A stretch of DNA of 64,000 nucleotides from Dissulfurimicrobium hydrothermale (GTDB taxonomy: Bacteria; Desulfobacterota; Dissulfuribacteria; Dissulfuribacterales; Sh68). Positions 1 through 64,000 of this stretch are shown one piece after another. The DNA is taken from NCBI RefSeq assembly GCF_022026155.1, contig NZ_CP085041.1, forward strand, positions 1,458,306 through 1,522,305, given 5' to 3'. Every line of letters starts with the position of its first letter. The stretch's first letter is position 1. The notes beneath the pieces were generated by a model. That model did not search any database. It worked only from the letters and a program-made list of their open reading frames with translations, and had not been told where the DNA came from. The position numbers and the translations under genes are program-made.

Positions 1-2
1 CC

Positions 3-542
3 CGCGGCTGCGGGAAAATCACCTGTCGGATCCATGGCACAGAGGATATAAGGCCACTGGATCTCATGACATCGTCCGGCTTAGAGGCTGTCTCTATTCT
101 GTCTGGAGTCTGCAATCTTCCAGTGAGCATAGCGCAAAGGCAGGCAAGGGCAGCGGAGAGGGAGATCGAGGCCTTAGTCGATGAGATCGGGATAGTACCG
201 ATAGAGTTGATAGACGCACGCAGACATGGGCCAGGCAAAGGTACTTTCTTATTTTTGAATTCAAGGAGAGGCGGTGTTGCAGCAGGTTTTACAGCGTTTG
301 GCGCACCAGGCAAGAAGGCGGAAGATGTGGGTAGAGAGGCGGCAAGGGCATTTTTGAAATATTTTGCCGCAAATGCCGCCCTGGATCCATATATTACTGA
401 TCAGATAGTTTTATATGCAGCCATCTGTAAGAAAAGATCTGTCTTTACGACATCTGAAATTACCAGTCACATGCTTACAAATCTCTGGGTCATAGAACAG
501 TTTATCCCTATTCGTTATCAAGTGGATGGGGATATCGGATAG
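3..542 (+). CDS. rtcA: RNA 3'-terminal phosphate cyclase, C-terminal part (5' end outside window)
   Basis: RtcA converts an RNA 3'-phosphate to a 2',3'-cyclic phosphate with ATP, in RNA repair. The reading frame is open from the first bases of the window, so only about 179 C-terminal residues are seen. The frame passes through RPLDL, then an SGVCNLPVSIAQRQ stretch like the family's SNLPxxVAERQ segment, then SRRGGVAAGFTAFGAPGKKAEDVG, equivalent to the family's GASALGKRG-type turn. Near the end it has DPYITDQ (family: D-x-x-L-A-D-Q) and NLWVIEQF (family: A-I-W-V-L-E-Q-F). The catalytic His of the family lies in a C-terminal H-T-x-T segment; here the corresponding stretch is ITSHMLTNLW. No RtcB is visible in the window. 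The recognition is good, but half the protein is missing. Confidence 0.88.
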   Translation, partial: RGCGKITCRIHGTEDIRPLDLMTSSGLEAVSILSGVCNLPVSIAQRQARAAEREIEALVDEIGIVPIELIDARRHGPGKGTFLFLNSRRGGVAAGFTAFGAPGKKAEDVGREAARAFLKYFAANAALDPYITDQIVLYAAICKKRSVFTTSEITSHMLTNLWVIEQFIPIRYQVDGDIG

Positions 543-764
543 TGTGAGCGATATAGGTAAATACTTTCAAGGCTGTCATTCAAAAAGTCTATTGTTTCAA
601 CTTGATCGATTAGTTATTCCAATTTGCCATTTATACAGCCTATCTGTAATTTTATGTGAAACATTAAGAAGGCGTATACCATTGGTCCGACCTGGCCCGA
701 CGTTTAAACAAAAAGGGTGTAAATGGTCTCTCGGTCTGTTTCCAGAAATTAGGATGCCAACGCA

Positions 765-780
765 GACTAGATATCTAGTC
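765..780. repeat. 16-bp perfect palindrome in the rtcA-reductase gap
   Basis: The bases at 765-780 read GACTAGATATCTAGTC, identical to their reverse complement. They lie 23 bases before the first possible start of the double-cubane reductase gene. The flanks add an 8-base inverted pair: GGTCCGAC at 684-691 and GTCGGACC at 778-785. The 684-692 block is itself a GGTC-C-GACC palindrome. The rest of the 543-802 gap has no convincing gene. The palindrome could be an operator for the reductase-activase-tRNA-selB run; no cognate regulator is visible. Confidence 0.6.
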
Positions 781-802
781 GGACCATAAACCTCTTTAAC
801 GG

Positions 803-2086
803 ATGGGCAGGGACATGTCAGAAATATACAATGGGATGTGGCAAAGACTAGGTCTTAACCTTGAGGCCCACCATGAGCTCTTGAAGACCCTGGGTGTTTT
901 CTATAGCGATATTTATCTCAGCCAGAAAGACAGACCAAAGGCCATGGAGTACTTCGATTTCGTCATGAGCGAGGTGCACGGCCTGCGTATCCAGGAGTTA
1001 CAGGAGGCCAAGGCAAATGGCAGAAGGGTTATCGGCACTTTTTGCGTATTCGTCCCTGAAGAATTGATCCTGGCTGTAGATGGGGTATGTATCGGGCTTT
1101 GTGCAGGTGCTGAGGTCGGCATCTACCAGGCCGAACAATATCTTCCAAGAAACACCTGCAGCCTCATCAAGTCATTTTTTGGGTTCAAGCTGGCCGGCCT
1201 CTGTCCCTTCACCAACTCCTGCGACTTGGTGATTGGAGAAACCACCTGTGACGGCAAAAAAAAGGCGTATGAGATATTTGGTGGATTTCAGCCTGTTTAT
1301 GTAATGGAGGTCCCGCAGACCAAAAGCGAGGCGGCTCACAGACTCTATGAATCAGAGGTCGTTCGGCTCAAAGATCACCTGGAGGCCGTATCTGGCAAAA
1401 AGATCACGGTGAAAGCCTTGAATCAGGCTATTCGGCTTGTCAACCGCAGGCGCCGCGGCCTTCAGAGGTTGAATCGATTGCGTTTTGCATCCCCTGCCCC
1501 TGTCAGCGGCCTGGATGCCCTGCTCGTAAATCAAGTGGCTTTTTATGATGATCCTGTTCGAGTGACAGAGGCCATAGAACGCCTATGCGACGAGATTGAA
1601 GACCGAATCAAGGCCAACCAGGGTGTCAAACCAGTCGGTGCGAAGCGCATATTGGTGTCGGGTTGCCCTATGGCCATACCCAACTGGAAGATTCCAATGA
1701 TAGTGGAACAGGCTGGTGCCGTGATAGTAGGCGAAGAAAGTTGTGTTGGCGAAAGGCATACGAAAAATACCGTAAAAGAAGACCTAACTGATCTGAACGA
1801 TATACTTCATGCCATAGCCCGACGCTATATGCAGATCGACTGTGCCACCTTCACCCCCAATGAAGAACGCATGGATCACATAATAGAATTGGTTCGCAAG
1901 ACAGAGGCGCAGGGCGTAATTCACTATGCCATCCAATTCTGCCAGCCCTATACCATAGAGGCCAAACGGGTTGAAGAACGTTTACGGTTGGAAGGTATTC
2001 AATACCTCAGGATCGAGACCGACTATTCTCTACAGGACTTGGAGGCCTTAAAGACACGCATAGAGGCATTTTTAGAGACATTATGA
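803..2086 (+). CDS. double-cubane-cluster anaerobic reductase / 2-hydroxyacyl-CoA dehydratase D-family protein
   Basis: This 427-residue protein belongs to the 2-hydroxyacyl-CoA dehydratase D (HgdB/YjiM) superfamily. Members of the double-cubane branch hold an [8Fe-9S] double cubane and reduce small substrates with electrons delivered by an ATP-dependent activase. Cysteines that may bind the cluster occur in TFCVFVPEE, the CPFTNSC pair, GETTCDGKKK, VSGCP, EESCVGER and YAIQFCQPY. The C-terminus TDYSLQDLEALKTRIEAF matches the family signature (T-D-Y-S ... L-x-T-R-I-E-A-F). The family pairing is confirmed by the next gene, its activase, 61 bases downstream. An alternative start is the ATG at 815; neither start has a strong Shine-Dalgarno site. 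The physiological substrate is unknown. The double-cubane subtype rather than a true CoA-dehydratase subunit is inferred from the presence of a single subunit. Confidence 0.85.
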   Translation: MGRDMSEIYNGMWQRLGLNLEAHHELLKTLGVFYSDIYLSQKDRPKAMEYFDFVMSEVHGLRIQELQEAKANGRRVIGTFCVFVPEELILAVDGVCIGLCAGAEVGIYQAEQYLPRNTCSLIKSFFGFKLAGLCPFTNSCDLVIGETTCDGKKKAYEIFGGFQPVYVMEVPQTKSEAAHRLYESEVVRLKDHLEAVSGKKITVKALNQAIRLVNRRRRGLQRLNRLRFASPAPVSGLDALLVNQVAFYDDPVRVTEAIERLCDEIEDRIKANQGVKPVGAKRILVSGCPMAIPNWKIPMIVEQAGAVIVGEESCVGERHTKNTVKEDLTDLNDILHAIARRYMQIDCATFTPNEERMDHIIELVRKTEAQGVIHYAIQFCQPYTIEAKRVEERLRLEGIQYLRIETDYSLQDLEALKTRIEAFLETL

Positions 2087-2147
2087 TCAGTCATATGCAA
2101 TCCATGTAGATGTAGACAAGCTGTGTTTAGTACTTTGGTCCCATAAA

Positions 2148-2963
2148 ATGATTACGACAGCAGGATTGGACATAGGTTCTCGCACTATAAAATTGGTCTT
2201 GATGCAAGACGGCGCTGGAATAGTTCACATGGAAAAGGAGGAGACCTCCTTTGATTATATGGACCAAACTAAAAGGATGTTGAAAGGCAAGGGATACGAG
2301 GCCATACTGGTTACCGGCTATGGCCGCCACCTGGTGGGCGAGGCCATGAAAATCGGCCGTATAACTGAGATCAAGGCCCATGCAGCCGGGGTACGTCAGC
2401 TCATTCCAGGGGTTCGCACCATACTGGACATCGGTGGTCAGGACACCAAGGTTATCTCCCTTGATTCAAGCGGTAAGGTGATACGGTTCGAGATGAACGA
2501 CCGCTGTGCAGCAGGTACGGGACGCTTTTTAGAGGTGATGTCCCAAGCAGTGGGTTGCAAAGTCTCTGAACTGGCCGACCTGGCCATGAAGGGCCGAGGA
2601 AATGTGGCTATCAACAGCCTATGCACGGTTTTTGCCGAGACAGAGGCAATCTCCCTAAAGGCCAGGGGTGCAAATCCAGAAGATGTAGCCAGCGCTATAG
2701 TTGATTCGGTGGTGCAGAGAGCGGCGGGCATGATCAAGCGAATCGGTCTTTCACCCACTGTTGCCTTTTGCGGCGGTGTAGCCCGAAACAAGGCAGTTGC
2801 GGCAGGGCTTGCCAAGTGCCTTGGAACGCTGGTCGTCACACCTGATGAGCCTGATTTTACTGGAGCTATTGGGGCCGCGATCTTGGCATTACAAAATATA
2901 CAACAAACGGGGGCGAAGGTGCTGGCGCATCCCGCGGGCTGCAAACCCGTCGGCCCTGTCTAA
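2148..2963 (+). CDS. HgdC/YjiL-type activase ATPase for the reductase
   Basis: A homodimeric ASKHA-fold ATPase with a bridging [4Fe-4S] cluster, which fires low-potential electrons into its partner enzyme. The sequence shows the N-terminal phosphate loop AGLDIGSRTIKLVL, the second nucleotide motif LDIGGQDTK at about 93-101, and the two cluster ligands Cys120 (NDRCAAGTGRF) and Cys159 (NSLCTVFAETE). An ATP-binding FCGGVARN follows near 188-195. It sits 61 bases after the reductase gene on the same strand and is probably co-transcribed. Oddly, its last 17 codons or so (from about residue 255) and its stop codon TAA at 2961-2963 lie inside the tRNA gene at 2909-2998. The tail GAKVLAHPAGCKPVGPV is therefore dictated by tRNA structure rather than by the family. 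The family core ends just before it, at GAIGAAILAL. Confidence 0.88.
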   Translation: MITTAGLDIGSRTIKLVLMQDGAGIVHMEKEETSFDYMDQTKRMLKGKGYEAILVTGYGRHLVGEAMKIGRITEIKAHAAGVRQLIPGVRTILDIGGQDTKVISLDSSGKVIRFEMNDRCAAGTGRFLEVMSQAVGCKVSELADLAMKGRGNVAINSLCTVFAETEAISLKARGANPEDVASAIVDSVVQRAAGMIKRIGLSPTVAFCGGVARNKAVAAGLAKCLGTLVVTPDEPDFTGAIGAAILALQNIQQTGAKVLAHPAGCKPVGPV

Positions 2964-2998
2964 AAAACAGGGAGGAGGTTCAATTCCCCTCGCCCCCT
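2909..2998 (+). tRNA. class II tRNA with GCA anticodon and tRNA-Sec-like body (Cys-type discriminator)
   Basis: The 90-base gene folds as follows. The acceptor is 8 bp (2909-2916 with 2990-2997). The D stem is 5 bp (2918-2922 with 2927-2931) with a 4-base TGGC loop. The anticodon stem is 2934-2938 with 2946-2950, and its loop CTGCAAA gives anticodon GCA at 2941-2943. The long variable arm has a 6-bp stem (2954-2959 with 2967-2972). The T arm has a TTCAATT loop and a 4-bp stem with A2976 bulged. An alternative reading is 7/5 with a G-T pair and an A-C mismatch. The discriminator base is T2998 and CCA is not encoded. The long variable arm and short D loop are tRNA-Sec traits. GCA and U73 are Cys identity elements of known tRNA-Cys. 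It starts inside the activase gene and ends 23 bases before selB. Candidates are a tRNA-Sec mimic charged with Cys, or a tRNA-Sec recoded to UGC/UGU. Confidence 0.85.
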
Positions 2999-3021
2999 TA
3001 TCATTACAATTTGCTGATTAC

Positions 3022-5004
3022 ATGAGAAATTCCATCATCATTGCAGTGATGGGACACGTTAAACATGGCAAGACTAGCCTTGTAAGGACATTGACAGGGG
3101 CCGAATTAAACCGCCATCCGGAAGAAAAAAGGCGTGGTCTTACTATAAATCCCGGTCACGCTGTCCTCCGTCTATCTTGCGGCCGGGAGATCTTTTTTGT
3201 AGATCTTCCAGGCCATCAAGAATACCTCCACAATGCAATCCGCGGACTCTGGGGTATTGATGCAGCGATACTTGTTGTCGCGGCCGATGAGGGGGTTATG
3301 CCCCAAACACGTGAACACCTCTCCATTGTCAGGCTCCTTGGGATCCCCAAGGTGATAGTTGCCCTTACAAAGACGGACAGGGTGGACGATGAACTCCTTG
3401 TTATGGCTGAAGAGGAGACGCGAGGGCTTATTTTTACCTCTCCTTATAAAAATGCCAGGATGATCCGTTTTTCTTCTAGGACGGGGCTTGGGAAAGATGA
3501 GCTTATAAATGCGGTCGAAGATGTTTTCAATCGCCTTCCGTCTCCAGATCCAGATCGGCCTTTTATGATGGCGATCGACCATGTCTTTTATAAAGACGGA
3601 CATGGGACTGTTGTGACTGGCTCGATAACCTCAGGGATTATTGGGGTTGATGATGAGGTTGAGATATATCCGTCAGGCATCAAGGACAGGATCAGATTGA
3701 TCCAGGCCGGGCATGAAACGAAAAAGGCAGTTACGGCCGGTATGAGAGCGGGGATAAATCTATCGGGAATCAGACATTATCAGATTAAACCAGGCGACCT
3801 CCTGGGAACCCCGGGCAAGATATGCCTGGGTCGATTCATAAATACCGAGCTGCATGTCCAAGACGATATCAAAAGGCCTATCAAAAACAATTCGGCCGTA
3901 AGATTATTCCTGGGAACAAAGTCATATATCTGCAAAATCGTCATAATAGAAAGACGAGATGCAATTATGCCTGGCGAAAAGGCATTGGTCCAATTAAGGC
4001 TCAGGGAACAGGCAGCGGCCCTGCCCTTTTCTCCTTTCATAGTTTCAGGACTCTCCCCTGAAGAGGTGCTCGGCGGCGGGCGCGTGCTGGAGATGACAAA
4101 CCGGAAGTGGAGGACAAGACACCAAGAGGGACTGGACCTCTTAGATGCACTCGCTCGAGGTTGCATTGAGGAGATTATAATCGCCTTATTAAAGGCAAGG
4201 CCTCTTTCAGTCATCACATTGGATGAATTTGCAATATCGTCAGGCTATCCTATCCGATTGGTAATCAATGCTATTTTGTCTCTATATAAAGACAATAAAA
4301 TCATCAAGATTTCGAATGGATTCTATCTATATAAACGTTTTCATATCTTAAAAAAGACCGCTGCAGATGAAATAAGGGCATATCACAAGCTATACCCTGC
4401 TAATGATGGAATGCCTATTGAGATGCTGAGGGCAAGATTTAAAGACCTGCCGGTTCAACTTATAGATACGCTTATTGCAGACATGATATTGCGGCGTACC
4501 ATTAAAAAAACAGACAATTTTTTAAGCCTGGCAGGGTTTAAGCCACAGCTGGGCGCTGATATTAAGGTCTTGACGAAGAAGGTCATGGCCATCGCAGAGA
4601 AGAGCTCTATAATGCCGGTCACTTTTCATTCAATGCTTGATCTATTGAAAATAGATGAAAAGCAGCTTTCAGACGCAATAAGATATCTGATAAAACAAGG
4701 CATGCTCGTTAGGGTCTACAAAAATAGGGGTGGTAACAGGGAAGAGTTTATGACACCTGACGCCTTGGATATAATCAAGGAAAGAGTAGCGCAACATATA
4801 TTAAAAAATGGCAGGCTTACACTTGAAGACGCCAAAGGCCTTTTCCCGCTTGGCAGGCGGATCATAAACATCCTCGATTATCTTGACTCCATTTCTTTCA
4901 CCCTAAATAAAGGCAATGCAGGGCGCGTCCTCTACCCAAGGCCCGTCTTTGTCGAAAGGAATCGGCAGGTACATTCGGTTCCATCCGACACGGATGGCTC
5001 TTAG
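3022..5004 (+). CDS. selB: selenocysteine-specific elongation factor SelB, divergent
   Basis: SelB is the EF-Tu-like GTPase that brings selenocysteinyl-tRNA to recoded codons by binding a SECIS hairpin. This 660-residue protein has domain I with a P-loop GHVKHGKT at 11-18, switch I RRGLTINPG, VDLPGHQ, the SelB-typical ADEGVMPQTREHL and the guanine motif LTKTD. These are followed by beta-barrel domains and, from about residue 400, the C-terminal winged-helix array. Length and order match the family. Odd features are Lys14, where nearly all translational GTPases have Asp (GHVDHGKT), and RGLTINPG, where typical SelBs have RGMTIDLG. The start ATG at 3022 puts the P-loop at residue 11, as is usual; no strong ribosome site is seen. 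The gene follows the unusual tRNA by 23 bases. No selA or selD lies in the window, so the rest of the pathway cannot be judged here. Confidence 0.88.
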   Translation: MRNSIIIAVMGHVKHGKTSLVRTLTGAELNRHPEEKRRGLTINPGHAVLRLSCGREIFFVDLPGHQEYLHNAIRGLWGIDAAILVVAADEGVMPQTREHLSIVRLLGIPKVIVALTKTDRVDDELLVMAEEETRGLIFTSPYKNARMIRFSSRTGLGKDELINAVEDVFNRLPSPDPDRPFMMAIDHVFYKDGHGTVVTGSITSGIIGVDDEVEIYPSGIKDRIRLIQAGHETKKAVTAGMRAGINLSGIRHYQIKPGDLLGTPGKICLGRFINTELHVQDDIKRPIKNNSAVRLFLGTKSYICKIVIIERRDAIMPGEKALVQLRLREQAAALPFSPFIVSGLSPEEVLGGGRVLEMTNRKWRTRHQEGLDLLDALARGCIEEIIIALLKARPLSVITLDEFAISSGYPIRLVINAILSLYKDNKIIKISNGFYLYKRFHILKKTAADEIRAYHKLYPANDGMPIEMLRARFKDLPVQLIDTLIADMILRRTIKKTDNFLSLAGFKPQLGADIKVLTKKVMAIAEKSSIMPVTFHSMLDLLKIDEKQLSDAIRYLIKQGMLVRVYKNRGGNREEFMTPDALDIIKERVAQHILKNGRLTLEDAKGLFPLGRRIINILDYLDSISFTLNKGNAGRVLYPRPVFVERNRQVHSVPSDTDGS

Positions 5005-5045
5005 ATCGACCGCTTGCAAAGGTGGATTTTTTAAGGGGGTCCCTT

Positions 5046-5618
5046 TTATTGGCTATTATATAGTAAAATAGCATTGCGCGGGTCCCACTTTTTGAAAAAA
5101 TGGTCCGTTGCGGTAGTCTTGCCTACCGGCATATGGCCATAGATAATGGAAAGTTGGTCTGCAGCCTTTGCCTTTGGTTCTTTATCTACGATCACTTTCC
5201 ACATAGCAGCCACAAGCCCTGATCTATCGGCACCTGACTGGCAATGTATCAATATAGGGCGTGGAGCGTTTTTGAATATCTTTACAAGTTTACGAACGTC
5301 ATCGTCTTTCAGCTCCCTCGATGCCGCCAGAGAGATGTCGTAATGAGCTACATGTTGTTCCCTACTGACCTCTAATTCTTCCACATACCACATTTTGCCG
5401 GTATTTTCTCCGCGCAGGTTGAGGATACTCCTGATGCCGTATTTTTTTATGTAATATTCGAGTTCATCCCTGTCCATCTGGGCGGATCTGTATGCCTCGC
5501 CGGGCGTAATTACATGGAAATTGCCCTGTTCCTCCATGTACAGTAAATATACTGTACCCAGAATGGCCAGTAATGAAAAAAGCGAAAGTATCGGGATGAA
5601 GAACTTAAATCTGCGCAT
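5046..5618 (-). CDS. membrane-anchored dual-specificity/tyrosine phosphatase-like protein
   Basis: This 190-residue protein has one N-terminal membrane segment (about residues 7-26: FFIPILSLFSLLAILGTVYL) followed by a cysteine-phosphatase fold. The signature loop is HCQSGADRSG, a C-x5-R motif with the catalytic Cys and phosphate-binding Arg. Upstream lie RSAQMDRDELEYYIKKYGI and SILNLRGE, typical of dual-specificity phosphatase-like proteins. The active domain probably faces the periplasm. The start is firm: an AGGAGG box lies 6 bases before the ATG at 5618. The gene converges on selB with 41 bases between the stop codons. The substrate is unknown; phospholipid or carbohydrate phosphates are as possible as phosphoproteins. 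Confidence 0.8.
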   Translation of the reverse strand: MRRFKFFIPILSLFSLLAILGTVYLLYMEEQGNFHVITPGEAYRSAQMDRDELEYYIKKYGIRSILNLRGENTGKMWYVEELEVSREQHVAHYDISLAASRELKDDDVRKLVKIFKNAPRPILIHCQSGADRSGLVAAMWKVIVDKEPKAKAADQLSIIYGHMPVGKTTATDHFFKKWDPRNAILLYNSQ

Positions 5619-6017
5619 TTGTGCCTCCTAATAGGACACCTTGAAGAATAGGTTTCACGGCCATGTTGTCTCTTGCTGGTCTGGCTGACTCCGATACCTC
5701 GAAAATGAGGCGTGATAGCCTATGTCTTGCTTGCGGACAGGACTGTCTACGCCGGAAAAGGGGGGTGCCGGACCCATTCAGAGCATTGACGGGTTATACA
5801 ATGACCTTGAATTATTAGATGTATCATTCGTTAAAAGAGCATATAGCGGGATGCATATCTAGATAACTGATTAATATTAACTTCGTCAATATTCTATGAA
5901 AATTATAATACTAAATTAATTTAATGTTCATTTTTTTATAATATTCTTTTTGTATTTTTTGTATGGAAATAGAAGAAGCAGAAACTGTTAAATAATAATT
6001 AAGGGGGTGCTAAAAAG
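5619..6017. other. 399-base gap between divergent phosphatase and PepSY genes
   Basis: I see no gene here. The left half (to about 5810) has ordinary base composition with two short inverted repeats: CTC-GAAAAT-GAG near 5698-5711 and GACAG-GA-CTGTC near 5738-5749. The right half, from about 5840, is very AT-rich and holds several TATAAT-like blocks (for example 5937-5942) that could serve the PepSY gene. No known riboswitch was recognised. Confidence 0.5.
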
Positions 6018-6362
6018 ATGAAGAGGATAATAACGATTGTTACAATTGGCGTTGCCTTAACTGCTGTTATCGCCATTGATGGCGTTTATACAAGTGAAGC
6101 AAATCAAGGTGCGGCAACGACCGCTGCCCGTACCTTTAATGGTTGGCAGTATGCCGGAAGCGCCAAGATCGACCTTAATGCAGCCCGTCGTATTGCCCAA
6201 AAGGCCTTTGCCGGCGATATACTCTCTGAGGAACTGGAACATGAAGGCGGTGGCAGCGGTCTGCGCTATTCCTTTGATATCCGCAAGAATGGTATCACCC
6301 ATGAGGTGGGTGTGGACGCTGTGACAGGAAAGGTGTTGGAAAATTCGGTGGAAGGTCGCTAA
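6018..6362 (+). CDS. small exported PepSY-domain protein
   Basis: This 114-residue protein has a signal peptide (Lys-Arg start, hydrophobic stretch to about residue 24) and one PepSY domain (about 48-114). The domain reads KIDLNAARRIAQKAF, then RYSFDIRKNGITHEVGVDAVTGKVL, the family's pattern of a first helix (A-x-x-I-A) followed by a Y-x-F/V-x-x-x-D-A-x-T-G-x-V hairpin. Such proteins act in the periplasm, perhaps as peptidase inhibitors or sensor accessories, and often sit beside metal-resistance genes. Here the metal efflux operon is its convergent neighbour, 43 bases away. A GGGGGTG ribosome site lies before the ATG. Confidence 0.82.
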   Translation: MKRIITIVTIGVALTAVIAIDGVYTSEANQGAATTAARTFNGWQYAGSAKIDLNAARRIAQKAFAGDILSEELEHEGGGSGLRYSFDIRKNGITHEVGVDAVTGKVLENSVEGR

Positions 6363-6405
6363 GGCTCTACCAAGCAATCTGTCATGTGATTCAAAAAGGC
6401 CTTCT

Positions 6406-9400
6406 TTAGGTCTTAAATCTCCCATATCTAAGCGCCAGGGTTGGCAGAATGAGTAGATTGAGCGCTGTGGAGGTAATCAACCCGCCCAGGATGACTGCGG
6501 CCATCGGGCCTTCGATCTCGTTGCCTGGCGCGCCGCTGGTTAAGGCCAACGGCAGCAGTCCCAGGGCGGTGACTAGCGCAGTCATCAAGATCGGCGACAG
6601 ACGCTCTGCAGCACCCTTGATTGCCGTCGTTTTGTCCCACGCCATGCCTTCCACTTCGACCAAATGACGGTAGTGTGAGATTAACATGATGGCATTGCGA
6701 AGTGTGATGCCGAAAAGGGTAACAAAGCCCACTACTGACCCGATAGACAGCACGCCGCCTGTTGCGAGCGCTACGACTACACCGCCGGCCAGCGCAAAGG
6801 GTAGGTTGATGAATACCAAGAGGGCCGAGCGCACGTTGCCCAGTGCCATATACAACAACAATGTCACCCCTGCCGCTGCCAGCATCGAATGCAACAGCAG
6901 ATCGCGCTGGGCCCTAGCTCGTTCAGGCGCATCACCGGCGAATATCAGGTAAAAGCCGCGTGGCAATCTAACATGAGCGGCGATCTGTTTCTTCGCGGCC
7001 TTGACAAAACTTGACAGGGCGCGCCCTCTTACCTCTGCCGTCACGACCTGTATGCGTTGTGCTTCGTTGTGCAGAATCAGGTAGCGGCCATTGGTCTGGG
7101 TAATGTCCGCCACGTCTTTGAGCAGCACCATCTGGCCATCCGGCGTCTTTAGTGGCAACTCGCCGACCTGTGCCGGACTTTGCCGTAGGTGCGGCGCCAG
7201 CACTACCGTCACGTCAAATGCCCGGTTGCCTTCATACACCTCGCCTACCGAAGTACCAGCGTAGGCGGCTTCGACCGCGCTCATGGCATCAACTGGGGCG
7301 ATACCGAGCCGTGACAAGACGCTATTGCGCAGGCGGATGATCATCTGCGGAATACCTACCGGCGCCTCTACTCGTACTGTGCCAGCGCCTGGAACGTTGC
7401 GGATCGCAGCGGCGATTTCTTTGGCCTTGCGGTCGAGTACATCAAGGTCGTTGCCATAGACATCCACCACAACCGGTGCTGTATAACCCGCAATCGTCTC
7501 ATGGATGCGTTCGGTGAGAAAGGTGTTGACCGAAAAGTTCGCCCCAACAAAGGATGAAACGGCCTTACGGATGGCGTTTAATACGTGCTGCTGTCCGGCG
7601 CCCGAAAGCGGGGTCAAGTCCACCTCAAACTCACTCGAAAACGCCCCTGCCGGATCTGATACCTGGGTCGCCCGCCCTACGCGCTGCGCCACTGAACGTA
7701 TCCCAGGGATCCGGCTGAGCGCCGCAGTGACACGCTGCCCCAGCGCGAGTGACTGGGCCAGCGACGTGCCGGGCGCCAGTTTCATGTGGACAATGAAATG
7801 GCCCTCGTGCAGCGCTGGTAGGAATGTGCCTTGCATGAATGGCAACGCAACGAATACCGCCCCACACAACAACATCACGGTCAAAATCGCTGCGCCCGTA
7901 TGACGGTCGATATTGGCGAGCAAGCGCGTGTAGCGCATATTGAGCCATCTGCTCAAAGGCGGTTCTTGCGCCTCGGCCGCCCGGCTGGCAAGCAATGAAT
8001 AGGCAAGCGCCGGGGTAAGCGTCAGTGCCACTGCAAGTGAAGCCATGATAGCCGCGATATAGGCGATTGCCAGCGGACCGAACAGTCTGCCAGCTACGCC
8101 GGACAGCGTCAATACCGGCACAAACACTAGGGCCACGATAAAGGTGGCTTAGATCACTGCACCGCGTACCTCGAGTGAGGCATTCAATACCACTTGTGCT
8201 GCATCCAATGGGATAGGCAGCATTCGGTTTTCGCGCAGGCGTCGGAAGATGTTCTCCATATCGACAATGGCGTCGTCAACCACCTCACCGATAGCGATGG
8301 CAAGTCCGCCCAACGTCATAGTATTGAGGCCGATACCAAAGTGATTGAGCACGATCACAGCGGTCAGCAACGCCAGCGGAATCGCTGTGGCTGAAATAAC
8401 CGCGGCGCGTATGTTGAACAGGAACAAAAACAGCACCGTCAGCACCAGCGCGGCACCGATCAGAAGGGCGGTGCGCAGATGGCTAATCGCGGTTTCGATG
8501 AAGTTGGCCGGGCGGAACAGGTCGGGATGCAGGGTCACGCCTTCGGCGGCAAGGGCTGGTTTAAGCTGCGCGAGGCGTTGTTCCAGTGTCTGGGTCACTG
8601 CCATGGTATTCGCGCCATACTGTTCCTCGATCACCAGCATCACCCCAGGTTGGCCTTGGATCGAAGCTGCGCCTACTGCAGGTGCCGGCGCAATCTTCAC
8701 CTGCGCCACGTCTGCCATGCGTAAGGTGATGCCGCCCTGATGGCGCAGCACCACCGTGCCCAGCGCCACGGCGGAAATCGGCTGCCCAGTGGTTTCCAAG
8801 ACGATGCGCTGATTGTTGTTTTCGATAAAACCAGCACCACGCACCGCCGTTGCCCGCTTCGCTGCGTTTACCACGTCCTGGATCGACAGGCCGTAACGCA
8901 CCAGCTTGTCCGGGTCGACCTGAATCTGCAACTGCTTAATCTCACCGCCGAATACCGAGATACCAGCTACCCCTTTCACGGAAAGCAGTTGCGGCTTGAC
9001 GATCCAGTCAGCAAGGGTGCGCAATTTCATCAGGGAACACGTGTTCGAGGTCAGACCGACGCTCAACACTACACTGGTAGAGGAAGCCAGCGGCAGCAAA
9101 ATAGGTGCCTTCACACCCCGAGGAAGCGCGCTGACGGCACCGCCAATCTGCTCTGCTACAAGCTGTCTAGCTCGATAGATATCGGTGCCTGACACGAAGA
9201 TCAAGGTTATCATAGAAAGCCCTTGAAATGATTTCGAGCGCATGATCTTAATCCCTGCTATGCCGGCCAACCGGCTCTCCAGCGGCTGGGTGACCAGTAC
9301 TTCTACCTGTTCGGGTGACAAGCTCGGTGCCTCGGTCTGAACCTGTACCTGAGGAGGTGCGAATTCCGGGAACACATCCAGCCGCGCATGACTGAGAGCG

Positions 9401-9495
9401 AACAAGCCGTATCTGGCCAGCAGCATGGCCAGGGAGATGACGACGCCGCGGAAACGGATAGCAAAGCAAACGATACCTCTAATCATCGTCATCAC
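6406..9495 (-). pseudogene. CzcA/CusA-family heavy-metal RND pump, interrupted by one in-frame TAA
   Basis: This is the inner-membrane proton-driven pump of a tripartite metal efflux system. The frame runs 1,030 codons, the family's normal length, but codon 449 (8151-8149) is TAA. The residues on either side, SLEVRGAVI and ATFIVALVFVP, match the family's continuous EVRGAVxxATFIVxLVFxPVL without a frame change. The disrupted codon usually encodes Tyr or similar. Before the stop lie the N-terminal porter region and GEVVDDAIVDMENIFRR, the conserved transmembrane proton-relay segment. After it lie the second porter half and the last membrane helices, ending ALRYGRFKT. A GTG at 8136 could in theory start the second half. 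Base composition is clearly more GC-rich than in the flanking genes, suggesting transfer. The likely explanation is recent decay, or a sequencing error. Confidence 0.85.
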
Positions 9496-10546
9496 CGCCG
9501 CCCGGATTGCCTGGTTGCGGCTTCGGCTGGAACTCTTCAGAGAACAGCAGGGCTGCGCCCTTTACCACAACACGTTCGCCACCATGCCATCCGTTAGCAA
9601 CAAACCAGCCGTTGGGTACGGGTGTGTCGACGACAATCTCGCGCCGGACGAAATGCGTATCATCGTTCTGCACATAGACCCATGCCCTTCCCTGCCACCA
9701 GACAACTGCAGAATCGGGTACGATGACCCCCTGCCTTTTAGGACCTATCGGCAGCCAGGCGGTTATATTCATTCCCGGAAATAGGCCCGCTCTTGCGGGG
9801 ATGATGTAGAAAAACCCAGCCCTTTGCGTAAGCGGATTTGCATGCGGGGCCGATGAAACAAGGCTGGCTGGCAAAAGATTGCCGTCAGAGGCTTGGATTA
9901 GCGCGGTCCCTGGTGCATGTTCAAGATGTTTATCAAAGGACGTGATCTGAACGAGGAGATCTTGTTGTTGCAACAAATGATTGAAAGATGGGGAATCCTC
10001 AACTATCCATTTAGCTATCACGGGTCCCCATTGCTGGGCTATGATTGTTTCTATAATATGCAAAGTGCCATTTGCAGCCTCCACATCGGCCTTGTTTGAG
10101 AGCCATGCCGTCTCAGCGGATTCGAGGGCCTTGTCAGAGATATTCCCGTTTTTATGGAGGGCCCTTAACCGTTCATATTCCCTGTAAGAGGCATTGAAGT
10201 GTGCTTCTGTCTTTTTCATCATAGCCTTTTGAGCTACATAAGAATTATAGAGATTGGCAAGTCCTGAGACCTCTATAACCCTTCCATATGCCTTAAGTTC
10301 TTCATGACGCGAATCCACTTTTAATGGCGCAACGACTATCCCGCTTTTTATTCGGGAGGCCGCGTCAACGGCAACAGTGACCTTTCCGTTCTCAATCGAT
10401 ATACAGGAAGGGGCATTGACAGGTCGCTCATGCTGCCGTCTCTTTGCCAGAGGCTTGTATGCCGTTGGATATATCCAGATCAAAAAGGCACTAATCCCCA
10501 TCAGGACAACAATGACAAACGATAATAATTTTCTGTTTGGGTTCAT
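9479..10546 (-). CDS. periplasmic adaptor (membrane fusion protein) of the metal efflux system
   Basis: This 355-residue adaptor links an RND pump to an outer-membrane channel. It has an N-terminal membrane anchor (about 8-26), a barrel-sandwich/hairpin section with a short coiled coil (YREYERLRALHKNGNISDKALE), a beta-barrel region, and a C-terminal membrane-proximal region with VPDSAVVWWQGRAWVYV typical of CzcB-like adaptors. It ends in an Asp run (GGGDDDD). The start ATG overlaps the stop of the upstream channel gene (ATGA at 10543-10546). Its own end overlaps the pump start by 17 bases, so the three form one operon. It is the only one of the three without an internal stop. Composition changes within it: the last 100 or so codons, next to the pump gene, are GC-rich and the rest is not. 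Confidence 0.85.
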   Translation of the reverse strand: MNPNRKLLSFVIVVLMGISAFLIWIYPTAYKPLAKRRQHERPVNAPSCISIENGKVTVAVDAASRIKSGIVVAPLKVDSRHEELKAYGRVIEVSGLANLYNSYVAQKAMMKKTEAHFNASYREYERLRALHKNGNISDKALESAETAWLSNKADVEAANGTLHIIETIIAQQWGPVIAKWIVEDSPSFNHLLQQQDLLVQITSFDKHLEHAPGTALIQASDGNLLPASLVSSAPHANPLTQRAGFFYIIPARAGLFPGMNITAWLPIGPKRQGVIVPDSAVVWWQGRAWVYVQNDDTHFVRREIVVDTPVPNGWFVANGWHGGERVVVKGAALLFSEEFQPKPQPGNPGGGDDDD

Positions 10547-11991
10547 CTTTTCTTAAACCTGCTCTTACCGAAATCCGTTTGAGAGAAATTGAAAGATGTC
10601 TTATCGGCTTGGAGGGGGTGTTCGAGTGCATCCTCCAGCATACCAAGGGATTGCTGGACGTTTACCAAGGCATTTAATCGTAAGAGCGTCGTGGAATAAC
10701 ATTCTAATTGGATACTTAAAATGGAAAGCTTGTCCGTTTCGCCTGCCTCAAACATCATCTGAATGGATTGAAGTTGTTCTTTTTTGGCCGATAACATGGA
10801 ATCAGCCGTCTCCAACTCTCGGAGGGCAGATTTATATCCTGCAAACGCCCGGTCGATCTCTCCTATAATCTTGGCCTGGAGGGCAATAAACTTGGCTGAC
10901 ATCTCTTTATATCTGGCCTTCGCCTCTGCAATCGGTCCTTTGTTGCTGTTTAAAATCGGCAGGGTTATGGAAAGCCCAATTGCCCACTTGTTATCTCCCT
11001 GGTCAAAAGTATAGCCTGGGCCGAGGTGGATATCGGGGTACTGTTTAGCAATTTCAAGCTGCAGAGCCGACTCGCTGGCGGCGTATTCAGAAAGTGCGCC
11101 CAGGATATCGGGCCGACTGAGCAAGGCCTGACGACGGATGGTCTGCAAATGGATGTCGCGGGCAGAAGGGAACTCTTTCATAAAGCCGAAAGATATATGG
11201 ACATTATTTAGGGCGGATACAGGTAAACCTATGGCATCGGCAAGCTGCACGCGTGCCTCAGCGGCCTGCCTTTGCGCTTCACTTAGGGATAGACTGACCT
11301 TGGTAAGAAAGATTCGTGCCTATGTCACATCAGTCAGGGATATCTCTCCAAGGGACAGTCGCTGTTCAAGCAGCCTGACGATATCCCTCTGGACAGCAAA
11401 TTGTCTTTGTAAGACAATTTCAGCCCGCTCTGTTTTATAAAAATTGAGAAGCGCCCTTCGCAGACAGCTCCTGACCTGCCACGCCGTTGTTGCAATATTC
11501 ATACGCGCGGCTTCTTATAGGTCTTTTGCCATAGCTATGCGATAATTGCGTCTGCCCGCTGTTTCTATTGGTAGATCAAGATTAAATCCGAGGGTCCATG
11601 GAGATAACCCTCCGGCAGTCTTGGTATTATATTCCGGTGTGAATCCGGCTACCGGATTCGGTCTTGCGCCGGCACTGATCACCCTTGCCCTGGCGGTCTC
11701 CCATCTGGCACTGGCCACATTCATTTCTGGGTGGTAGTAGAGGGCGGCAAGGGTAAGTGTTTCGATATTCCATGAGGTAGGCGGCCATGGCGTTATCTTG
11801 CGCCCAAGGTCCTTTTCCATAAATTCCCTTAGACCTTGGTTGTCCAGTGTGCGGGACTCAAAGGCAAGGAGTGTCTGCGATGGGGAGATGGACCTTGGAT
11901 GAAATGCCGCACACCCGGACACAGTAACAGCTATCGCGACAAAAATAATGGCAACGCCAGATATCCTCAATCCATCTCTTTCGCTCATCAA
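10543..11991 (-). pseudogene. outer-membrane channel (TolC/CzcC family lipoprotein) with two in-frame stops
   Basis: First gene of the efflux operon, encoding the outer-membrane factor. The frame covers 483 codons, a normal family length, with a lipoprotein signal (hydrophobic stretch, then VTVSGC) and two efflux-protein repeats. Two nonsense codons break it: TAA at 11517-11515, between AMAKDL and EAARMNIAT, and TAG at 11322-11320, between GEISLTDVT and ARIFLTKVS. In relatives the second position is often Gln (VTQAR), which is one base from TAG. The frame is kept on both sides of each stop, and residues downstream such as AEARVQLADAIGLP still fit the family. Three stops in two of three operon genes argue for pseudogenisation. 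Readthrough by the unusual tRNA is unlikely, as the stops are UAA and UAG. Confidence 0.82.
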
Positions 11992-12049
11992 AAATACCCT
12001 TTAATATAACACTATTAAAAAAGAATTACCTGGAAATTAAAACAAGATA

Positions 12050-13087
12050 ATGCCGCCTTGCAAACAGAGACCGCATATGATGGGACAGTTCATAATGATG
12101 GGCATCCATGGCCTTGAGCTCGATCCCTCAGTCCGTAATCTTATCATGGAAACCGGCATTGGAAACTTCATCCTATTTAAAAGAAACATAAAGGACCAGG
12201 TCCAGGTAAAAGGGCTCTGCGACAGTCTTGTGAAGACCTGTCTCGAGGCAGGACTCCCTCAACCGATAATAGCCGTCGATCAGGAAGGAGGGCCTATCCA
12301 GAGGCTTGGACCGCCGAATTGGCCGGTTGTGCCGTCGAACAGCAGCGTAGCCTGGTCAGACAACCCAACTGATGGGGTTATACGTCAGGCGAAACTTGTA
12401 GCCATAACGCTTAAAGACGCTGGAATCGGCATAAATCTCGCTCCTGTCCTTGACCTTGCGCAGCCAGGCACAAAAGGCGTCCTCGCAGAAAGGTCCTACG
12501 GCCCGGATCCGGAAGAGACAGGAAGGCTCGGCGTATTGTATATCAACACGATTCAGGCCCTTGGTATATGCGCCTGCGCCAAACACTTCCCAGGGATCGG
12601 CAGGGTTACGGAAGATCCACACATTGAAAGACCGGTGATCTCTGCCACAGAAGATGTCTTATTTCGGGAACTGCTCCCATTCAGGATGGCGATAGATGCA
12701 GGAGTAGCAGCGATCATGACATCCCATGTGACATTCACCGCCCTTGACCCGGATGAGCCGGCAACATATTCTACATATGTAGCCGATAGACTTCTAAGAG
12801 GTGAGTTCAGATTTAATGGAACGCTAATCACGGACGACCTCGAGATGAAGGGTGCAACCGGACATTTGTCTATCGGGAGCGCAGCTCTCAAGGCATTCCT
12901 TGCCGGTCATGACCTTCTTCTCATATGTCATGAGGCAGAAAAGGTGAAAATGGCCGTAGCCTTTCTTGATAAGGCACTGTCTAGAGGCATTATAAGTGCG
13001 GAACGGCTGGATGAGAGCCTTGAGCGTTTGGATACATTGAGAAATAAGATCGCAACGGTGCCGCATGTCGATAGACAGATGGTTTGA
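12050..13087 (+). CDS. nagZ: beta-N-acetylhexosaminidase NagZ (GH3)
   Basis: Cytoplasmic enzyme that removes N-acetylglucosamine from muropeptides in cell-wall recycling. The sequence shows IAVDQEGGPIQRL, the GH3 nagZ hallmark KHFPGIGRVTEDPH (Lys178-His191, with the His/Asp acid-base dyad), and the nucleophile segment LITDDLEMKG with Asp262. The catalytic domain is complete. At 345 residues it is of usual size. The ATG at 12050 and that at 12077 (residue 10, MMGQF) are both possible starts; ribosome sites are weak at each, and the second is nearer the family's usual start. It runs divergently from the efflux operon across a 58-base gap and overlaps marC by 23 bases. Confidence 0.92.
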   Translation: MPPCKQRPHMMGQFIMMGIHGLELDPSVRNLIMETGIGNFILFKRNIKDQVQVKGLCDSLVKTCLEAGLPQPIIAVDQEGGPIQRLGPPNWPVVPSNSSVAWSDNPTDGVIRQAKLVAITLKDAGIGINLAPVLDLAQPGTKGVLAERSYGPDPEETGRLGVLYINTIQALGICACAKHFPGIGRVTEDPHIERPVISATEDVLFRELLPFRMAIDAGVAAIMTSHVTFTALDPDEPATYSTYVADRLLRGEFRFNGTLITDDLEMKGATGHLSIGSAALKAFLAGHDLLLICHEAEKVKMAVAFLDKALSRGIISAERLDESLERLDTLRNKIATVPHVDRQMV

Positions 13088-13703
13088 ATATATGAAGTTT
13101 TTTGTGGGACTGCTCTCAATCGTCAATCCGATAGGCGCAGTTCCGATATTTATCAATCTCACAAACAGCCAGGCATCAGATGACCGACACAGGACCGCCG
13201 TAATGGCCTCCCTTACCATAGTTCTGGTCTTGTCTGTTTCATTGATTGCAGGCGAGGCTATATTGCATTTCTTCGGCATCTCGATCTCGTCCTTCAGAGT
13301 TGGAGGTGGGATACTGATTCTTCTTATGGCGATAGATATGATGCACGCGCATATAAGTCCTATAAGGCATACCGAAGAGGAAGCAAGGGATGTGGCCGAC
13401 AAAGACTCGGTCGCCATAGTTCCTTTGGGGATACCGCTCCTTGCCGGACCCGGCGCCATAAGCACTGTCATACTTTACGCCAATCGTAATAGCTCTGCTC
13501 TCCACTATTTGATACTTTTGACAATTATTTTCATAGTTGCAGGCATTACATGGCTGTGCCTACGCTCCGCCTCCATGGTGGCCGGCCTCCTAGGCAAGAC
13601 CGGCATCAACATATTTACACGAATAATGGGCCTTGTCATGGCAGCAATAGGTGTAGAGTTTATCGCAAACGGCCTGAAACAGCTGCTGCCAGGGCTCGGT
13701 TAG
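13065..13703 (+). CDS. MarC-family integral membrane protein
   Basis: This 212-residue protein has six hydrophobic segments in the MarC (UPF0056) pattern. The first helix contains FVGLLSIVNPIGAVPIF, the family signature N-P-x-G-x-x-P-x-F. The loop after helix 3 is charged, and IVPLGIPLLAGPGAISTVI carries the second signature (P-L-x-x-P-x-x-x-G-P-G). The function is unsettled; the old link to multiple antibiotic resistance in E. coli was not upheld. The start may instead be the ATG at 13092 (MKFFVGLL). It overlaps the end of nagZ and ends 20 bases from a convergent small gene. Confidence 0.9.
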   Translation: MSIDRWFEYMKFFVGLLSIVNPIGAVPIFINLTNSQASDDRHRTAVMASLTIVLVLSVSLIAGEAILHFFGISISSFRVGGGILILLMAIDMMHAHISPIRHTEEEARDVADKDSVAIVPLGIPLLAGPGAISTVILYANRNSSALHYLILLTIIFIVAGITWLCLRSASMVAGLLGKTGINIFTRIMGLVMAAIGVEFIANGLKQLLPGLG

Positions 13704-13723
13704 GATCTCACCTTTTACCTAAC

Positions 13724-13909
13724 CTACTCTGCGCATATAAATTTTTTGTTCAGAAACTCACACTCGCTTGGAGAAAGATCAAACCGCAACTCAGCCTCCA
13801 GGATGATCTCCCGCCTGTCCTTATCAGGGTGTTCATTGATCATCTCTGACATCCATTTAACGGCCTTGCGCATCTTTTCTCCATGGGGCTGGATGGTGTC
13901 TGAGCCCAT
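13724..13909 (-). CDS. small hypothetical protein (61 aa)
   Basis: A short soluble protein rich in Glu, Lys and Arg, with no membrane segment and two predicted helices (MRKAVKWMSEMINEH and REIILEAELRFDL), ending CEFLNKKFICAE. The start is placed at the ATG at 13909 because AGGAGG lies 8 bases before it. The GTG three codons earlier touches the same box and is too close to use it. It is convergent with marC and 49 bases upstream of the end of the CDF gene lies its own start. I do not recognise the family. Confidence 0.7.
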   Translation of the reverse strand: MGSDTIQPHGEKMRKAVKWMSEMINEHPDKDRREIILEAELRFDLSPSECEFLNKKFICAE

Positions 13910-13958
13910 TTCGTACACCTCCTTTTTTGTCTTGCGATCAGAAATCCTACCAAAAAGA

Positions 13959-14894
13959 TCAAGACGGTTTTATATCAACATTCTTTAGATAGGGGGCCTT
14001 TTTCTTAAGGGCATCCTCCATCTCGTCGATCTTGGCTCCGACTGTTCTGGTTATGCGATTTGCAAATGCCGCACAAAATTGAAGAAAATCAGTAAAATTC
14101 TCGATCTGTTCATAATCCTCCTTGAGGCTCTCACTCATTTCTTTTATGAGGAGATATCCATTGAGTTCCACCTCGGCCCTGATCCTGTGGGTGTCAGGGG
14201 TTAAAACTATCATCCTTATATCCTTGATATCTTCTACAAGGGGCATATCTTTTAAGTATTCACGCACTTCATTATGGAGTTCCTCCGGCGAGGCCTTTTC
14301 TATTAGATACTCAAGGTTTGTAAAGATCAGGATCACAGCAATAGCCGCCAGCACGACACCAACTATAATGGAACCGACGGCGTCCCAATAGATATGTCCT
14401 GTAAACCTGGTCAACAATACAGCGACCGCTGCCAGAAATAGGCCGAATACAGCGGCGCTGTCCTCGAGAAGGACCGCCAGATTTGCGGTATCACAATCTT
14501 TTTTATCAATAATTGCAACCACGAGCGAACTTCCTTCAGCGATGAAGGAGACCGCCAGCACTGCAAGCGTCCAGTTGGTTATCAGTGGTTCACGGGGATA
14601 TACCAGGGCCACTATGCCGTGATATATCGTAACGCCGGCACCAACGAAAAATATTCCGCACGCGGAGATAAGCCCCCATACATAACGCTCTTGCCCCCTC
14701 CCAAATGGAAATTCCTTAGATGGTCCGATCTTGCTCCTTATGATCCCGACCCATATGAATCCCTGGTTGAGCGTATCGGCGAGGGAATGGACAGCCTCGG
14801 CTAACATTGAGGCGCTCCCACTTGAAAAGGCCACTATGAATTTGAGACAGGTGACCAAAAAATTTGCAGTTATAGCGACCTTTACCGATCTCAT
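13959..14894 (-). CDS. cation diffusion facilitator, ZnT9/SLC30A9-like
   Basis: A 311-residue CDF antiporter that moves divalent metal (most likely Zn2+) against protons. It has six membrane helices followed by a cytosolic ferredoxin-like domain (about 205-285). Metal site residues are His and Asp in AEAVHSLADTLNQG and Glu/Asp in VLLEDSAAVFG. Together with PFGRGQERYVWGLIS and GIFFVGAGVTIYHGI these match human SLC30A9 rather than the common bacterial FieF/CzcD pattern. The gene is co-transcribed with the long peptidase gene upstream, whose stop overlaps its start by 4 bases (14891-14894). Confidence 0.87.
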   Translation of the reverse strand: MRSVKVAITANFLVTCLKFIVAFSSGSASMLAEAVHSLADTLNQGFIWVGIIRSKIGPSKEFPFGRGQERYVWGLISACGIFFVGAGVTIYHGIVALVYPREPLITNWTLAVLAVSFIAEGSSLVVAIIDKKDCDTANLAVLLEDSAAVFGLFLAAVAVLLTRFTGHIYWDAVGSIIVGVVLAAIAVILIFTNLEYLIEKASPEELHNEVREYLKDMPLVEDIKDIRMIVLTPDTHRIRAEVELNGYLLIKEMSESLKEDYEQIENFTDFLQFCAAFANRITRTVGAKIDEMEDALKKKAPYLKNVDIKPS

Positions 14895-17800
14895 CGCCCC
14901 ATTGCCCCACGCCTGTCTTTTCCAGTGGAAATACGGCGATGAATATCTTGCATAGCTGGATTTTGGGATTCAAACGGCCCAACTTCTATAATCTCATCCT
15001 TCAATGTCTTTCCTTTCCTAAGTATGCGTATCGACGCCTTAGAACCCTCATCCTTAAAAAGGAGATCCAGCTTGAGATCTTCGACAGTCTTCAGCGGTCT
15101 GCCATCAAAGGCCAGGATCACGTCACCAGCGCGAAGCCCGCTGGATTGCGCCACGCTGCCTGGCATCACCTCTTTTATTATCAGCCTTCCGCCTTTATCA
15201 TCAAGCAATACACCCAGCTTGGCGGAAAAGGGGGCGGGGACATCGGATGGAAAGAGAAAATAGTCTGCCATGCCCCTTTCGATATTTTCGCGTCCGCCTG
15301 CTATGATTATGGCCTGACTGTCATCACCTCGTCTGGAAAGACGCGATGGAATACCATAGCCAAAGGCCACATGACCGGCACCGGCAAGCACCACCATCTG
15401 CCGTTTTGGATTGTTATCAAGATATTCATAGATGCCTTTGGCCATGGCCTCGTCCCAAAGGACCTGGGCCTCAAAGAACCTTTCGAAATCTTCTGCAACG
15501 CCTTCAGGGTGATTGTCAAAGACATTTCTTAACAAGTTCCTGTATGCGGCATTGGAGAGATCAATGTCTTTAGGGATCTCCTTTTTTTCATCTGTGGTCA
15601 GTGAGGAGAGGCCGTCTCTTGCCACCTTGCGTGATATCTCGGACCTGAGATTCAGCGCCACAATGGGGATGCTATGGGCCTTACAAAATTCTATTATCGG
15701 CCTGTAGAGATGGTAATCGTAACCCCATCGTTTGTAATATTCAGTCTTTGTCAAAAACTGCCTCTCATCTATCTCACCTTTAAGATACCGGTCTATAAAT
15801 ACCTGGAACGGGCGCTGAAACATCTCCATACCTACTGCTATCTTTCTGCCTCGTCTGCAAAGGCCTTTGATCACCTGAAGTTCGGCAAGATGATGGCCAA
15901 AGTTGTCGTGGCGTTCCCCGAAAAAGATCACCCGCTTTGATGCCACCTTGTCGAGTATATCATCGAGGCTTGAGATGTCTTTTGATGCGATCCCAGACAC
16001 CTCAGGCATAACCTCCAGTCCTATCCCGTCCCTTGTGGTCTTTTGACCCTTATCTACTACCGTTCCGTTTTCAAATCTCAAAAAACTGTATCTGCCGCAA
16101 TGAAGGAGCTTCATCTGGACGGCGACCAGCTCTTTTTCCGACGAGGCATTTATAACAACCGCAACCTCTTTCGAATTAAACGGGTTTGATCTGACATCCA
16201 CGGACACCCCGTTTTTTATATCTCCCTGAAGTGGCTTGACGCCGCAGTCCGCGGCGGCCTGATCCCCCAGTGCTATAAAAGAACCATCTTTAAGCCCGTC
16301 ATGGCTTACTGTTGAACCCATTTCCAGTTCTGAAAAACCAATGTGTCTTAAAAATCTTACAAACCCGGCATATAGGCGTCTTTCAACCTCACTTTGAGGC
16401 ATTACAAAATACCTCTTTTCGGCACCGAAGAGCCGGGAAAGCACTGTAGGGAATTCTTCTGAAGAAAGTTGCCTGAAAATATCGTAATTTGGATCAAGAG
16501 TTACACTTAACACCTGATCCAACGGCCCCAAATTGATGATATTTTTTTTGGCGTCGATCTTTTTCCACAAGGTCTTCGCCCCTGAGGCCGTCTCGACAAG
16601 CATCGGAACGTCCAGCACATATGGAATTTCAGTATGTTGCTCTATGATGATTCCTGTCGCAGATGGGTCCATTGTAATGGAAAGTATAGGCACATCGGAT
16701 CTACCAAGCCACTCGCTAAAAAAATATGAAAGGTCCTTCCCCGATACCTGGCTGAAGATATGTTCAAGGTCATTCCATGACACCACCTTGAAACTATAGT
16801 CAGAAACCAGCTTTTTTATGGCTTTATAAAATGCCTCATTTCCTATCTCATGCCTAAGCATATGGAAGACAAAGGCGCACTTGTCATAGCCTACGGCCTT
16901 TGCGGCCTTGTCAAACTGCGAGGCGAAGTCATGAATGGGCAGGGTATTATCTTTATGTACATAGCTCTGGTAATTGATCAACATGTCATGCCTTGCGGCC
17001 TTTCCCTCCCCTTTCCTTTCCTTGTAAAGGTAATCGGCAAGATAGGTGGTAAGTCCCTCGCACCAGTTGCCCTGTCCATAGTCCACATAAATGGAGTTTC
17101 CAAACCATGAGTGGAGTATCTCGTGTCCAAAAGAGGTGTCGACTATAAACGGCAGCCTGATGACCTGCTGGCCGAGAAGGGTATAGGTGGCAAAACCAAG
17201 CCCAGTCGGGGCCATGTTTTCCACAACTGCAAAACGTTTGAATGGATACGGCCCTATCAACCCCTCATAGAACTTAATATAGTCTCTCGCCTTTTTCAGG
17301 TAGGTACTGGCAAGTCCACTGTCTTCTGGAAAAAGATAGGCGTACAGCCCTATACTGCCGCAGTCCAACTTACTTATCTGATACTGGCCTATGACAAGGG
17401 ATACATCGTCTCTGGGATGAGGAAAATCAAAAACATAGGTCACATATTTCTTATCACCCCTATTATCCGTCGTCCCTTTTTCTTCTATATCGTCCGCCTC
17501 GGAGACGGCAACAAGCCCTTTTGGTATCGTGGCACTCAATCTATAATAGGCAAGCCCTTCAAAGATAGGGCACCAGTTATCCAGCAGTGCCACAAAGTCA
17601 GATCGTTTCATCACATCAGTCACATCAGTACGATCTGTTGGATCCGGTTGGATGTTCCTTTCAAAACGGATGACAACATCGGCCCCTTTTTGGGGGGCGG
17701 ATATCTTAAAAAACCAACTATCAGATTCAGGTTTAGGGGTCACCACCTTCCCATTGATCTTGATCTCCTTGAGATCAAACCCTTTCTTGCGGAATACAGC

Positions 17801-18004
17801 CTCCGTCAAGGGTTTCAGCCTCGTTATAGCCTCTCCAAAGATTTTGTGTCTTGCCGGATCAAACCTCACCGTTATGTCCATAGATCTTGATTCATCCGTT
17901 ATGACCATGGCCTTCGCAAAAACAACCTCTACCCTCCCGGCACAAAAAAGAAATACCGCAAAAAAGATAGACGACAGAAACAGATTGTATCTCATAACTC
18001 CCAC
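14891..18004 (-). CDS. exported M1-type peptidase + ChaN domain + PDZ domain fusion
   Basis: A 1,037-residue periplasmic protein. Residues 1-30 form a signal peptide. Residues 40-520 resemble an M1 (gluzincin) aminopeptidase: zinc motif HEILH at about 294-298 and the third ligand in NWCEGLTTYLADY about 20 residues on. The region before HEILH (GLGFATYTLLG) replaces the usual GxMEN exopeptidase loop. Residues 680-870 are a ChaN/heme-binding (DUF399) domain: KRVIFFGERHDNFGHH, VGMEMFQRPFQ and VVLAGAGHVAFGYGIP. Residues 915-1010 are a PDZ domain (LGVLLDDKGGRLII, then GLRAGDVILAFDGRPLKTVEDL). The combination suggests a protease that handles heme or iron proteins in the envelope, an inference from domains only. 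It is first in a two-gene operon with the CDF transporter. Confidence 0.85.
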   Translation of the reverse strand: MGVMRYNLFLSSIFFAVFLFCAGRVEVVFAKAMVITDESRSMDITVRFDPARHKIFGEAITRLKPLTEAVFRKKGFDLKEIKINGKVVTPKPESDSWFFKISAPQKGADVVIRFERNIQPDPTDRTDVTDVMKRSDFVALLDNWCPIFEGLAYYRLSATIPKGLVAVSEADDIEEKGTTDNRGDKKYVTYVFDFPHPRDDVSLVIGQYQISKLDCGSIGLYAYLFPEDSGLASTYLKKARDYIKFYEGLIGPYPFKRFAVVENMAPTGLGFATYTLLGQQVIRLPFIVDTSFGHEILHSWFGNSIYVDYGQGNWCEGLTTYLADYLYKERKGEGKAARHDMLINYQSYVHKDNTLPIHDFASQFDKAAKAVGYDKCAFVFHMLRHEIGNEAFYKAIKKLVSDYSFKVVSWNDLEHIFSQVSGKDLSYFFSEWLGRSDVPILSITMDPSATGIIIEQHTEIPYVLDVPMLVETASGAKTLWKKIDAKKNIINLGPLDQVLSVTLDPNYDIFRQLSSEEFPTVLSRLFGAEKRYFVMPQSEVERRLYAGFVRFLRHIGFSELEMGSTVSHDGLKDGSFIALGDQAAADCGVKPLQGDIKNGVSVDVRSNPFNSKEVAVVINASSEKELVAVQMKLLHCGRYSFLRFENGTVVDKGQKTTRDGIGLEVMPEVSGIASKDISSLDDILDKVASKRVIFFGERHDNFGHHLAELQVIKGLCRRGRKIAVGMEMFQRPFQVFIDRYLKGEIDERQFLTKTEYYKRWGYDYHLYRPIIEFCKAHSIPIVALNLRSEISRKVARDGLSSLTTDEKKEIPKDIDLSNAAYRNLLRNVFDNHPEGVAEDFERFFEAQVLWDEAMAKGIYEYLDNNPKRQMVVLAGAGHVAFGYGIPSRLSRRGDDSQAIIIAGGRENIERGMADYFLFPSDVPAPFSAKLGVLLDDKGGRLIIKEVMPGSVAQSSGLRAGDVILAFDGRPLKTVEDLKLDLLFKDEGSKASIRILRKGKTLKDEIIEVGPFESQNPAMQDIHRRISTGKDRRGAMGR

Positions 18005-18073
18005 TTCTAACTTATATCCTCAGATAAGTGTATAACCCCCCGTCCGGCAGGACGAAAAAATATTTGCAATAAC

Positions 18074-18124
18074 CCATTGACGCACATGTCGTTTTTATTA
18101 TAGATAAACCATTGACGACCATGT
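18074..18124. repeat. two 16-base direct repeats in the peptidase-ftsB gap
   Basis: CCATTGACGCACATGT (18074-18089) and CCATTGACGACCATGT (18109-18124) agree at 14 of 16 positions and start 35 bases apart. They lie between the divergent starts of the peptidase (18004) and ftsB (18194). The first copy holds TTGACG (18077-18082), and TATAGA follows 16 bases later (18099-18104), a fair sigma-70-like promoter for ftsB. The repeats could be regulator sites or a local duplication. Confidence 0.5.
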
Positions 18125-18193
18125 ACTCAAACTAAGATAACCGGTTTTTTAGACAAATTAAACACGATTAAATATGCAGCATAAGGTTATGCC

Positions 18194-18529
18194 TTGAAAC
18201 CGATACGAAACAGCAATGGCAAAAACAGAAAACGCGATTCGGCGTGGTTTTTTTGGGTTATAATGCTACCCTCCTTATTTTTTCTTATTATCTGGTCAGT
18301 ATTTGGGCCATTTGGAGTATGGAGGCTCGAAAAAATAAAAAATAGGCGTTCGCAGCTTGCGGCAGAAAATATAAACAAGGCGAAGCTCAATGCAGAGATG
18401 GAAGAAGATATCAAGCGCCTCAAGATAGATCCTAATTATCAGGAACAAGTTATAAGGAAAAGGCTCGGATTCGTCAAAAACGGTGAGATAGTATATGAGT
18501 TTATAGATAAAAAAAGGGATAAAAACTAG
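18194..18529 (+). CDS. ftsB: septum formation initiator FtsB/DivIC family
   Basis: A 111-residue bitopic division protein that joins FtsL and FtsQ at the septum. It shows a short basic cytoplasmic tail (KPIRNSNGKNRKRD), one membrane helix (about 18-36, FFWVIMLPSLFFLIIW), then a coiled coil (RLEKIKNRRSQLAAENINKA and onward). It closes with IKRLKIDPNYQEQVIRKRLGFVKNGEIVY, the family's D-P-x-Y-x-E-x-x-A/I-R-x-x-L-G-x-x-x-x-x-E ending. The start is a TTG with AAGG 7 bases upstream. It leads a short run with the two next genes (gaps of 7 and 11 bases). Confidence 0.85.
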   Translation: MKPIRNSNGKNRKRDSAWFFWVIMLPSLFFLIIWSVFGPFGVWRLEKIKNRRSQLAAENINKAKLNAEMEEDIKRLKIDPNYQEQVIRKRLGFVKNGEIVYEFIDKKRDKN

Positions 18530-18536
18530 ATCGACT

Positions 18537-18737
18537 ATGCTAAATGTGAAGACAATAACAGAGTTTATGCAATATCTTACAAGCGGGCAGTGGGAAGAGG
18601 ATTTTGAATGCCGGACCCCAGACGGTCAGGCCGAGATGCTTGACCTGATAGAAACTATTTTTGACCTTTGCGAGGCTGCTGACAGCATATTGACCAAAAG
18701 GCTATATAAACAAATGGGGGGAATTATCAAGGCATAG
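18537..18737 (+). CDS. small hypothetical protein (66 aa)
   Basis: An acidic, mostly helical 66-residue protein (ITEFMQYLTSGQWEEDFECR, then EMLDLIETIFDLCEAADSIL) with no signal or membrane segment. It starts 7 bases after ftsB and ends 11 bases before the next long gene, and this tight same-strand packing is the main support for it. No clear ribosome site is seen, so translational coupling is likely. I do not recognise a family. Confidence 0.6.
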   Translation: MLNVKTITEFMQYLTSGQWEEDFECRTPDGQAEMLDLIETIFDLCEAADSILTKRLYKQMGGIIKA

Positions 18738-18748
18738 AATAATCTCAA

Positions 18749-20512
18749 ATGGAAAGATTTAGATATCTGGCAGATGGAGAAAATCCCGAGAGAGACGCAT
18801 GGATCGCAAATTTTTTTACCGAAAATCACCTGGCCTATGAGGCATTTCCCCACAAGGTCGCATCCCCTGAGCAACTTAAATTTGTCGTATTCCTTGACAA
18901 GCAGCCTTATTATTATCCATGTACCCAGGAGCTCTTCGAAAAGATAGTAGATAAAAAAGGGGCTGAGACATTGGCCCTTGAATATTTGAAGGTCTGGGAA
19001 CGCCTTGAGCCACTCGTGACATCTGTCATAGAATCTCCATATAGAAGAGACTTCCTCTTGAGCCTTCTAAAGATAAAATTCAGACACGAGACTGCTTCAT
19101 ATGTCCTTTTACCTTCAAGATTGGAAAAGAGACTGCTTCAGATATTTACAAGGGTAAGCGAGATAGACCGTCCGCTTTCCAAGATGAAAGAGGCCCAAAA
19201 CAGCCGCATGGCGGCTATCTTGAGATCAGAAGCCTTCCATGAAGCGCTCAATGATCCTGCGGGTATAGAGGCATCGAGCCTTGCCTCGCTTGACAAATTG
19301 GCTGTAGATATCCGTTTGTTGCAGCTAAAACGCCTTATTTCACTTTCGAGCCATTCCGAACTCTGGGCAAATGGCGCGCCATCGGCTCTGAAAAAAGATG
19401 GACTCCTTTCTATGATGAGGTATAAACCGGCAGGGACGGGTTGGCAATGGCTTGTAGATACCATTAAAGGCTGGCTGTCATCTGGTCAACGGCGTTATGT
19501 CTTATGGATGGGTGTTCATTCCGGCGAACTTATACTGGACCTCGCCATGATCCGTATCCTTATAAGTCTGGGCATAAAGGTCATTATAGCCGTCAAAAAG
19601 GCGTTTTATTATAATGCGGTCACTATAGCTGACATGCTTGAAGACCCGTTTATCCAAGAGGCTATAGGCAAGGCCGAGATCATAACCAGTCCCGCTATTT
19701 CAAAAAAGGACCTCCTTGGCAAGCTCCAAAGCGACACAATGCTTTTTATAATTCATGACGGTACTCAGGAACGTTTTAATCCGCTCTTGGTGTCAATAAC
19801 ATTTTCAAGGGTGTTCAAAGAGGTGGATGCAATAGTTTTAAGGAGTAAAACCGACGCCCACTGCATATTGCAAGGCCCGTTTCAATTTACAAGGGATATC
19901 TTGGCCATTTATGCAGACGGCGATGGGGCTGTCACGTTAATAGAAAAACCCAGGCACAAATTAGCCGTGCGTTTTTCAGAAACAGATCTCAGGACCAAGG
20001 CCGACACCCTTATTTATCACATGCGTACCCAAAAGCAGCGTGGCAAGACCATTGTGTTCTACAGCGCCATAGTAGGAAGCATCCCGCATCAGATGGAAAC
20101 TGCCAAGGAAATACTGAGGGTATTTGTAAACTATTTGAGAAAAAAGCAGGAAAATGTGCTGGTCATAAACCCTGCCGAACATTTTGAACCAGGAATGGAT
20201 GCAGATGACCTCATGTATATGTGGGAGATCGTACAGCGCAGTGGTTTGATCGATATTTGGCGCTTTCAAACAGTGGAAGACATTGAAAAGGCCTTCGAGT
20301 TGATGAAAAGAAAGGTCCCGCCTGAATGGGTCGGCAAAGATGCCACCTACAGCACTGGCTGCACAAAGGAGATGCAAATTGCACTGGATGTCCAAAAAAG
20401 TCACCCCGAGATGCAAATTATAGGACCGAGCTGGGACAAATTTTTAAGGAGAAAGGAATATGGCGTCGGAAAACTTTATGACAGGGTGCTGGGGGATGAT
20501 TTTGCGTATTAG
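18749..20512 (+). CDS. uncharacterised protein with ARMT1/DUF89-like C-terminal half
   Basis: A 587-residue soluble protein. Residues 1-220 are helical with no recognised motif (QPYYYPCTQELFEKIVDKKG). From about 245 the pattern WMGVHSGELILDLAMIRILI, GIKVIIAVKKAFYYNAVTIADMLEDP and, near 420, a second alpha/beta stretch resemble the DUF89/ARMT1 metal-dependent phosphatase fold, where relatives have D-N-x-G-E and P-x-x-N-D-x-T. Here the Asp-Asn is replaced by Val-His and the metal-binding Asn-Asp by Asn-Ala, so activity, if any, may differ. A Cys-containing YSTGCTKEMQIALD lies near the end. It is third in the ftsB run. The family link is tentative. Confidence 0.6.
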   Translation: MERFRYLADGENPERDAWIANFFTENHLAYEAFPHKVASPEQLKFVVFLDKQPYYYPCTQELFEKIVDKKGAETLALEYLKVWERLEPLVTSVIESPYRRDFLLSLLKIKFRHETASYVLLPSRLEKRLLQIFTRVSEIDRPLSKMKEAQNSRMAAILRSEAFHEALNDPAGIEASSLASLDKLAVDIRLLQLKRLISLSSHSELWANGAPSALKKDGLLSMMRYKPAGTGWQWLVDTIKGWLSSGQRRYVLWMGVHSGELILDLAMIRILISLGIKVIIAVKKAFYYNAVTIADMLEDPFIQEAIGKAEIITSPAISKKDLLGKLQSDTMLFIIHDGTQERFNPLLVSITFSRVFKEVDAIVLRSKTDAHCILQGPFQFTRDILAIYADGDGAVTLIEKPRHKLAVRFSETDLRTKADTLIYHMRTQKQRGKTIVFYSAIVGSIPHQMETAKEILRVFVNYLRKKQENVLVINPAEHFEPGMDADDLMYMWEIVQRSGLIDIWRFQTVEDIEKAFELMKRKVPPEWVGKDATYSTGCTKEMQIALDVQKSHPEMQIIGPSWDKFLRRKEYGVGKLYDRVLGDDFAY

Positions 20513-20536
20513 ATTGATCGTATCCGATCGAAATTT

Positions 20537-20660
20537 GATGGCATCGCAAAAAGCCGCCGACTGCCGTGTTGCGCTGTATTCTTTGTCACTGCGGCGTACA
20601 GGAGGTAGCCTCATTCCTCAGGATCTGCACGCTTGCATTCACGATTTTTGCTTAGCCATC
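20537..20660. repeat. 124-bp MITE-like element with imperfect terminal inverted repeats
   Basis: The left end GATGGCATCGCAAAAA (20537-20552) and right end TTTTTGCTTAGCCATC (20645-20660) are inverted repeats of each other at 13 of 16 positions. The inside (…CTGCCGTGTTGCGCTG…) is GC-rich and has no credible gene. Just beyond lies a second similar end, GACTTTTTACGAGATCATC (20672-20690). From memory, near-relatives of this sequence recur between genes in Desulfobacterota, which I cannot verify. No second copy was noticed in this window. It fills most of the 220-base gap before phoH. Confidence 0.55.
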
Positions 20661-20732
20661 TCATATAAAATGACTTTTTACGAGATCATCACATAAATCA
20701 AGAAATAATATTAAAGGGAGAACGTTAAAAAA

Positions 20733-21749
20733 TTGTCAAAACAGATAGGACTGAAGGCGCCGACGCGAAACATACAAAGGACATTCGATGACAACGAACT
20801 TGCCCTAATGTTGTATGGAGAGCACGGGAAAAACTTAAAGGTTATAGAAAATACACTCCATGTAGCTATAAGTGTAAGGGGTAATCAGGTTACGCTCACG
20901 GGTGAACAGATGGACATCGAACTTGCTGACAGGGCATGTATGGAGCTATATGATCTGGTGAAGTCAGGCTATTCCCTATATCCCAAGGATGTTGAATTCG
21001 CCTTACGCATCTTGACGGAAAACCCTGATGCTGGCCTGAAGACGATATTCCAGGACAAGCTTTTCATCAGTTCGGGCAAACGTGTCATCACGCCAAAGAG
21101 CCTCAATCAAAGTCTATACACAGAGGCCATACGTACGCATGATATAGTCTTCGGCATAGGTCCTGCTGGGACAGGAAAGACATATCTTGCAATGGCTATG
21201 GCCGTATCATTTTTGCTGAGAGATAAGGTCAAAAGGATCATATTGACCAGACCGGCTGTTGAAGCCGGCGAAAAACTAGGTTTCCTCCCAGGTGATCTTG
21301 CAGAAAAGGTCAATCCATATCTTAGACCCTTATATGATGCCCTATATGACATGTTATCTTTTGAAAAGGTATTGAATTTGATAGAGCGACAGGTGATTGA
21401 GGTCGCCCCGCTTGCCTTTATGCGAGGCAGGACATTAAACGATGCCTTTGTAATATTAGACGAGGCCCAAAACACCACCTCTGAGCAGATGAAGATGTTT
21501 CTTACAAGACTTGGTTTTCATTCAAAGGCCGTGGTCACCGGCGACATAACCCAGATAGACCTGCCAGAAAAACAGTTGTCAGGGCTGATAGAAACACAAG
21601 AGATATTAAGTGGGATAGATGGCATCGCATTCATCCAATTCACTAAAAACGACGTGGTGAGGCACAGGCTGGTAAGTCAAATCATCGAGGCATACGAAAG
21701 AAAAGAAAGGCGCTGCCACGCCCAATACCGCGGAGAAAACTGTGTTTAA
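20733..21749 (+). CDS. ybeZ: PhoH-family ATPase (YbeZ)
   Basis: A 338-residue cytoplasmic P-loop ATPase that works with YbeY in RNA metabolism. It has an N-terminal KH-like region (to about 100), Walker A GIGPAGTGKTYLAMA, the PhoH block ILTRPAVEAGEKLGFLPGDL, Walker B FVILDEAQN, and sensor VVTGDITQIDLP. The start is TTG at 20733, with AAGGGAG about 12 bases ahead; the sequence from there fits family length. It is followed 19 bases later by the ybeY-pdxJ fusion, the same ybeZ-ybeY order as in many bacteria. Confidence 0.93.
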   Translation: MSKQIGLKAPTRNIQRTFDDNELALMLYGEHGKNLKVIENTLHVAISVRGNQVTLTGEQMDIELADRACMELYDLVKSGYSLYPKDVEFALRILTENPDAGLKTIFQDKLFISSGKRVITPKSLNQSLYTEAIRTHDIVFGIGPAGTGKTYLAMAMAVSFLLRDKVKRIILTRPAVEAGEKLGFLPGDLAEKVNPYLRPLYDALYDMLSFEKVLNLIERQVIEVAPLAFMRGRTLNDAFVILDEAQNTTSEQMKMFLTRLGFHSKAVVTGDITQIDLPEKQLSGLIETQEILSGIDGIAFIQFTKNDVVRHRLVSQIIEAYERKERRCHAQYRGENCV

Positions 21750-21768
21750 GTTGAAGGGAATAAAATAA

Positions 21769-22944
21769 ATGGCGGTATTGATACGGATAGAACATGACAA
21801 TGCAAATGGCTTCAACCTAGTCCTTATAAAACGGTCGCTCTCCATCCTCATGAGGGGCATCGGCAAAAAAGATGCCGAACTGAGCATCCTATTAACCGGA
21901 GACAAAGGTATAATCGCCATTAACAAGGAATGGTTCGATAGGTCATGGCCGACGAATGTGATCTCGTTCGGCCAGGCTGACGGCGCTGCGGCCCAGCATC
22001 AGGTTGGGCTTATGGGAGATATAGTGGTATCTATAGATGCTGCAGCCAGGGAGGCTGTAGAGATGGGCGTCAGCCTTGACGAGAGGCTTATTGATCTCTT
22101 GATCCATGGACTTGCGCACATATTAGGGGAAGATCATGAATTAGGCGAGGCCCATGCGGAACGCATGAGAAATAAAGAGCGTGAGCTCAGAGATATTTTG
22201 ATCAAGGAGAAAAGGATGGCTGATCTTTGTATAAATATTGATCATATCGCTACAATAAGGGAGGCAAGGGGCATAACCGAACCTGATCCGATAATGGCAG
22301 CTGGCATTGTTGAACTTGCAGGCGCGGATGGAGTCGTTGTGCACCTTCGTGAGGACAGAAGGCACATAAAAGACAGGGATGTACGGATATTGCGCGAGGT
22401 CATAAAGACGCGGCTTACGCTTGAAATGGCGGCGACGGATGAGATGATAGGGATTGCCTCTGAGATTAAGCCCGATATTGTAACGCTCGTTCCCGAAAAG
22501 AGACAAGAGCTCACTACAGAGGGTGGCCTGGATGTCGTCAGGCTTGAAGACGATTTGGAAAGGGCTGTATCCAGGTTACATGATGCAAATATACCGGTAA
22601 GTCTGTTTATCGAACCTGAAAAAAGACAGATTGAGGCTGCACAGAGGACAAGGGCGGAATGCGTTGAAATCCATACAGGGAGATATGCTGACGCACCTGA
22701 TCATGAGACCGAAGAACGAGAATTTGAACGTATCGCGAATGCAGCTAGGTTTGCTTATGATGTTGGATTAAGGGTCCATGCCGGCCACGGCCTTAACTAC
22801 AGAAACACGGCCAGATTATGCCAATTGAGTGAAATAGCTGAATTCAGCATCGGTCACTCGATCATAGCACGGGCTGTACTCGTTGGCCTCGAAAAGGCCG
22901 TAAAAGAGATGCTCTCAATTGTCAAACGCGGCCATTTGGCCTGA
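21769..22944 (+). CDS. ybeY-pdxJ: YbeY endoribonuclease - PdxJ pyridoxine 5'-phosphate synthase fusion ORF
   Basis: One open frame of 391 codons holds two complete enzymes. Residues 1-149 are YbeY, the zinc-dependent endonuclease for rRNA maturation, with HGLAHILGEDH (His113, His117, His123). Residues 150-391 are PdxJ, which makes pyridoxine phosphate from deoxyxylulose 5-phosphate and aminoacetone phosphate. PdxJ motifs are CINIDHIATIREARG, HLREDRRHIKDRDV, SLFIEPE, VEIHTGRYA and VHAGHGLNY. There is no stop between them. At the junction an ATG (22216) has AAGGAG 6 bases ahead, so PdxJ could also be made alone by internal initiation. It lies 19 bases after phoH, and acpS starts 4 bases after its stop. 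A missing stop codon rather than a designed fusion is possible. Confidence 0.9.
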   Translation: MAVLIRIEHDNANGFNLVLIKRSLSILMRGIGKKDAELSILLTGDKGIIAINKEWFDRSWPTNVISFGQADGAAAQHQVGLMGDIVVSIDAAAREAVEMGVSLDERLIDLLIHGLAHILGEDHELGEAHAERMRNKERELRDILIKEKRMADLCINIDHIATIREARGITEPDPIMAAGIVELAGADGVVVHLREDRRHIKDRDVRILREVIKTRLTLEMAATDEMIGIASEIKPDIVTLVPEKRQELTTEGGLDVVRLEDDLERAVSRLHDANIPVSLFIEPEKRQIEAAQRTRAECVEIHTGRYADAPDHETEEREFERIANAARFAYDVGLRVHAGHGLNYRNTARLCQLSEIAEFSIGHSIIARAVLVGLEKAVKEMLSIVKRGHLA

Positions 22945-22948
22945 TGCC

Positions 22949-23326
22949 ATGATCATCGGTATAGGCGTTGATATCGTCCACATACCAAGAATAAAAAGGG
23001 CTGTGCTTCGCTGGGGAGGGCGTTTCACCTCTCGCATCTTCACTGAAGATGAGCTTGAATATTATCTCGGGCGCAAGGATCCCTATCAGGGTCTCGCCCT
23101 TTGTTTTGCAGCCAAGGAGGCATGTTCAAAGGCGCTCGGTGTGGGTATCGGCAAGACTATGGGGTGGCGCGATGTATCTATAACACATTTGGCGTCTGGC
23201 AAACCCATGTTAAACCTAACCGGTTCGGCCTTCAAAATATCGCAAGAGTTGGGTGCAAGTCTGTGGCATGTAAGTTTAAGTCATGAAGCAGCTTATGGTG
23301 TAGCGATGGTCGTGGCAGAGACTTAA
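22949..23326 (+). CDS. acpS: holo-[acyl-carrier-protein] synthase
   Basis: AcpS moves phosphopantetheine from CoA to a Ser of acyl carrier protein. The 125-residue protein has MIIGIGVDIVHIPRI, where Asp8 binds Mg2+, FTEDELEYYLGRKDP, and FAAKEACSKALGVGI with the catalytic Glu and Lys. The ending SLSHEAAYGVAMVV is also family-like. The start is the ATG at 22949; the frame is open 30 bases further, but only this start gives the family N-terminus. The pdxJ-acpS order is common in Proteobacteria. Confidence 0.94.
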   Translation: MIIGIGVDIVHIPRIKRAVLRWGGRFTSRIFTEDELEYYLGRKDPYQGLALCFAAKEACSKALGVGIGKTMGWRDVSITHLASGKPMLNLTGSAFKISQELGASLWHVSLSHEAAYGVAMVVAET

Positions 23327-23333
23327 GAAGCGG

Positions 23334-24977
23334 TCAGGCGAGATCCTTCACCGTCTGCCTGAATACCTCGGCAAAATCCTCAGGATAGTGACCGGTCACC
23401 CAGCGTCCTTGACGTTCGCTGAACGCCCCTGGCGATTGGGGGTGCCGCGGCAGGAAACAATAAAAAAGCCGCTGGTCGGGGTCTGGATTGTCAAACCTCT
23501 TTGAGACCTCATAACATGTAATCATCTCCGCCCCAAGGCGATGAAGACCTTTCATGACCAGATAGATAGCGGCGTCAAGGGATTTCCTAGTCCCTGCATC
23601 GGCCTCAAGGATATTTCCAGCCCTCACCTTTGTCATTATCTGCACCTCGCCCTGTGAACGCTGGGCCTTGGGCGTATGCACGATGACATGTTCATCTTCA
23701 TATATGACAAGACTTTTCGGAAGATCATCCCGAAAGTCGAGCCTCTTGTTTGAATATATCGCATTGATATAGGCATCAAAAAAAGAAATATTATAATATC
23801 TGCGGTAATGGGCTGCAAACCTTGCCGCCTGGTCACCGATGGTATAAGTTGGGAATCTGCCTTCACCGCATGTTGCAACGGCGTCCTTTGGTATCAGGGC
23901 GAATTGCTGGTGTATCTGCTGATGCGAGGCATGAAGCCTGTATCCTGACGGTGAAAAATCGAAACCGTAGTTCCAGCCCCAAAGCGTAGCATTGAAGGGG
24001 ATATCTTTACCTGTCATCATCATTTTCTTAACAGCAGAATAGAGCATTGATCTCAGCCCCTCCAGGGTTTCAAAAGACAGATCTTTATAACCAGACAGCG
24101 GGATGCCGAGCGAGACGGCAAGCTGGACGTATATACGCTGGTAATAGAGCGCCCTGAGGCCGATGATGTCTTCATGCTTGAGTCTTTCTATGCTGTATCT
24201 GATACTGTCGTGGGCCATATTTGATGCATAATGCCCCCATGGAATATAGCTATTGGCCCTCATGTATTCCCATACGTGCGTCTCGCCTTCAGGGCCATAT
24301 TCGCCTACTATGGGATTTGGACCCTGAACGCCTGGATTCAGCACCATGGCCTTTTTATAATCATTAGGAAGCGCCTCGTTATTCGCCACCACGTCGAAGA
24401 GTTCATAGTCTTTGATGAGCGGACGCTGATTCCCGTTTGCATCTTCTAAATAGCAAAGCCCACATGGCTCCTTGTTGGAATCAAATTCCATATCGCAAGA
24501 GATTTCTGCTATCGCCTTCAGAACATCTGCATCTTTGCTTGTCTGTGCGAGGGCGAGCAGAATTGTCCTCGGGAGATCAGAGAGCCTATAAGGTCTGCCG
24601 TTTTTGTCTTTGAGCCGTCCTTTCAGCAGGTCAGCCAAAATACGCGACCGGTCTTCTTTTTGCCCTACCCCATGCCTGAATCTAAAGCTCTCCATAGTTA
24701 ATGTTCTGTTATCGGCCTGCGGCTTCAGGATATAGGTAGCGCCCCAAAACGGAAATGGATTTGGGACCTCATAGACCTCCTCAGCCCCGATTATCTCGAG
24801 ATCGTCGGACGGGAAATTAACCGAATTATCGACCTCAACGCCACCTTCAGCAAGACTACCTATCCGCATCAATATCTTGTTCTTTCTCAAATTTTTTACA
24901 GTAAAAGACGGAGAATGTAAAAGACACAAGAAAGAACCATCTGGTTTTACACATGTATAAGGTAAATCAATATCCAT
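23334..24977 (-). CDS. uncharacterised protein, GalT/HIT-like in part
   Basis: A 547-residue soluble protein. The N-terminal half has an irregular beta-rich pattern (DNRTLTMESFRFRHG; a CGLCYLEDANG Cys-x2-Cys turn near 172-175). The middle has LHASHQQIHQQFALIP near 358-373, which recalls the His-rich active-site region of galactose-1-phosphate uridylyltransferase, and a further DEHVIVHTPKAQRSQGEVQI suggests the second half of the same fold. The canonical H-P-H triad is not seen, so nucleotidyl transfer is not assured. It is convergent with acpS (7 bases between the stops). I do not know a named family. Confidence 0.6.
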   Translation of the reverse strand: MDIDLPYTCVKPDGSFLCLLHSPSFTVKNLRKNKILMRIGSLAEGGVEVDNSVNFPSDDLEIIGAEEVYEVPNPFPFWGATYILKPQADNRTLTMESFRFRHGVGQKEDRSRILADLLKGRLKDKNGRPYRLSDLPRTILLALAQTSKDADVLKAIAEISCDMEFDSNKEPCGLCYLEDANGNQRPLIKDYELFDVVANNEALPNDYKKAMVLNPGVQGPNPIVGEYGPEGETHVWEYMRANSYIPWGHYASNMAHDSIRYSIERLKHEDIIGLRALYYQRIYVQLAVSLGIPLSGYKDLSFETLEGLRSMLYSAVKKMMMTGKDIPFNATLWGWNYGFDFSPSGYRLHASHQQIHQQFALIPKDAVATCGEGRFPTYTIGDQAARFAAHYRRYYNISFFDAYINAIYSNKRLDFRDDLPKSLVIYEDEHVIVHTPKAQRSQGEVQIMTKVRAGNILEADAGTRKSLDAAIYLVMKGLHRLGAEMITCYEVSKRFDNPDPDQRLFYCFLPRHPQSPGAFSERQGRWVTGHYPEDFAEVFRQTVKDLA

Positions 24978-25012
24978 CTATCCTATTCACAAATATCCTT
25001 TTGATAATAACC

Positions 25013-26239
25013 TTAATTCAACAACATCGGTTTTACATCATATTTATTTTCAACTATTGTTAGTATGTGTTTTATTTTTCTTGGTGTCCCTTGTTCCTTT
25101 ATAACTACTCTATATAGATTATCTCTATTTTTTAAAGTTGTATTAAATCCATCTTTTGCAAGATATTTTTTTAATTTTTTGGCATTGACCGCCTTTTTAA
25201 AGGCTGCAACTTGAATAGTATATGTCTTAAACTCTTTCTTTGTTATATTTCTTTTTTTGCTTTGCTTTTTTAATTTGTTTTTTGCTATCAATATGCGTTT
25301 TTTATGTATTGCATGTTTAATTCTTATTGCATGTTTAATTGGTTTATTGCGTTCAAAAGCTACATCGATGGATTTTTGATCATGTTGTAAAGAGGCAAAA
25401 CCATAATTTAACAATCTTCTAACATCTTCCCAATTATCTTTTGAGCCAAGCATGCTCACTACAAGCTTTCTATCGCCATATTTTACCATACCTGCAAAAC
25501 AATGCATCGCCTCTCTGGTATATCCTGTCTTGCCGCCTTCTGTGCCTTCAAATGACCAGAGTAGTTTATTATGGTTTTGAATATATAACTTCTTGCTTCG
25601 TCCTGATGGACGAACTATCTTTACCGAAGTAAATTTTGTTTTTGTTATTTTAGCGAATATTGGATTTTCTTCGGCCTTGTCGAACATCACGGCAAGATCA
25701 TATGCTGTAGTGTAGTGATTTGGTGCAGGAAGACCGTTCGGATTGCTGAAATGGGTATCAACCGCACCGAGCTCGCCGGCCTTTTCGTTCATCATCTCCG
25801 CAAACCTCTTGACTGAACCGGCAACCCTTTCAGCCACCACCACGCTTGCATCATTGGCCGATTTAAGCATGACACTGTAAAGGAGATCTTTCACCGTCAT
25901 CCTGTCGCCGGGATGGAGCCCCAGTTTTGACGGTTCAACTCCAGCGGCTATATAGTCGGCAACTGCTGTGTCGTTCAGCTTTAGATGATCAAGGGCAACC
26001 AAGGTTGTTACAATTTTTGTCGTGCTGGCCGGCGGGAGTTTGAGATATGGATTCTTGGCATACAAGATCTCGCCGCTTTCTGCATCCATGACAACAGCGG
26101 CCTTTGCGCTTACATAAGGTTCATATGCAAAGGCCAGGCCATGACCTACTAAACAACAGCAGGCAGTAACGATACCCCACCAAAAAACATGGAAAAACCC
26201 TCCGACCCCTCTGTTGGAACATCTTGGATTCTCTTGCAT
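25013..26239 (-). CDS. D-alanyl-D-alanine carboxypeptidase (S11, PBP5/DacF-like) with SPOR tail
   Basis: A 408-residue envelope enzyme that trims peptidoglycan stem peptides. It has a membrane signal (HVFWWGIVTACCCLVGHGLAFA), the serine triad STTK, the SAND motif (KSANDAS) and KTGY. After the beta-lactamase-like domain comes a Lys-rich linker (about 310-335). The C-terminal SPOR-type domain opens with TYTIQVAAFKKAVNAKKLKK and should bind denuded glycan strands. The start is the ATG at 26239, which has GAGGAGG 5 bases ahead; the TTG 36 bases upstream has no such support. The tail is AT-rich compared with the catalytic part. Confidence 0.9.
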   Translation of the reverse strand: MQENPRCSNRGVGGFFHVFWWGIVTACCCLVGHGLAFAYEPYVSAKAAVVMDAESGEILYAKNPYLKLPPASTTKIVTTLVALDHLKLNDTAVADYIAAGVEPSKLGLHPGDRMTVKDLLYSVMLKSANDASVVVAERVAGSVKRFAEMMNEKAGELGAVDTHFSNPNGLPAPNHYTTAYDLAVMFDKAEENPIFAKITKTKFTSVKIVRPSGRSKKLYIQNHNKLLWSFEGTEGGKTGYTREAMHCFAGMVKYGDRKLVVSMLGSKDNWEDVRRLLNYGFASLQHDQKSIDVAFERNKPIKHAIRIKHAIHKKRILIAKNKLKKQSKKRNITKKEFKTYTIQVAAFKKAVNAKKLKKYLAKDGFNTTLKNRDNLYRVVIKEQGTPRKIKHILTIVENKYDVKPMLLN

Positions 26240-26353
26240 CCGCGCCTCCTCTTCAGAAAGATTCAAGATGAACAAATTTATATTTTGTAGTTGTTTAATC
26301 GTTTAAACAACATGAGATCAATTTAAATACTACCAAGTATTTCAAATAAAATC

Positions 26354-29300
26354 TTACTGGGCCATCATCTTGACGGTCTTCGGGAGAATCATGACAAACC
26401 TCTCCTCGGCTTCTTTAAGGAGACCGGCCACCGCTAACGCCTCCTCTTCCTGCAAGGTCTCTTTAAGCTTCATTATATAATGACCCAAGAGCTCGTCAAC
26501 ATCGGCCAGCCCTTTGGAATCAATCGCCTTCAATATAACATCAGCACCTCTGGCGAGCCTTCGCTTCAAGGAATCAACTGTAAAGCCGAATTCCGGATAG
26601 AGGCATTGATAAACCACGCCGCCTGTCATGCCTGCGCATATCCATGGGCCTGGATCCCCCAGTACAACCACCCTCCCGCCTGTCATGTATTCAAAGGCGA
26701 ATCCCTTAAGATGCGACCTAGTGGCTATATTGCCCTCTTCATCGCGCACTCTCTCTACTATGCGCGCGCCAAAGACCGCATCGGCCCCGGACATACGAAC
26801 GCACGCCCTTGAATCGGCATAATTCTGGATGATAAACAGGCCTTTTATTGCACCGTAAGCCAAACTCTTTCCTGTTGAACCGTCGATCCTTTTGCCCAGG
26901 CAATTGAGACCCTTAAGAACGGCAAGAAGGCCGCCGATGCTGCCCTTGGCCGCACCGTCTTGCGATCCGCCTTCAACTATCGTGTCGATATTTGCGATGT
27001 TGAATGCGGAAAGGCCGTTTCCAGGCACGGAGGAGTCAAGATGGAGGACCGCCTTGTAATCACTATGATCTCCAAAGCGTCTAACTATGGCCCCCGCAAG
27101 ATAAGTCCCTATGGCCCTATCTGTACTTCGAACATGCTCGTCCATAAAATCGACCTCTTTCTTGCCCTTCTCGAATTGCTCCATTGCAAGGTCACTTATG
27201 AGTTTTGTAAGGTGATTTAGCGGCCTTCTTATCCGCATCAATCCATGAGATTTGTCATCGGGTCCGGAATATACAGGCTTTACCAGGAGACTCTTTACAT
27301 CTATCACATCGTTAAAACGATCTTGCCTCAAGAGGTCTGTGCGGCCTACAAGGTCTTGAAGCCGCCTTTCGCCCATCTTGGCCACAAGCATGCGGATTTC
27401 ATCCCCAATGGCGTTTAAGAGCCTCGAAAGATTCTCGGCCTCTTCATCTACCTGGCGTGGGGTGAAACCCTTCACCCCCTTTGCCTCAGCATCTTCCTTG
27501 GTTCGAAGTTGGGTAGAGATACCGCGCGGGCATCTGTCAAGATGGCAGCGCTGACAGCTTATGCAACCGACACCCATAAGGGCCACCGTTCCCATGCCCA
27601 CGCGGTTTGCACCGAGAAGGATCATCTTTACAACATCCATACCACACCTTATGCCGCCGTCACACCATATCTCTACATGATCTCTTAGCCCGGATTCCAC
27701 AAGAGCGCGGTTGGCCTCGCTCACACCTATCTCAACAGGCAGACCTGCATATCTCTTGGCGTGTTCCCTGGCAGCCCCTGTCCCCCCTTCAAAACCGCTC
27801 AAATTTATAACATCGGCCCCGGCCTTGGCTATACCAACCGCTATAGTTCCAACGCCGCTTGTCACAGGGATCTTCACCGAGACCTGCGCATCTGGATTGG
27901 CGGTCTTCAATTCAGTAATTATCTGGGCCAGGTCCTCGATTGAATAGATGTCATGGTGGTTGGATGGAGAAATGAGGGCGATGCCAGGGTTGCAATGTCT
28001 GGCCTTTGCCACTATCTCAGACACCTTTGCGCCGGGAAGGTGTCCACCCTCGCCAGGCTTTGCCCCTTGACCGATCTTTATCTCAAGATAGGCTGCCGAG
28101 TTTAAAAAACCCATATAAACGCCAAATCTGCCGGATGCTATCTGTTGACCCCTGTTTTCACGATAACGGCCCAGCATATCTGGTATCTCACCACCTTCAC
28201 CATTAAGACAAATAATATTAGTTCTCTTTGCCGCTTCAGCATATGCCCTGAAGGAATTCTCTCCTTGGGAACCAAAAGACATAGCAGAGATCAATATAGG
28301 CATGGAATGCCTGCCGATTGTTATGTCGACCTCTTCCATGGTAAGTCTATGGTCAGGCGCGGTCTCCTTGATAGAGATAACATGCCTTATGGCAACAGGA
28401 CTTTCGTTGAATATCCTGCCGACTCCCTCGGACATCTCAAGATAACCGGCCTTGCCAACGGCTACCTCCCTCAATATCCTGCCCACCTTCGGATTCTTGG
28501 CTTGATCCTGATACAGGACCCCTTCTTCAGGGGCTGTCGCCCTGGCATAGCGACGTCTGGCCATATCTTCAAGTCTTTCATAACTAAGGCCAATATCTTC
28601 AGAAGAACAGAAGCTCGGCGTCCCAAAAAGCTCCGAAAGTTCAGCGTTAAGTCCGATCGAAGCAAATATCCTACCGTAGCCGCACAGCTCATGTATGCCC
28701 ATGGTAGACATGACCTTTTCTATCCCTTTTTGAAGTACGCCTATGAGATTTGAAAGGAGTTTTGTAGCGGTATGTCTGCCGTCGGAACCCTTGCAAGCCA
28801 TGCGCCACAACAAATACGGATTTAAGGCGTCAGCGCCGAGACCCAAAAGAAACATGATATCGTGGAGGTTTCTGATCGCGGCGGAATTAACTATAATACT
28901 ACATCTCCTTCTTAGGCCTTGATCCGCCAGAACCTTGGCTATGCGGGCTACAGTCAAGGCAGGATCTATAAATACATGCCCATTTGTAAAATTCATGGAA
29001 TCATCCAAGACAAGCACCACGGCACCTGCCCTTACGGCTTCGCACGCATCTCTGCACAGATTGGCAAGCCTTAACCTTAAACCATCTTGCCCTGGAATAA
29101 AGGTCGAGTCAAGCACCGCCACCCTGGCCCTATCAAGGTTTTGACCTGTAAAGAAATTCAATACATCCTCCATGGCTGTAATATCCAGGGACTTGCACAG
29201 CATATCAAGATCGTCTTCGCCGATTAGGTCTTTAAGGCCATGGCGGCTCAAGAGAAGCGGGCTGCCTAGCTTGAGGCCTATAGGTGTAGGATAGCCTCCG

Positions 29301-30934
29301 CCATATGCATCAGGACGGTCTCCCAGTATTACCTGGGTGCTGAAGTGTTCGGCCTCGCGCTCTCTGTCTATGGCAGGGTTGGTCACAACCGCCACGTTTT
29401 CCTTGAAAAACTCAGAGATGTTGGGCAGTGCATCCTCGGGCATCAAAGCTGCAAGCGGCCCCTGATGACCCATTGAGCCTATGACGTCCTTGCCCTCGGC
29501 AGCCATTTTGACGCAGGTATCCATGTCATATCTGTTCCACCCAAGTGCAGCAAGGTACCTGACGGATGAGAGATCTTCGAGCTTTGCATTACAGTAGCTC
29601 CCACCTGCTACCCACCAACTGCCCGGCTTATGTCCGACATAGGCTTTTGAATCAGGGAGTGATGCATATAGATAATCTGTGACGGAAAATACCTTTTTCC
29701 TACAATCTAGAAGTTTAAAGAGCCTTTTTTGCAGCATTCCATAGTTCAGCACCTCAGCCCTCTTTCCCCTGCCAGAGATGATCGCTATCTTTTCACCTGG
29801 TGCAAGCGGCCTCGGGTCATCCATGGTGTTTGCAAGATCAACAACCCCTTTTTCCGAGGACAGGAAATAGTCATAATCGCTTTCTCCAAACCAGAGAGGT
29901 CTGAGACCAAGGGCATCGACGCTACCCAAACATATATCACCGTAACGTGCAACTACAGCCGCTGGCCCTTGCGCTGAACACGGAAAGAACCATCGGTAAA
30001 AATCATAGAGACGCCTTAGATCATCCGAATAATGCGCCGTCTCGGTATGGACCGGCGGAAATACCATCTCAAGCGCCTCTGCAAGATCAAAGTCGTATAG
30101 ACTTATGAGCCCCTCTATGATCCGATTGAGATCCTGCGAATCGCTACCGCCAGGAACAGGAGGTATACCAAGCAATTTTCCGGTACTTCTCAGTTTTTCT
30201 ATGGTGTTTATCTCACCGTTGTGCCCGAGGATTGAAAAGGGCTGGACGCGCTCAACAATCGATAGGGTATTTGTGGAATAACGGCTGTGACCAAGACATA
30301 TGATTGAACGTGTCTTCTCATCCATTAAATCCGGGAATACCTTGGGAAGGAGCTCGGGTAGCCCCCTCAGGACATAGACCACGCTGTGTCGACTCAAAGA
30401 TGCTACGTAGAGCTCAGGGAGCTGCGTGCCAATTTCCATCTGAAGGCTGAAGAGACCCCTTGCGGTATCGCCTTTATTGTCGTTGGACATGAGTCCAGCC
30501 ACCTGCCAGAAGATCGGTGATTCAAGCCTCGCCCTTGGGCCAAGTTCATGGTCTCTTGTATTACCTTCAATCTCAGCGATAAGCTTGAGGCCTTTTGATT
30601 CCATTATCTCTCTCGCCTTTGACTTGAGATCGTCAGCTTGGCCCTTTGACCTCACAGGTATCAAGATATGACCTACACAAAAGGCGCTGCTCCAGGCAAG
30701 GTGCATGCTGAGTCCGTGTTCTTCAAGCCGTTTTGCCCAAAGCTCTCTTGGGATATCTATCATGATGCCACAGCCGTCGCCCTCCCCGTTTATATCCCCG
30801 GAGCGGTGGCCCATCTTCTTGAGGGCATCAATAGTCTTTACGATATTAGCGTGGGTACTGTTGCCTCGTTTATTTACATAGGCGATGATTGCACAGGCAT
30901 CTTTTTCTTCCATGGTCTTTGTCTCAACGCTCAT
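26354..30934 (-). CDS. gltB: glutamate synthase large subunit
   Basis: A 1,526-residue enzyme making glutamate from glutamine and 2-oxoglutarate. It has a class II amidotransferase domain whose nucleophile is Cys14 (KDACAIIAYV), exposed after removal of a short propeptide, then the central domain. The FMN/synthase domain follows with PILISAMSFGSQGENSF, GAKPGEGGHLPG and SPSNHHDIYSIEDL. The [3Fe-4S] ligands are in CISCQRCHLDRC near 1080. The C-terminal GXGXG helix domain ends the protein (GGSQDGAAKGSIGG, then GFAFEYMTGGRVVVLG). No small subunit gene (gltD) lies next to it, so it may use ferredoxin or a distant partner. A weak AAAGGA precedes the ATG. Confidence 0.95.
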   Translation of the reverse strand: MSVETKTMEEKDACAIIAYVNKRGNSTHANIVKTIDALKKMGHRSGDINGEGDGCGIMIDIPRELWAKRLEEHGLSMHLAWSSAFCVGHILIPVRSKGQADDLKSKAREIMESKGLKLIAEIEGNTRDHELGPRARLESPIFWQVAGLMSNDNKGDTARGLFSLQMEIGTQLPELYVASLSRHSVVYVLRGLPELLPKVFPDLMDEKTRSIICLGHSRYSTNTLSIVERVQPFSILGHNGEINTIEKLRSTGKLLGIPPVPGGSDSQDLNRIIEGLISLYDFDLAEALEMVFPPVHTETAHYSDDLRRLYDFYRWFFPCSAQGPAAVVARYGDICLGSVDALGLRPLWFGESDYDYFLSSEKGVVDLANTMDDPRPLAPGEKIAIISGRGKRAEVLNYGMLQKRLFKLLDCRKKVFSVTDYLYASLPDSKAYVGHKPGSWWVAGGSYCNAKLEDLSSVRYLAALGWNRYDMDTCVKMAAEGKDVIGSMGHQGPLAALMPEDALPNISEFFKENVAVVTNPAIDREREAEHFSTQVILGDRPDAYGGGYPTPIGLKLGSPLLLSRHGLKDLIGEDDLDMLCKSLDITAMEDVLNFFTGQNLDRARVAVLDSTFIPGQDGLRLRLANLCRDACEAVRAGAVVLVLDDSMNFTNGHVFIDPALTVARIAKVLADQGLRRRCSIIVNSAAIRNLHDIMFLLGLGADALNPYLLWRMACKGSDGRHTATKLLSNLIGVLQKGIEKVMSTMGIHELCGYGRIFASIGLNAELSELFGTPSFCSSEDIGLSYERLEDMARRRYARATAPEEGVLYQDQAKNPKVGRILREVAVGKAGYLEMSEGVGRIFNESPVAIRHVISIKETAPDHRLTMEEVDITIGRHSMPILISAMSFGSQGENSFRAYAEAAKRTNIICLNGEGGEIPDMLGRYRENRGQQIASGRFGVYMGFLNSAAYLEIKIGQGAKPGEGGHLPGAKVSEIVAKARHCNPGIALISPSNHHDIYSIEDLAQIITELKTANPDAQVSVKIPVTSGVGTIAVGIAKAGADVINLSGFEGGTGAAREHAKRYAGLPVEIGVSEANRALVESGLRDHVEIWCDGGIRCGMDVVKMILLGANRVGMGTVALMGVGCISCQRCHLDRCPRGISTQLRTKEDAEAKGVKGFTPRQVDEEAENLSRLLNAIGDEIRMLVAKMGERRLQDLVGRTDLLRQDRFNDVIDVKSLLVKPVYSGPDDKSHGLMRIRRPLNHLTKLISDLAMEQFEKGKKEVDFMDEHVRSTDRAIGTYLAGAIVRRFGDHSDYKAVLHLDSSVPGNGLSAFNIANIDTIVEGGSQDGAAKGSIGGLLAVLKGLNCLGKRIDGSTGKSLAYGAIKGLFIIQNYADSRACVRMSGADAVFGARIVERVRDEEGNIATRSHLKGFAFEYMTGGRVVVLGDPGPWICAGMTGGVVYQCLYPEFGFTVDSLKRRLARGADVILKAIDSKGLADVDELLGHYIMKLKETLQEEEALAVAGLLKEAEERFVMILPKTVKMMAQ

Positions 30935-31162
30935 GTCTTGTCGGATCCTTTTCTTTTATAGCCTTGATGATTTTTTATTTGATCAGAACTAATTATATTA
31001 TTTAATAAAATGTCATGAAACCCAAGCTGCTTCAATTGGAGGATTAACTTATACTCTTGTCAAGGATGTGCCAAGGGGAAATTTCTAATAATATAAAGTT
31101 TCCTTTTTGCTATTTTTATGTTAAAATAAAAAAATTAATTAATTACTCTAGGGGGGATTTCA

Positions 31163-31675
31163 ATGTTCAATATAGGCGACCTTGCAGTATATCCTGCCCA
31201 TGGGGTAGGAGTAATAGAGGCAATTGAGCAAAAATTCATAGCTGGCATGGAAAATACCTTTTATATTATGCGGATCCTTGAAAACGATATGAAGATTATG
31301 ATACCAAAGAAAAATGCGTGTCAAGTCGGACTGAGATGTATTATATCAGGCGATGACGCTGACCAAGTCTATACGATATTACAAAACAAGGATATAGAGT
31401 TCACCCCGCAGACATGGAACAGGCGCTATAGGGAATATATGGAAAAGATAAAGACTGGATCTATATTCGAGCTTGCCGCTGTGCTGAGAGACCTATATCT
31501 CCTACAATCGGACAAACCACTATCCTTTGGAGAAAAAAAGATGATGGATACAGCCAAGGGCCTTCTGATAAAGGAACTCTCTGTAGCCAAAGGCAAGACC
31601 GAAGAAGAGATCGCTCAAAGCATAGAATCTATTTTTGTGCCAGAGACCGCACAGACAGTAGGGCTTGGATCATAA
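31163..31675 (+). CDS. carD: CarD-family transcription regulator (CdnL-like)
   Basis: A 170-residue RNA polymerase-binding protein that stabilises open promoter complexes. Residues 1-60 form the polymerase-interacting Tudor-like domain (MFNIGDLAVYPAHGVGVIEAIE, then FYIMRILENDMKIMIP). The helical DNA-binding domain follows, with the typical NRRYREYMEKIKTGSIFELA. A GGGGGGAT ribosome site lies before the ATG. The next gene, rluD, overlaps its end by 11 bases. The 228-base gap to divergent gltB is AT-rich and must hold both promoters. Confidence 0.92.
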   Translation: MFNIGDLAVYPAHGVGVIEAIEQKFIAGMENTFYIMRILENDMKIMIPKKNACQVGLRCIISGDDADQVYTILQNKDIEFTPQTWNRRYREYMEKIKTGSIFELAAVLRDLYLLQSDKPLSFGEKKMMDTAKGLLIKELSVAKGKTEEEIAQSIESIFVPETAQTVGLGS

Positions 31676-32630
31676 CAACCCGGCTACAGATACCGACTTT
31701 GAAATCAAAGTTGAAAAAGGGTCAGAGGGCGAGAGGCTCGATAAATATCTTGCATCAAAAGATATTGGGCTTTCAAGGACAAGGATCCAAAGGCTCATAG
31801 AAACCGGCCGAATAAAAATACGCGGTACAGACAACGCCAGCCCAAGCATGAGGCTCAAAGCTGGTTTTATAATAGACATATCCATCCCGCCATCTGAAGA
31901 CATCCTGATTGAGCCATTGCCGATCCCAATTGAAATCCTCTATGAGGATAACTCCATAATAGTCATCAACAAACCGGCTGGCATAGTGGTGCACCCAGGG
32001 GCTGGCAAGGAAAAAGAGACACTTGTACACGCACTTATGCACCATTGCCGCGACTTGTCAGGTATTGGAGGAAAGATAAGGCCCGGTATAGTACACAGAC
32101 TTGACAAGGATACTTCAGGGCTCATGGTCGCCGCTAAAAACGATCAAAGTCATTGGGCGCTCATAGAACAATTCAAGGCAGGGCTCATAAAAAAGACCTA
32201 TATGGCAATTGTGCACGGAAAGATACGTGAGGAGACCGGCACTATAGATCTCCCCATAGGACGTCATCCCAGAGAAAGAAAAAAGATGTCTGTATTTACA
32301 AAAAACGGTAGGCGCGCGGTTACAATATGGACGTTAGAGAAATCACTCCCAGGCGCAAGTCTTTTGTCAGTGGATATCCGCACCGGAAGGACACATCAGA
32401 TCAGGGTGCATATGGCGCATATAGGTCACCCATTGCTTGGCGACTGCCTTTATGGAGGTCGGCTTACACTTAAGGCAGCCGGCAGGTCTATCACGATCCC
32501 AAGACAGATGCTCCATTCATCGAGACTCGGGCTCATACATCCAGCCACAAAAAAAGAGATGGAATGGACCAGCGGCATCCCAGAGGATATGATCCGTGTC
32601 ATCGAGGCCCTCAATGGAATGGCCTGTTAA
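31665..32630 (+). CDS. rluD: 23S rRNA pseudouridine synthase, RluD family
   Basis: A 321-residue RNA-modifying enzyme. The N-terminal S4 domain (EGERLDKYLASKDIGLSRTRIQRLIETG) binds RNA. The catalytic domain has GRLDKDTSG-type HRLDKDTSGLMVAAKN, whose Asp makes the covalent RNA adduct, then RTGRTHQIRVHMAHIGHPLLGD. The start is probably the TTG at 31665, inside the end of carD, which suggests translational coupling; no later ATG precedes the S4 domain. The exact target uridines cannot be read from the sequence alone, and the RluD label rather than RluC is by overall pattern. Confidence 0.9.
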   Translation: MDHNNPATDTDFEIKVEKGSEGERLDKYLASKDIGLSRTRIQRLIETGRIKIRGTDNASPSMRLKAGFIIDISIPPSEDILIEPLPIPIEILYEDNSIIVINKPAGIVVHPGAGKEKETLVHALMHHCRDLSGIGGKIRPGIVHRLDKDTSGLMVAAKNDQSHWALIEQFKAGLIKKTYMAIVHGKIREETGTIDLPIGRHPRERKKMSVFTKNGRRAVTIWTLEKSLPGASLLSVDIRTGRTHQIRVHMAHIGHPLLGDCLYGGRLTLKAAGRSITIPRQMLHSSRLGLIHPATKKEMEWTSGIPEDMIRVIEALNGMAC

Positions 32631-32659
32631 CAAGGCCAAGACGGGTCGTCCAGTATTTT

Positions 32660-34024
32660 CTATCTCCAGATCGGAAGTACGCAAAAATAGCTTGCCGCCA
32701 TGATGATTATAAGGGCTTGAGTGACAGCATATCCAGATCTGCCTACCATACCATGAAAGTCGTCATTTGCGAATCTGTAGAGTACATAAAGGGCGGCGAC
32801 GGCACTGGAAGCCATAATAAATGAATCAATAAACCGAAAAAACCATTCAGGGATATAGAACGTCAATAAAAGTAGCGGGCCGATGCCAAATTGTCTGCCA
32901 AGTGTAGGGAAAAAGTCTGGGGCGTTGGAAAGTGAATAGTTGAGTCTGTAAATAAGCTCTCCGGCAAAGGCCATAGGTACAAATATGGGAATCATGGGTG
33001 AAAACCTGCCAAATACTTCATCTTCTGTGACACCGAATGTATGTGCCCCTATCCTGACAAAGGCCATGGCATACAAAAAACCGACGATCAACAGGGATGA
33101 AAAAATGCCCATATTACAAATAGCTGTCTTTTGACACCATATCTCCACATCAAATCCATGAAATATAAAACGTGCAAGCTGAGAGCCCATTAAAAAAGGG
33201 ATAATAAATGAACAGGTTATAAACCTCCCCTTATTTAGAATCAATTCTGAAAACGGGCTCCTTAGATTGAGTCTAGGGGAATCTCTATCGCACATGGCAA
33301 CACAATGGCCGCATACCAGGCAATCTAAGTTGTTTCTTACGGCAAACGCCCCTAGATAGACAGGACAACCGCGCATCCCATCCCGCCCGCGCTTGCATGC
33401 AAATGTGCCGCACCCCTTGCATTTTTCATGATCAGGTCTGAATTCAATAAGGGAGAAGGTGGCCGCTGCCCCTGTCATTCTCCCCATCGGACAAAGATAT
33501 CTACACCAGGCCTGGAGCGGGAAAAAGACAGAGCTGATAGTAGCCCCCATGAGGATAAAGAGTATCAAAAATGCAGTTGCCCTTGGGGAATCCTTGATTC
33601 CAGTACTCTCTTCTAGCCATATAATAACCGCAAAGAGTCCTATGGCCCAATATATTCCATATTTTTCAAATGATTTCGGAACAGGCCTGCAAAACGTAAA
33701 CCCAAGTCTTTGCACAATACGTCCCAGACCTGGGAACGGACAAAACCCGCACCACATTCGCCCTAGAAAAAACCAGCTCAGCACCAAAAACGGCCACCAG
33801 ACGCCCCATGAGAGAAATATTGCGCAATTTTTTTTGGGATCTTGGGGGCCAAATAATCCAGAAAGTATTATAAATGTAAAAATTATATCACCAAATGTCC
33901 TGATTGATGCATGAAGCCTTCTCTCTTTGAAAATTGTCTTCAAGACGGGAAAGGCCTTAAAAAGATCAAGCCTGTCATCAGGATCAATATCGAAAACAAT
34001 TTTCAATATGCGCTTTATCGGCAA
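32660..34024 (-). CDS. polyferredoxin-type membrane protein (NapH/NosR-like)
   Basis: A 454-residue inner-membrane electron carrier with about ten membrane helices. Cysteine motifs are WCGFCPFPGLG and WCRYLCPMGRM at helix ends, and two 4Fe-4S ferredoxin sites, CKGCGTFACKRGRDGMRGC and CLVCGHCVAMC. This pattern belongs to the NapH/NosR/CcoG group, which passes quinol electrons to periplasmic or cytosolic partners. The acceptor is unknown, as no nap, nos or cco gene is near. The start is TTG at 34024 with AGGAGG 12 bases ahead; no nearer start is in frame. It is convergent with rluD. Confidence 0.82.
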   Translation of the reverse strand: MPIKRILKIVFDIDPDDRLDLFKAFPVLKTIFKERRLHASIRTFGDIIFTFIILSGLFGPQDPKKNCAIFLSWGVWWPFLVLSWFFLGRMWCGFCPFPGLGRIVQRLGFTFCRPVPKSFEKYGIYWAIGLFAVIIWLEESTGIKDSPRATAFLILFILMGATISSVFFPLQAWCRYLCPMGRMTGAAATFSLIEFRPDHEKCKGCGTFACKRGRDGMRGCPVYLGAFAVRNNLDCLVCGHCVAMCDRDSPRLNLRSPFSELILNKGRFITCSFIIPFLMGSQLARFIFHGFDVEIWCQKTAICNMGIFSSLLIVGFLYAMAFVRIGAHTFGVTEDEVFGRFSPMIPIFVPMAFAGELIYRLNYSLSNAPDFFPTLGRQFGIGPLLLLTFYIPEWFFRFIDSFIMASSAVAALYVLYRFANDDFHGMVGRSGYAVTQALIIIMAASYFCVLPIWR

Positions 34025-34231
34025 AAATATCCAAAACCTCCTGAACTCTTAATTTATTATGTCAAGGCGTTCTCAATCACTCCATCGAATCCTGAAGTCA
34101 GGCGGCCCGACAAAAAAGAGAAAATAGGAACAAATAAAAATAATAATGATTGGGTTGGATGTGGTCAATAAGAAAAGGTGGCAGCGGCAGGCCGGCACAT
34201 CGTCAGAATGGCATGTCCACGTCAGCGATCC

Positions 34232-36385
34232 CTATAAAAGGCTCACAGGGTCTACATCCACATCAAACATCACGCTTGCAGGAATGGCTTCATTTCGTAT
34301 CGAGAGCATCCTGGCACAAGCGGTCCGCAGATCGGACATGGATTCCGATTTGAGCAGTATATGCCAACGGAATCGGTCCTTCACCCTTGCCTTTGGGGCA
34401 GGTGAAGGACCGAATATCTCGACTCGTAAACCGTCAGGATTACTTGAAATAGCCTGTTTTGCCGCTTCGAACATCTTAAAGGCGGTTTTTTTTAATATCT
34501 CATTGTCGTTACCTGAAAATTTCAAATTGATCAATCTGCCAAACGGTGGATAGCACATCTTTTTTCTAAGTGCCGTCTCTTTTTTATAAAAAGATAGATA
34601 ATCATATCTTGCTGCACACTCCAAAGCATAGTGATCTGGCATGAAGGTCTGGATTACCACGTGGCCCGGTTTTGAGCTGCGCCCTGCCCTGCCCGCCACC
34701 TGGGTCAGGAGCTGAAATGTCTGTTCAGCAGCCGAATATTCGGGAAAATTGAGCGGCATGTCAGCCCATATGATCCCTACCAGCGTAAGTCCTGGAAAGT
34801 CATGACCCTTGGTCACCATTTGTGTACCCACCAAGATATCAAGACGCCCTTCGTGAAAGTCTTTCAAAACACCTTCCATCTCAACACGCCCCTTGGCCGC
34901 ATCTCTGTCAAGCCTTGCAATCTTGGCCGCAGGAAACATCTTGACAAGGTCGCTTACAAGCCTTTCAGTGCCATATCCAGCACCCCTTGCCGCAAGACCG
35001 CCGCACTTTGGGCATATGGGTACGGCCGGCCTAGACATCCCGCAGTAGTGGCAGACGAGCACCCCATCTCCCTGGCGACCCAGCCCGTCACCCGAATCGA
35101 CATACCCAAGAGGTTTGTCAGGCCACACAACCTGCTGCATACTATCTTTATGCCAAGTAAGGCTCACCTCACAGTGAGGACACCTGAATACATGGCCGCA
35201 TTCAGGACAAAATACATAGGTTGCAAAACCCCGGCGGTTCAAAAAAAGAAGGGTCTGCTCATGCCGCTCAAGGGTCTCGCCTATGGCAATTTCAAGCACA
35301 TCCGTAAGCCAGATCGGGCGCCTTTGGGTTGTTCCATCAGGTGCTGCTTTCTTTTTTCTCCGCCGTCTGTCCACAACTGTCACCCTAGGCAACGGCCTGT
35401 CTTCTACCCGTCTCTCAAGGGTTATAAGATGATAACGCCCCGAAACGGCATTTGTGTAACTTGAGATTGAGGGGGTGGCCGACCCCAAGATTACAACAGC
35501 TCCATCCATCTTGGCCCTCATCACCGCCATATCCCGGGCATTGTATTTCAGCCTATCTTCCTGCTTATAAGACGCATCATGCTCCTCATCTACGATCAGG
35601 AGACCGACATCCTCAATAGGGGCGAATATGGCCGAGCGTGTGCCTATCACCAGGCGGCTTTCCCTCCGCTGGATCCGCAACCATTCATCTCGGCGCTGAC
35701 GTTCGGTAAGGGCGCTGTGAAGTACGGCAATTTCATCCCCAAATCTTGCGATGAACCTACCAACCGCTTGGGTAGTCATGGCGATTTCCGGCACCATAAA
35801 GATGACGCCTCTCTGTCGATCCAGACAGCTTTGCGCTGCCCTCAGGTAGATCTCCGTCTTCCCGCTTCCCGTCACTCCATGAAGGAGTATAGGCATGTAC
35901 GACCCGGACTGGAGCGCGGGCTCGATGTATTTAAGCGCTGCACTCTGTTCGGAGGTGAGCGTTATATCGACCTCGTCTCGCCAGGAAGGAAACTCGGGTC
36001 TTTTGGAAACAGGGCGTCTCCTTGTTTTTGTTGTATCAACAAATCGCCTTGACCTCGACGAGAAAAAGCCCGGAGGAAGCGCCTCTTCAATAACCTTGCC
36101 TATAGGATAGAAATAATAGGACGAGACCCACTCAAGAAATCTTAGAATAGATCTTGGCAGAAACGGAACATAATCAAATATTTCCAATATCTCCCTAGCG
36201 CCGCCTGGCGGGTGTCTGTCAGCCACGCCCCAAACGATGCCGATTGCCCGTCTCCGCCCTACCGGCACAAGCACTCGGCTGCCCATAGGCGGCAACTGGT
36301 CGCCAGGCCTTAAGGCATATGTAAACGCATGTTCGACCGGGAGCGGCAAAACGACGTCTATAAGGCGCCCGATTTCGTCACCCAT
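34232..36385 (-). CDS. priA: primosomal replication helicase PriA
   Basis: A 717-residue 3'-5' helicase that restarts stalled forks. The N-terminal DNA-binding domain opens LIDVVLPLPVEHAFTYAL. The helicase core has GVTGSGKTEIYLRA (Walker A), VDEEHDASYKQED (DEEH box), GSATPS and QVAGRAGRSSKPG. The zinc site has CPECG, CPHCEVSLTWH, CHYCG and CPKCGG, as in all PriA. The ATG at 36385 is preferred: its A is the last base of the galU stop (TGATG), giving tight coupling, while the TTG one codon earlier adds nothing. The gap downstream to 34025 has no credible gene. Confidence 0.94.
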   Translation of the reverse strand: MGDEIGRLIDVVLPLPVEHAFTYALRPGDQLPPMGSRVLVPVGRRRAIGIVWGVADRHPPGGAREILEIFDYVPFLPRSILRFLEWVSSYYFYPIGKVIEEALPPGFFSSRSRRFVDTTKTRRRPVSKRPEFPSWRDEVDITLTSEQSAALKYIEPALQSGSYMPILLHGVTGSGKTEIYLRAAQSCLDRQRGVIFMVPEIAMTTQAVGRFIARFGDEIAVLHSALTERQRRDEWLRIQRRESRLVIGTRSAIFAPIEDVGLLIVDEEHDASYKQEDRLKYNARDMAVMRAKMDGAVVILGSATPSISSYTNAVSGRYHLITLERRVEDRPLPRVTVVDRRRRKKKAAPDGTTQRRPIWLTDVLEIAIGETLERHEQTLLFLNRRGFATYVFCPECGHVFRCPHCEVSLTWHKDSMQQVVWPDKPLGYVDSGDGLGRQGDGVLVCHYCGMSRPAVPICPKCGGLAARGAGYGTERLVSDLVKMFPAAKIARLDRDAAKGRVEMEGVLKDFHEGRLDILVGTQMVTKGHDFPGLTLVGIIWADMPLNFPEYSAAEQTFQLLTQVAGRAGRSSKPGHVVIQTFMPDHYALECAARYDYLSFYKKETALRKKMCYPPFGRLINLKFSGNDNEILKKTAFKMFEAAKQAISSNPDGLRVEIFGPSPAPKARVKDRFRWHILLKSESMSDLRTACARMLSIRNEAIPASVMFDVDVDPVSLL

Positions 36386-37257
36386 CAATCCAGATTCTTT
36401 ACGAGCCCTTTCAAAAACTCCTTAAATGGCCCGCCGATGTCCTGATGTTCAAGGGCAAAGGTTACAGTGGCTTCAAGATAACCCAATTTGTCTCCGGCAT
36501 CAAAACGCCTACCCTTAAATTCATAGGCATAGAGCGCCCGTTCCTTGCGCATCATGTCAAGCGCGTCGGTAAGCTGTATCTCCCCCCCTATACCTGGGAG
36601 CGTCCTGTGGAGGCAGTCATATATCTCAGGGCGCAGACAATAACGACCTATGACGGCCAGATTCGATTTTGTGGCGCCTACAGTTGGTTTTTCAATAAGC
36701 CTATCCACCCGGTATACGCCAGGCTCTATCTCCTCGCCTTCCACAATGCCGTATCTATGGACCTCCTTTAATGATACCTTCTGTACGGCCACTATGGATT
36801 CTTCAAGCCGCTCAAATATCTTGAGCATCTGATAGACGCACGGTACCTCGGCATCGACAAGGTCATCGCCCAACACCACAACAAACGGTTCGCCGCCGAT
36901 AACGCTTTCCGAGACCATGACTGCGTGGCCGAGCCCCAGGGGTTCTTTCTGGCGGACCGAGACGACGTTTATAAGTCTTGAAATATTGCGGACCTCGCGA
37001 AGGAGATCGAATTTGCCCTTCTGGGCAAGGTACGTCTCAAGTTCGAATGAATAATCAAAGTGGTTCTCGATGGCGGCCTTCCCGGCAGATGTGATAAGTA
37101 CAACCTCCTTTATGCCAGAGGCCACCACTTCTTCGACGATATATTGGATTGTAGGCCGGTCAACCACTGTAAGCATCTCTTTGGGTATGGCCTTTGTAGC
37201 CGGCAAAAATCTGGTTCCAAGACCCGCAACAGGCACAACTGCCTTTCTGACCTTCAT
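36385..37257 (-). CDS. galU: UTP-glucose-1-phosphate uridylyltransferase
   Basis: GalU makes UDP-glucose from UTP and glucose 1-phosphate, for envelope sugars and glycogen metabolism. The 290-residue protein has the nucleotide-binding PVAGLGTRFLPATKAIPKEML, then QYIVEEVVASGIKEVVLIT, and FVVVLGDDLVDAE with the metal-binding Asp. IIGRYCLRPEIYDCL-type AVIGRYCLRPEIYDCL and GGEIQLTDALDMM follow, all typical of GalU. Its stop overlaps the priA start by one base. GlgA (58.7 kb) and the polysaccharide fusion gene (54.4 kb) are possible users of its product. Confidence 0.94.
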   Translation of the reverse strand: MKVRKAVVPVAGLGTRFLPATKAIPKEMLTVVDRPTIQYIVEEVVASGIKEVVLITSAGKAAIENHFDYSFELETYLAQKGKFDLLREVRNISRLINVVSVRQKEPLGLGHAVMVSESVIGGEPFVVVLGDDLVDAEVPCVYQMLKIFERLEESIVAVQKVSLKEVHRYGIVEGEEIEPGVYRVDRLIEKPTVGATKSNLAVIGRYCLRPEIYDCLHRTLPGIGGEIQLTDALDMMRKERALYAYEFKGRRFDAGDKLGYLEATVTFALEHQDIGGPFKEFLKGLVKNLD

Positions 37258-37393
37258 ATTATTAAAACTCCTAACCCGATCTTATTCCTAATTTAAATTA
37301 TGCCCCCGATTTGTTATGAAGGCAATAGTGTTTTTTAGGAATATAGGGAAACAATACAAACAGCGAGGTCCAATATCGGATTCTTAATAGCTG

Positions 37394-38203
37394 TTAATGT
37401 TTATGAAATAGGTAGTGGGAATGTATATGCCTATGCATAATCTGGCCGTGAGAGTGGACATGTTTATGCACAAGATTGACTTTAAATAATAAGTCTTGAT
37501 CTTTCAATATATTTTCTGCTTTTCCTATTTTTTCAATTTTATGTTCTTCTGAAAGTACTACAATATTTGCGTTTAATTCATTTACAAGAGATAAATCATG
37601 CGTTGCTATTATAATTGTTTTTCCTGCATCATTTAAGGCATATAATAGATCTATAATAAATGATTGTGTTTTTGGATCAAGTCCATTGGTAGGTTCGTCA
37701 AAAAGCAAAACCTCTGGATTCATCGTTAATATTGAGCCTATAGCAACTCGTTTTTTTTCACCACCTGAAAGCATATATGACGGCCTGTGTTTTAATCTTT
37801 CTATATTAAGGAGCTGCATGATTTCATCAGCTCTCTTCATAGCCTGATCTTCGCTAAGTCCTAATTGCATAGGCCCATACAACAATTCATCAAGAACAGT
37901 TGGACAAAATAGTTGGATATCAGATTCCTGGAAAACATATCCAACTTTTGATCTGAAAAATTTTAAGAAATCATCTTTTTTTAACGTATTGCCATTTATC
38001 TCTTTATCTTCAAAGAAGATTTTCCCTGAATTTGGAAATATTAACCCACTTATTAATTGTAATAATGTTGATTTTCCACTTCCGTTAGCACCTATTATCG
38101 CTAATTTTTCACCTTTATTTATTGAGAATGATATTTCATTGAGCGCAAGTATTGTGTCATAATACCTATAAGATATATTTTCTATTTTTATAATAGGTTT
38201 CAT
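37394..38203 (-). CDS. cbiO: energy-coupling factor ATPase CbiO with His-rich tail
   Basis: ABC ATPase of a cobalt/nickel ECF importer. It has Walker A IGANGSGKSTLLQ, Q-loop YVFQESDIQLF, signature MLSGGEKKRVAIGS, Walker B LLFDEPTNGLD and the switch His in ATHDLSL. The last 28 or so residues are extended and His-rich (HKHVHSHGQIMHRHIHSHYL), a likely metal-binding tail that could buffer or sense the cargo. It is last in the operon, 33 bases after cbiQ. Together with cbiQ the gene is markedly AT-richer than cbiM and its other neighbours. A single ATPase gene implies a homodimer. Confidence 0.92.
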   Translation of the reverse strand: MKPIIKIENISYRYYDTILALNEISFSINKGEKLAIIGANGSGKSTLLQLISGLIFPNSGKIFFEDKEINGNTLKKDDFLKFFRSKVGYVFQESDIQLFCPTVLDELLYGPMQLGLSEDQAMKRADEIMQLLNIERLKHRPSYMLSGGEKKRVAIGSILTMNPEVLLFDEPTNGLDPKTQSFIIDLLYALNDAGKTIIIATHDLSLVNELNANIVVLSEEHKIEKIGKAENILKDQDLLFKVNLVHKHVHSHGQIMHRHIHSHYLFHKH

Positions 38204-38236
38204 TTATATCTTGCTGATTTATAACATCAATGAAAT

Positions 38237-39085
38237 CTATATGAAACAACAATATAGTTCAAGGCTAAACAATAATAATGCTATTATATAATTATATATA
38301 TTAATTTTTTTGAAATTATATAGCATAATTTCATTAGCAAAACCCCTACTTAGCATTGCTTTAAATATATCTTCATATCTCTGTTGTGTTTTACGAAAAA
38401 TATATGCAACTCTTCCTGCGATCCATTGTCTTGACTCTTTATCATTATTTCTTATTAATGTTCTTGCCTTTTTTGCTAAATATATTTCTTCTACTGTCTT
38501 ACTAAATATAAATATATAACTATATGACAATATAACAATCATTAAAATTGTATCAGGTATCTTAAAAACCTTTAATGCCTTTATAATTTCATGAAATGGC
38601 GTAGTATAGACAATTAAAAATGAAAGAGAAAGAGAATTTATTATTCGTAATGTAAACATCACAATAATCACTATACCTTTGTTCGTAAAACCAATTATTT
38701 GTGGAATATGATAGATCCAAACATCATAGGATTTGGAAAGCATTAAGATTGGCAAAACAACTCTTCCTTCTGTAATTACATTAAAAGCGGATGGCAGAAT
38801 AATTAAAAAGCCAAATATAAACCAAAGAATTAGAATTTTTTTATAAAAAACGATTGGGTTCAATCGAGACAACAGCATTAGAGAAAATATGAATATTGTG
38901 ATAAATATCTGTGTATGTATCTCATTTTTTAGAGAAATTATAATAATAAAAGAAACTAAGAAAATAAGTTTTATGCGCGCATCAATCCTTTGGAATAATG
39001 CGTTTTTAGATGCAAATTCCCATTGTAGGAATAATGTTTTTATAATCCTACCTATATGGATCAGTCCGCTATCAATAAAGGACAT
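38237..39085 (-). CDS. cbiQ: energy-coupling factor transmembrane protein CbiQ
   Basis: This 282-residue T-component couples the CbiO ATPases to the substrate-binding CbiM. It has several hydrophobic helices (LIFLVSFIIIISL, ILILWFIFGFLIIL, GIVIIVMFTLRIINSLSL) and the coupling region SKTVEEIYLAKKARTL followed by ABSENT-type Ala-Arg-Gly: AMLSRGFANEI (family A-M-x-x-R-G). The start ATG directly follows the stop of the PDGLE-type gene (TGAATG). Coding DNA is very AT-rich, with many Ile, Lys and Asn codons ending in A or T. Confidence 0.88.
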   Translation of the reverse strand: MSFIDSGLIHIGRIIKTLFLQWEFASKNALFQRIDARIKLIFLVSFIIIISLKNEIHTQIFITIFIFSLMLLSRLNPIVFYKKILILWFIFGFLIILPSAFNVITEGRVVLPILMLSKSYDVWIYHIPQIIGFTNKGIVIIVMFTLRIINSLSLSFLIVYTTPFHEIIKALKVFKIPDTILMIVILSYSYIFIFSKTVEEIYLAKKARTLIRNNDKESRQWIAGRVAYIFRKTQQRYEDIFKAMLSRGFANEIMLYNFKKINIYNYIIALLLFSLELYCCFI

Positions 39086-39421
39086 TCATTCGTGATTTTT
39101 TAAGATAATTTTTGATAATATATAACTGATGAAGCCTACAAGCAATATACCAATTATACCTGACACAATATAAGACCAGATTTGAATGGCAAAAGATGCA
39201 TTTTCTCCACCCAGATTGTAATCAGGTATGGGGGCCTTCCATATATCTGCCAATCTTCTTAGACCTTCAGGCACATATCCGACAAGCTCTTTAAGGGTGT
39301 CAATATTCCATTCGCCCCATGCATCACCCGCCTTGAATTTTTCAGGTAGGATGATCCCTATAGGAGATATGAACGCCATTACAACAAGACCTACCAAAAG
39401 TTTTTTCTGAAATAAAGTCAT
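39086..39421 (-). CDS. CbiN/PDGLE-type accessory protein of the cobalt/nickel ECF transporter
   Basis: This 111-residue protein has two membrane helices (about 7-25 and 83-104) flanking a periplasmic loop with AWGEWNIDTLKELVGYVPEG and LADIWKAPIPDY. Loops of this type accompany CbiM in Desulfobacterota and resemble the PDGLE/NikN accessory proteins that help load metal. Its ATG overlaps the cbiM stop by 4 bases (39418-39421), so it is clearly part of the transporter operon. Whether the cargo is Co2+ or Ni2+ cannot be decided here. Confidence 0.8.
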   Translation of the reverse strand: MTLFQKKLLVGLVVMAFISPIGIILPEKFKAGDAWGEWNIDTLKELVGYVPEGLRRLADIWKAPIPDYNLGGENASFAIQIWSYIVSGIIGILLVGFISYILSKIILKNHE

Positions 39422-40110
39422 GCCGCCTCCTGATTATCTCGGAGTCCATAAATTAATCCTGGCTCATTTTTAAAAAAATAATTAAATACTAAAAGTGTTA
39501 CCACACCTTCTAAAATACCAAATACAAGTGCATGTTCGCCGACCATCGCCGGAATAGCTACTGATAAAGGATATGGGGCATATAAGGCCCTGCCATCAGG
39601 GGCTGCTGCAATTAAAGGCTGGATGCCGAATTCAATGGCGGCAAACAATGAGGCAGTCACCAGGCCGATATAGCCTGATAGAAAGGCCGCTATCTTAATC
39701 CTTGAACCGTTTGTCTTCCCGTCTTTAATCATTATGAATATCCAATATGATACAAATGGTGCCACCACAGCCATATTAAAACAATTTGCGCCTATGGCGG
39801 TAATTCCGCCGTCTCCAAATACAAAGGCCTGTATTATAAGGACTATTGATATGGCTATTACGGCCGTCCATGGACCAAGCAGGATTGCCACAATAGCCGC
39901 TCCAACCGCATGGCCCGTTGTCCCGCCAGGGATCGGTATGTTAAACATCATTATGAGAAATGAAAACGCCGCTGCCATGGCCGTATAAGGGATATATCTT
40001 GCGGATAGAGATTTCCTTATCTTTTTGATGCCAGCAGCCCAAAATATTGCTGTTAAGCCGTATAATGGTATGTATGTTTGAGGGCTTAAATAGCCGTCTG
40101 GTATGTGCAT
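39418..40110 (-). CDS. cbiM: cobalt/nickel ECF transporter S-component CbiM
   Basis: This 230-residue substrate-binding membrane protein has the N-terminus MHIPDGYLSPQTYIPLYG. The free Met-His of CbiM/NikM forms part of the metal site, so the start at 40110 is exact. A further His lies in GGTTGHAVGAA, the second family signature. Six to seven helices follow. AGGGAG lies upstream. It is the first gene of the cbiM-PDGLE-cbiQ-cbiO operon. The 225-base region upstream has a GTGTTAC half-site (40193-40199) resembling half of a NikR operator in this phylum; no inverted partner is present, so regulation is open. Confidence 0.92.
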   Translation of the reverse strand: MHIPDGYLSPQTYIPLYGLTAIFWAAGIKKIRKSLSARYIPYTAMAAAFSFLIMMFNIPIPGGTTGHAVGAAIVAILLGPWTAVIAISIVLIIQAFVFGDGGITAIGANCFNMAVVAPFVSYWIFIMIKDGKTNGSRIKIAAFLSGYIGLVTASLFAAIEFGIQPLIAAAPDGRALYAPYPLSVAIPAMVGEHALVFGILEGVVTLLVFNYFFKNEPGLIYGLRDNQEAA

Positions 40111-40335
40111 GGCCGTCTTCTTCTCCCTTCAGAACTTATCAAGTTTAAAAAATATTAACATAGATAAATTTTGTAGTCAATATATTAAAAAAGTGTTACC
40201 AAAATTCCTTACAAAATATCTTTTATAAGATACACGGACAACCAAAGTTTTATAATTAATCTTTATACGTTGATTCGTTTATAAATTTTGATATATTAAT
40301 GCAAAAAAGCATAATGAATTAACACGGAGTTCGAT

Positions 40336-40914
40336 ATGGCGGAGATTCGAAGTGCCCTTGAAATCGCATTGGAAAAGGCAGAGAGGTTAGGTGCGGCCAA
40401 TAAAAATGAAGCCGTCTCCGAGGAACTGTTCAATAAAGGTAGGCGCCTTGCGGCCAGGTATATAAACGGTGAAGAAAAAGACCTTACGATAGGGCTTAAA
40501 GACATAAAAAAAGAAGATCTTCCTCATGTAATCAACGGCGCTATCGAGATCATCTTGAGGAATATCATCCTCCCAAGGGATAAAGATCAATGGTCGTCCA
40601 TCAATAGGGCGTTCTCGGGTATCATTGCCTTAAAAGGCAGTCCAGTTAAAGAAATCGTCTCGCAGATCGAGCAACTGTTGAAGACCTATGAGGTTACTAA
40701 AAAACGTTATTATGACCAGCTCAAGGCCCAGATGCAAGGAAGGCTTGGCGGGATCCAACAGTCGCTTGCAAAACAATACGGCACTGCCATTGCCGCATCA
40801 ATAAACATAGAGACCCTCCCTGAGTTCCAAAATGAATGGTCAAAACTTTCTTCTGATATAAACGAACAATTCAACCGCCATTTGCAACAATTAAAGGCAT
40901 ATCTGGCCTCGTGA
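40336..40914 (+). CDS. hypothetical protein (192 aa), helical
   Basis: A soluble, mostly helical protein. The start AEIRSALEIALEKAERLG, the middle GAIEIILRNIILPRDKDQW and the Gln-rich tail with QLKAQMQGRLGGIQQSLAKQYG suggest a coiled-coil protein. From memory it resembles small proteins conserved in Desulfobacterota (perhaps DUF6657), but I cannot confirm the name. GGAG lies 8 bases before the ATG. It is divergent from the ECF transporter operon and lies alone. Confidence 0.7.
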   Translation: MAEIRSALEIALEKAERLGAANKNEAVSEELFNKGRRLAARYINGEEKDLTIGLKDIKKEDLPHVINGAIEIILRNIILPRDKDQWSSINRAFSGIIALKGSPVKEIVSQIEQLLKTYEVTKKRYYDQLKAQMQGRLGGIQQSLAKQYGTAIAASINIETLPEFQNEWSKLSSDINEQFNRHLQQLKAYLAS

Positions 40915-41127
40915 CTTCTTCCCACCAATAAATCAAAGGGCTTCCTGTTTCATCATAAAAATAAGAGCCGTCGGCCCAAAATCATCGGACAATCTAGTTC
41001 CCTCGTTGTCCTGCAGGCCTGCTCATAATCTAACCATTGAGCTATGATTTTACTGCCAGCATAGCTTGTAAGCGAAGGGGACAGGAATAAATAATATAGA
41101 CGCGGCTCAAAAAATAGACCTACTTGC

Positions 41128-41226
41128 CTACTTCTGAGCCCTGGCCCTCATCTTAAGCCTCTTTTCGCGCCGCCTCCGCCTTCTTTCGATTTCTCTGATC
41201 CGTTCTATTTTTTTATGCTTGGCCAC
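41128..41226 (-). CDS. 32-residue Arg/Lys-rich protein
   Basis: The reading frame from GTG at 41226 to TAG at 41128 encodes MAKHKKIERIREIERRRRRR and then EKRLKMRARAQK. Seventeen of 32 residues are Arg or Lys. AAGGAG lies 6 bases before the GTG. An ATG 5 bases upstream is out of frame. Such tiny basic proteins are found near ribosomal or housekeeping genes in this phylum and may bind RNA or ribosomes; the family name (possibly DUF6800) is from memory and unverified. It is antisense-oriented between two plus-strand genes. Confidence 0.6.
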   Translation of the reverse strand: MAKHKKIERIREIERRRRRREKRLKMRARAQK

Positions 41227-41377
41227 GACATTCTCCTTTTTAAATTTGGATTGCGCCGCAAAATATAATGAAAAAAAACACTACTTGCAATGACCAAAAC
41301 CTTATCCTATGATAAGTTTAAATTTAAAAAACGGCCGCTGATTGATCCGGCCGAACCGGTGAGGAGAGGTAGTTGTT

Positions 41378-41980
41378 GTGAAGGTCAAGAACTGGATGAC
41401 GAAAAACGTCGTTACAATCCAACCTGAAGCCTCTCTACATGAAGCGCTAGAGTTGATGAGTCGGCATTCGATACGACATCTGCCAGTAGTAAAAGATGGC
41501 CTGATGCAAGGTCTAGTGACAGAGAGCAATATCAGGCAATATCTCTATCCATCCATGCTGGATGAGCTTACAGTATCCAACATCATGATCTTGAACCCCA
41601 TAACAGCCGATCCAAATGCAAGTCTTGATTCAGTTGCAAGATTGATGCAACACTACAAGATAGGCGGCCTCCCCGTGCTTGAGAAAAGGCAGCTTGTCGG
41701 CATAATAACTAACACCGACATAGTCGGTGCATTTATTGAATTTTTAGGTCTTTTAAAAAAGAGTTCGAGACTGGATGTGGTCCTTTCCGAAAAAGACGGG
41801 GCGCTAGACGACGTGATCCGGCTGATCAGAGAGATGGGCGGAAAGATCTTGAGCGTGGTAGTTGATGCCCAGTCGCCGAGAAAAAAGGTGCACTATATCA
41901 GACTTGAAAAAAGTGACTTGACGTCTATAGTCAAAACATTGGAAGAAAAAGGGCACAAAGTCCTGTCGGTATTGGATTGA
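41378..41980 (+). CDS. CBS-pair protein with C-terminal ACT-like domain
   Basis: This 200-residue protein has two CBS motifs (KVKNWMTKNVVTIQPEASLH to about residue 60, and VSNIMILNPITADPNASLDS to about 125), which usually bind adenine nucleotides or S-adenosylmethionine. The tail (about 130-200, RLDVVLSEKDGALDDVIRLI then KVLSVLD) looks like an ACT or NIL-type regulatory fold. The start is GTG with GAGGAG about 11 bases ahead. It is followed 12 bases later by the DUF39 gene. In methanogen DUF39 proteins CBS domains are fused to the C-terminus, so this is plausibly the split-off regulator of the same enzyme. Confidence 0.85.
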   Translation: MKVKNWMTKNVVTIQPEASLHEALELMSRHSIRHLPVVKDGLMQGLVTESNIRQYLYPSMLDELTVSNIMILNPITADPNASLDSVARLMQHYKIGGLPVLEKRQLVGIITNTDIVGAFIEFLGLLKKSSRLDVVLSEKDGALDDVIRLIREMGGKILSVVVDAQSPRKKVHYIRLEKSDLTSIVKTLEEKGHKVLSVLD

Positions 41981-41992
41981 AGGGACTCGATA

Positions 41993-43165
41993 ATGGCATG
42001 CTATCAGGTAAACAAAACCTTTCAGGAGATAAATGAAAAGATACGCTCGGGCAAGGCCGTTGTGGTTACTGCCGAAGAGATGATAGGGATTGTCAGATCC
42101 TACGGCGAGGTTGAGGCGGCAAGAAGGGTTGATGTGGTGACTACGGGCACATTCTCTCCCATGTGTTCGTCAGGCGCATTTATAAATTTCGGGCACAGCG
42201 TACCAGGCATCAAGGCATCAAAGGTATGGTTGAATGGTGTACCAGCCTATGCAGGCCTTGCTGCTGTCGATATATATATTGGAGCTACTGAACCTGTGGA
42301 GGACGATCCTTTAAATAAGGTATATCCGGGTGAATTCCTCTATGGCGGTGGACATGTCATACATGACCTTGTGGCCGGAAAGGCGGTTCAGCTCAAGGCG
42401 GAGGCCTATGGAACACACTGCTATCCAAGGCAGCGCCTTGAAAAGAGGGTTACATTAAAAGATCTTCCATTTGCACAGCTATGCAACCCAAGAAATGCCT
42501 ATCAGAACTATAATTGTGCCGTAAATGTAACCAATAAAACCATATATACCTATATGGGGACCTTGCGCCCTAATCTCGGAAATGCAAATTATTGCACATC
42601 AGGTCAATTGAGTCCTTTGTTCAACGATCCGCATTACAGAACTATAGGTATTGGTACGCGCATCTTCCTGGGCGGTGGAATAGGATATGTCGTATCAGCT
42701 GGAACCCAGCACAAGCCTAATGTAGAATACAACGAAAAGGGGCTCCCAAAAAGACCGGCCGGCACGCTTATGGTGCTCGGCGACCTAAAAAATATGAATA
42801 ATAAGTGGCTGGTGGGGGTGAGTATCCTTGGGTATGGTTGTTCGCTCGCTGTAGGCCTTGGAATCCCGATACCTATTCTAAACGAAGAGATGGCATTTAG
42901 GACAGGGGTTTCTGATGAAGACATAGTCACCCAAGTGATCGACTACGGGAAAGACTATCCAGAGGGGAAGGCGACGCCGCTTGGCGAGGTAAGCTACGCT
43001 CAACTTAAAAGCGGTTCTATTGTCATCGGTGGAAAAGAAATCCCGACATCGCCGCTTTCAAGTTATGTCAAGGCTAAAGAGATCGCTGAGATCTTGAAAA
43101 CATGGATAAAACAAGGAAGTTTTCTGCTTGGAGAGCCACAGGAGCTCTTGCCTTCTGCCTTCTGA
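41993..43165 (+). CDS. DUF39 homocysteine-forming sulfurtransferase (L-aspartate semialdehyde sulfurtransferase family)
   Basis: DUF39 enzymes convert aspartate semialdehyde plus sulfide to homocysteine in anaerobes, replacing the homoserine route. The 390-residue protein contains TGTFSPMCSSGAFINFGHS with Cys58 and AYGTHCYPRQ with Cys143, the conserved Cys pair. The GGGHVIHDLVAGK and LGGGIGYVVSAGTQH segments are Gly-rich and family-typical. It lacks the C-terminal CBS domains of archaeal versions; the preceding gene supplies CBS domains. AAGGGA precedes the ATG. A ferredoxin partner, expected from other genomes, is not adjacent. Confidence 0.9.
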   Translation: MACYQVNKTFQEINEKIRSGKAVVVTAEEMIGIVRSYGEVEAARRVDVVTTGTFSPMCSSGAFINFGHSVPGIKASKVWLNGVPAYAGLAAVDIYIGATEPVEDDPLNKVYPGEFLYGGGHVIHDLVAGKAVQLKAEAYGTHCYPRQRLEKRVTLKDLPFAQLCNPRNAYQNYNCAVNVTNKTIYTYMGTLRPNLGNANYCTSGQLSPLFNDPHYRTIGIGTRIFLGGGIGYVVSAGTQHKPNVEYNEKGLPKRPAGTLMVLGDLKNMNNKWLVGVSILGYGCSLAVGLGIPIPILNEEMAFRTGVSDEDIVTQVIDYGKDYPEGKATPLGEVSYAQLKSGSIVIGGKEIPTSPLSSYVKAKEIAEILKTWIKQGSFLLGEPQELLPSAF

Positions 43166-43300
43166 TCGATTCCGGCAACTCCTTTGAGGCTTAAACAACA
43201 AATACAGGAAAAGATTCATCGTCAACAAGCTTTAATCTTTGACATAGGCCGGTATGCAATAGTCAACAGGGTTTGTTTGGGTCGACCGGGCGGCCTTGAT

Positions 43301-43328
43301 TTGAGGTAAAATATATGCATAATATAAA
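43301..43328 (+). promoter_or_regulatory. sigma-70-type promoter upstream of HU
   Basis: TTGAGG (43301-43306) and TATAAA (43323-43328) are 16 bases apart. The HU start is 117 bases after the -10 box. The 279-base gap upstream of HU has no other convincing pair. Match is moderate and unsupported by mapping. Confidence 0.4.
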
Positions 43329-43444
43329 ATTACAATCATTTTTTAATGTGATTGCATCATTTTTTACTTGCCTGCTTGCATAATTTTAGTTATTGAACAT
43401 AATTAGCATAATAATCGCACAAAATCAAAAAATGGGAGGAAAAC

Positions 43445-43714
43445 ATGAACAAGGGAGAAATCATAGACCGCATGGCCAAGGCAGCCGGCATATCAAAAAC
43501 AGCGGCAGATAAGGCGCTTACCGAATTTACAAATGCTGTGGCCGAGGCATTGAAGTCCGGAGACAAAGTGACATTAATAGGTTTTGGTGCATTCCATGTC
43601 TCTGAAAGACAGGCCAGGACAGGTAGGAATCCTAGAACAGGCGCCAAATTGCAGATACCTGCGAAAAAAATGGTCAAATTCAAGCCAGGCGCAAGGCTTG
43701 CCGAGGCGGTATAA
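43445..43714 (+). CDS. hup: HU-family nucleoid DNA-bending protein
   Basis: This 89-residue HU protein packages DNA as a dimer. MNKGEIIDRMAKAAGISKT leads to GDKVTLIGFGAFHVSERQAR, and the DNA-contacting arm has GRNPRTGAKLQIPAKKMVKF with the intercalating Pro in NPRTG. GGGAGG precedes the ATG. It ends just before an excellent intrinsic terminator, so it is a single-gene transcript. Confidence 0.96.
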   Translation: MNKGEIIDRMAKAAGISKTAADKALTEFTNAVAEALKSGDKVTLIGFGAFHVSERQARTGRNPRTGAKLQIPAKKMVKFKPGARLAEAV

Positions 43715-43747
43715 ACCTTCCCCTTAGATTATCTTTAAATCTTCCAC

Positions 43748-43790
43748 AAAGCCCCCGACCGTTTTTAGTTTAATGGCGGGGGTTTTTGTT
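43748..43790 (+). terminator. rho-independent terminator after HU
   Basis: A GC-rich stem pairs CCCCCG(A)CC (43752-43760) with GGCGGGGG (43775-43782), one bulged A at 43758, flanked by AAA/TTT pairs. It has a 14-base loop and a downstream TTTTT run. This is the clearest terminator in the window. Confidence 0.85.
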
Positions 43791-43859
43791 TGAATAAAAT
43801 TTAAGTTATTTAGTATACGTGCCGATTTTAATAACAAGATATTGTAACGAGGCAGTCGG

Positions 43860-44228
43860 ATGAACATCTCTGCATATCATATTCAAAATGTAATAAGGTC
43901 TTATAGCCAGAGGATGGGGCGAAAAAATCCATCCCAACGGACCGACTCTGGTTCAGATCGCAATTTGGATACCATATCTATATCTGCAAACGCCAAAAAT
44001 GCCCAATTGGCTGCACAATTGACAAAAACTATTGCCCAAAAGACCTTGTCTAGCAATAAAGATGACAAAAATGAGATAGAAGCGGCCAAGAGGTTTATCA
44101 AGAGATTGGCTGTAGATGGTACGGATCGGATTGAACCAGACGTCGTTTCTAAAGAAGAGGGAGGATTCAGATTCAAGCTGCTAAGTCCTGATAACGAAGA
44201 GACAATAAAGGAATTTTCATTTAAATAA
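43860..44228 (+). CDS. DVU0524-type FlgM-associated protein
   Basis: This 122-residue protein has an N-terminus NISAYHIQNVIRSYSQRM and a middle DTISISANAKNAQLAAQL (the D-x-I-S-I-S pattern seen in FlgM-like proteins), then a helical, charged region ending EETIKEFSFK. In this phylum a gene of this kind (DVU0524 type) lies beside flgM, as here, 57 bases upstream of it. Its role is uncharacterised, probably in flagellar gene regulation. It has no signal peptide. It starts just downstream of the HU terminator. Confidence 0.8.
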   Translation: MNISAYHIQNVIRSYSQRMGRKNPSQRTDSGSDRNLDTISISANAKNAQLAAQLTKTIAQKTLSSNKDDKNEIEAAKRFIKRLAVDGTDRIEPDVVSKEEGGFRFKLLSPDNEETIKEFSFK

Positions 44229-44285
44229 TGATAACAATGGATTAAGGGAATTTTTAAGGAATTAATATTTAAAAGGAGATATATC

Positions 44286-44600
44286 ATGAAAATCACAGAA
44301 CTGAATCAACAAAACCAAATAAACCCATACCTGAATCAAACTCAGCAGACCCAAATAGTTCAACGTCAAAGGGATGTTCAGCAGACAAACAGACAACAAG
44401 GTGGCCTTCAAGACAAGGTTGAGATATCCACGCGTTCCAAAATCCTACAAAGCACGGATCGAATAAAAAATATCTTGGATACAAATAGATCACAAAAGGT
44501 CCAGGAAATCGCCGCACAGGTACAGCAAAATACATATAAGATCAATCCAGCCAAGGTCGCAGGCGCAATGATGAAAGACCTAATAAAAGATTTGGGCTAA
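44286..44600 (+). CDS. flgM: anti-sigma-28 factor FlgM
   Basis: FlgM holds sigma-28 (FliA) until the flagellar hook is complete, then is exported. The 104-residue protein has a flexible Gln/Asn-rich N-terminal half, a DKVEISTRSKILQSTDRI segment (family S-x-x-A-x-x-L-x-x-A) and the C-terminal sigma-binding helices ending YKINPAKVAGAMMKDLIKDLG, with the family's I-x-x-G-x-Y-x-I-x-x-x-x-V-A-x-x-M/L-L pattern. AAAGGAG precedes the ATG. Flagellar structural genes are not in the window. Confidence 0.88.
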   Translation: MKITELNQQNQINPYLNQTQQTQIVQRQRDVQQTNRQQGGLQDKVEISTRSKILQSTDRIKNILDTNRSQKVQEIAAQVQQNTYKINPAKVAGAMMKDLIKDLG

Positions 44601-44800
44601 CTACCGCCTATTTTTACAATTTTTTTAAACCTGGAAAGATAAAAGGGGCTATGGATTTTTATCGACCATGCCCTTTTTTGTGTTCTGTAACTCCCCTTGA
44701 AAGCCTGCTAAAAAGATTTAAATTTCAGCAGGTCAAAAACCAGACTAATAGGCTTTTCAAAAATTCGGCGGATTTGGATAATATCGATAACAAAAATCAT

Positions 44801-45142
44801 ATGACCAAGATATTGCAAACCTCACTGCTGCTCGTCATATCAAATGTCTTTATGACATTTGCATGGTATGCACATCTGAAAAATCTTAGAGGGGAAAAGT
44901 GGTATGTAGCTGCACTTTTAAGCTGGGGAATCGCACTTTTCGAATATCTTGTGCAGGTTCCGGCAAATCGCATAGGTTATCAGGAGATGAATCTTTCACA
45001 GCTCAAGATACTTCAGGAGGCCATAACCCTTTCAATCTTTGTGCCGTTCTCTGTTCTCTATATGCAGCAACCTATAAAATTGGACTATCTATGGGCAGCG
45101 CTCTGCATATTGGGGGCTGTCTATTTTGTATTCAAGACCTAG
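44801..45142 (+). CDS. DUF486 DMT-superfamily small membrane protein
   Basis: This 113-residue protein has four hydrophobic segments: ILQTSLLLVISNVFMTFAWY, then VAALLSWGIALFEYLVQVPANRIG, ITLSIFVPFSVLYMQQPIK and LDYLWAALCILGAVYFVF. That is the DUF486 pattern (F-A-W-Y-x-H-L near the first helix end). The start is the ATG at 44801; an upstream ATG would add 50 non-family residues. It directly abuts the following methyltransferase gene (TAGATG). The substrate is unknown. Confidence 0.87.
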   Translation: MTKILQTSLLLVISNVFMTFAWYAHLKNLRGEKWYVAALLSWGIALFEYLVQVPANRIGYQEMNLSQLKILQEAITLSIFVPFSVLYMQQPIKLDYLWAALCILGAVYFVFKT

Positions 45143-46342
45143 ATGAAGCGATCTTTGGGGTCTATCGTCATGAAAAAAGGCAGATATGCCTCGGTAGTCA
45201 GACACCATCCGTGGATATTCTCAGGTGCTATAGAAAAGGTTATAGGGAATCCTGGGCCTGGCGAAACAGTGTCGGTAAGGTCGGAAGATGGTGCAATCTC
45301 TGGCGTAGGTGCCTATTCTCCTTTTTCTCAAATAAGGGTTCGCTTCTGGGCCTTCAAAGATAGAGAAATAGATAACAGTTTCTTTTATGAACGTCTAAAA
45401 GCGGCCATCAAATCGCGCTTCGATCTGGCCATACCCTCGACCACTAATGCATACCGTCTGGTAAATGCAGAATCCGACGGCCTACCCGGTTTGGTCATAG
45501 ACCGCTACAGCAATTTTCTGGTATGTCAATTTCTCTCTCAGGGGGTCGAATATTGGCGAGATGGTATAATTGCGCAATTAATTTCGCTCGTGCCGAACCA
45601 GGGCATTTTTGAACGATCAGATGGAGACGTGAGACAAAAAGAAGGTCTTGAGATAAAGACAGGTTTGATTATCGGCGAAAAACCACCTAATCTTATCGAA
45701 ATAATGGAGGAGGGTTGCAAATTTCTAGTAGACATAAAATCGGGTCACAAGACCGGATTTTATCTGGATCAACGTGAAAACAGGATACTCTTGTCCAGAT
45801 TCTCTGAAGGTGCAAGGATATTGAACTGTTTTTCTTACACCGGCGGCTTTGCTGTATGGGCCATCAAAGGCGGTGCCAGGGAGGTCATAAATATTGACTC
45901 CTCAAGGATCGCGCTTGACCTGGCTGAAGAAAACGCCAGGATCAACAACCTTGACCAGGGAAGAATGCAAAACATCCATGGCGATGCCTTCAAGATTCTG
46001 CGAGAATTTACTAATGAAAGAGAAAAATTCGACATCGTGGTGCTGGATCCACCTAAATTCGCTATGTCAAAGGCAGGCCTTCCCGTAGCTGCAAGAGGCT
46101 ATAAAGATATCAATCTGTCGGCCTTTAAACTCCTAAGGCCGGGAGGACTACTATTTACTTTTTCATGTTCAGGTCTTATGCAGCACGATCTCTTTCAAAA
46201 GATAGTCTTCGATGCAGCAATTGATGCCGAGACTGAGGCGCAGATCATCACCCGTTTGACCCAGGCCAAGGATCATCCTACCGCCTTGAATTTTCCTGAA
46301 GGGACATATCTAAAGGGTCTGATGTGCCGAATCAGCGGCTAA
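45143..46342 (+). CDS. class I rRNA methyltransferase, RlmI family
   Basis: This 399-residue enzyme has an N-terminal PUA-like RNA domain (KKGRYASVVRHHPWIFSGAI, VSVRSEDGAISGVGAYSP), then a middle domain with LVNAESDGLPGLVIDRY. The SAM-dependent methyltransferase domain has ILNCFSYTGGFAVWAI (motif I), GDAFKILREF and VVLDPPKFAMSKA. The order is that of RlmI, the 23S rRNA m5C1962 enzyme; the exact target base is inferred from family. The start immediately follows the DUF486 stop; a second ATG at 45170 begins MKKGRYASV. Confidence 0.9.
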   Translation: MKRSLGSIVMKKGRYASVVRHHPWIFSGAIEKVIGNPGPGETVSVRSEDGAISGVGAYSPFSQIRVRFWAFKDREIDNSFFYERLKAAIKSRFDLAIPSTTNAYRLVNAESDGLPGLVIDRYSNFLVCQFLSQGVEYWRDGIIAQLISLVPNQGIFERSDGDVRQKEGLEIKTGLIIGEKPPNLIEIMEEGCKFLVDIKSGHKTGFYLDQRENRILLSRFSEGARILNCFSYTGGFAVWAIKGGAREVINIDSSRIALDLAEENARINNLDQGRMQNIHGDAFKILREFTNEREKFDIVVLDPPKFAMSKAGLPVAARGYKDINLSAFKLLRPGGLLFTFSCSGLMQHDLFQKIVFDAAIDAETEAQIITRLTQAKDHPTALNFPEGTYLKGLMCRISG

Positions 46343-46445
46343 ACCCTAAACCAGCAAAGACAGCTTTCGCCAGCCCAATTAAAAGCCATTGCCCATATTC
46401 CTTAGATAAAGAGGATTGTATGCAGCCCCATGGAAATAAATTCAC

Positions 46446-47315
46446 TTAGGCGACAGACCGCGTCTTTTTTCTCGTTTCGGCCTTTAGTCTTTCAACAAAA
46501 TCACCAACTTTATTGATGAGTTCACGGCCAGGCCTGTATGTCCCACCGTCTTTTATGAGATTTTCCTCGACAAGCCTGACGATAGCGCTTCCCACTATGA
46601 TGCCGTCGGCCACTGCCGAGAGCATGGCTACCTGCTCAGGCCGCGAGACGCCGAAACCTACCGCTACTGGCAGGGATGTAAGGTTTTTGACCGTCTTGAT
46701 GCCGCTTAGCAATTCCGAAGGCAGATCATTTCTTGCGCCGGTGATGCCTGTCACTGAAATATAGTAAATAAAACCCCTGCTCGCCTTGGCGATGCGCCTT
46801 GCCCGTTCAGGCGGGGTGGTGGGTGCCACCAAGAAAATCGTGGAAAGATTGTGTCTCCTTGACGCCCTTACCCATTCGACTGATTCTTCAAGCGGCAGAT
46901 CAGGTACAATGGTCCCATCAAATCCGATTGATGCGGCATCGGCCGCAAACTTCTCAAGGCCGTATTGCAAAATGGAATTATAATAACCCATAAGCACCAA
47001 CGGGACATCTATACCCTCAGACCTCAATCCGCTAACAAGTTCAAATAAATGGGTGATATTTATATTGTTCCGCAAGGCCCGCTGGCTCGCAGCCTGGATA
47101 GTTGGCCCGTCCGCCAATGGATCGGAAAACGGCAGGCCAAGTTCTATAATATCAGCGCCTTGGCTGACCAATTCCTTGACCAAGGCCTTTGTAACAGCGA
47201 TGTCCGGATCACCAGCCGTTATAAAAGGAATAAAAGCTGATTCCCCGACCCTTTTCAGCCTCGAAAATGCCTGATCTATCCTGTTTCTTCGTCTACTGCT
47301 GGCTCTATTATTCAT
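46446..47315 (-). CDS. trpA: tryptophan synthase alpha subunit
   Basis: TrpA cleaves indole-3-glycerol phosphate to indole, which is passed to TrpB. The 289-residue protein has [35 protein letters not shown] (Glu and Asp catalytic pair), [14 protein letters not shown] and [12 protein letters not shown], all TrpA hallmarks. It starts inside the last 8 bases of trpB, as is usual for coupled subunits. It is the last gene of the trp operon. An in-frame basic tail ([12 protein letters not shown]) ends it. Confidence 0.95.
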
Positions 47316-48582
47316 CGGATCCCTTTTCCTTCAATATCTCGGAGACAGCTGCAACATCCTTGTCGCCGCGACCTGACAGATTGACGATTACCACCGAACC
47401 TCTTTTTAGGCGCTGCACAAGCCTTCTGAGATAAGCAATTGCATGGGCACTCTCAAGTGCAGGGATAATCCCCTCAGTCTCTGATAGGAGCCTGAAACCC
47501 TCTAGGGCGTCATCGTCTCCTACAGCTTCATAGGTAACCCTTGCGACATCTTTAAGAAAGCTGTGCTCTGGTCCTACACCTGGGTAGTCAAGGCCAGGTG
47601 CTATGGAATGGGCACCCTTTATCTGACCCCACCTGTCCTGAAGGAGGTAGCTCATGGCGCCATGAAGCACACCAGGCGACCCCATTGTAAGCGTGGCTGA
47701 ATGCTGATCTGAATCAAGGCCACGTCCGCCTGCCTCCACGCCGAAGAGACCAACCCCTTTGTCTTTGATAAAAGGGTAGAAGATGCCCATTGCATTGCTG
47801 CCACCGCCTACACAGGCTACTATCGCATCCGGAAGTCTGCCTGTCAGCCTCAATATCTGTGTCCTGGCCTCTTTCCCTATGACGCTCTGAAAATCCCTGA
47901 CCATCATAGGATAGGGATGAGGTCCCACTACAGAGCCGATGATATAATGGGTAGTTCGTACATTCCCGACCCAGTCCCTTATGGCCTCGTTGGTGGCATC
48001 TTTCAAGGTCTTAGTACCGGAGTCCACAGGTATTACATCAGCGCCGGTGAGCTCCATACGAAAGACGTTCATGGCCTGTCTTGCCATATCCTTGCGGCCC
48101 ATATAGACCTGGCATTTCATGCCCATAAGGGCCGCCGCCGTGGCCGTAGCCACGCCGTGCTGACCCGCGCCAGTTTCAGCTATTATCCGCCTCTTACCCA
48201 TACGCCTGGCCAGCAAGATCTGGCCTATGGTGTTGTTGATCTTGTGGGCACCGGTATGAGTCAAGTCTTCACGCTTCAAAAATACCCGCACATTACCCCC
48301 AAGGGCCTCACCGAGCCTCTTCGCCTCATACAGAGGGGTGGGTCTGCCGACATAGTCCTTGAGGATCGACGCAAGCTCACGCCTGAATCCGCTATCTCTA
48401 ACAGCATCGCGGTATGCCTTTTCAAGCTCGAAAAGGGCAGGCATCAACGTCTCAGGGACATAGCGGCCGCCGAAGGGGCCGAAGTGTCCTTTTGTATCAG
48501 GCCCACGAACCATTGCCTTTTCCCCGGACACAACCAACGACGATGTAAAAATTACTTTATTTTTTTTTGCTAATTTATCCAT
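47308..48582 (-). CDS. trpB: tryptophan synthase beta subunit
   Basis: TrpB, a PLP enzyme, joins indole and serine. It has [37 protein letters not shown] with the PLP-binding Lys, [13 protein letters not shown], and [15 protein letters not shown]. These are typical of TrpB1, the TrpA-coupled type. The start at 48582 adds about 23 residues before MVRGPDTKG; the ATG at 48513 gives the commoner N-terminus and has GGGGAAAAGG upstream, so either may be real. The gap to trpF is 14 bases. Confidence 0.94.
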
Positions 48583-48596
48583 ATATAGTCTCTTTT

Positions 48597-49238
48597 TTAT
48601 ATTTTAACATTTGAGATAGCCTCCACCTCCTCGACAAACCATTTTACCCGCCTGATATCCTTTCTGCCCGGTGAGAGCTCAACGCCGGAACTGACATCGA
48701 CCCCCCAGGGTCTAACAAATCCTATAGCTCCTGCACAATTCTCCGGCTTCAAACCCCCGGCAAGGATGATGGGCCTGACCAACATCTCCTTAGCCTCCAA
48801 TGCAATCGACCAATCAAAGGTCCGGCCTGTGCCGCCGTGGGCATGTGGCGACCATGCATCGAGAAGAAACGCCCTTACCGCCTCTTTATACGGCAGAAGG
48901 TCATAAATGTCCTCCCTGCTGCTGATCCTCCACGCCTTAATGACCCTCGGTGCAAGGGCCAAGCACATTTCAGGCCGCTCCTTTCCATGGAGTTGGACGA
49001 GATCAAGTCCACAATAATCTATGGCATGCCTGATATGGTCCAGATCTTCATCAACAAATACCCCTACGGACTGCACAAAAGGCGGGAGTCCTGAGATTAT
49101 CTCTCGCGCCTTGTCTAGACCCACCTGTCTGGGACCCCTGGCAAAGACCAAACCAATGGCATTCACGCCCAGCCGTGCGATATCTCTCGCCTCGTCGAGA
49201 TCTGTAAGACCGCAGACCTTTATAAGGACCTTAGACAT
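48597..49238 (-). CDS. trpF: phosphoribosylanthranilate isomerase
   Basis: TrpF catalyses the Amadori isomerisation in Trp synthesis. It has [20 protein letters not shown] with the catalytic Cys, [42 protein letters not shown] and [17 protein letters not shown] with GVDVSSGVE, all TrpF signatures. I use the ATG at 49238 ([10 protein letters not shown]), which has GGAG 9 bases upstream and matches the family start; the ATG at 49253 is an alternative. It overlaps trpC by 8 bases. Confidence 0.93.
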
Positions 49239-50037
49239 GTCGATCATCTCCATATTGCAACCCCCCGGCCCTAACGAGACCGCGCAGGGTATAGAGGCGA
49301 TCAGGCGACCTTACAAGCCCTTCTCCTATCAGAACCGCCGCCACCCCGGCCCGCGCGAGACTCATGATCTGACTCTGATCGGAGATACCGCTCTCGCTTA
49401 CAAGCGGAACTGCATCAGAGATATAGGTTTTGACCCTGAACGTGGTTTGTAGGTCTACGGAGAAATCCTTGAGGTTTCTATTATTCACCCCCAGGAGATC
49501 GGCCCCCGCCGCCATGGCAGAATCGACCTCTCTTTCGTCATGGACCTCGACCATCGTGTCCATCCCCAGCTCTCTGGCGTGAACAATGAGCTCGGACAGC
49601 AATACCCTGTCTAATATAGCCGTTATCAAAAGGATGGCATCGGCCCCCCAGCGCCTGGCCTCATCCACCTGAAGATGGTCTATAATGAAATCTTTGCGGA
49701 GCAAGGGCAGGCTGACGGTATTTCTTACAGCAAAGAGATAGGTGAGATCGCCCTCGAAGAACTTTTGATCGGTGATGACAGATATGGCCCTTGCCCCGCC
49801 ATTTTGATAATCGCCGGCTATGGCAACGGGGTCGAAATCATGGCAGATGCGCCCCCTTGAAGGCGACGCCTTTTTTATCTCTGCAATCACTGAAAGACCA
49901 CGGTCTTCCATCAAGGATCTCTTAAAACCTCTCGGTTTATCAACCGCGCCGTCGGGACTCTTCAGCCCATTTCTTTTAAGCGCCGATACCTCCTCTTTTT
50001 TTTGGGCCACTATTGTGTCCAGAATATTCACCGCCAT
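49231..50037 (-). CDS. trpC: indole-3-glycerol phosphate synthase
   Basis: TrpC closes the indole ring. The 268-residue protein has VIAEIKKASPSRG (substrate-binding Lys), FFEGDLTYLFAVR, LLRKDFIIDHLQVDEARRWGAD, TMVEVHDEREVDSA, GVNNRNLKDF, VSESGI and VLIGEGLV, spanning the full TIM barrel. It starts 10 bases inside trpD. It is monofunctional and not fused with TrpF, unlike in E. coli. Confidence 0.95.
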   Translation of the reverse strand: MAVNILDTIVAQKKEEVSALKRNGLKSPDGAVDKPRGFKRSLMEDRGLSVIAEIKKASPSRGRICHDFDPVAIAGDYQNGGARAISVITDQKFFEGDLTYLFAVRNTVSLPLLRKDFIIDHLQVDEARRWGADAILLITAILDRVLLSELIVHARELGMDTMVEVHDEREVDSAMAAGADLLGVNNRNLKDFSVDLQTTFRVKTYISDAVPLVSESGISDQSQIMSLARAGVAAVLIGEGLVRSPDRLYTLRGLVRAGGLQYGDDRHV

Positions 50038-51056
50038 GACCTCGCAACCAATTCATTCAACACGGCAAGTGCCCTGCCTGAGTCGATGGATTCGCGGGCG
50101 ATCTGGAGTCCTTCCTTGAGATCGCCTGCCTTCCCCGCCAGGAGTATAGCGGCCCCTGCGTTCAACACCACCATATCCCTCTTTGGCCCTGTCTCTTCCC
50201 CTGACAATATTGCTATAGAAATTTTGGCGTTTTCTTGAGCTGTTCCGCCTAATATCTCATCCATTGTACAAAGTTTTAATCCAAGTTCTTGGGGCGATAT
50301 CTCAAAGGTCTCTACCTTATTCTGCCACCACTGTGCAACCTTACTCCGACCAAGAAGGCTCAATTCATCAAGACCTCCATGACCATGAACCACCCAGGCC
50401 CTAAAGGCCCCCAGCCTCCCAAGGACCTCGGCCAGAATAGTCAGAAGACCTTGATCAAAGACGCCCATAAGTTGCACATCTGCTCCTGCTGGATTAGTAA
50501 GCGGACCCAGGATATTGAAGATAGTCCGTATCCCAAGCTCCTTTCTGGGTCCGGCTACATGTCTCATGGCCGGATGAAGGTATGGGGCAAAGAGAAAACC
50601 TATACCTATCTCCCTAATAATCTCTGCGATCTTCTTAGGAGGTAAGTTCAAATTGACGCCCATGGCCTCAAGACAATCGGCACTGCCCGAACGGCTTGAC
50701 ACAGAGCGGTTCCCGTGTTTAGCTACCTTAACACCGGCACCGGCAGCCACAAAGGCAGCTGTCGTCGAGACATTGAAACTCCTTGAGGCATCACCTCCTG
50801 TCCCGCAGGTATCAACCAGATGCTCACCAGGCGCAAGCACCACTTGGACCTTCAGGGCCTTCGCCCGCATAATTCTTGCCGCGCCAGTGATTTCTTGAAC
50901 GGTCTCGCCCTTAATGCGGAGACCCATGAGAATGGCGCCTATCTGGGCATCAGTGACATTACCTTCCATGACATCTTGCATCAAGGCAGCCATTACGGAC
51001 TCTGAAAGGTCTTTCCTTTGAGAAAGTTCGGCTATTGCCTGTTTAACGACGTCCAC
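50028..51056 (-). CDS. trpD: anthranilate phosphoribosyltransferase
   Basis: TrpD links anthranilate to phosphoribosyl pyrophosphate. It has LVDTCGTGGDASRSFNVST (PRPP loop), KHGNRSVSSRSGSADCLEAM, FLFAPYLHPAMRHV and FNILGPLTNPA. I place the start at the GTG at 51056 (MDVVKQAIAEL), which has GGAG 10 bases ahead and lies just after the trpG stop; a TTG at 51083 would overlap trpG by 23 bases. It is separate from TrpG, again unlike E. coli. Confidence 0.94.
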   Translation of the reverse strand: MDVVKQAIAELSQRKDLSESVMAALMQDVMEGNVTDAQIGAILMGLRIKGETVQEITGAARIMRAKALKVQVVLAPGEHLVDTCGTGGDASRSFNVSTTAAFVAAGAGVKVAKHGNRSVSSRSGSADCLEAMGVNLNLPPKKIAEIIREIGIGFLFAPYLHPAMRHVAGPRKELGIRTIFNILGPLTNPAGADVQLMGVFDQGLLTILAEVLGRLGAFRAWVVHGHGGLDELSLLGRSKVAQWWQNKVETFEISPQELGLKLCTMDEILGGTAQENAKISIAILSGEETGPKRDMVVLNAGAAILLAGKAGDLKEGLQIARESIDSGRALAVLNELVARSWR

Positions 51057-51060
51057 CAGG

Positions 51061-51624
51061 TCACATCTCCAGGAAATTTTCAAGAAGCCTTACGCCTTCA
51101 GTCGTCATTATGGATTCGGGATGAAACTGAACACCTTCAATAATAAACTCCTTGTGCCTCAAACCCATCAGTTCACTCAGCTCAGACCTGGCGGATATCT
51201 CGAGACAGGCTGGTAATGTGGCCTCATCCACCACAAGGGAGTGATAACGCATCGCTTCAAATGGATTTGGAAGGCCTTTAAAAATACCCCTGTCGTCATG
51301 ATAGATCATGGAGGTCTTGCCATGCATAAGTCTGAAAGCCCTTACCACTTCACCCCCAAAGGCCGCTCCGATGGCCTGGTGCCCCAGGCATACACCAAGA
51401 ATGGGGATACGGCCAGCGAAACGCCTGATGGCTTCCATGGAGATACCAGCCTCCTTAGGTGTGCAAGGACCTGGCGATATGAGAAGGCGATCGGGCCCAA
51501 GTCTTTCAAGTCCATCTAGAGTGATCTCGTCATTTCTAAAGACCCTCAAAGAAACGCCGAGCGTACCCAGCGCCTGGACCAAATTGTAGGTAAAGGAATC
51601 ATAATTATCTATAACTATCAGCAT
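51061..51624 (-). CDS. trpG: anthranilate synthase glutamine amidotransferase
   Basis: TrpG supplies ammonia from glutamine to TrpE. The 187-residue protein has [45 protein letters not shown] with the nucleophilic Cys, and [11 protein letters not shown] with His and Glu of the triad. The start at 51624 gives the family N-terminus; the longer open frame upstream would run antisense-free into trpE and is not needed. It overlaps trpE by 7 bases. Confidence 0.95.
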
Positions 51625-53144
51625 CCTTCTTCCTCGGTCATCGCAAAGGGCCTTGCCGCCATATCTATGGCCTTCATGAGCGCCTTGCCCTTGTTGATGG
51701 TCTCCTCCCACTCCTTGTCGGGATCGGAGTCGGCCACAATCCCTGCACCGGCCTGTAGATAGAGCATTTCACCCTTCTGACAAAGCGTCCTGATGGTGAT
51801 GGCCATATCCATATTGCCAGAAAAGCCGAAATATCCCACCGCCCCTGCATATGGGCCTCGTCTGGCGTGTTCAAGCTCCTCAATGATCTCCATAGCCCTG
51901 ATTTTTGGTGCACCCGTGACTGTTCCGGCGGGAAAACAGGCCTTTAGGACGTCGAACATGTCTCTGCCCGGCGCCAATTCCCCTCGTACCCCACTTACAA
52001 TATGCATTACATGTGAATAGCGTTCCACGGTCATAAGGTCGTCCACCCTTACACTGCCCATCTTGGCTACCCTCCCGACGTCGTTTCTGCCCAAATCTAC
52101 CAACATGAGATGTTCCGCCCTCTCTTTATCGCTAGCCAACAACTCTGCCTCAAGCCGTCTGTCTTCCTCATCGTCCCTACCCCTAGGTCTTGTACCGGCG
52201 ATCGGTCTCAGCTCTATCTCGTTGCCGGTAAGCCGCACCAATATTTCAGGCGACGAGCCTATTAAGGTCTCGTCTCCAAAACGTATGTAATAAAGGTAAG
52301 GCGAGGGATTGATGCGCCTTAAGGCTCGGTAGAGATTAAAGGTGGGTATGATATTCTTTCCGGAAAATCTCTGAGACAATACCACTTGAATTACGTCTCC
52401 GGCCTCGATGTAGGCCTTTACCCTACCAACCATATCAACAAAACGCTCCCTGGACACTTCAGGCGTTAGGAGCGCACCTGTTGTTCTTTTGGAAGATATG
52501 GAGGCGGGATAATAAACGCCTTTTTGAATGTCATTCACAACGCCTTCAATGGAGGAGCAGGCATGACTATAGGCAGCACGAAGACTGCCAAAGCAGCTCG
52601 GTCTTATGTTGCAGATTATCTTGAGCGTATGTCTGAGATTATCGAAGACCAAGAGCAACTCCGGTATCATAAAGAACGCGTCATGGAAACCCATGGCGTC
52701 CTGCAGACGGCTGGGCAGACGTTCCATGAAACGCACCATATCATAACCCAGATAACCGACTGCACCGCCATAAAAACGAGGAAGCCCTGGGGTCTCAGCC
52801 ACCTTAAAATCGGCCATTATACGTCTAAACGCGCTGATGGGATCTACAAGGCCTTCAGAGGAGCATATCGGCTCAAAACGGCTGCGCCTACCGCCTTCTT
52901 CTATAAAGACCTCATTTCCCTGACACCCGAAGGTGAAGAGCGGCCTCAGACCTATGAAACTATAACGCCCCCATTTTTCTCCACCCTCAAGGCTTTCAAG
53001 CAAAAAGGCATGGGTACCATGTAGGAGCTTTGTAAAAAGGGAAACTGGCGTATCCATATCTACCAGGATATCGCACCACAACGGAACAAGGTTCGAGCCA
53101 TTGCAAAGTCTTTTAAATTCTTCGTAATCAGGCCGTGGCATCAA
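51618..53144 (-). CDS. trpE: anthranilate synthase component I
   Basis: TrpE makes anthranilate from chorismate. The 508-residue protein has an N-terminal regulatory region ([18 protein letters not shown]; the Trp-binding L-E-S motif), then the chorismate domain: [63 protein letters not shown], and [20 protein letters not shown] precedes the ATG at 10 bases. First gene of the operon; the leader to the inferred start point is only about 30 bases. Confidence 0.96.
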
Positions 53145-53155
53145 CTGGTTTCCTT

Positions 53156-53180
53156 AAAATTTGATTAAAAATCAAATTTT
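53156..53180. repeat. 25-base palindrome at the trp transcription start
   Basis: AAAATTTGATT (53156-53166) and AATCAAATTTT (53170-53180) are perfect inverted repeats with a 3-base loop. The palindrome covers the position where transcription would begin from the promoter at 53182-53210, about 12 bases before the trpE start codon and its AAGG box. An operator or a 5'-end hairpin are both possible. It does not match the E. coli TrpR operator core (CTAG). Confidence 0.7.
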
Positions 53181-53181
53181 A

Positions 53182-53210
53182 ATTGTGGGATGCCACAGGC
53201 CTTATGTCAA
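53182..53210 (-). promoter_or_regulatory. sigma-70 promoter of the trp operon
   Basis: On the minus strand TTGACA (53210-53205) and CACAAT (53187-53182) are 17 bases apart. The -35 box is perfect and the -10 matches 4 of 6. trpE starts 37 bases downstream. No leader peptide with Trp codons fits in the leader, so classical attenuation is unlikely. Confidence 0.75.
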
Positions 53211-53262
53211 GGGTTTTGTTGCCCACGCCCTTTAAGAGGCCTGTCTGCCCAGAGACGCGATA

Positions 53263-54396
53263 TCAACGCTCGCTATCCTTGCAGCGAAATTTCGGCCTGT
53301 CTATCCAGTATGGAGAGGCGATCCCTTCCCTATACGCCTCAAGCGCCTCTGGTGACGAATTCACATGGAGATTGCTGAAGCTCCCGTCTTCATTTTGCCA
53401 GCGTTCATGCCAATAGATCGCCGCCTTGACCCTCGTATACCTGGTCTCAAACCCGCTTAAGGCCTCTTTTACAAAACCTGCCTTGTCAGCCGGCGGGAAT
53501 TCACCCACCCCCCATTCTGCAACGATGACGGGCTTGATCGGATCAAGCCCACAGATCTCTTTGTAGGCATTATCCATCACATCGTAAAAAGAGGCCCAGT
53601 CCTGCCACTTAAACATCTTTCCATAGACGCTCAGGCCCAGCCAGTCTACATATTCCGGACCCGGGTAGTAATTTGCAATCCTATTCCATGCAGCCTGCGG
53701 GAGACCGTAATGATTTACATGAAACCCCCATAGGATGTTGTCTGCACCCCTGGCCCTTACCCTGTCGACCACATACCTATATGCCTTTTTGTATAATTCG
53801 GGTCCTTGATATAGGACAACCGAGCCCTTACGCCTTACGACCTTACCCCCACCATAGAAGTAACCTGACCATGGAAACCACGTGCCATTCATCTCCAGGC
53901 CCCATGAGACAAGAATGGGTTTACCATATCGCCGCGCCGCATCCGCCCACTTGTCGATATAGCCGTCCCACCTGCCTTTAAGAATGCTGCGCAAATTAAA
54001 TCGATCTGGTCCACGGCTTTCTTGATACGGCCTGTCCCACGGCGACCAAAAAACAAGGGGGATTGCACCATATCGCGATATGATCTCTAGTTGTCTTTGA
54101 GGGAATGTCTGCTCCCCCCAAAAATTCCCAAAGGCCACCACAGCAAGGTGCCTGCCGATCATCTTTTCAAAATCTTCCAAAGCATCAAAGGTGACATGAG
54201 ATTCCCCATCGCCGAAATCGACATATGCACCGGTATAAGCCCCTTTTTCAGGCATAATTAGCACCTGCGGGCCATTTTTTTTGACCTTTATGTCATTATT
54301 GGCGTGTCTGCAACCGACCATGAAAAAGAGAAAAATAGATGGAATCAAAAAAAATATAGTCATCTTTTTCATGTCCATGGCAGATTTCGTCATCAT
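53263..54396 (-). CDS. GH26-type beta-mannanase-like lipoprotein
   Basis: This 377-residue exported protein has a lipoprotein signal (IPSIFLFFMVGC, lipid Cys near 29) and a TIM-barrel domain of glycoside hydrolase family 26. The acid-base Glu is in WGLEMNGTWFPWSG, and the nucleophile is in KPVIVAEWGVGEFPP. ADNILWGFHVNH and PGPEYVDWLGLSVYG also fit the family. It lies 12 bases after the large fusion gene and is probably co-transcribed, pointing to polysaccharide processing during export. The substrate need not be mannan. Confidence 0.82.
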   Translation of the reverse strand: MMTKSAMDMKKMTIFFLIPSIFLFFMVGCRHANNDIKVKKNGPQVLIMPEKGAYTGAYVDFGDGESHVTFDALEDFEKMIGRHLAVVAFGNFWGEQTFPQRQLEIISRYGAIPLVFWSPWDRPYQESRGPDRFNLRSILKGRWDGYIDKWADAARRYGKPILVSWGLEMNGTWFPWSGYFYGGGKVVRRKGSVVLYQGPELYKKAYRYVVDRVRARGADNILWGFHVNHYGLPQAAWNRIANYYPGPEYVDWLGLSVYGKMFKWQDWASFYDVMDNAYKEICGLDPIKPVIVAEWGVGEFPPADKAGFVKEALSGFETRYTRVKAAIYWHERWQNEDGSFSNLHVNSSPEALEAYREGIASPYWIDRPKFRCKDSER

Positions 54397-54408
54397 AAAA
54401 TTACTTTG

Positions 54409-57400
54409 TTAGATCCTGCAGGAAACCGAAGCTGTGCGTTCCAGTTTGCCCCAATTCACCCAAACGCCCTTTATGGCCCTAGAAATGGCCTTTAATATTG
54501 CAAAACTCAAAACAGGTCTATAGATGAATCTCATCGGCAGCACAAGCCAGATCTGCCCAAGATCTTCCCTTTCTATAAGACAGGCAACCGCAGCCAGGGC
54601 GATATCCACCAATAAAAAGGCCAGGAAATAGAAATAGAGGATGCCGTTTGCATGGCCGAATATCAATGAAAAGAACAAGATGGCATCCACAACCGGCCCG
54701 ACAGCGATCAACAAGATATTAAAAAACCAGATGCTTGGTAGACTGAAAAACCCTAGCGCCTTATACCGCGGATCAAACAACATATCTCTGTGTTTCCATA
54801 GACATTGCAGCGTGCCAAAGGCCCAGCGGAATCGTTGTTTGGCAAAGGCGCCGATCGTCAAGGGGACCTCTGTCCAGGCCAAGGCCGAAGGGGCGTAGCA
54901 TATCTTGAAACCACTCTTATGGAGGCTCAAGGTCAGATCCGTATCCTCCGCCAGGGTGTCGGTGCTTATACCGCCAGCCTTAGCGATTGCAGTTTTTCTA
55001 AATGAACTTACGGCCCCCGGGACTACAGTGATGCAATTGAGTTCATGATAAGCACGCCTATCTAGATTGAATCCGCATGAATATTCCAGTGATTGCATCT
55101 TTGCGATGAGTGTATATGGATTCCCTACCCTGGCATGTCCGGAAACCGCACCTACATCATTCTTTCGCAAAGGCGCAACAAGGTGCCGAATGGCACCCTG
55201 CTCAAGCTGTGTATCGGCGTCAAGCATAATGATGATCTCGTTTGAGGCTGTGTCAAGCCCGGTCCTCAAGGCCGCAGCCTTGCCCAGATTTGGCTGGCAT
55301 ATAAGCCGTATACGCCCGTCTCTTTGCGACATCCTGGCCGCTATCTCAAATGTCCTATCGCTTGAACCATCGTCTACCACGACAACCTCGATTCCACCTG
55401 GATAGTCGGCGTTCAAAACGGCATTTAAGGTCTGTCCTATTACCTTTTCTTCGTTATATGCAGCTATCAAGACTGTTACGGCCGGACAAAAATCAAGAAG
55501 ATCCGTCACCTTGTGATCACGTCTACGGTTTTTAACAGCGAAAAACGCCACAATAAATGTCCTTAGTATGATCAAGACAGTCGTCGCTATCATAAAGGCC
55601 CAGAAAAAATTCTCAACGACATGGATCAATCTGAAACTGCCTCCGCTTAACATCATTGTCATAGGCTGCTGATCGGCGGGTACAGTGGGCATCAATTGAT
55701 CCTGGGAGACGCCGAGCATCTCCGCAAGAGATACGATCTTATCCCCCCTTGCAGAAAGATAATCGATGATCTCCGGCAGCGCCTTGACGGTTTGGCTGCG
55801 ATCTCCGCCCGCATCATGGAGCAGAATGATGTTTCCGCCTGAAATCCTACCCCTTTTTACGGCCTCGATCATTTTTTTTACACCCGGTCGCGACCAGTCT
55901 TCCGTGTCGATGTCCTCTGTAACCGTAATATATCCCAGCTTCTGCGCAAGCTTGACCGGCACGAGCTCGCCAGGGTCGTGTGGATTTGTATCAGCATTGT
56001 AAGGAGGTCTAAAAAGCACTGTTGAGTGACCCGTCAAGACCTCAAACAGACGCTGGGTTGCATTGAATTCAAGATAGGCCCGCTCGCTCGATACCTTTGC
56101 TATGTTTGGGTGGGTATAGGTATGTATGCCGACGGTATGTCCTTCTTCCAATACCCTTTTTACTATATCAGGATATCTCTCCATATTTGAACCGATCATG
56201 AAGAAAGTGGCCTTTACACCCTTTGCCTTCAAGATATCAAGTATCTTTGGAGTCCATTCAGGGTCAGGTCCGTCGTCAAATGTCATAGAAACACATTCTT
56301 TACAACCATTGCCCTGATGAACCACTGTAAGATAATTTGGAAACTTTTCATAACGTTCAATCACAAAACCACTTTTGTCCAGATAAACCCGACGCCTTCC
56401 ATCCGAACGCACGTCATCTATAGTGATGAAGTTTCCCCTACCGAGGTTTGCTATCATATCGGCCTGTTTTATGGTCTCAAGTTGACCGAGCTGTTCAGGT
56501 GCAACCTTCGTCGCTATATGCAGGGCATCCCATATGCCGGGGTCTTCTGTGCCCAGCCTGTATACAGCAACTCCGCCTGCCCCATGGGATCTCGAGACAT
56601 TAAGTTGGTTCAAAAAGGTTACGGCATCCAAGAACCAAACGGTGTGGGCAACCCCTGCGTCTTCATATGCAAAATGTGGATTATAGTACGGTGCCCCGAA
56701 TTCACAAGAATCAAGTCCGGAACGGCCGGCCATGCTCATGGCGTCTGCGAAACCTATCGATTCAGCCGTACCATCACCGTCAGCCCAGTCGTAACCATAG
56801 GCGCCGAGTGCAATCACCCACTGGGACGGCTCCCCATATTCATCGACTAAGGTATCGAGCCAGCCGTTGAACCACTCCCATGATGCAATCGGGCCGGGCA
56901 TATCGTGTTCAGAATTCTCGTCGTAAAGCATGGCGACAAACCGGTCTATCTCCTGGGCAAGGGCGTCCAGATCAAATACGGCCAAATCCATCCCCATTGG
57001 TACGCATAGCCACAACTCCATATCGTCGTCATGAAGGGACGAGGCGACCCTGACAAGAAACGCAGTCATGGCGGTCTTATATGAAGGATCGACCTGTTCG
57101 AAGTCGATGACCACACCGCCGGCGCCCATCTCTTTTAATTGAGACTTTAGCCTTGCTACAAATTGATCCTGTCTTGAAACCGGTCCGTTGATGAGCCCCT
57201 CCACGGCCTCTGGAGACCAAGCGTCGCCTGAGAGATTGCTCAAAAGCGGCATAAGGACAATCTTGCGATCCCTTGCCAGATCAAGGACCTTTTGCTCCAC
57301 TGAGACCTCTAGTCTGCCAAGGCCATCCTTAATAACCATCCAATCAGGACAAAGATGGGTAAGTTCACCGGCGTGCCTCTTTAGTGAATCAAAGCTATTC

Positions 57401-57795
57401 GGGTCCCAGCTCTCATAAAAACCGAGGCATATCTTTTTTGAAGCTGCAGCGCTGGATTCGTTTTTATTTTTAAAGGGCAACGACGCCCCATTTTGGAGCT
57501 CCATTGACAAAAAGCCGCCTATCCCGCCCTTGCCTTTGGCGAACATGAGCCATAGCGGCCTTGTAATATTTTGGCTGAGCCTATTTTCCTTGTTCCGAAA
57601 CACGCGCAGGCGTTCTTTTAGTTGCTGAACCGCGGAGGGCAGCCTTAATTGGGAAGGGATAAACAAGGCCTGTACAAACAAAATCGACCAGACGAAAAAG
57701 ATTACGCCGGCCAAAAACATAATCAATCTAAGCCTTGGCCAGCGCTTGCCGCGGGCATCCAAAAAAACAAAGGAATCTGTATGGATATCAGGCAT
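54409..57795 (-). CDS. trifunctional GH18-like / NodB deacetylase / GT2 glycosyltransferase membrane protein
   Basis: A 1,128-residue protein with three catalytic modules. After an N-terminal membrane helix (about 22-46) comes a GH18-like chitinase/YaaH fold (about 120-450) with AGGVVIDFEQVD. It is followed by a polysaccharide deacetylase (about 500-690) with SMTFDDGPDP and the metal motif HTYTHPN, plus LFRPPYNAD. After further helices (about 735-765) lies a family 2 glycosyltransferase (about 785-1010): TVLIAAYNEEKVIGQTL, VVDDGSSDRTFE, MLDADTQLE, LAEDTDLTLS and AKQRFRWAFG (Q-x-x-R-W type). C-terminal helices complete a synthase. It probably makes, trims and deacetylates a beta-linked amino-sugar polymer. 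The GH26 gene follows it. Confidence 0.87.
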   Translation of the reverse strand: MPDIHTDSFVFLDARGKRWPRLRLIMFLAGVIFFVWSILFVQALFIPSQLRLPSAVQQLKERLRVFRNKENRLSQNITRPLWLMFAKGKGGIGGFLSMELQNGASLPFKNKNESSAAASKKICLGFYESWDPNSFDSLKRHAGELTHLCPDWMVIKDGLGRLEVSVEQKVLDLARDRKIVLMPLLSNLSGDAWSPEAVEGLINGPVSRQDQFVARLKSQLKEMGAGGVVIDFEQVDPSYKTAMTAFLVRVASSLHDDDMELWLCVPMGMDLAVFDLDALAQEIDRFVAMLYDENSEHDMPGPIASWEWFNGWLDTLVDEYGEPSQWVIALGAYGYDWADGDGTAESIGFADAMSMAGRSGLDSCEFGAPYYNPHFAYEDAGVAHTVWFLDAVTFLNQLNVSRSHGAGGVAVYRLGTEDPGIWDALHIATKVAPEQLGQLETIKQADMIANLGRGNFITIDDVRSDGRRRVYLDKSGFVIERYEKFPNYLTVVHQGNGCKECVSMTFDDGPDPEWTPKILDILKAKGVKATFFMIGSNMERYPDIVKRVLEEGHTVGIHTYTHPNIAKVSSERAYLEFNATQRLFEVLTGHSTVLFRPPYNADTNPHDPGELVPVKLAQKLGYITVTEDIDTEDWSRPGVKKMIEAVKRGRISGGNIILLHDAGGDRSQTVKALPEIIDYLSARGDKIVSLAEMLGVSQDQLMPTVPADQQPMTMMLSGGSFRLIHVVENFFWAFMIATTVLIILRTFIVAFFAVKNRRRDHKVTDLLDFCPAVTVLIAAYNEEKVIGQTLNAVLNADYPGGIEVVVVDDGSSDRTFEIAARMSQRDGRIRLICQPNLGKAAALRTGLDTASNEIIIMLDADTQLEQGAIRHLVAPLRKNDVGAVSGHARVGNPYTLIAKMQSLEYSCGFNLDRRAYHELNCITVVPGAVSSFRKTAIAKAGGISTDTLAEDTDLTLSLHKSGFKICYAPSALAWTEVPLTIGAFAKQRFRWAFGTLQCLWKHRDMLFDPRYKALGFFSLPSIWFFNILLIAVGPVVDAILFFSLIFGHANGILYFYFLAFLLVDIALAAVACLIEREDLGQIWLVLPMRFIYRPVLSFAILKAISRAIKGVWVNWGKLERTASVSCRI

Positions 57796-58076
57796 ATATC
57801 ACCGATTAATCCGGTCTGTTTTTGGGGTATTTTTAAATTTGAATAAAATTGATATATTGATTTAATTCTTCGACTTCACAGACCACATTGCATTTCGACC
57901 GATATAATACATGATTCTCTTTTATTTCATAGAGACTTTTATAAAGATATCGGCTGGCGCCATATTGATACAGGCGCCCTTTACTTCTATAAAGACTTAT
58001 TGTACAAATTAAATGACCATAAGATCGGCCTGACCCTTGGAGTCCGCGGAATCCAATCAAAATGGGGGGTATTGAA

Positions 58077-58646
58077 ATGGTCGTAATAATCAGAGAGACA
58101 AGAAATAGCGTCCTCGGTGCCGCATTATTTCTTCTAGCATCCATTCTCTTTCAATTTATCCCGTTTCTTCTCTCCATACAGGTTGTATATGCAGAATTAA
58201 GCGGACCCGACACTGCAAATGAACCGCTTCAATCGCAAAACACCATAGAAGCAACACCAGCCAACCAGAACGCCCAGGTCAAGCCGCAGGCCAATATGCA
58301 GTGCTCCGAACTCAAACAGAACCTCGACAAGGCCTCAAAAGAACTTCAAAGGCTGAAACAGAATCTTTCTGATATGGAACAGGAGAATACACGCCTTAAA
58401 AAAGAGTTGGAAAAGAGGCCGGTGGAGGAGATGCAGACAGCGGCCCTAAACAAGACGCTCGATACCATGAAAAAGGAACTGGAAGGGCTGCAGACGCAAT
58501 TGACTTCCATTCAAAACAAAAACGAAAATCCAAGAGACAATAACGGTATCAGGTGGTTTATGGCAGGTGGTGGCATATTCCTGATCGGAATGTTGACAGG
58601 TTTTGTCTTTGGCCGCATGAAGAGAAAAAGACCATCGCTTATCTAG
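58077..58646 (+). CDS. membrane-anchored periplasmic coiled-coil protein (YgiM-like, no SH3 domain)
   Basis: This 189-residue protein has an N-terminal signal/membrane segment (VLGAALFLLASILFQFIPFLL), a Gln/Asn/Pro-rich stretch, a long coiled coil (about 82-150, SKELQRLKQNLSDMEQENTR onward) and a C-terminal membrane helix before a basic end (FMAGGGIFLIGMLTGFVFG, then RMKRKRPSL). The C-terminal half looks like the YgiM family, whose N-terminal SH3 domain is absent here; none is encoded upstream either. The start is the ATG at 58077, with GGGGGG ahead; the one at 58062 has no site. The 281-base gap upstream, to 57796, has a GGCGCC inverted pair (57955-57977) but no gene. Confidence 0.7.
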   Translation: MVVIIRETRNSVLGAALFLLASILFQFIPFLLSIQVVYAELSGPDTANEPLQSQNTIEATPANQNAQVKPQANMQCSELKQNLDKASKELQRLKQNLSDMEQENTRLKKELEKRPVEEMQTAALNKTLDTMKKELEGLQTQLTSIQNKNENPRDNNGIRWFMAGGGIFLIGMLTGFVFGRMKRKRPSLI

Positions 58647-58666
58647 GCAACTACTCAATGTCAAAT

Positions 58667-58682
58667 CGGGCAACAACGCCCG
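58667..58682. terminator. weak bidirectional hairpin between convergent genes
   Basis: CGGGC (58667-58671) pairs with GCCCG (58678-58682) around an AACAAC loop, in the 40 bases between the convergent stop codons. The T tract on the plus side is interrupted (TCTTCTATTCCTTTT), so termination would be partial. Confidence 0.35.
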
Positions 58683-58686
58683 TCTT

Positions 58687-60240
58687 CTATTCCTTTTGGC
58701 CGGAATAGAGCCTTAGATATCTCTCCATCACCCTATCCCATGTATGGTTTTCCCGAATATCCGCAACGGCGTTTATGATTATGCGCCTCTTAAACTCCCG
58801 TGAATTCCTGAAAACGTCAAGCGCCCTTTTTATGGCCTCTTTTAGAACCGCCGGGCTGTGCTCGATATAAGAGAAGCCATTGAATCCATCCCTCACTTTT
58901 ACAAGACCTCCTGTAGCCCTGACTACAGGGATATTGCCCATAAGTTGGGCCATAAAATCTGTAAGACCGCATGGTTCATAACGTGAAGGTATCACAAAGA
59001 AATCACCTGCCGCATATATCAAATTAGCCAGTCTCTGGCTGTAACCTGTCAGCAACGCCATGCGCCCCTTAAGATCGGGACGCTCCGCAATCCTGACAAG
59101 TTGCGTTACAATTTCTTTTTTCCCATCACCCAGAATGACAGACTGAAAGGCATTGTCTTCACCGAATAGGGCGTCGATGGCATCGGCGAGGACATCAATC
59201 CCTTTTTGTTCAGAAAATCTGCTTATTGCCGTAACCAATGGCTGATCAGGACGATATTTCAGCCCGCCGTATAATTTCAGGCCGTCAAGCTCTCTTTTTT
59301 GTATAAGTTCGCATAAGAACCTTTTACATTCAATCTTTCCACGTAGTTCGCCCTGTGCAGGATTAAATGCGGCTGGGAGACCGAGCCTTTCAGGCCGTGA
59401 AGGATCAAAATCATCAGGGTTTATACCGTTCGTGATCCCTACAAGCCTAATCCCCCTGTCCATAAGGGCATGCCCCAACCAGCCTGTCATGGCGTCCAGC
59501 TCCGTCTCTCTGAGCTCTCTTGCATAATTCTCACTTACCGTGTTTATGACCCCGCATGCCGCCCCGGCCAAAAAGGGATCGAAGCTTCCGTTCAACAGGG
59601 AGGAATAGATTACCCGCCAAGGTAGACCTGTATTGGCCTTTGCGAACGGTAGATCAGCTACATCTTGATGATAACCGATCCCTGCGTTGTGAATAGTGAC
59701 AAGCGCTCTCGAGCTGCGAAAATAGTGCCTAAATCCCTCGATCTCCTTCATCAGCACCGGCGTCAAGGCTGCATGGCCGTCATGACAGTGGAATACATCC
59801 GGTCTAAGACCCATGGAGATGGCTAGTGCAAGGACCGCTTTCTGATGCAGCACGTTCATAGCAAAGTAATCATAATGCCCCTCGCCCATCTTGTGAGACG
59901 GATCCCGCCTTTCTTCTTCTTCTGTATAGGTATAAACACCAAGTTTTTCATGGAAACGCCCAGACTCGACAAGTATTATGTCAACGCCGTTTATCTCCCC
60001 CTTAAAAAAGCCAATCCTCTCGCGCCTTTCTTCATGAGCATAATTCATATCTATTTCAAGCTCAGGACCGAACGACTCAAATCCAATCTTACCCGGCTCA
60101 ATAAAACCGTAACAAGGGACAACCGCTGTTACATCGTGCCCCGCCCTTACCAAGGCCTCCGATAGCTCGCGCACCACGTCTTTTATCCCGCCGGCGCCTG
60201 CGACGCCACTGTATTCCCTTGCAACCATCCAGATATTCAT
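58687..60240 (-). CDS. glgA: glycogen/starch synthase (GT5)
   Basis: GlgA extends alpha-1,4-glucan from ADP- or UDP-glucose. The 517-residue protein has NIWMVAREYSGVAGAGGIKD (K-x-G-G-L region replaced by GAGGIKD), the DVFHCHDGHAALTPV block, TIHNAGIGY, VNTVSENYARE, GITNGINPDDFDP, and EPCGLTDFMAQLMGN. The start is the ATG at 60240 (MNIWMVARE), with AGGAGG 6 bases ahead. Loss of the usual Lys-Thr before the Gly-Gly loop is notable, as that Lys contacts the sugar donor. No other glg gene is adjacent. Confidence 0.87.
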   Translation of the reverse strand: MNIWMVAREYSGVAGAGGIKDVVRELSEALVRAGHDVTAVVPCYGFIEPGKIGFESFGPELEIDMNYAHEERRERIGFFKGEINGVDIILVESGRFHEKLGVYTYTEEEERRDPSHKMGEGHYDYFAMNVLHQKAVLALAISMGLRPDVFHCHDGHAALTPVLMKEIEGFRHYFRSSRALVTIHNAGIGYHQDVADLPFAKANTGLPWRVIYSSLLNGSFDPFLAGAACGVINTVSENYARELRETELDAMTGWLGHALMDRGIRLVGITNGINPDDFDPSRPERLGLPAAFNPAQGELRGKIECKRFLCELIQKRELDGLKLYGGLKYRPDQPLVTAISRFSEQKGIDVLADAIDALFGEDNAFQSVILGDGKKEIVTQLVRIAERPDLKGRMALLTGYSQRLANLIYAAGDFFVIPSRYEPCGLTDFMAQLMGNIPVVRATGGLVKVRDGFNGFSYIEHSPAVLKEAIKRALDVFRNSREFKRRIIINAVADIRENHTWDRVMERYLRLYSGQKE

Positions 60241-60321
60241 AACACTCCTCCTGAATCTCATATCTTACATCTTGTCAAGAACCGACCGATGATACTATAA
60301 CTTACTAAATTTAAAAAACGG

Positions 60322-62694
60322 GTGAAAATCTTGTACGGCAGACCAGTATTAAACAATATCCTCGAGGCGATAGGCAATACCCCGCTTATACCAATCAAAA
60401 GACTGAACCCTAACAAAAATGTGACAATCCTCGCCAAGATGGAATCCTTTAATCCAGGAGGCTCCATCAAGGACCGCATAGCCCTCTCAATGGTCAGCCG
60501 AGCTGAAAAAAGGGGCGAGCTAACCAAGGACAAAATCGTGATTGAAGCAAGCAGTGGAAACACTGGCATAGGCCTTGCAATGGTCTGTGCCGTCAAGGGC
60601 TACCGTTGCCTAATTGCCATGAGTGAAGGAGCAAGCATAGAGCGACGCAAGATCATGCAGGCATACGGGGCCGAAATACTCCTGACCCCAGCCAAATTAA
60701 GCACCGACGGGGCTATAGAGGCGATCTATAAGCTCATTAGGGATGAGCCTGACCGCTATTTCTGTACAGACCAGTTTAACAATCCCGACAATTGGCTTGC
60801 CCATTATGAAGGCACTGCGCCTGAGATATGGCGCGACACGAATGGAAAGGTCAACATGATCATCGCTACAATGGGCACCACCGGCACCCTCATGGGGATC
60901 ACGAAGCGCATAAGGGAATTGGGTCCAAATGTACGCATCATAGGGGTGGAGCCCTATCTCGGGCACAAGATCCAAGGTCTCAAAAACATGAAAGAATCAT
61001 ACAGGCCTGGGATATTCGACAAGACCCTGCCCGATACGATAGTAAACATCCATGACGAAGAGGCCTTTGAATTTGCACGCAGGCTTGCGAGTGAAGAAGG
61101 GCTCTTTGTAGGCATGAGCTCAGGCGCTGCAATGGCTGCGGCCTTCTCTCAGGCATCAAGCATGAAGGAAGGCGTGATCGTAGTGATATTTCCTGATGGC
61201 GGCGAGAGATATCTGAGTACCAATCTATTTCTGCCACGGCGCAAGAACAAAGGCGAAGAGCAAGGAGGGCCAGTCATAAAACTCACCAACACGCTCACTA
61301 GGGAAAAAGAAAGATTCGAACCGCTGCTTGCAGGAAAGGTCGGTATATACTCCTGCGGACCCACTGTCTACGAATATGCGCATCTCGGCCTATGCAGACG
61401 GATGGTTGTTGCGGATCTTTTAAAAAGACTACTCCTGATGCAAGGCTATGATGTGACCCATGTGGTAAACATTACAGACATAGACGACAAGACTATAAAG
61501 GCCGCCCTCAAAGACAACATGGGGCTTGATGACCTTACTGATCGCTATTTCCAGGCCTTTCTAGAAGACGTCTCGGAGCTGAATATCCTTCCAGCTTCCT
61601 TTTACCCGAAGGCAAGCGCCCACATACCCGAGATGATAGATATTGCAAGGCGCCTGCTGGATGCCGGATATGCCTATGTAAAACACGGCTCCGTCTATTT
61701 CGACATATCAAAACTGCCGTCCTACGGCCGTCTGTCGCGTATAGACATATCAAAGATCCATGTGGGCAAGACCGTCGATCTCGACAACTACGACAAGGAC
61801 AGTCCGGTGGACTTCACCCTCTTCAAAAGGGTAACCCTTGAAGAATTGAAAAAGGGGATAGGGTTTGAGACAAGCTGGGGGCAGGTACGCCCTAGCTGGC
61901 ACATCGAATGCGTGGCCATGTCTATGAAGTACCTTGGAGAATATTTCGACATACATACGAGTGGTTGCGATCTCGTGTTTCCACATCACGAAAACGAGAT
62001 AGCCATGGCCTCTGCATTGACAGGCAAGCCACTCGCCAAATACTGGATTCACAGCGAACTTGTCCATGCGGATGGAAAGAAGATGTCCCGAAGCCTCAAA
62101 AACATAATAACCCTGAGAGACCTGAAGAAGAAGGGATTTTCAGGCAGACAGATAAGGTTCTTTCTCTTGAAGACAAACTATCGCAAACCCCTTATTTTTT
62201 CATTTAAAGCGGTGCGTGAAGCGGTCCAGGCATTGAGACGCATAGACAGGTTTACAGCAGGTATAAAGACATTGATCGATCCATCGACTAATATTGAGAA
62301 TACCGCTGATTATATAAAAGAAACGGTCAAGGAGATGGAAAATGGCTGGAGCACTGCGTTAAACGACGATCTCAATGTCTCAGGGGCCATCGGTGCGCTT
62401 GCCCGTATGATCCGCAAGGTAAATTACTATCAAAAGAACCATGGACTTACAGGTCCTGATGCAACCACTATTTTTAACGCCCTCAAGAAATTGGATGATG
62501 TCATGGCATGCCTTGACCTTTCCGGACAAGAAGACCAGCGGCTCGAAAATATCCGTTCCCTTATCGGTCTTCGCGAGGCGGCCAGAAAAAACAAGAATTG
62601 GGCCGAGGCGGACAGATTGAGGGATGAGCTCTTGAAGATGGGCGTAGAAGTCATGGATACATGCGATGGTGTAAGATGGCTGAAAAAGGAGTAA
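60322..62694 (+). CDS. cysK-cysS: cysteine synthase - cysteinyl-tRNA synthetase fusion
   Basis: A 790-residue bifunctional protein. Residues 1-315 are a PLP cysteine synthase: IGNTPLIPIKRL, FNPGGSIKDRIALS with the PLP-binding Lys, ASSGNTGIGLAMV, MGTTGTLMGI and GMSSGAAMAAA. Residues 325-790 are a class I CysRS: SCGPTVYEYAHLGLCRRMV (H-x-G-H-like motif and zinc Cys), TDIDDKTIKAA, SWHIECVAMSMKYLG (zinc Cys), DLVFPHHENEIAMA (zinc His and Glu), and KMSRSLKN (KMSKS loop). The C-terminus ends KMGVEVMDTCDGVRWL. The start is GTG at 60322. The protein could pass fresh cysteine to its own tRNA-charging half. HTSGCDLVF replaces the common HGGGxDL. murJ starts inside its last 19 bases. Confidence 0.95.
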   Translation: MKILYGRPVLNNILEAIGNTPLIPIKRLNPNKNVTILAKMESFNPGGSIKDRIALSMVSRAEKRGELTKDKIVIEASSGNTGIGLAMVCAVKGYRCLIAMSEGASIERRKIMQAYGAEILLTPAKLSTDGAIEAIYKLIRDEPDRYFCTDQFNNPDNWLAHYEGTAPEIWRDTNGKVNMIIATMGTTGTLMGITKRIRELGPNVRIIGVEPYLGHKIQGLKNMKESYRPGIFDKTLPDTIVNIHDEEAFEFARRLASEEGLFVGMSSGAAMAAAFSQASSMKEGVIVVIFPDGGERYLSTNLFLPRRKNKGEEQGGPVIKLTNTLTREKERFEPLLAGKVGIYSCGPTVYEYAHLGLCRRMVVADLLKRLLLMQGYDVTHVVNITDIDDKTIKAALKDNMGLDDLTDRYFQAFLEDVSELNILPASFYPKASAHIPEMIDIARRLLDAGYAYVKHGSVYFDISKLPSYGRLSRIDISKIHVGKTVDLDNYDKDSPVDFTLFKRVTLEELKKGIGFETSWGQVRPSWHIECVAMSMKYLGEYFDIHTSGCDLVFPHHENEIAMASALTGKPLAKYWIHSELVHADGKKMSRSLKNIITLRDLKKKGFSGRQIRFFLLKTNYRKPLIFSFKAVREAVQALRRIDRFTAGIKTLIDPSTNIENTADYIKETVKEMENGWSTALNDDLNVSGAIGALARMIRKVNYYQKNHGLTGPDATTIFNALKKLDDVMACLDLSGQEDQRLENIRSLIGLREAARKNKNWAEADRLRDELLKMGVEVMDTCDGVRWLKKE

Positions 62695-64000
62695 GCGCGG
62701 CCTCTCTTGTCCGCTCCGCCGGTCCAGTGACCATCGCGGTGTTCTTGTCAAGGCTCCTCGGACTCGTAAGGGAGCAGGTTATCGCATGGTTGTTTGGGGC
62801 TGGTATGGCCACAGATGCATTTGTGGTCGCATTCAGAATACCCAACCTGCTTCGAGACCTATTCGCCGAAGGGGCGTTGAGTTCGGCCTTTGTGACGGTC
62901 TTTACGGAATATGAGACAAGGCGCTCGAGAGAAGATGCGGCCCGTCTCGTAAACAATGTATTCACCTGTCTCGTCGTCGTCGTATCGGTGATTATGTTTA
63001 TCGGGATGGCATTCTCAGGCGAACTTGTGCGCCTGCTTGCCCCGGATTTCGTTCTGATCCCTGGAAAGCTTGAACTGACCACCCATCTTGCGGTAATCAT
63101 GTTTCCGTTCCTGCTCCTTGTATCCATAGCCGCCTTGTTTATGGGCATTTTAAATACCAGACGCCACTTTTTCATACCTGCCCTCTCGTCCAGTTTCTTT
63201 AATCTTGGCTCCATCGCCGTCGGTGTTATTTTTGCATACCTCCTCCCAAAATGGGGGATACCTGCCATATTTGGCATGGCAATAGGGACACTTGCTGGTG
63301 GTCTCGCCCAATTGGTAATTCAAATCCCACTGTTTTTGCGGGAAAATTTGAGTATAAGGCCGTTGATAGACCTCAAAGACCCCGGACTTAGACGTATAGC
63401 CCGTCTCATCATCCCGGCCATAGTCGGGCTTTCGGCTGTGCAGATAAATATCTTCGTGAACACAAACTTCGCATCCAGGTGCGCGGAGGGTAGTGTTGCA
63501 TGGTTGAGCTACGCATTCAGACTCATGCAGTTTCCGATAGGCCTCTTCGGAGTGGCATTTTCTATTGTAACCCTGCCCGCGGTCTCGAGGCTTGCCGCAC
63601 TGAGGGACATCGATGCCCTTGGGCACACGCTTGTATCTTCACTTATAATGGCCTTTGCCCTGACGGTACCGGCGGCCATAGGACTCTGGATACTGGCAGG
63701 ACCAATTATAAGGCTTATCTTTGAACACGGGCGATTTACCGCCTTTGACACAATCATGACCGCCGAAGCGCTCAGATACTATGCCATAGGACTCATTGCA
63801 TATTCGGCGGTAAAGATAGTAGTTCCGGTATTCTATGCATTAAACGACACACGCTGGCCTGTGATAGTGAGTTTTACAACAGTCCTGTTGAATATCGTAA
63901 CGATATCCATGACCATCGACCGACTTGCCCACAAGGCGATAGCACTCTCCACCTCGATCACTGTAACCTTGAATTTTATCCTCCTCGCCATGATATTATA
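62676..64000 (+). CDS. murJ: lipid II flippase MurJ (MviN), 3' end outside window
   Basis: MurJ flips lipid II for peptidoglycan synthesis. From ATG at 62676 the frame is open to the window edge (441 codons). Motifs are TIAVFLSRLLGLVREQVIAW, GAGMATDAFVVAFRIPNLLR, FAEGALSSAFVTVFTEY and LVSIAALFMGILNTRRHFF, then AWLSYAFRLMQFPIGLFGVA and ALRYYAIGLIAYSAVKI, all typical of MurJ with its 14 helices. The start overlaps the CysK-CysS gene by 19 bases, implying coupling. As the gene runs off the edge, its C-terminus is unseen. Confidence 0.95.
   Translation, partial: MAEKGVSAASLVRSAGPVTIAVFLSRLLGLVREQVIAWLFGAGMATDAFVVAFRIPNLLRDLFAEGALSSAFVTVFTEYETRRSREDAARLVNNVFTCLVVVVSVIMFIGMAFSGELVRLLAPDFVLIPGKLELTTHLAVIMFPFLLLVSIAALFMGILNTRRHFFIPALSSSFFNLGSIAVGVIFAYLLPKWGIPAIFGMAIGTLAGGLAQLVIQIPLFLRENLSIRPLIDLKDPGLRRIARLIIPAIVGLSAVQINIFVNTNFASRCAEGSVAWLSYAFRLMQFPIGLFGVAFSIVTLPAVSRLAALRDIDALGHTLVSSLIMAFALTVPAAIGLWILAGPIIRLIFEHGRFTAFDTIMTAEALRYYAIGLIAYSAVKIVVPVFYALNDTRWPVIVSFTTVLLNIVTISMTIDRLAHKAIALSTSITVTLNFILLAMIL

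Follow-up and report, generated by a model that had tools for sequence, protein, structure and literature searches.

What use does a bacterium that already has a selenocysteine tRNA make of a second tRNA of similar shape, bearing a cysteine anticodon? This question is raised by a locus of Dissulfurimicrobium hydrothermale Sh68, found in a stretch of 64,000 nucleotides that was analysed as a whole and is called the window below. The tRNA gene, selC*, is followed by a gene for a SelB-family elongation factor, selB* (Table 1).

Table 1. Positions of selC*, its neighbours and a candidate charging enzyme in the window
Feature	Position	Strand	Remarks
Double-cubane-cluster-containing anaerobic reductase	803..2086	+	NF040772, 473.5 bits, cut-off 350; selenium-associated neighbour
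Acyl-CoA dehydratase activase (TIGR00241)	2148..2963	+	No stop before the tRNA; ORF end inside it, 2961-2963; 55 nt overlap
selC* tRNA-Cys (tRNA-ReC type)	2909..2998	+	Anticodon GCA 2941-2943, bulged A 2976, U73 at 2998, no encoded CCA
selB* SelB-family elongation factor, 660 aa	3022..5004	+	GTPase motifs intact, winged helices kept, pocket residues changed
Cysteine synthase-cysteinyl-tRNA synthetase fusion, 790 aa	60322..62694	+	One of two CysRS genes; candidate charging enzyme

A tRNA of selenocysteine shape with cysteine marks

The initial annotation of the window had attributed to this tRNA a set of unusual anatomical elements, and all of them were present on direct reading. The acceptor has 8 bp (2909-2916 with 2990-2997), the D loop 4 bases and the variable stem 6 bp (2954-2959 with 2967-2972), while the T stem, GG(A)GG/CCCC, has 4 bp with A2976 bulged; the GCA anticodon and U73 are in place. 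The D stem comprises 5 pairs, compared to 6 in tRNA-Sec. The only tRNA that ARAGORN predicts in the 64 kb window is a tRNA-Cys (gca), at exactly 2909-2998 on the + strand. A covariance-model search, proposed as a check in the same annotation, gave a match to the Rfam tRNA-Sec model RF01852 over positions 2909-2997 (56 bits, E = 2.3e-9, for a gathering cut-off of 47), and the MFE z-score was -2.8. This tRNA-Sec-shaped tRNA with a Cys anticodon is a genuine tRNA gene. U73 and GCA are the marks that CysRS recognises, G73 being that of SerRS, and charging by CysRS is therefore expected. Upstream, the activase ORF ends within the variable arm of the tRNA; at other loci, the preceding ORF ends 3 to 28 nt before selC*. 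Because the activase ORF overlaps the tRNA, cutting by RNase P would leave a nonstop activase mRNA.

The D. hydrothermale genome, a single contig of 2,025,450 bases, also encodes a canonical UCA tRNA-Sec (C1:118714-118807, 74.4 bits with RF01852, tRNA-SeC (tca) by ARAGORN), as well as SelA and a canonical SelB, separate from selB*. A UGA lies in frame at the expected position of its selD, and others occupy the molybdenum-ligand site of fdhA and the cluster site of hdrA. As a complete ordinary selenocysteine system is present, the selC* tRNA is an extra one, and not the selenocysteine tRNA of its host.

Two CysRS genes were found in this genome. One of them is the fusion listed in Table 1, which joins a CysM/CysK-type enzyme to a full CysRS with its anticodon-binding domain; nearly all of the 46 class genomes have such a fusion in addition to a normal, separate CysRS. 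We rejected the fusion as a dedicated charger of selC*, since it is nearly class-wide and since no intact copy was found in genome G026, which nevertheless has selC*. No published account of a CysM/CysK-CysRS fusion turned up in a literature search. An ordinary tRNA-Cys was not seen in the approximately 65 to 70% of the D. hydrothermale genome that was scanned. The published tRNA count is 47 (PMC8780430), of which 44 were located, and from this difference we infer that an ordinary tRNA-Cys exists.

The tRNA family and its elongation factor

The four selC* genes found within the order align without gaps, with 93% column identity, and form 100% standard pairs, with compensatory changes. A search model was built from these four genes and used to scan 395 genomes of the phylum (Desulfobacterota). 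It yielded 38 family genes in 37 genomes, all with at least 77 bits, the next class of matches reaching at most 66 bits. When 33 related tRNAs were aligned, the expected pairs were formed in 98.4% of cells, and two-sided changes were found at 15 of the 28 base pairs, a count reached by none of 500 shuffles and approached by no slid version of the structure; as the alignment was fitted to the proposed structure, these counts lean towards it. Covariation affected all six pairs of the variable stem, and also acceptor pairs 7 and 8 both, which favours an 8/4 branch over a 7/5 one. The bulged A was kept in every 8/4 relative except one. The anticodon is UCA in 12 of the 38 members.

Two further groups of tRNAs were encountered. 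At loci L123 (G383, 8962-9050, + strand) and L124 (G311, 8994-9082, - strand), a selC*-like tRNA with UCA has A73 replacing U73, and the pocket of the adjacent SelB* is changed further, to I-D-R-L-R and I-D-G-F-R; judged by these sequences, another amino acid is possibly carried there. In family f28 (L126, L127, L129, L130 and L132), the tRNA is tRNA-Sec-like with GCA and U73, but has a 5-bp T stem (8/5, a 13-bp branch). There was no SelB nearby where the flanks of these loci could be read, and each genome had one SelB match.

The neighbouring selB proposed in the initial annotation is real: selB* begins 23 nt past the tRNA end, and its product is above cut-off for TIGR00475 (297.6 bits, cut-off 242), PF09106 and PF09107. 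It shares 33% identity with the canonical SelB of D. hydrothermale. At 27 of the 38 loci, selC* is closely followed by a SelB gene on the same strand, and at least two SelBs were found in 26 of the 37 selC* genomes. Within the class, SelB* orthologues were present in just 4 of 46 genomes, in every case closely preceded by a GCA selC*; their reading frames are intact (44 to 47% identity) and contain the GTPase motifs. A search for related loci that started from one protein query returned a single SelB relative, an unrelated one.

When 65 SelBs were placed in a tree, the 37 canonical proteins joined in a single clade, which a long branch (0.92, support 100/100) sets apart; all SelB* fell outside this clade. 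As the tree is unrooted, it does not demonstrate a single origin of SelB*. The SelBs of L029 and L148 grouped with SelB* and carry its motifs; these two SelB*-like genes (in G038 and G311, respectively) have no adjacent tRNA call. Conversely, G027 (L104) has selC*, and no SelB* was found there. On the SelB* tree, the GCA/UCA switch corresponds to a single change. This suggests that tRNAs with either anticodon are served by one type of factor, and makes a shared UGA target the more likely.

Such data bear on two explanations in which the pair would not be used for decoding selected codons. In the first, selC*-selB* would have been acquired and would now be decaying, without function in D. hydrothermale. 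Its patchy spread in the class and the selC* without SelB* in G027 are compatible with this, but the perfect pairing and compensatory changes within the order, as well as the intact SelB* frames at their level of identity, make it highly improbable. In the second, which we consider somewhat less improbable although still doubtful, the tRNA would be a spare or regulatory one, used with EF-Tu for general cysteine decoding, or else as a sensor or attenuator of a selenium operon with SelB* as decoy or regulator. The overlap with the activase ORF, like the short spacing elsewhere, means that the operon mRNA would be severed when the tRNA is processed, and EF-Tu can bind long acceptor stems, albeit with reduced affinity (PMC11231383). 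However, the SelB* orthologues of the order are intact in four cases out of four, GTPase motifs included, and covariation maintains an 8-bp acceptor and a long variable arm that EF-Tu decoding does not need.

We then compared the amino acid pockets of the two SelB types. In human eEFSec, the selenocysteine pocket consists of Phe53, Asp229, His230 and Arg285, bacterial SelB having Tyr at the first place and Arg at the third; changes at the last three eEFSec residues abolish selenocysteine insertion (PMC5059743). Pocket columns were assigned by motif in our own alignment, after the same work. In canonical SelB the pocket is F-D-R-H-R, with F, D and both R present in 37 of 37 proteins and H in 36. 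In SelB*, D and the last R are kept, whereas just 5 of the 27 proteins have F and 14 have the first R. The D. hydrothermale pocket is H-D-H-G-R; across the four proteins of the order, the first place is H, H, H and Y and the third H, H, G and Q, and the conserved His near the pocket is replaced by Gly in all four. Compared at the sequence level, these changes would fit a factor whose cargo is now a thiol in place of a charged selenol. This fit is limited by some SelB* lineages, about half of the proteins, in which the pocket Arg is retained. The D. hydrothermale SelB* thus shares the family profile and the winged helices with canonical SelB, while at the four pocket places H, D, H and R stand instead of F/Y, D, R and R.

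The pocket also bears on the possibility, raised in the initial annotation, of a sense-codon tRNA-Sec, which would be serylated, converted by SelA and used to insert selenocysteine at cysteine codons. The above-cut-off match to the tRNA-Sec model would agree with it, and the Aeromonas salmonicida tRNA-Sec with GCA, similar in combining the Sec shape with a Cys anticodon, behaves in this manner (PMC11415595). The A. salmonicida tRNA carries selenocysteine, whereas selC* has the marks of CysRS and stands beside a normal selenocysteine system of tRNA-Sec, SelA and canonical SelB. Moreover, U73 replaces the G73 used by SerRS, the branch has 12 bp and the D stem 5 bp instead of 13 and 6, and the SelB* pocket is lost. 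Such a role is extremely improbable.

Selenium genes around selC*

The double-cubane reductase upstream of the D. hydrothermale tRNA is a recurrent neighbour: it was found at most 12 kb from selC* in 12 of 32 genomes, representing 9 of 17 families (0.24 expected, P ~ 1e-13 by family), and is mostly single-copy per genome. Other selC* clusters include YedF, YedE, a cysteine desulfurase close to SclA, and UGA-type selD. A 2-hydroxyglutaryl-CoA dehydratase subunit and a CoA-enzyme activase are reported as genomic partners of SelA, SelB, SelD, YedE and YedF (PMC5322559, Table 1). The order at the f30 locus is double-cubane reductase, activase, YedF, selC* (UCA), selB*, cysS* (a second CysRS) and selD (UGA); at the f18 locus it is double-cubane reductase, activase, selC* (GCA), selB*, selD (UGA) and YedF, and the selD copies of both loci are additional ones. 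At L111 (G089) and L120 (G260), selB* or cysS* is immediately followed by a further selD copy, which has its UGA in frame and a SECIS-like hairpin; both genomes have another UGA-type selD elsewhere. This setting of the pair in relatives hints that cysteine may be placed where selenocysteine is normally used. A selenium link in D. hydrothermale itself is less evident, as its locus has the double-cubane reductase and the activase alone.

The UGA of selD was considered as a marker of selC*, but it occurs in most selD genes of the phylum, with or without selC*, and was therefore rejected. Among the SelD-positive phylum genomes listed, about two-thirds have a UGA-type selD without selC*, so that selD alone does not explain the presence of selC*. 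A general scan for genes with in-frame UGA beside selC*, in which the read-through frames of the 38 loci were compared within the local set, gave no convincing case; the UGA-type selD copies beside selC* were found by profile search.

A second type of neighbour is the hdrA-fdhA pair. In D. hydrothermale, the hdrA-fdhA operon (L260) has UGA at both sites and does not adjoin selC*. In G004 and G026 (L056 and L057), the orthologues lie just before selC* and have the Cys codons TGT and TGC; in G027 (L104), where the fdhA site alone was scored, its codon is TGC. These Cys-type genes, rather than UGA genes, adjoin selC* in the three genomes, which argues against UGA as the target. Hairpins resembling a SECIS were also considered downstream of the fdhA and hdrA Cys codons in these genomes, and were rejected because they are weaker than in the UGA orthologues. 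In G004, the region downstream of selB* (L056, 177-4621) contains an ORF in which CRISPR-like repeats are translated, as well as two CARF/Csm6-like ORFs.

Candidate codons of the pair and relation to known systems

Taken together, and as far as sequence comparison allows, we favour with a probability of about 0.6 the reading of the selC*/selB* pair as a bypass that saves selenium by placing cysteine at UGA codons marked by a SECIS. CysRS would charge the tRNA with cysteine; the 8-bp acceptor would keep it off EF-Tu and route it to SelB*, whose C-terminal winged helices would locate hairpins of the SECIS type. Cysteine would then enter at the in-frame UGA of selenoprotein genes, for instance selD, fdhA and hdrA of the host, and Cys versions of the selenoproteins would be made under selenium shortage. 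A relative with GCA from Desulfotomaculum nigrificans is reported to read selenocysteine UGA codons with cysteine, delivered by SelB (PMC11415595). The main weakness of this reading is that GCA pairs with UGC and UGU, so that reading UGA needs a third-position mismatch. If the bypass exists, a single codon would have two dedicated elongation factors in the same cell, which would bring selenocysteine and cysteine, respectively. Named targets, and selenium starvation as a condition under which the role of selC* could be tested, follow from the selenium-gene link and the UGA-containing selD.

The perfect pairing of GCA with UGC and UGU is the starting point of the main rival, which we consider unlikely: SelB* would bring Cys-tRNA to those UGC and UGU codons that are followed by a SECIS-like hairpin, as a special control of chosen cysteines. 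The fdhA genes just before selC* in G004, G026 and G027 have UGC at the former selenocysteine site. Also, the winged-helix domain 4 of SelB* is 53% conserved among its own kind, as it is among canonical SelBs, compared to 26% between the two, and may thus read another hairpin. However, the hairpin following these UGC codons is less strong than its counterpart after the UGA of the orthologous host fdhA, with stem or loop missing in two cases out of three (a small sample), the members with UCA would be unable to read UGC or UGU, and an ordinary tRNA-Cys would compete.

A proposal that we regard as slightly less likely again is that SelB* and the Cys-tRNA act on genes for selenium handling, chiefly on selD, by reading their SECIS-marked UGA, so that a cell deprived of selenium could make Cys-SelD and resume selenocysteine synthesis. 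selD is a UGA gene in nearly all selC* genomes and is duplicated beside selC*-selB* in two. If true, a selenoprotein required for making selenocysteine would get round its own bootstrapping problem.

The tRNA-ReC family was described by Mukai et al. (2017) and Vargas-Rodriguez et al. (2018), as reviewed in PMC7609411 and PMC11415595. The reviewed selC* tRNA-Cys has a modified 8/4 structure with an unpaired A at 51a, U73 and GCA (or UCA), and in delta-proteobacterial groups it is followed by a second selB (PMC7609411). The initial annotation had pointed to Cys tRNAs mimicking tRNA-Sec from the work of Mukai and co-workers, and all the features tested agree with the reviewed description: an 8/4 branch with a bulged A, a long variable arm, U73, GCA, a second selB downstream, and a place beside a normal tRNA-Sec. 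By sequence, the D. hydrothermale pair therefore belongs to this rare, published family. It differs from the family as reviewed in its locus, which has no dedicated cysS* and has the double-cubane reductase and the activase upstream, and in its H-D-H-G-R pocket. The same annotation had held that the decoding idea would be weakened if a normal UCA tRNA-Sec, together with a SelB for it, were found at another place. Both are indeed present, but such coexistence is the rule in the family: a match to RF01852 above cut-off was obtained in 37 of the 37 selC* genomes, most of which have a separate canonical tRNA-Sec. As a whole, the initial interpretation is partly supported.

Other tRNAs are similar in part. 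Bacterial tRNA-Sec (selC, RF01852) has the same long variable arm, 8-bp acceptor and short D loop, with a match over the Rfam cut-off, but has UCA and not GCA, G73 and not U73, and a 13-bp rather than a 12-bp branch, besides its longer D stem. Allo-tRNAs (8/4 and 9/3) have a 12-bp branch and a long variable arm, but their identity is Ser (G73) instead of Cys (U73, GCA), and selC* is paired with a SelB paralogue. As far as the searched literature goes, Dissulfuribacterales is apparently new as a host, the order being unnamed in the review (PMC7609411). The selenium-gene link statistics and the SelB* pocket comparison appear to be new as well, no prior report having been found in that literature, outside which the original 2017 and 2018 papers lie.

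Finally, elsewhere in the window, the gene of an RND-type efflux pump appears split into two ORFs of 576 and 448 aa (6406-9495, - strand), perhaps by a frameshift or as a pseudogene.
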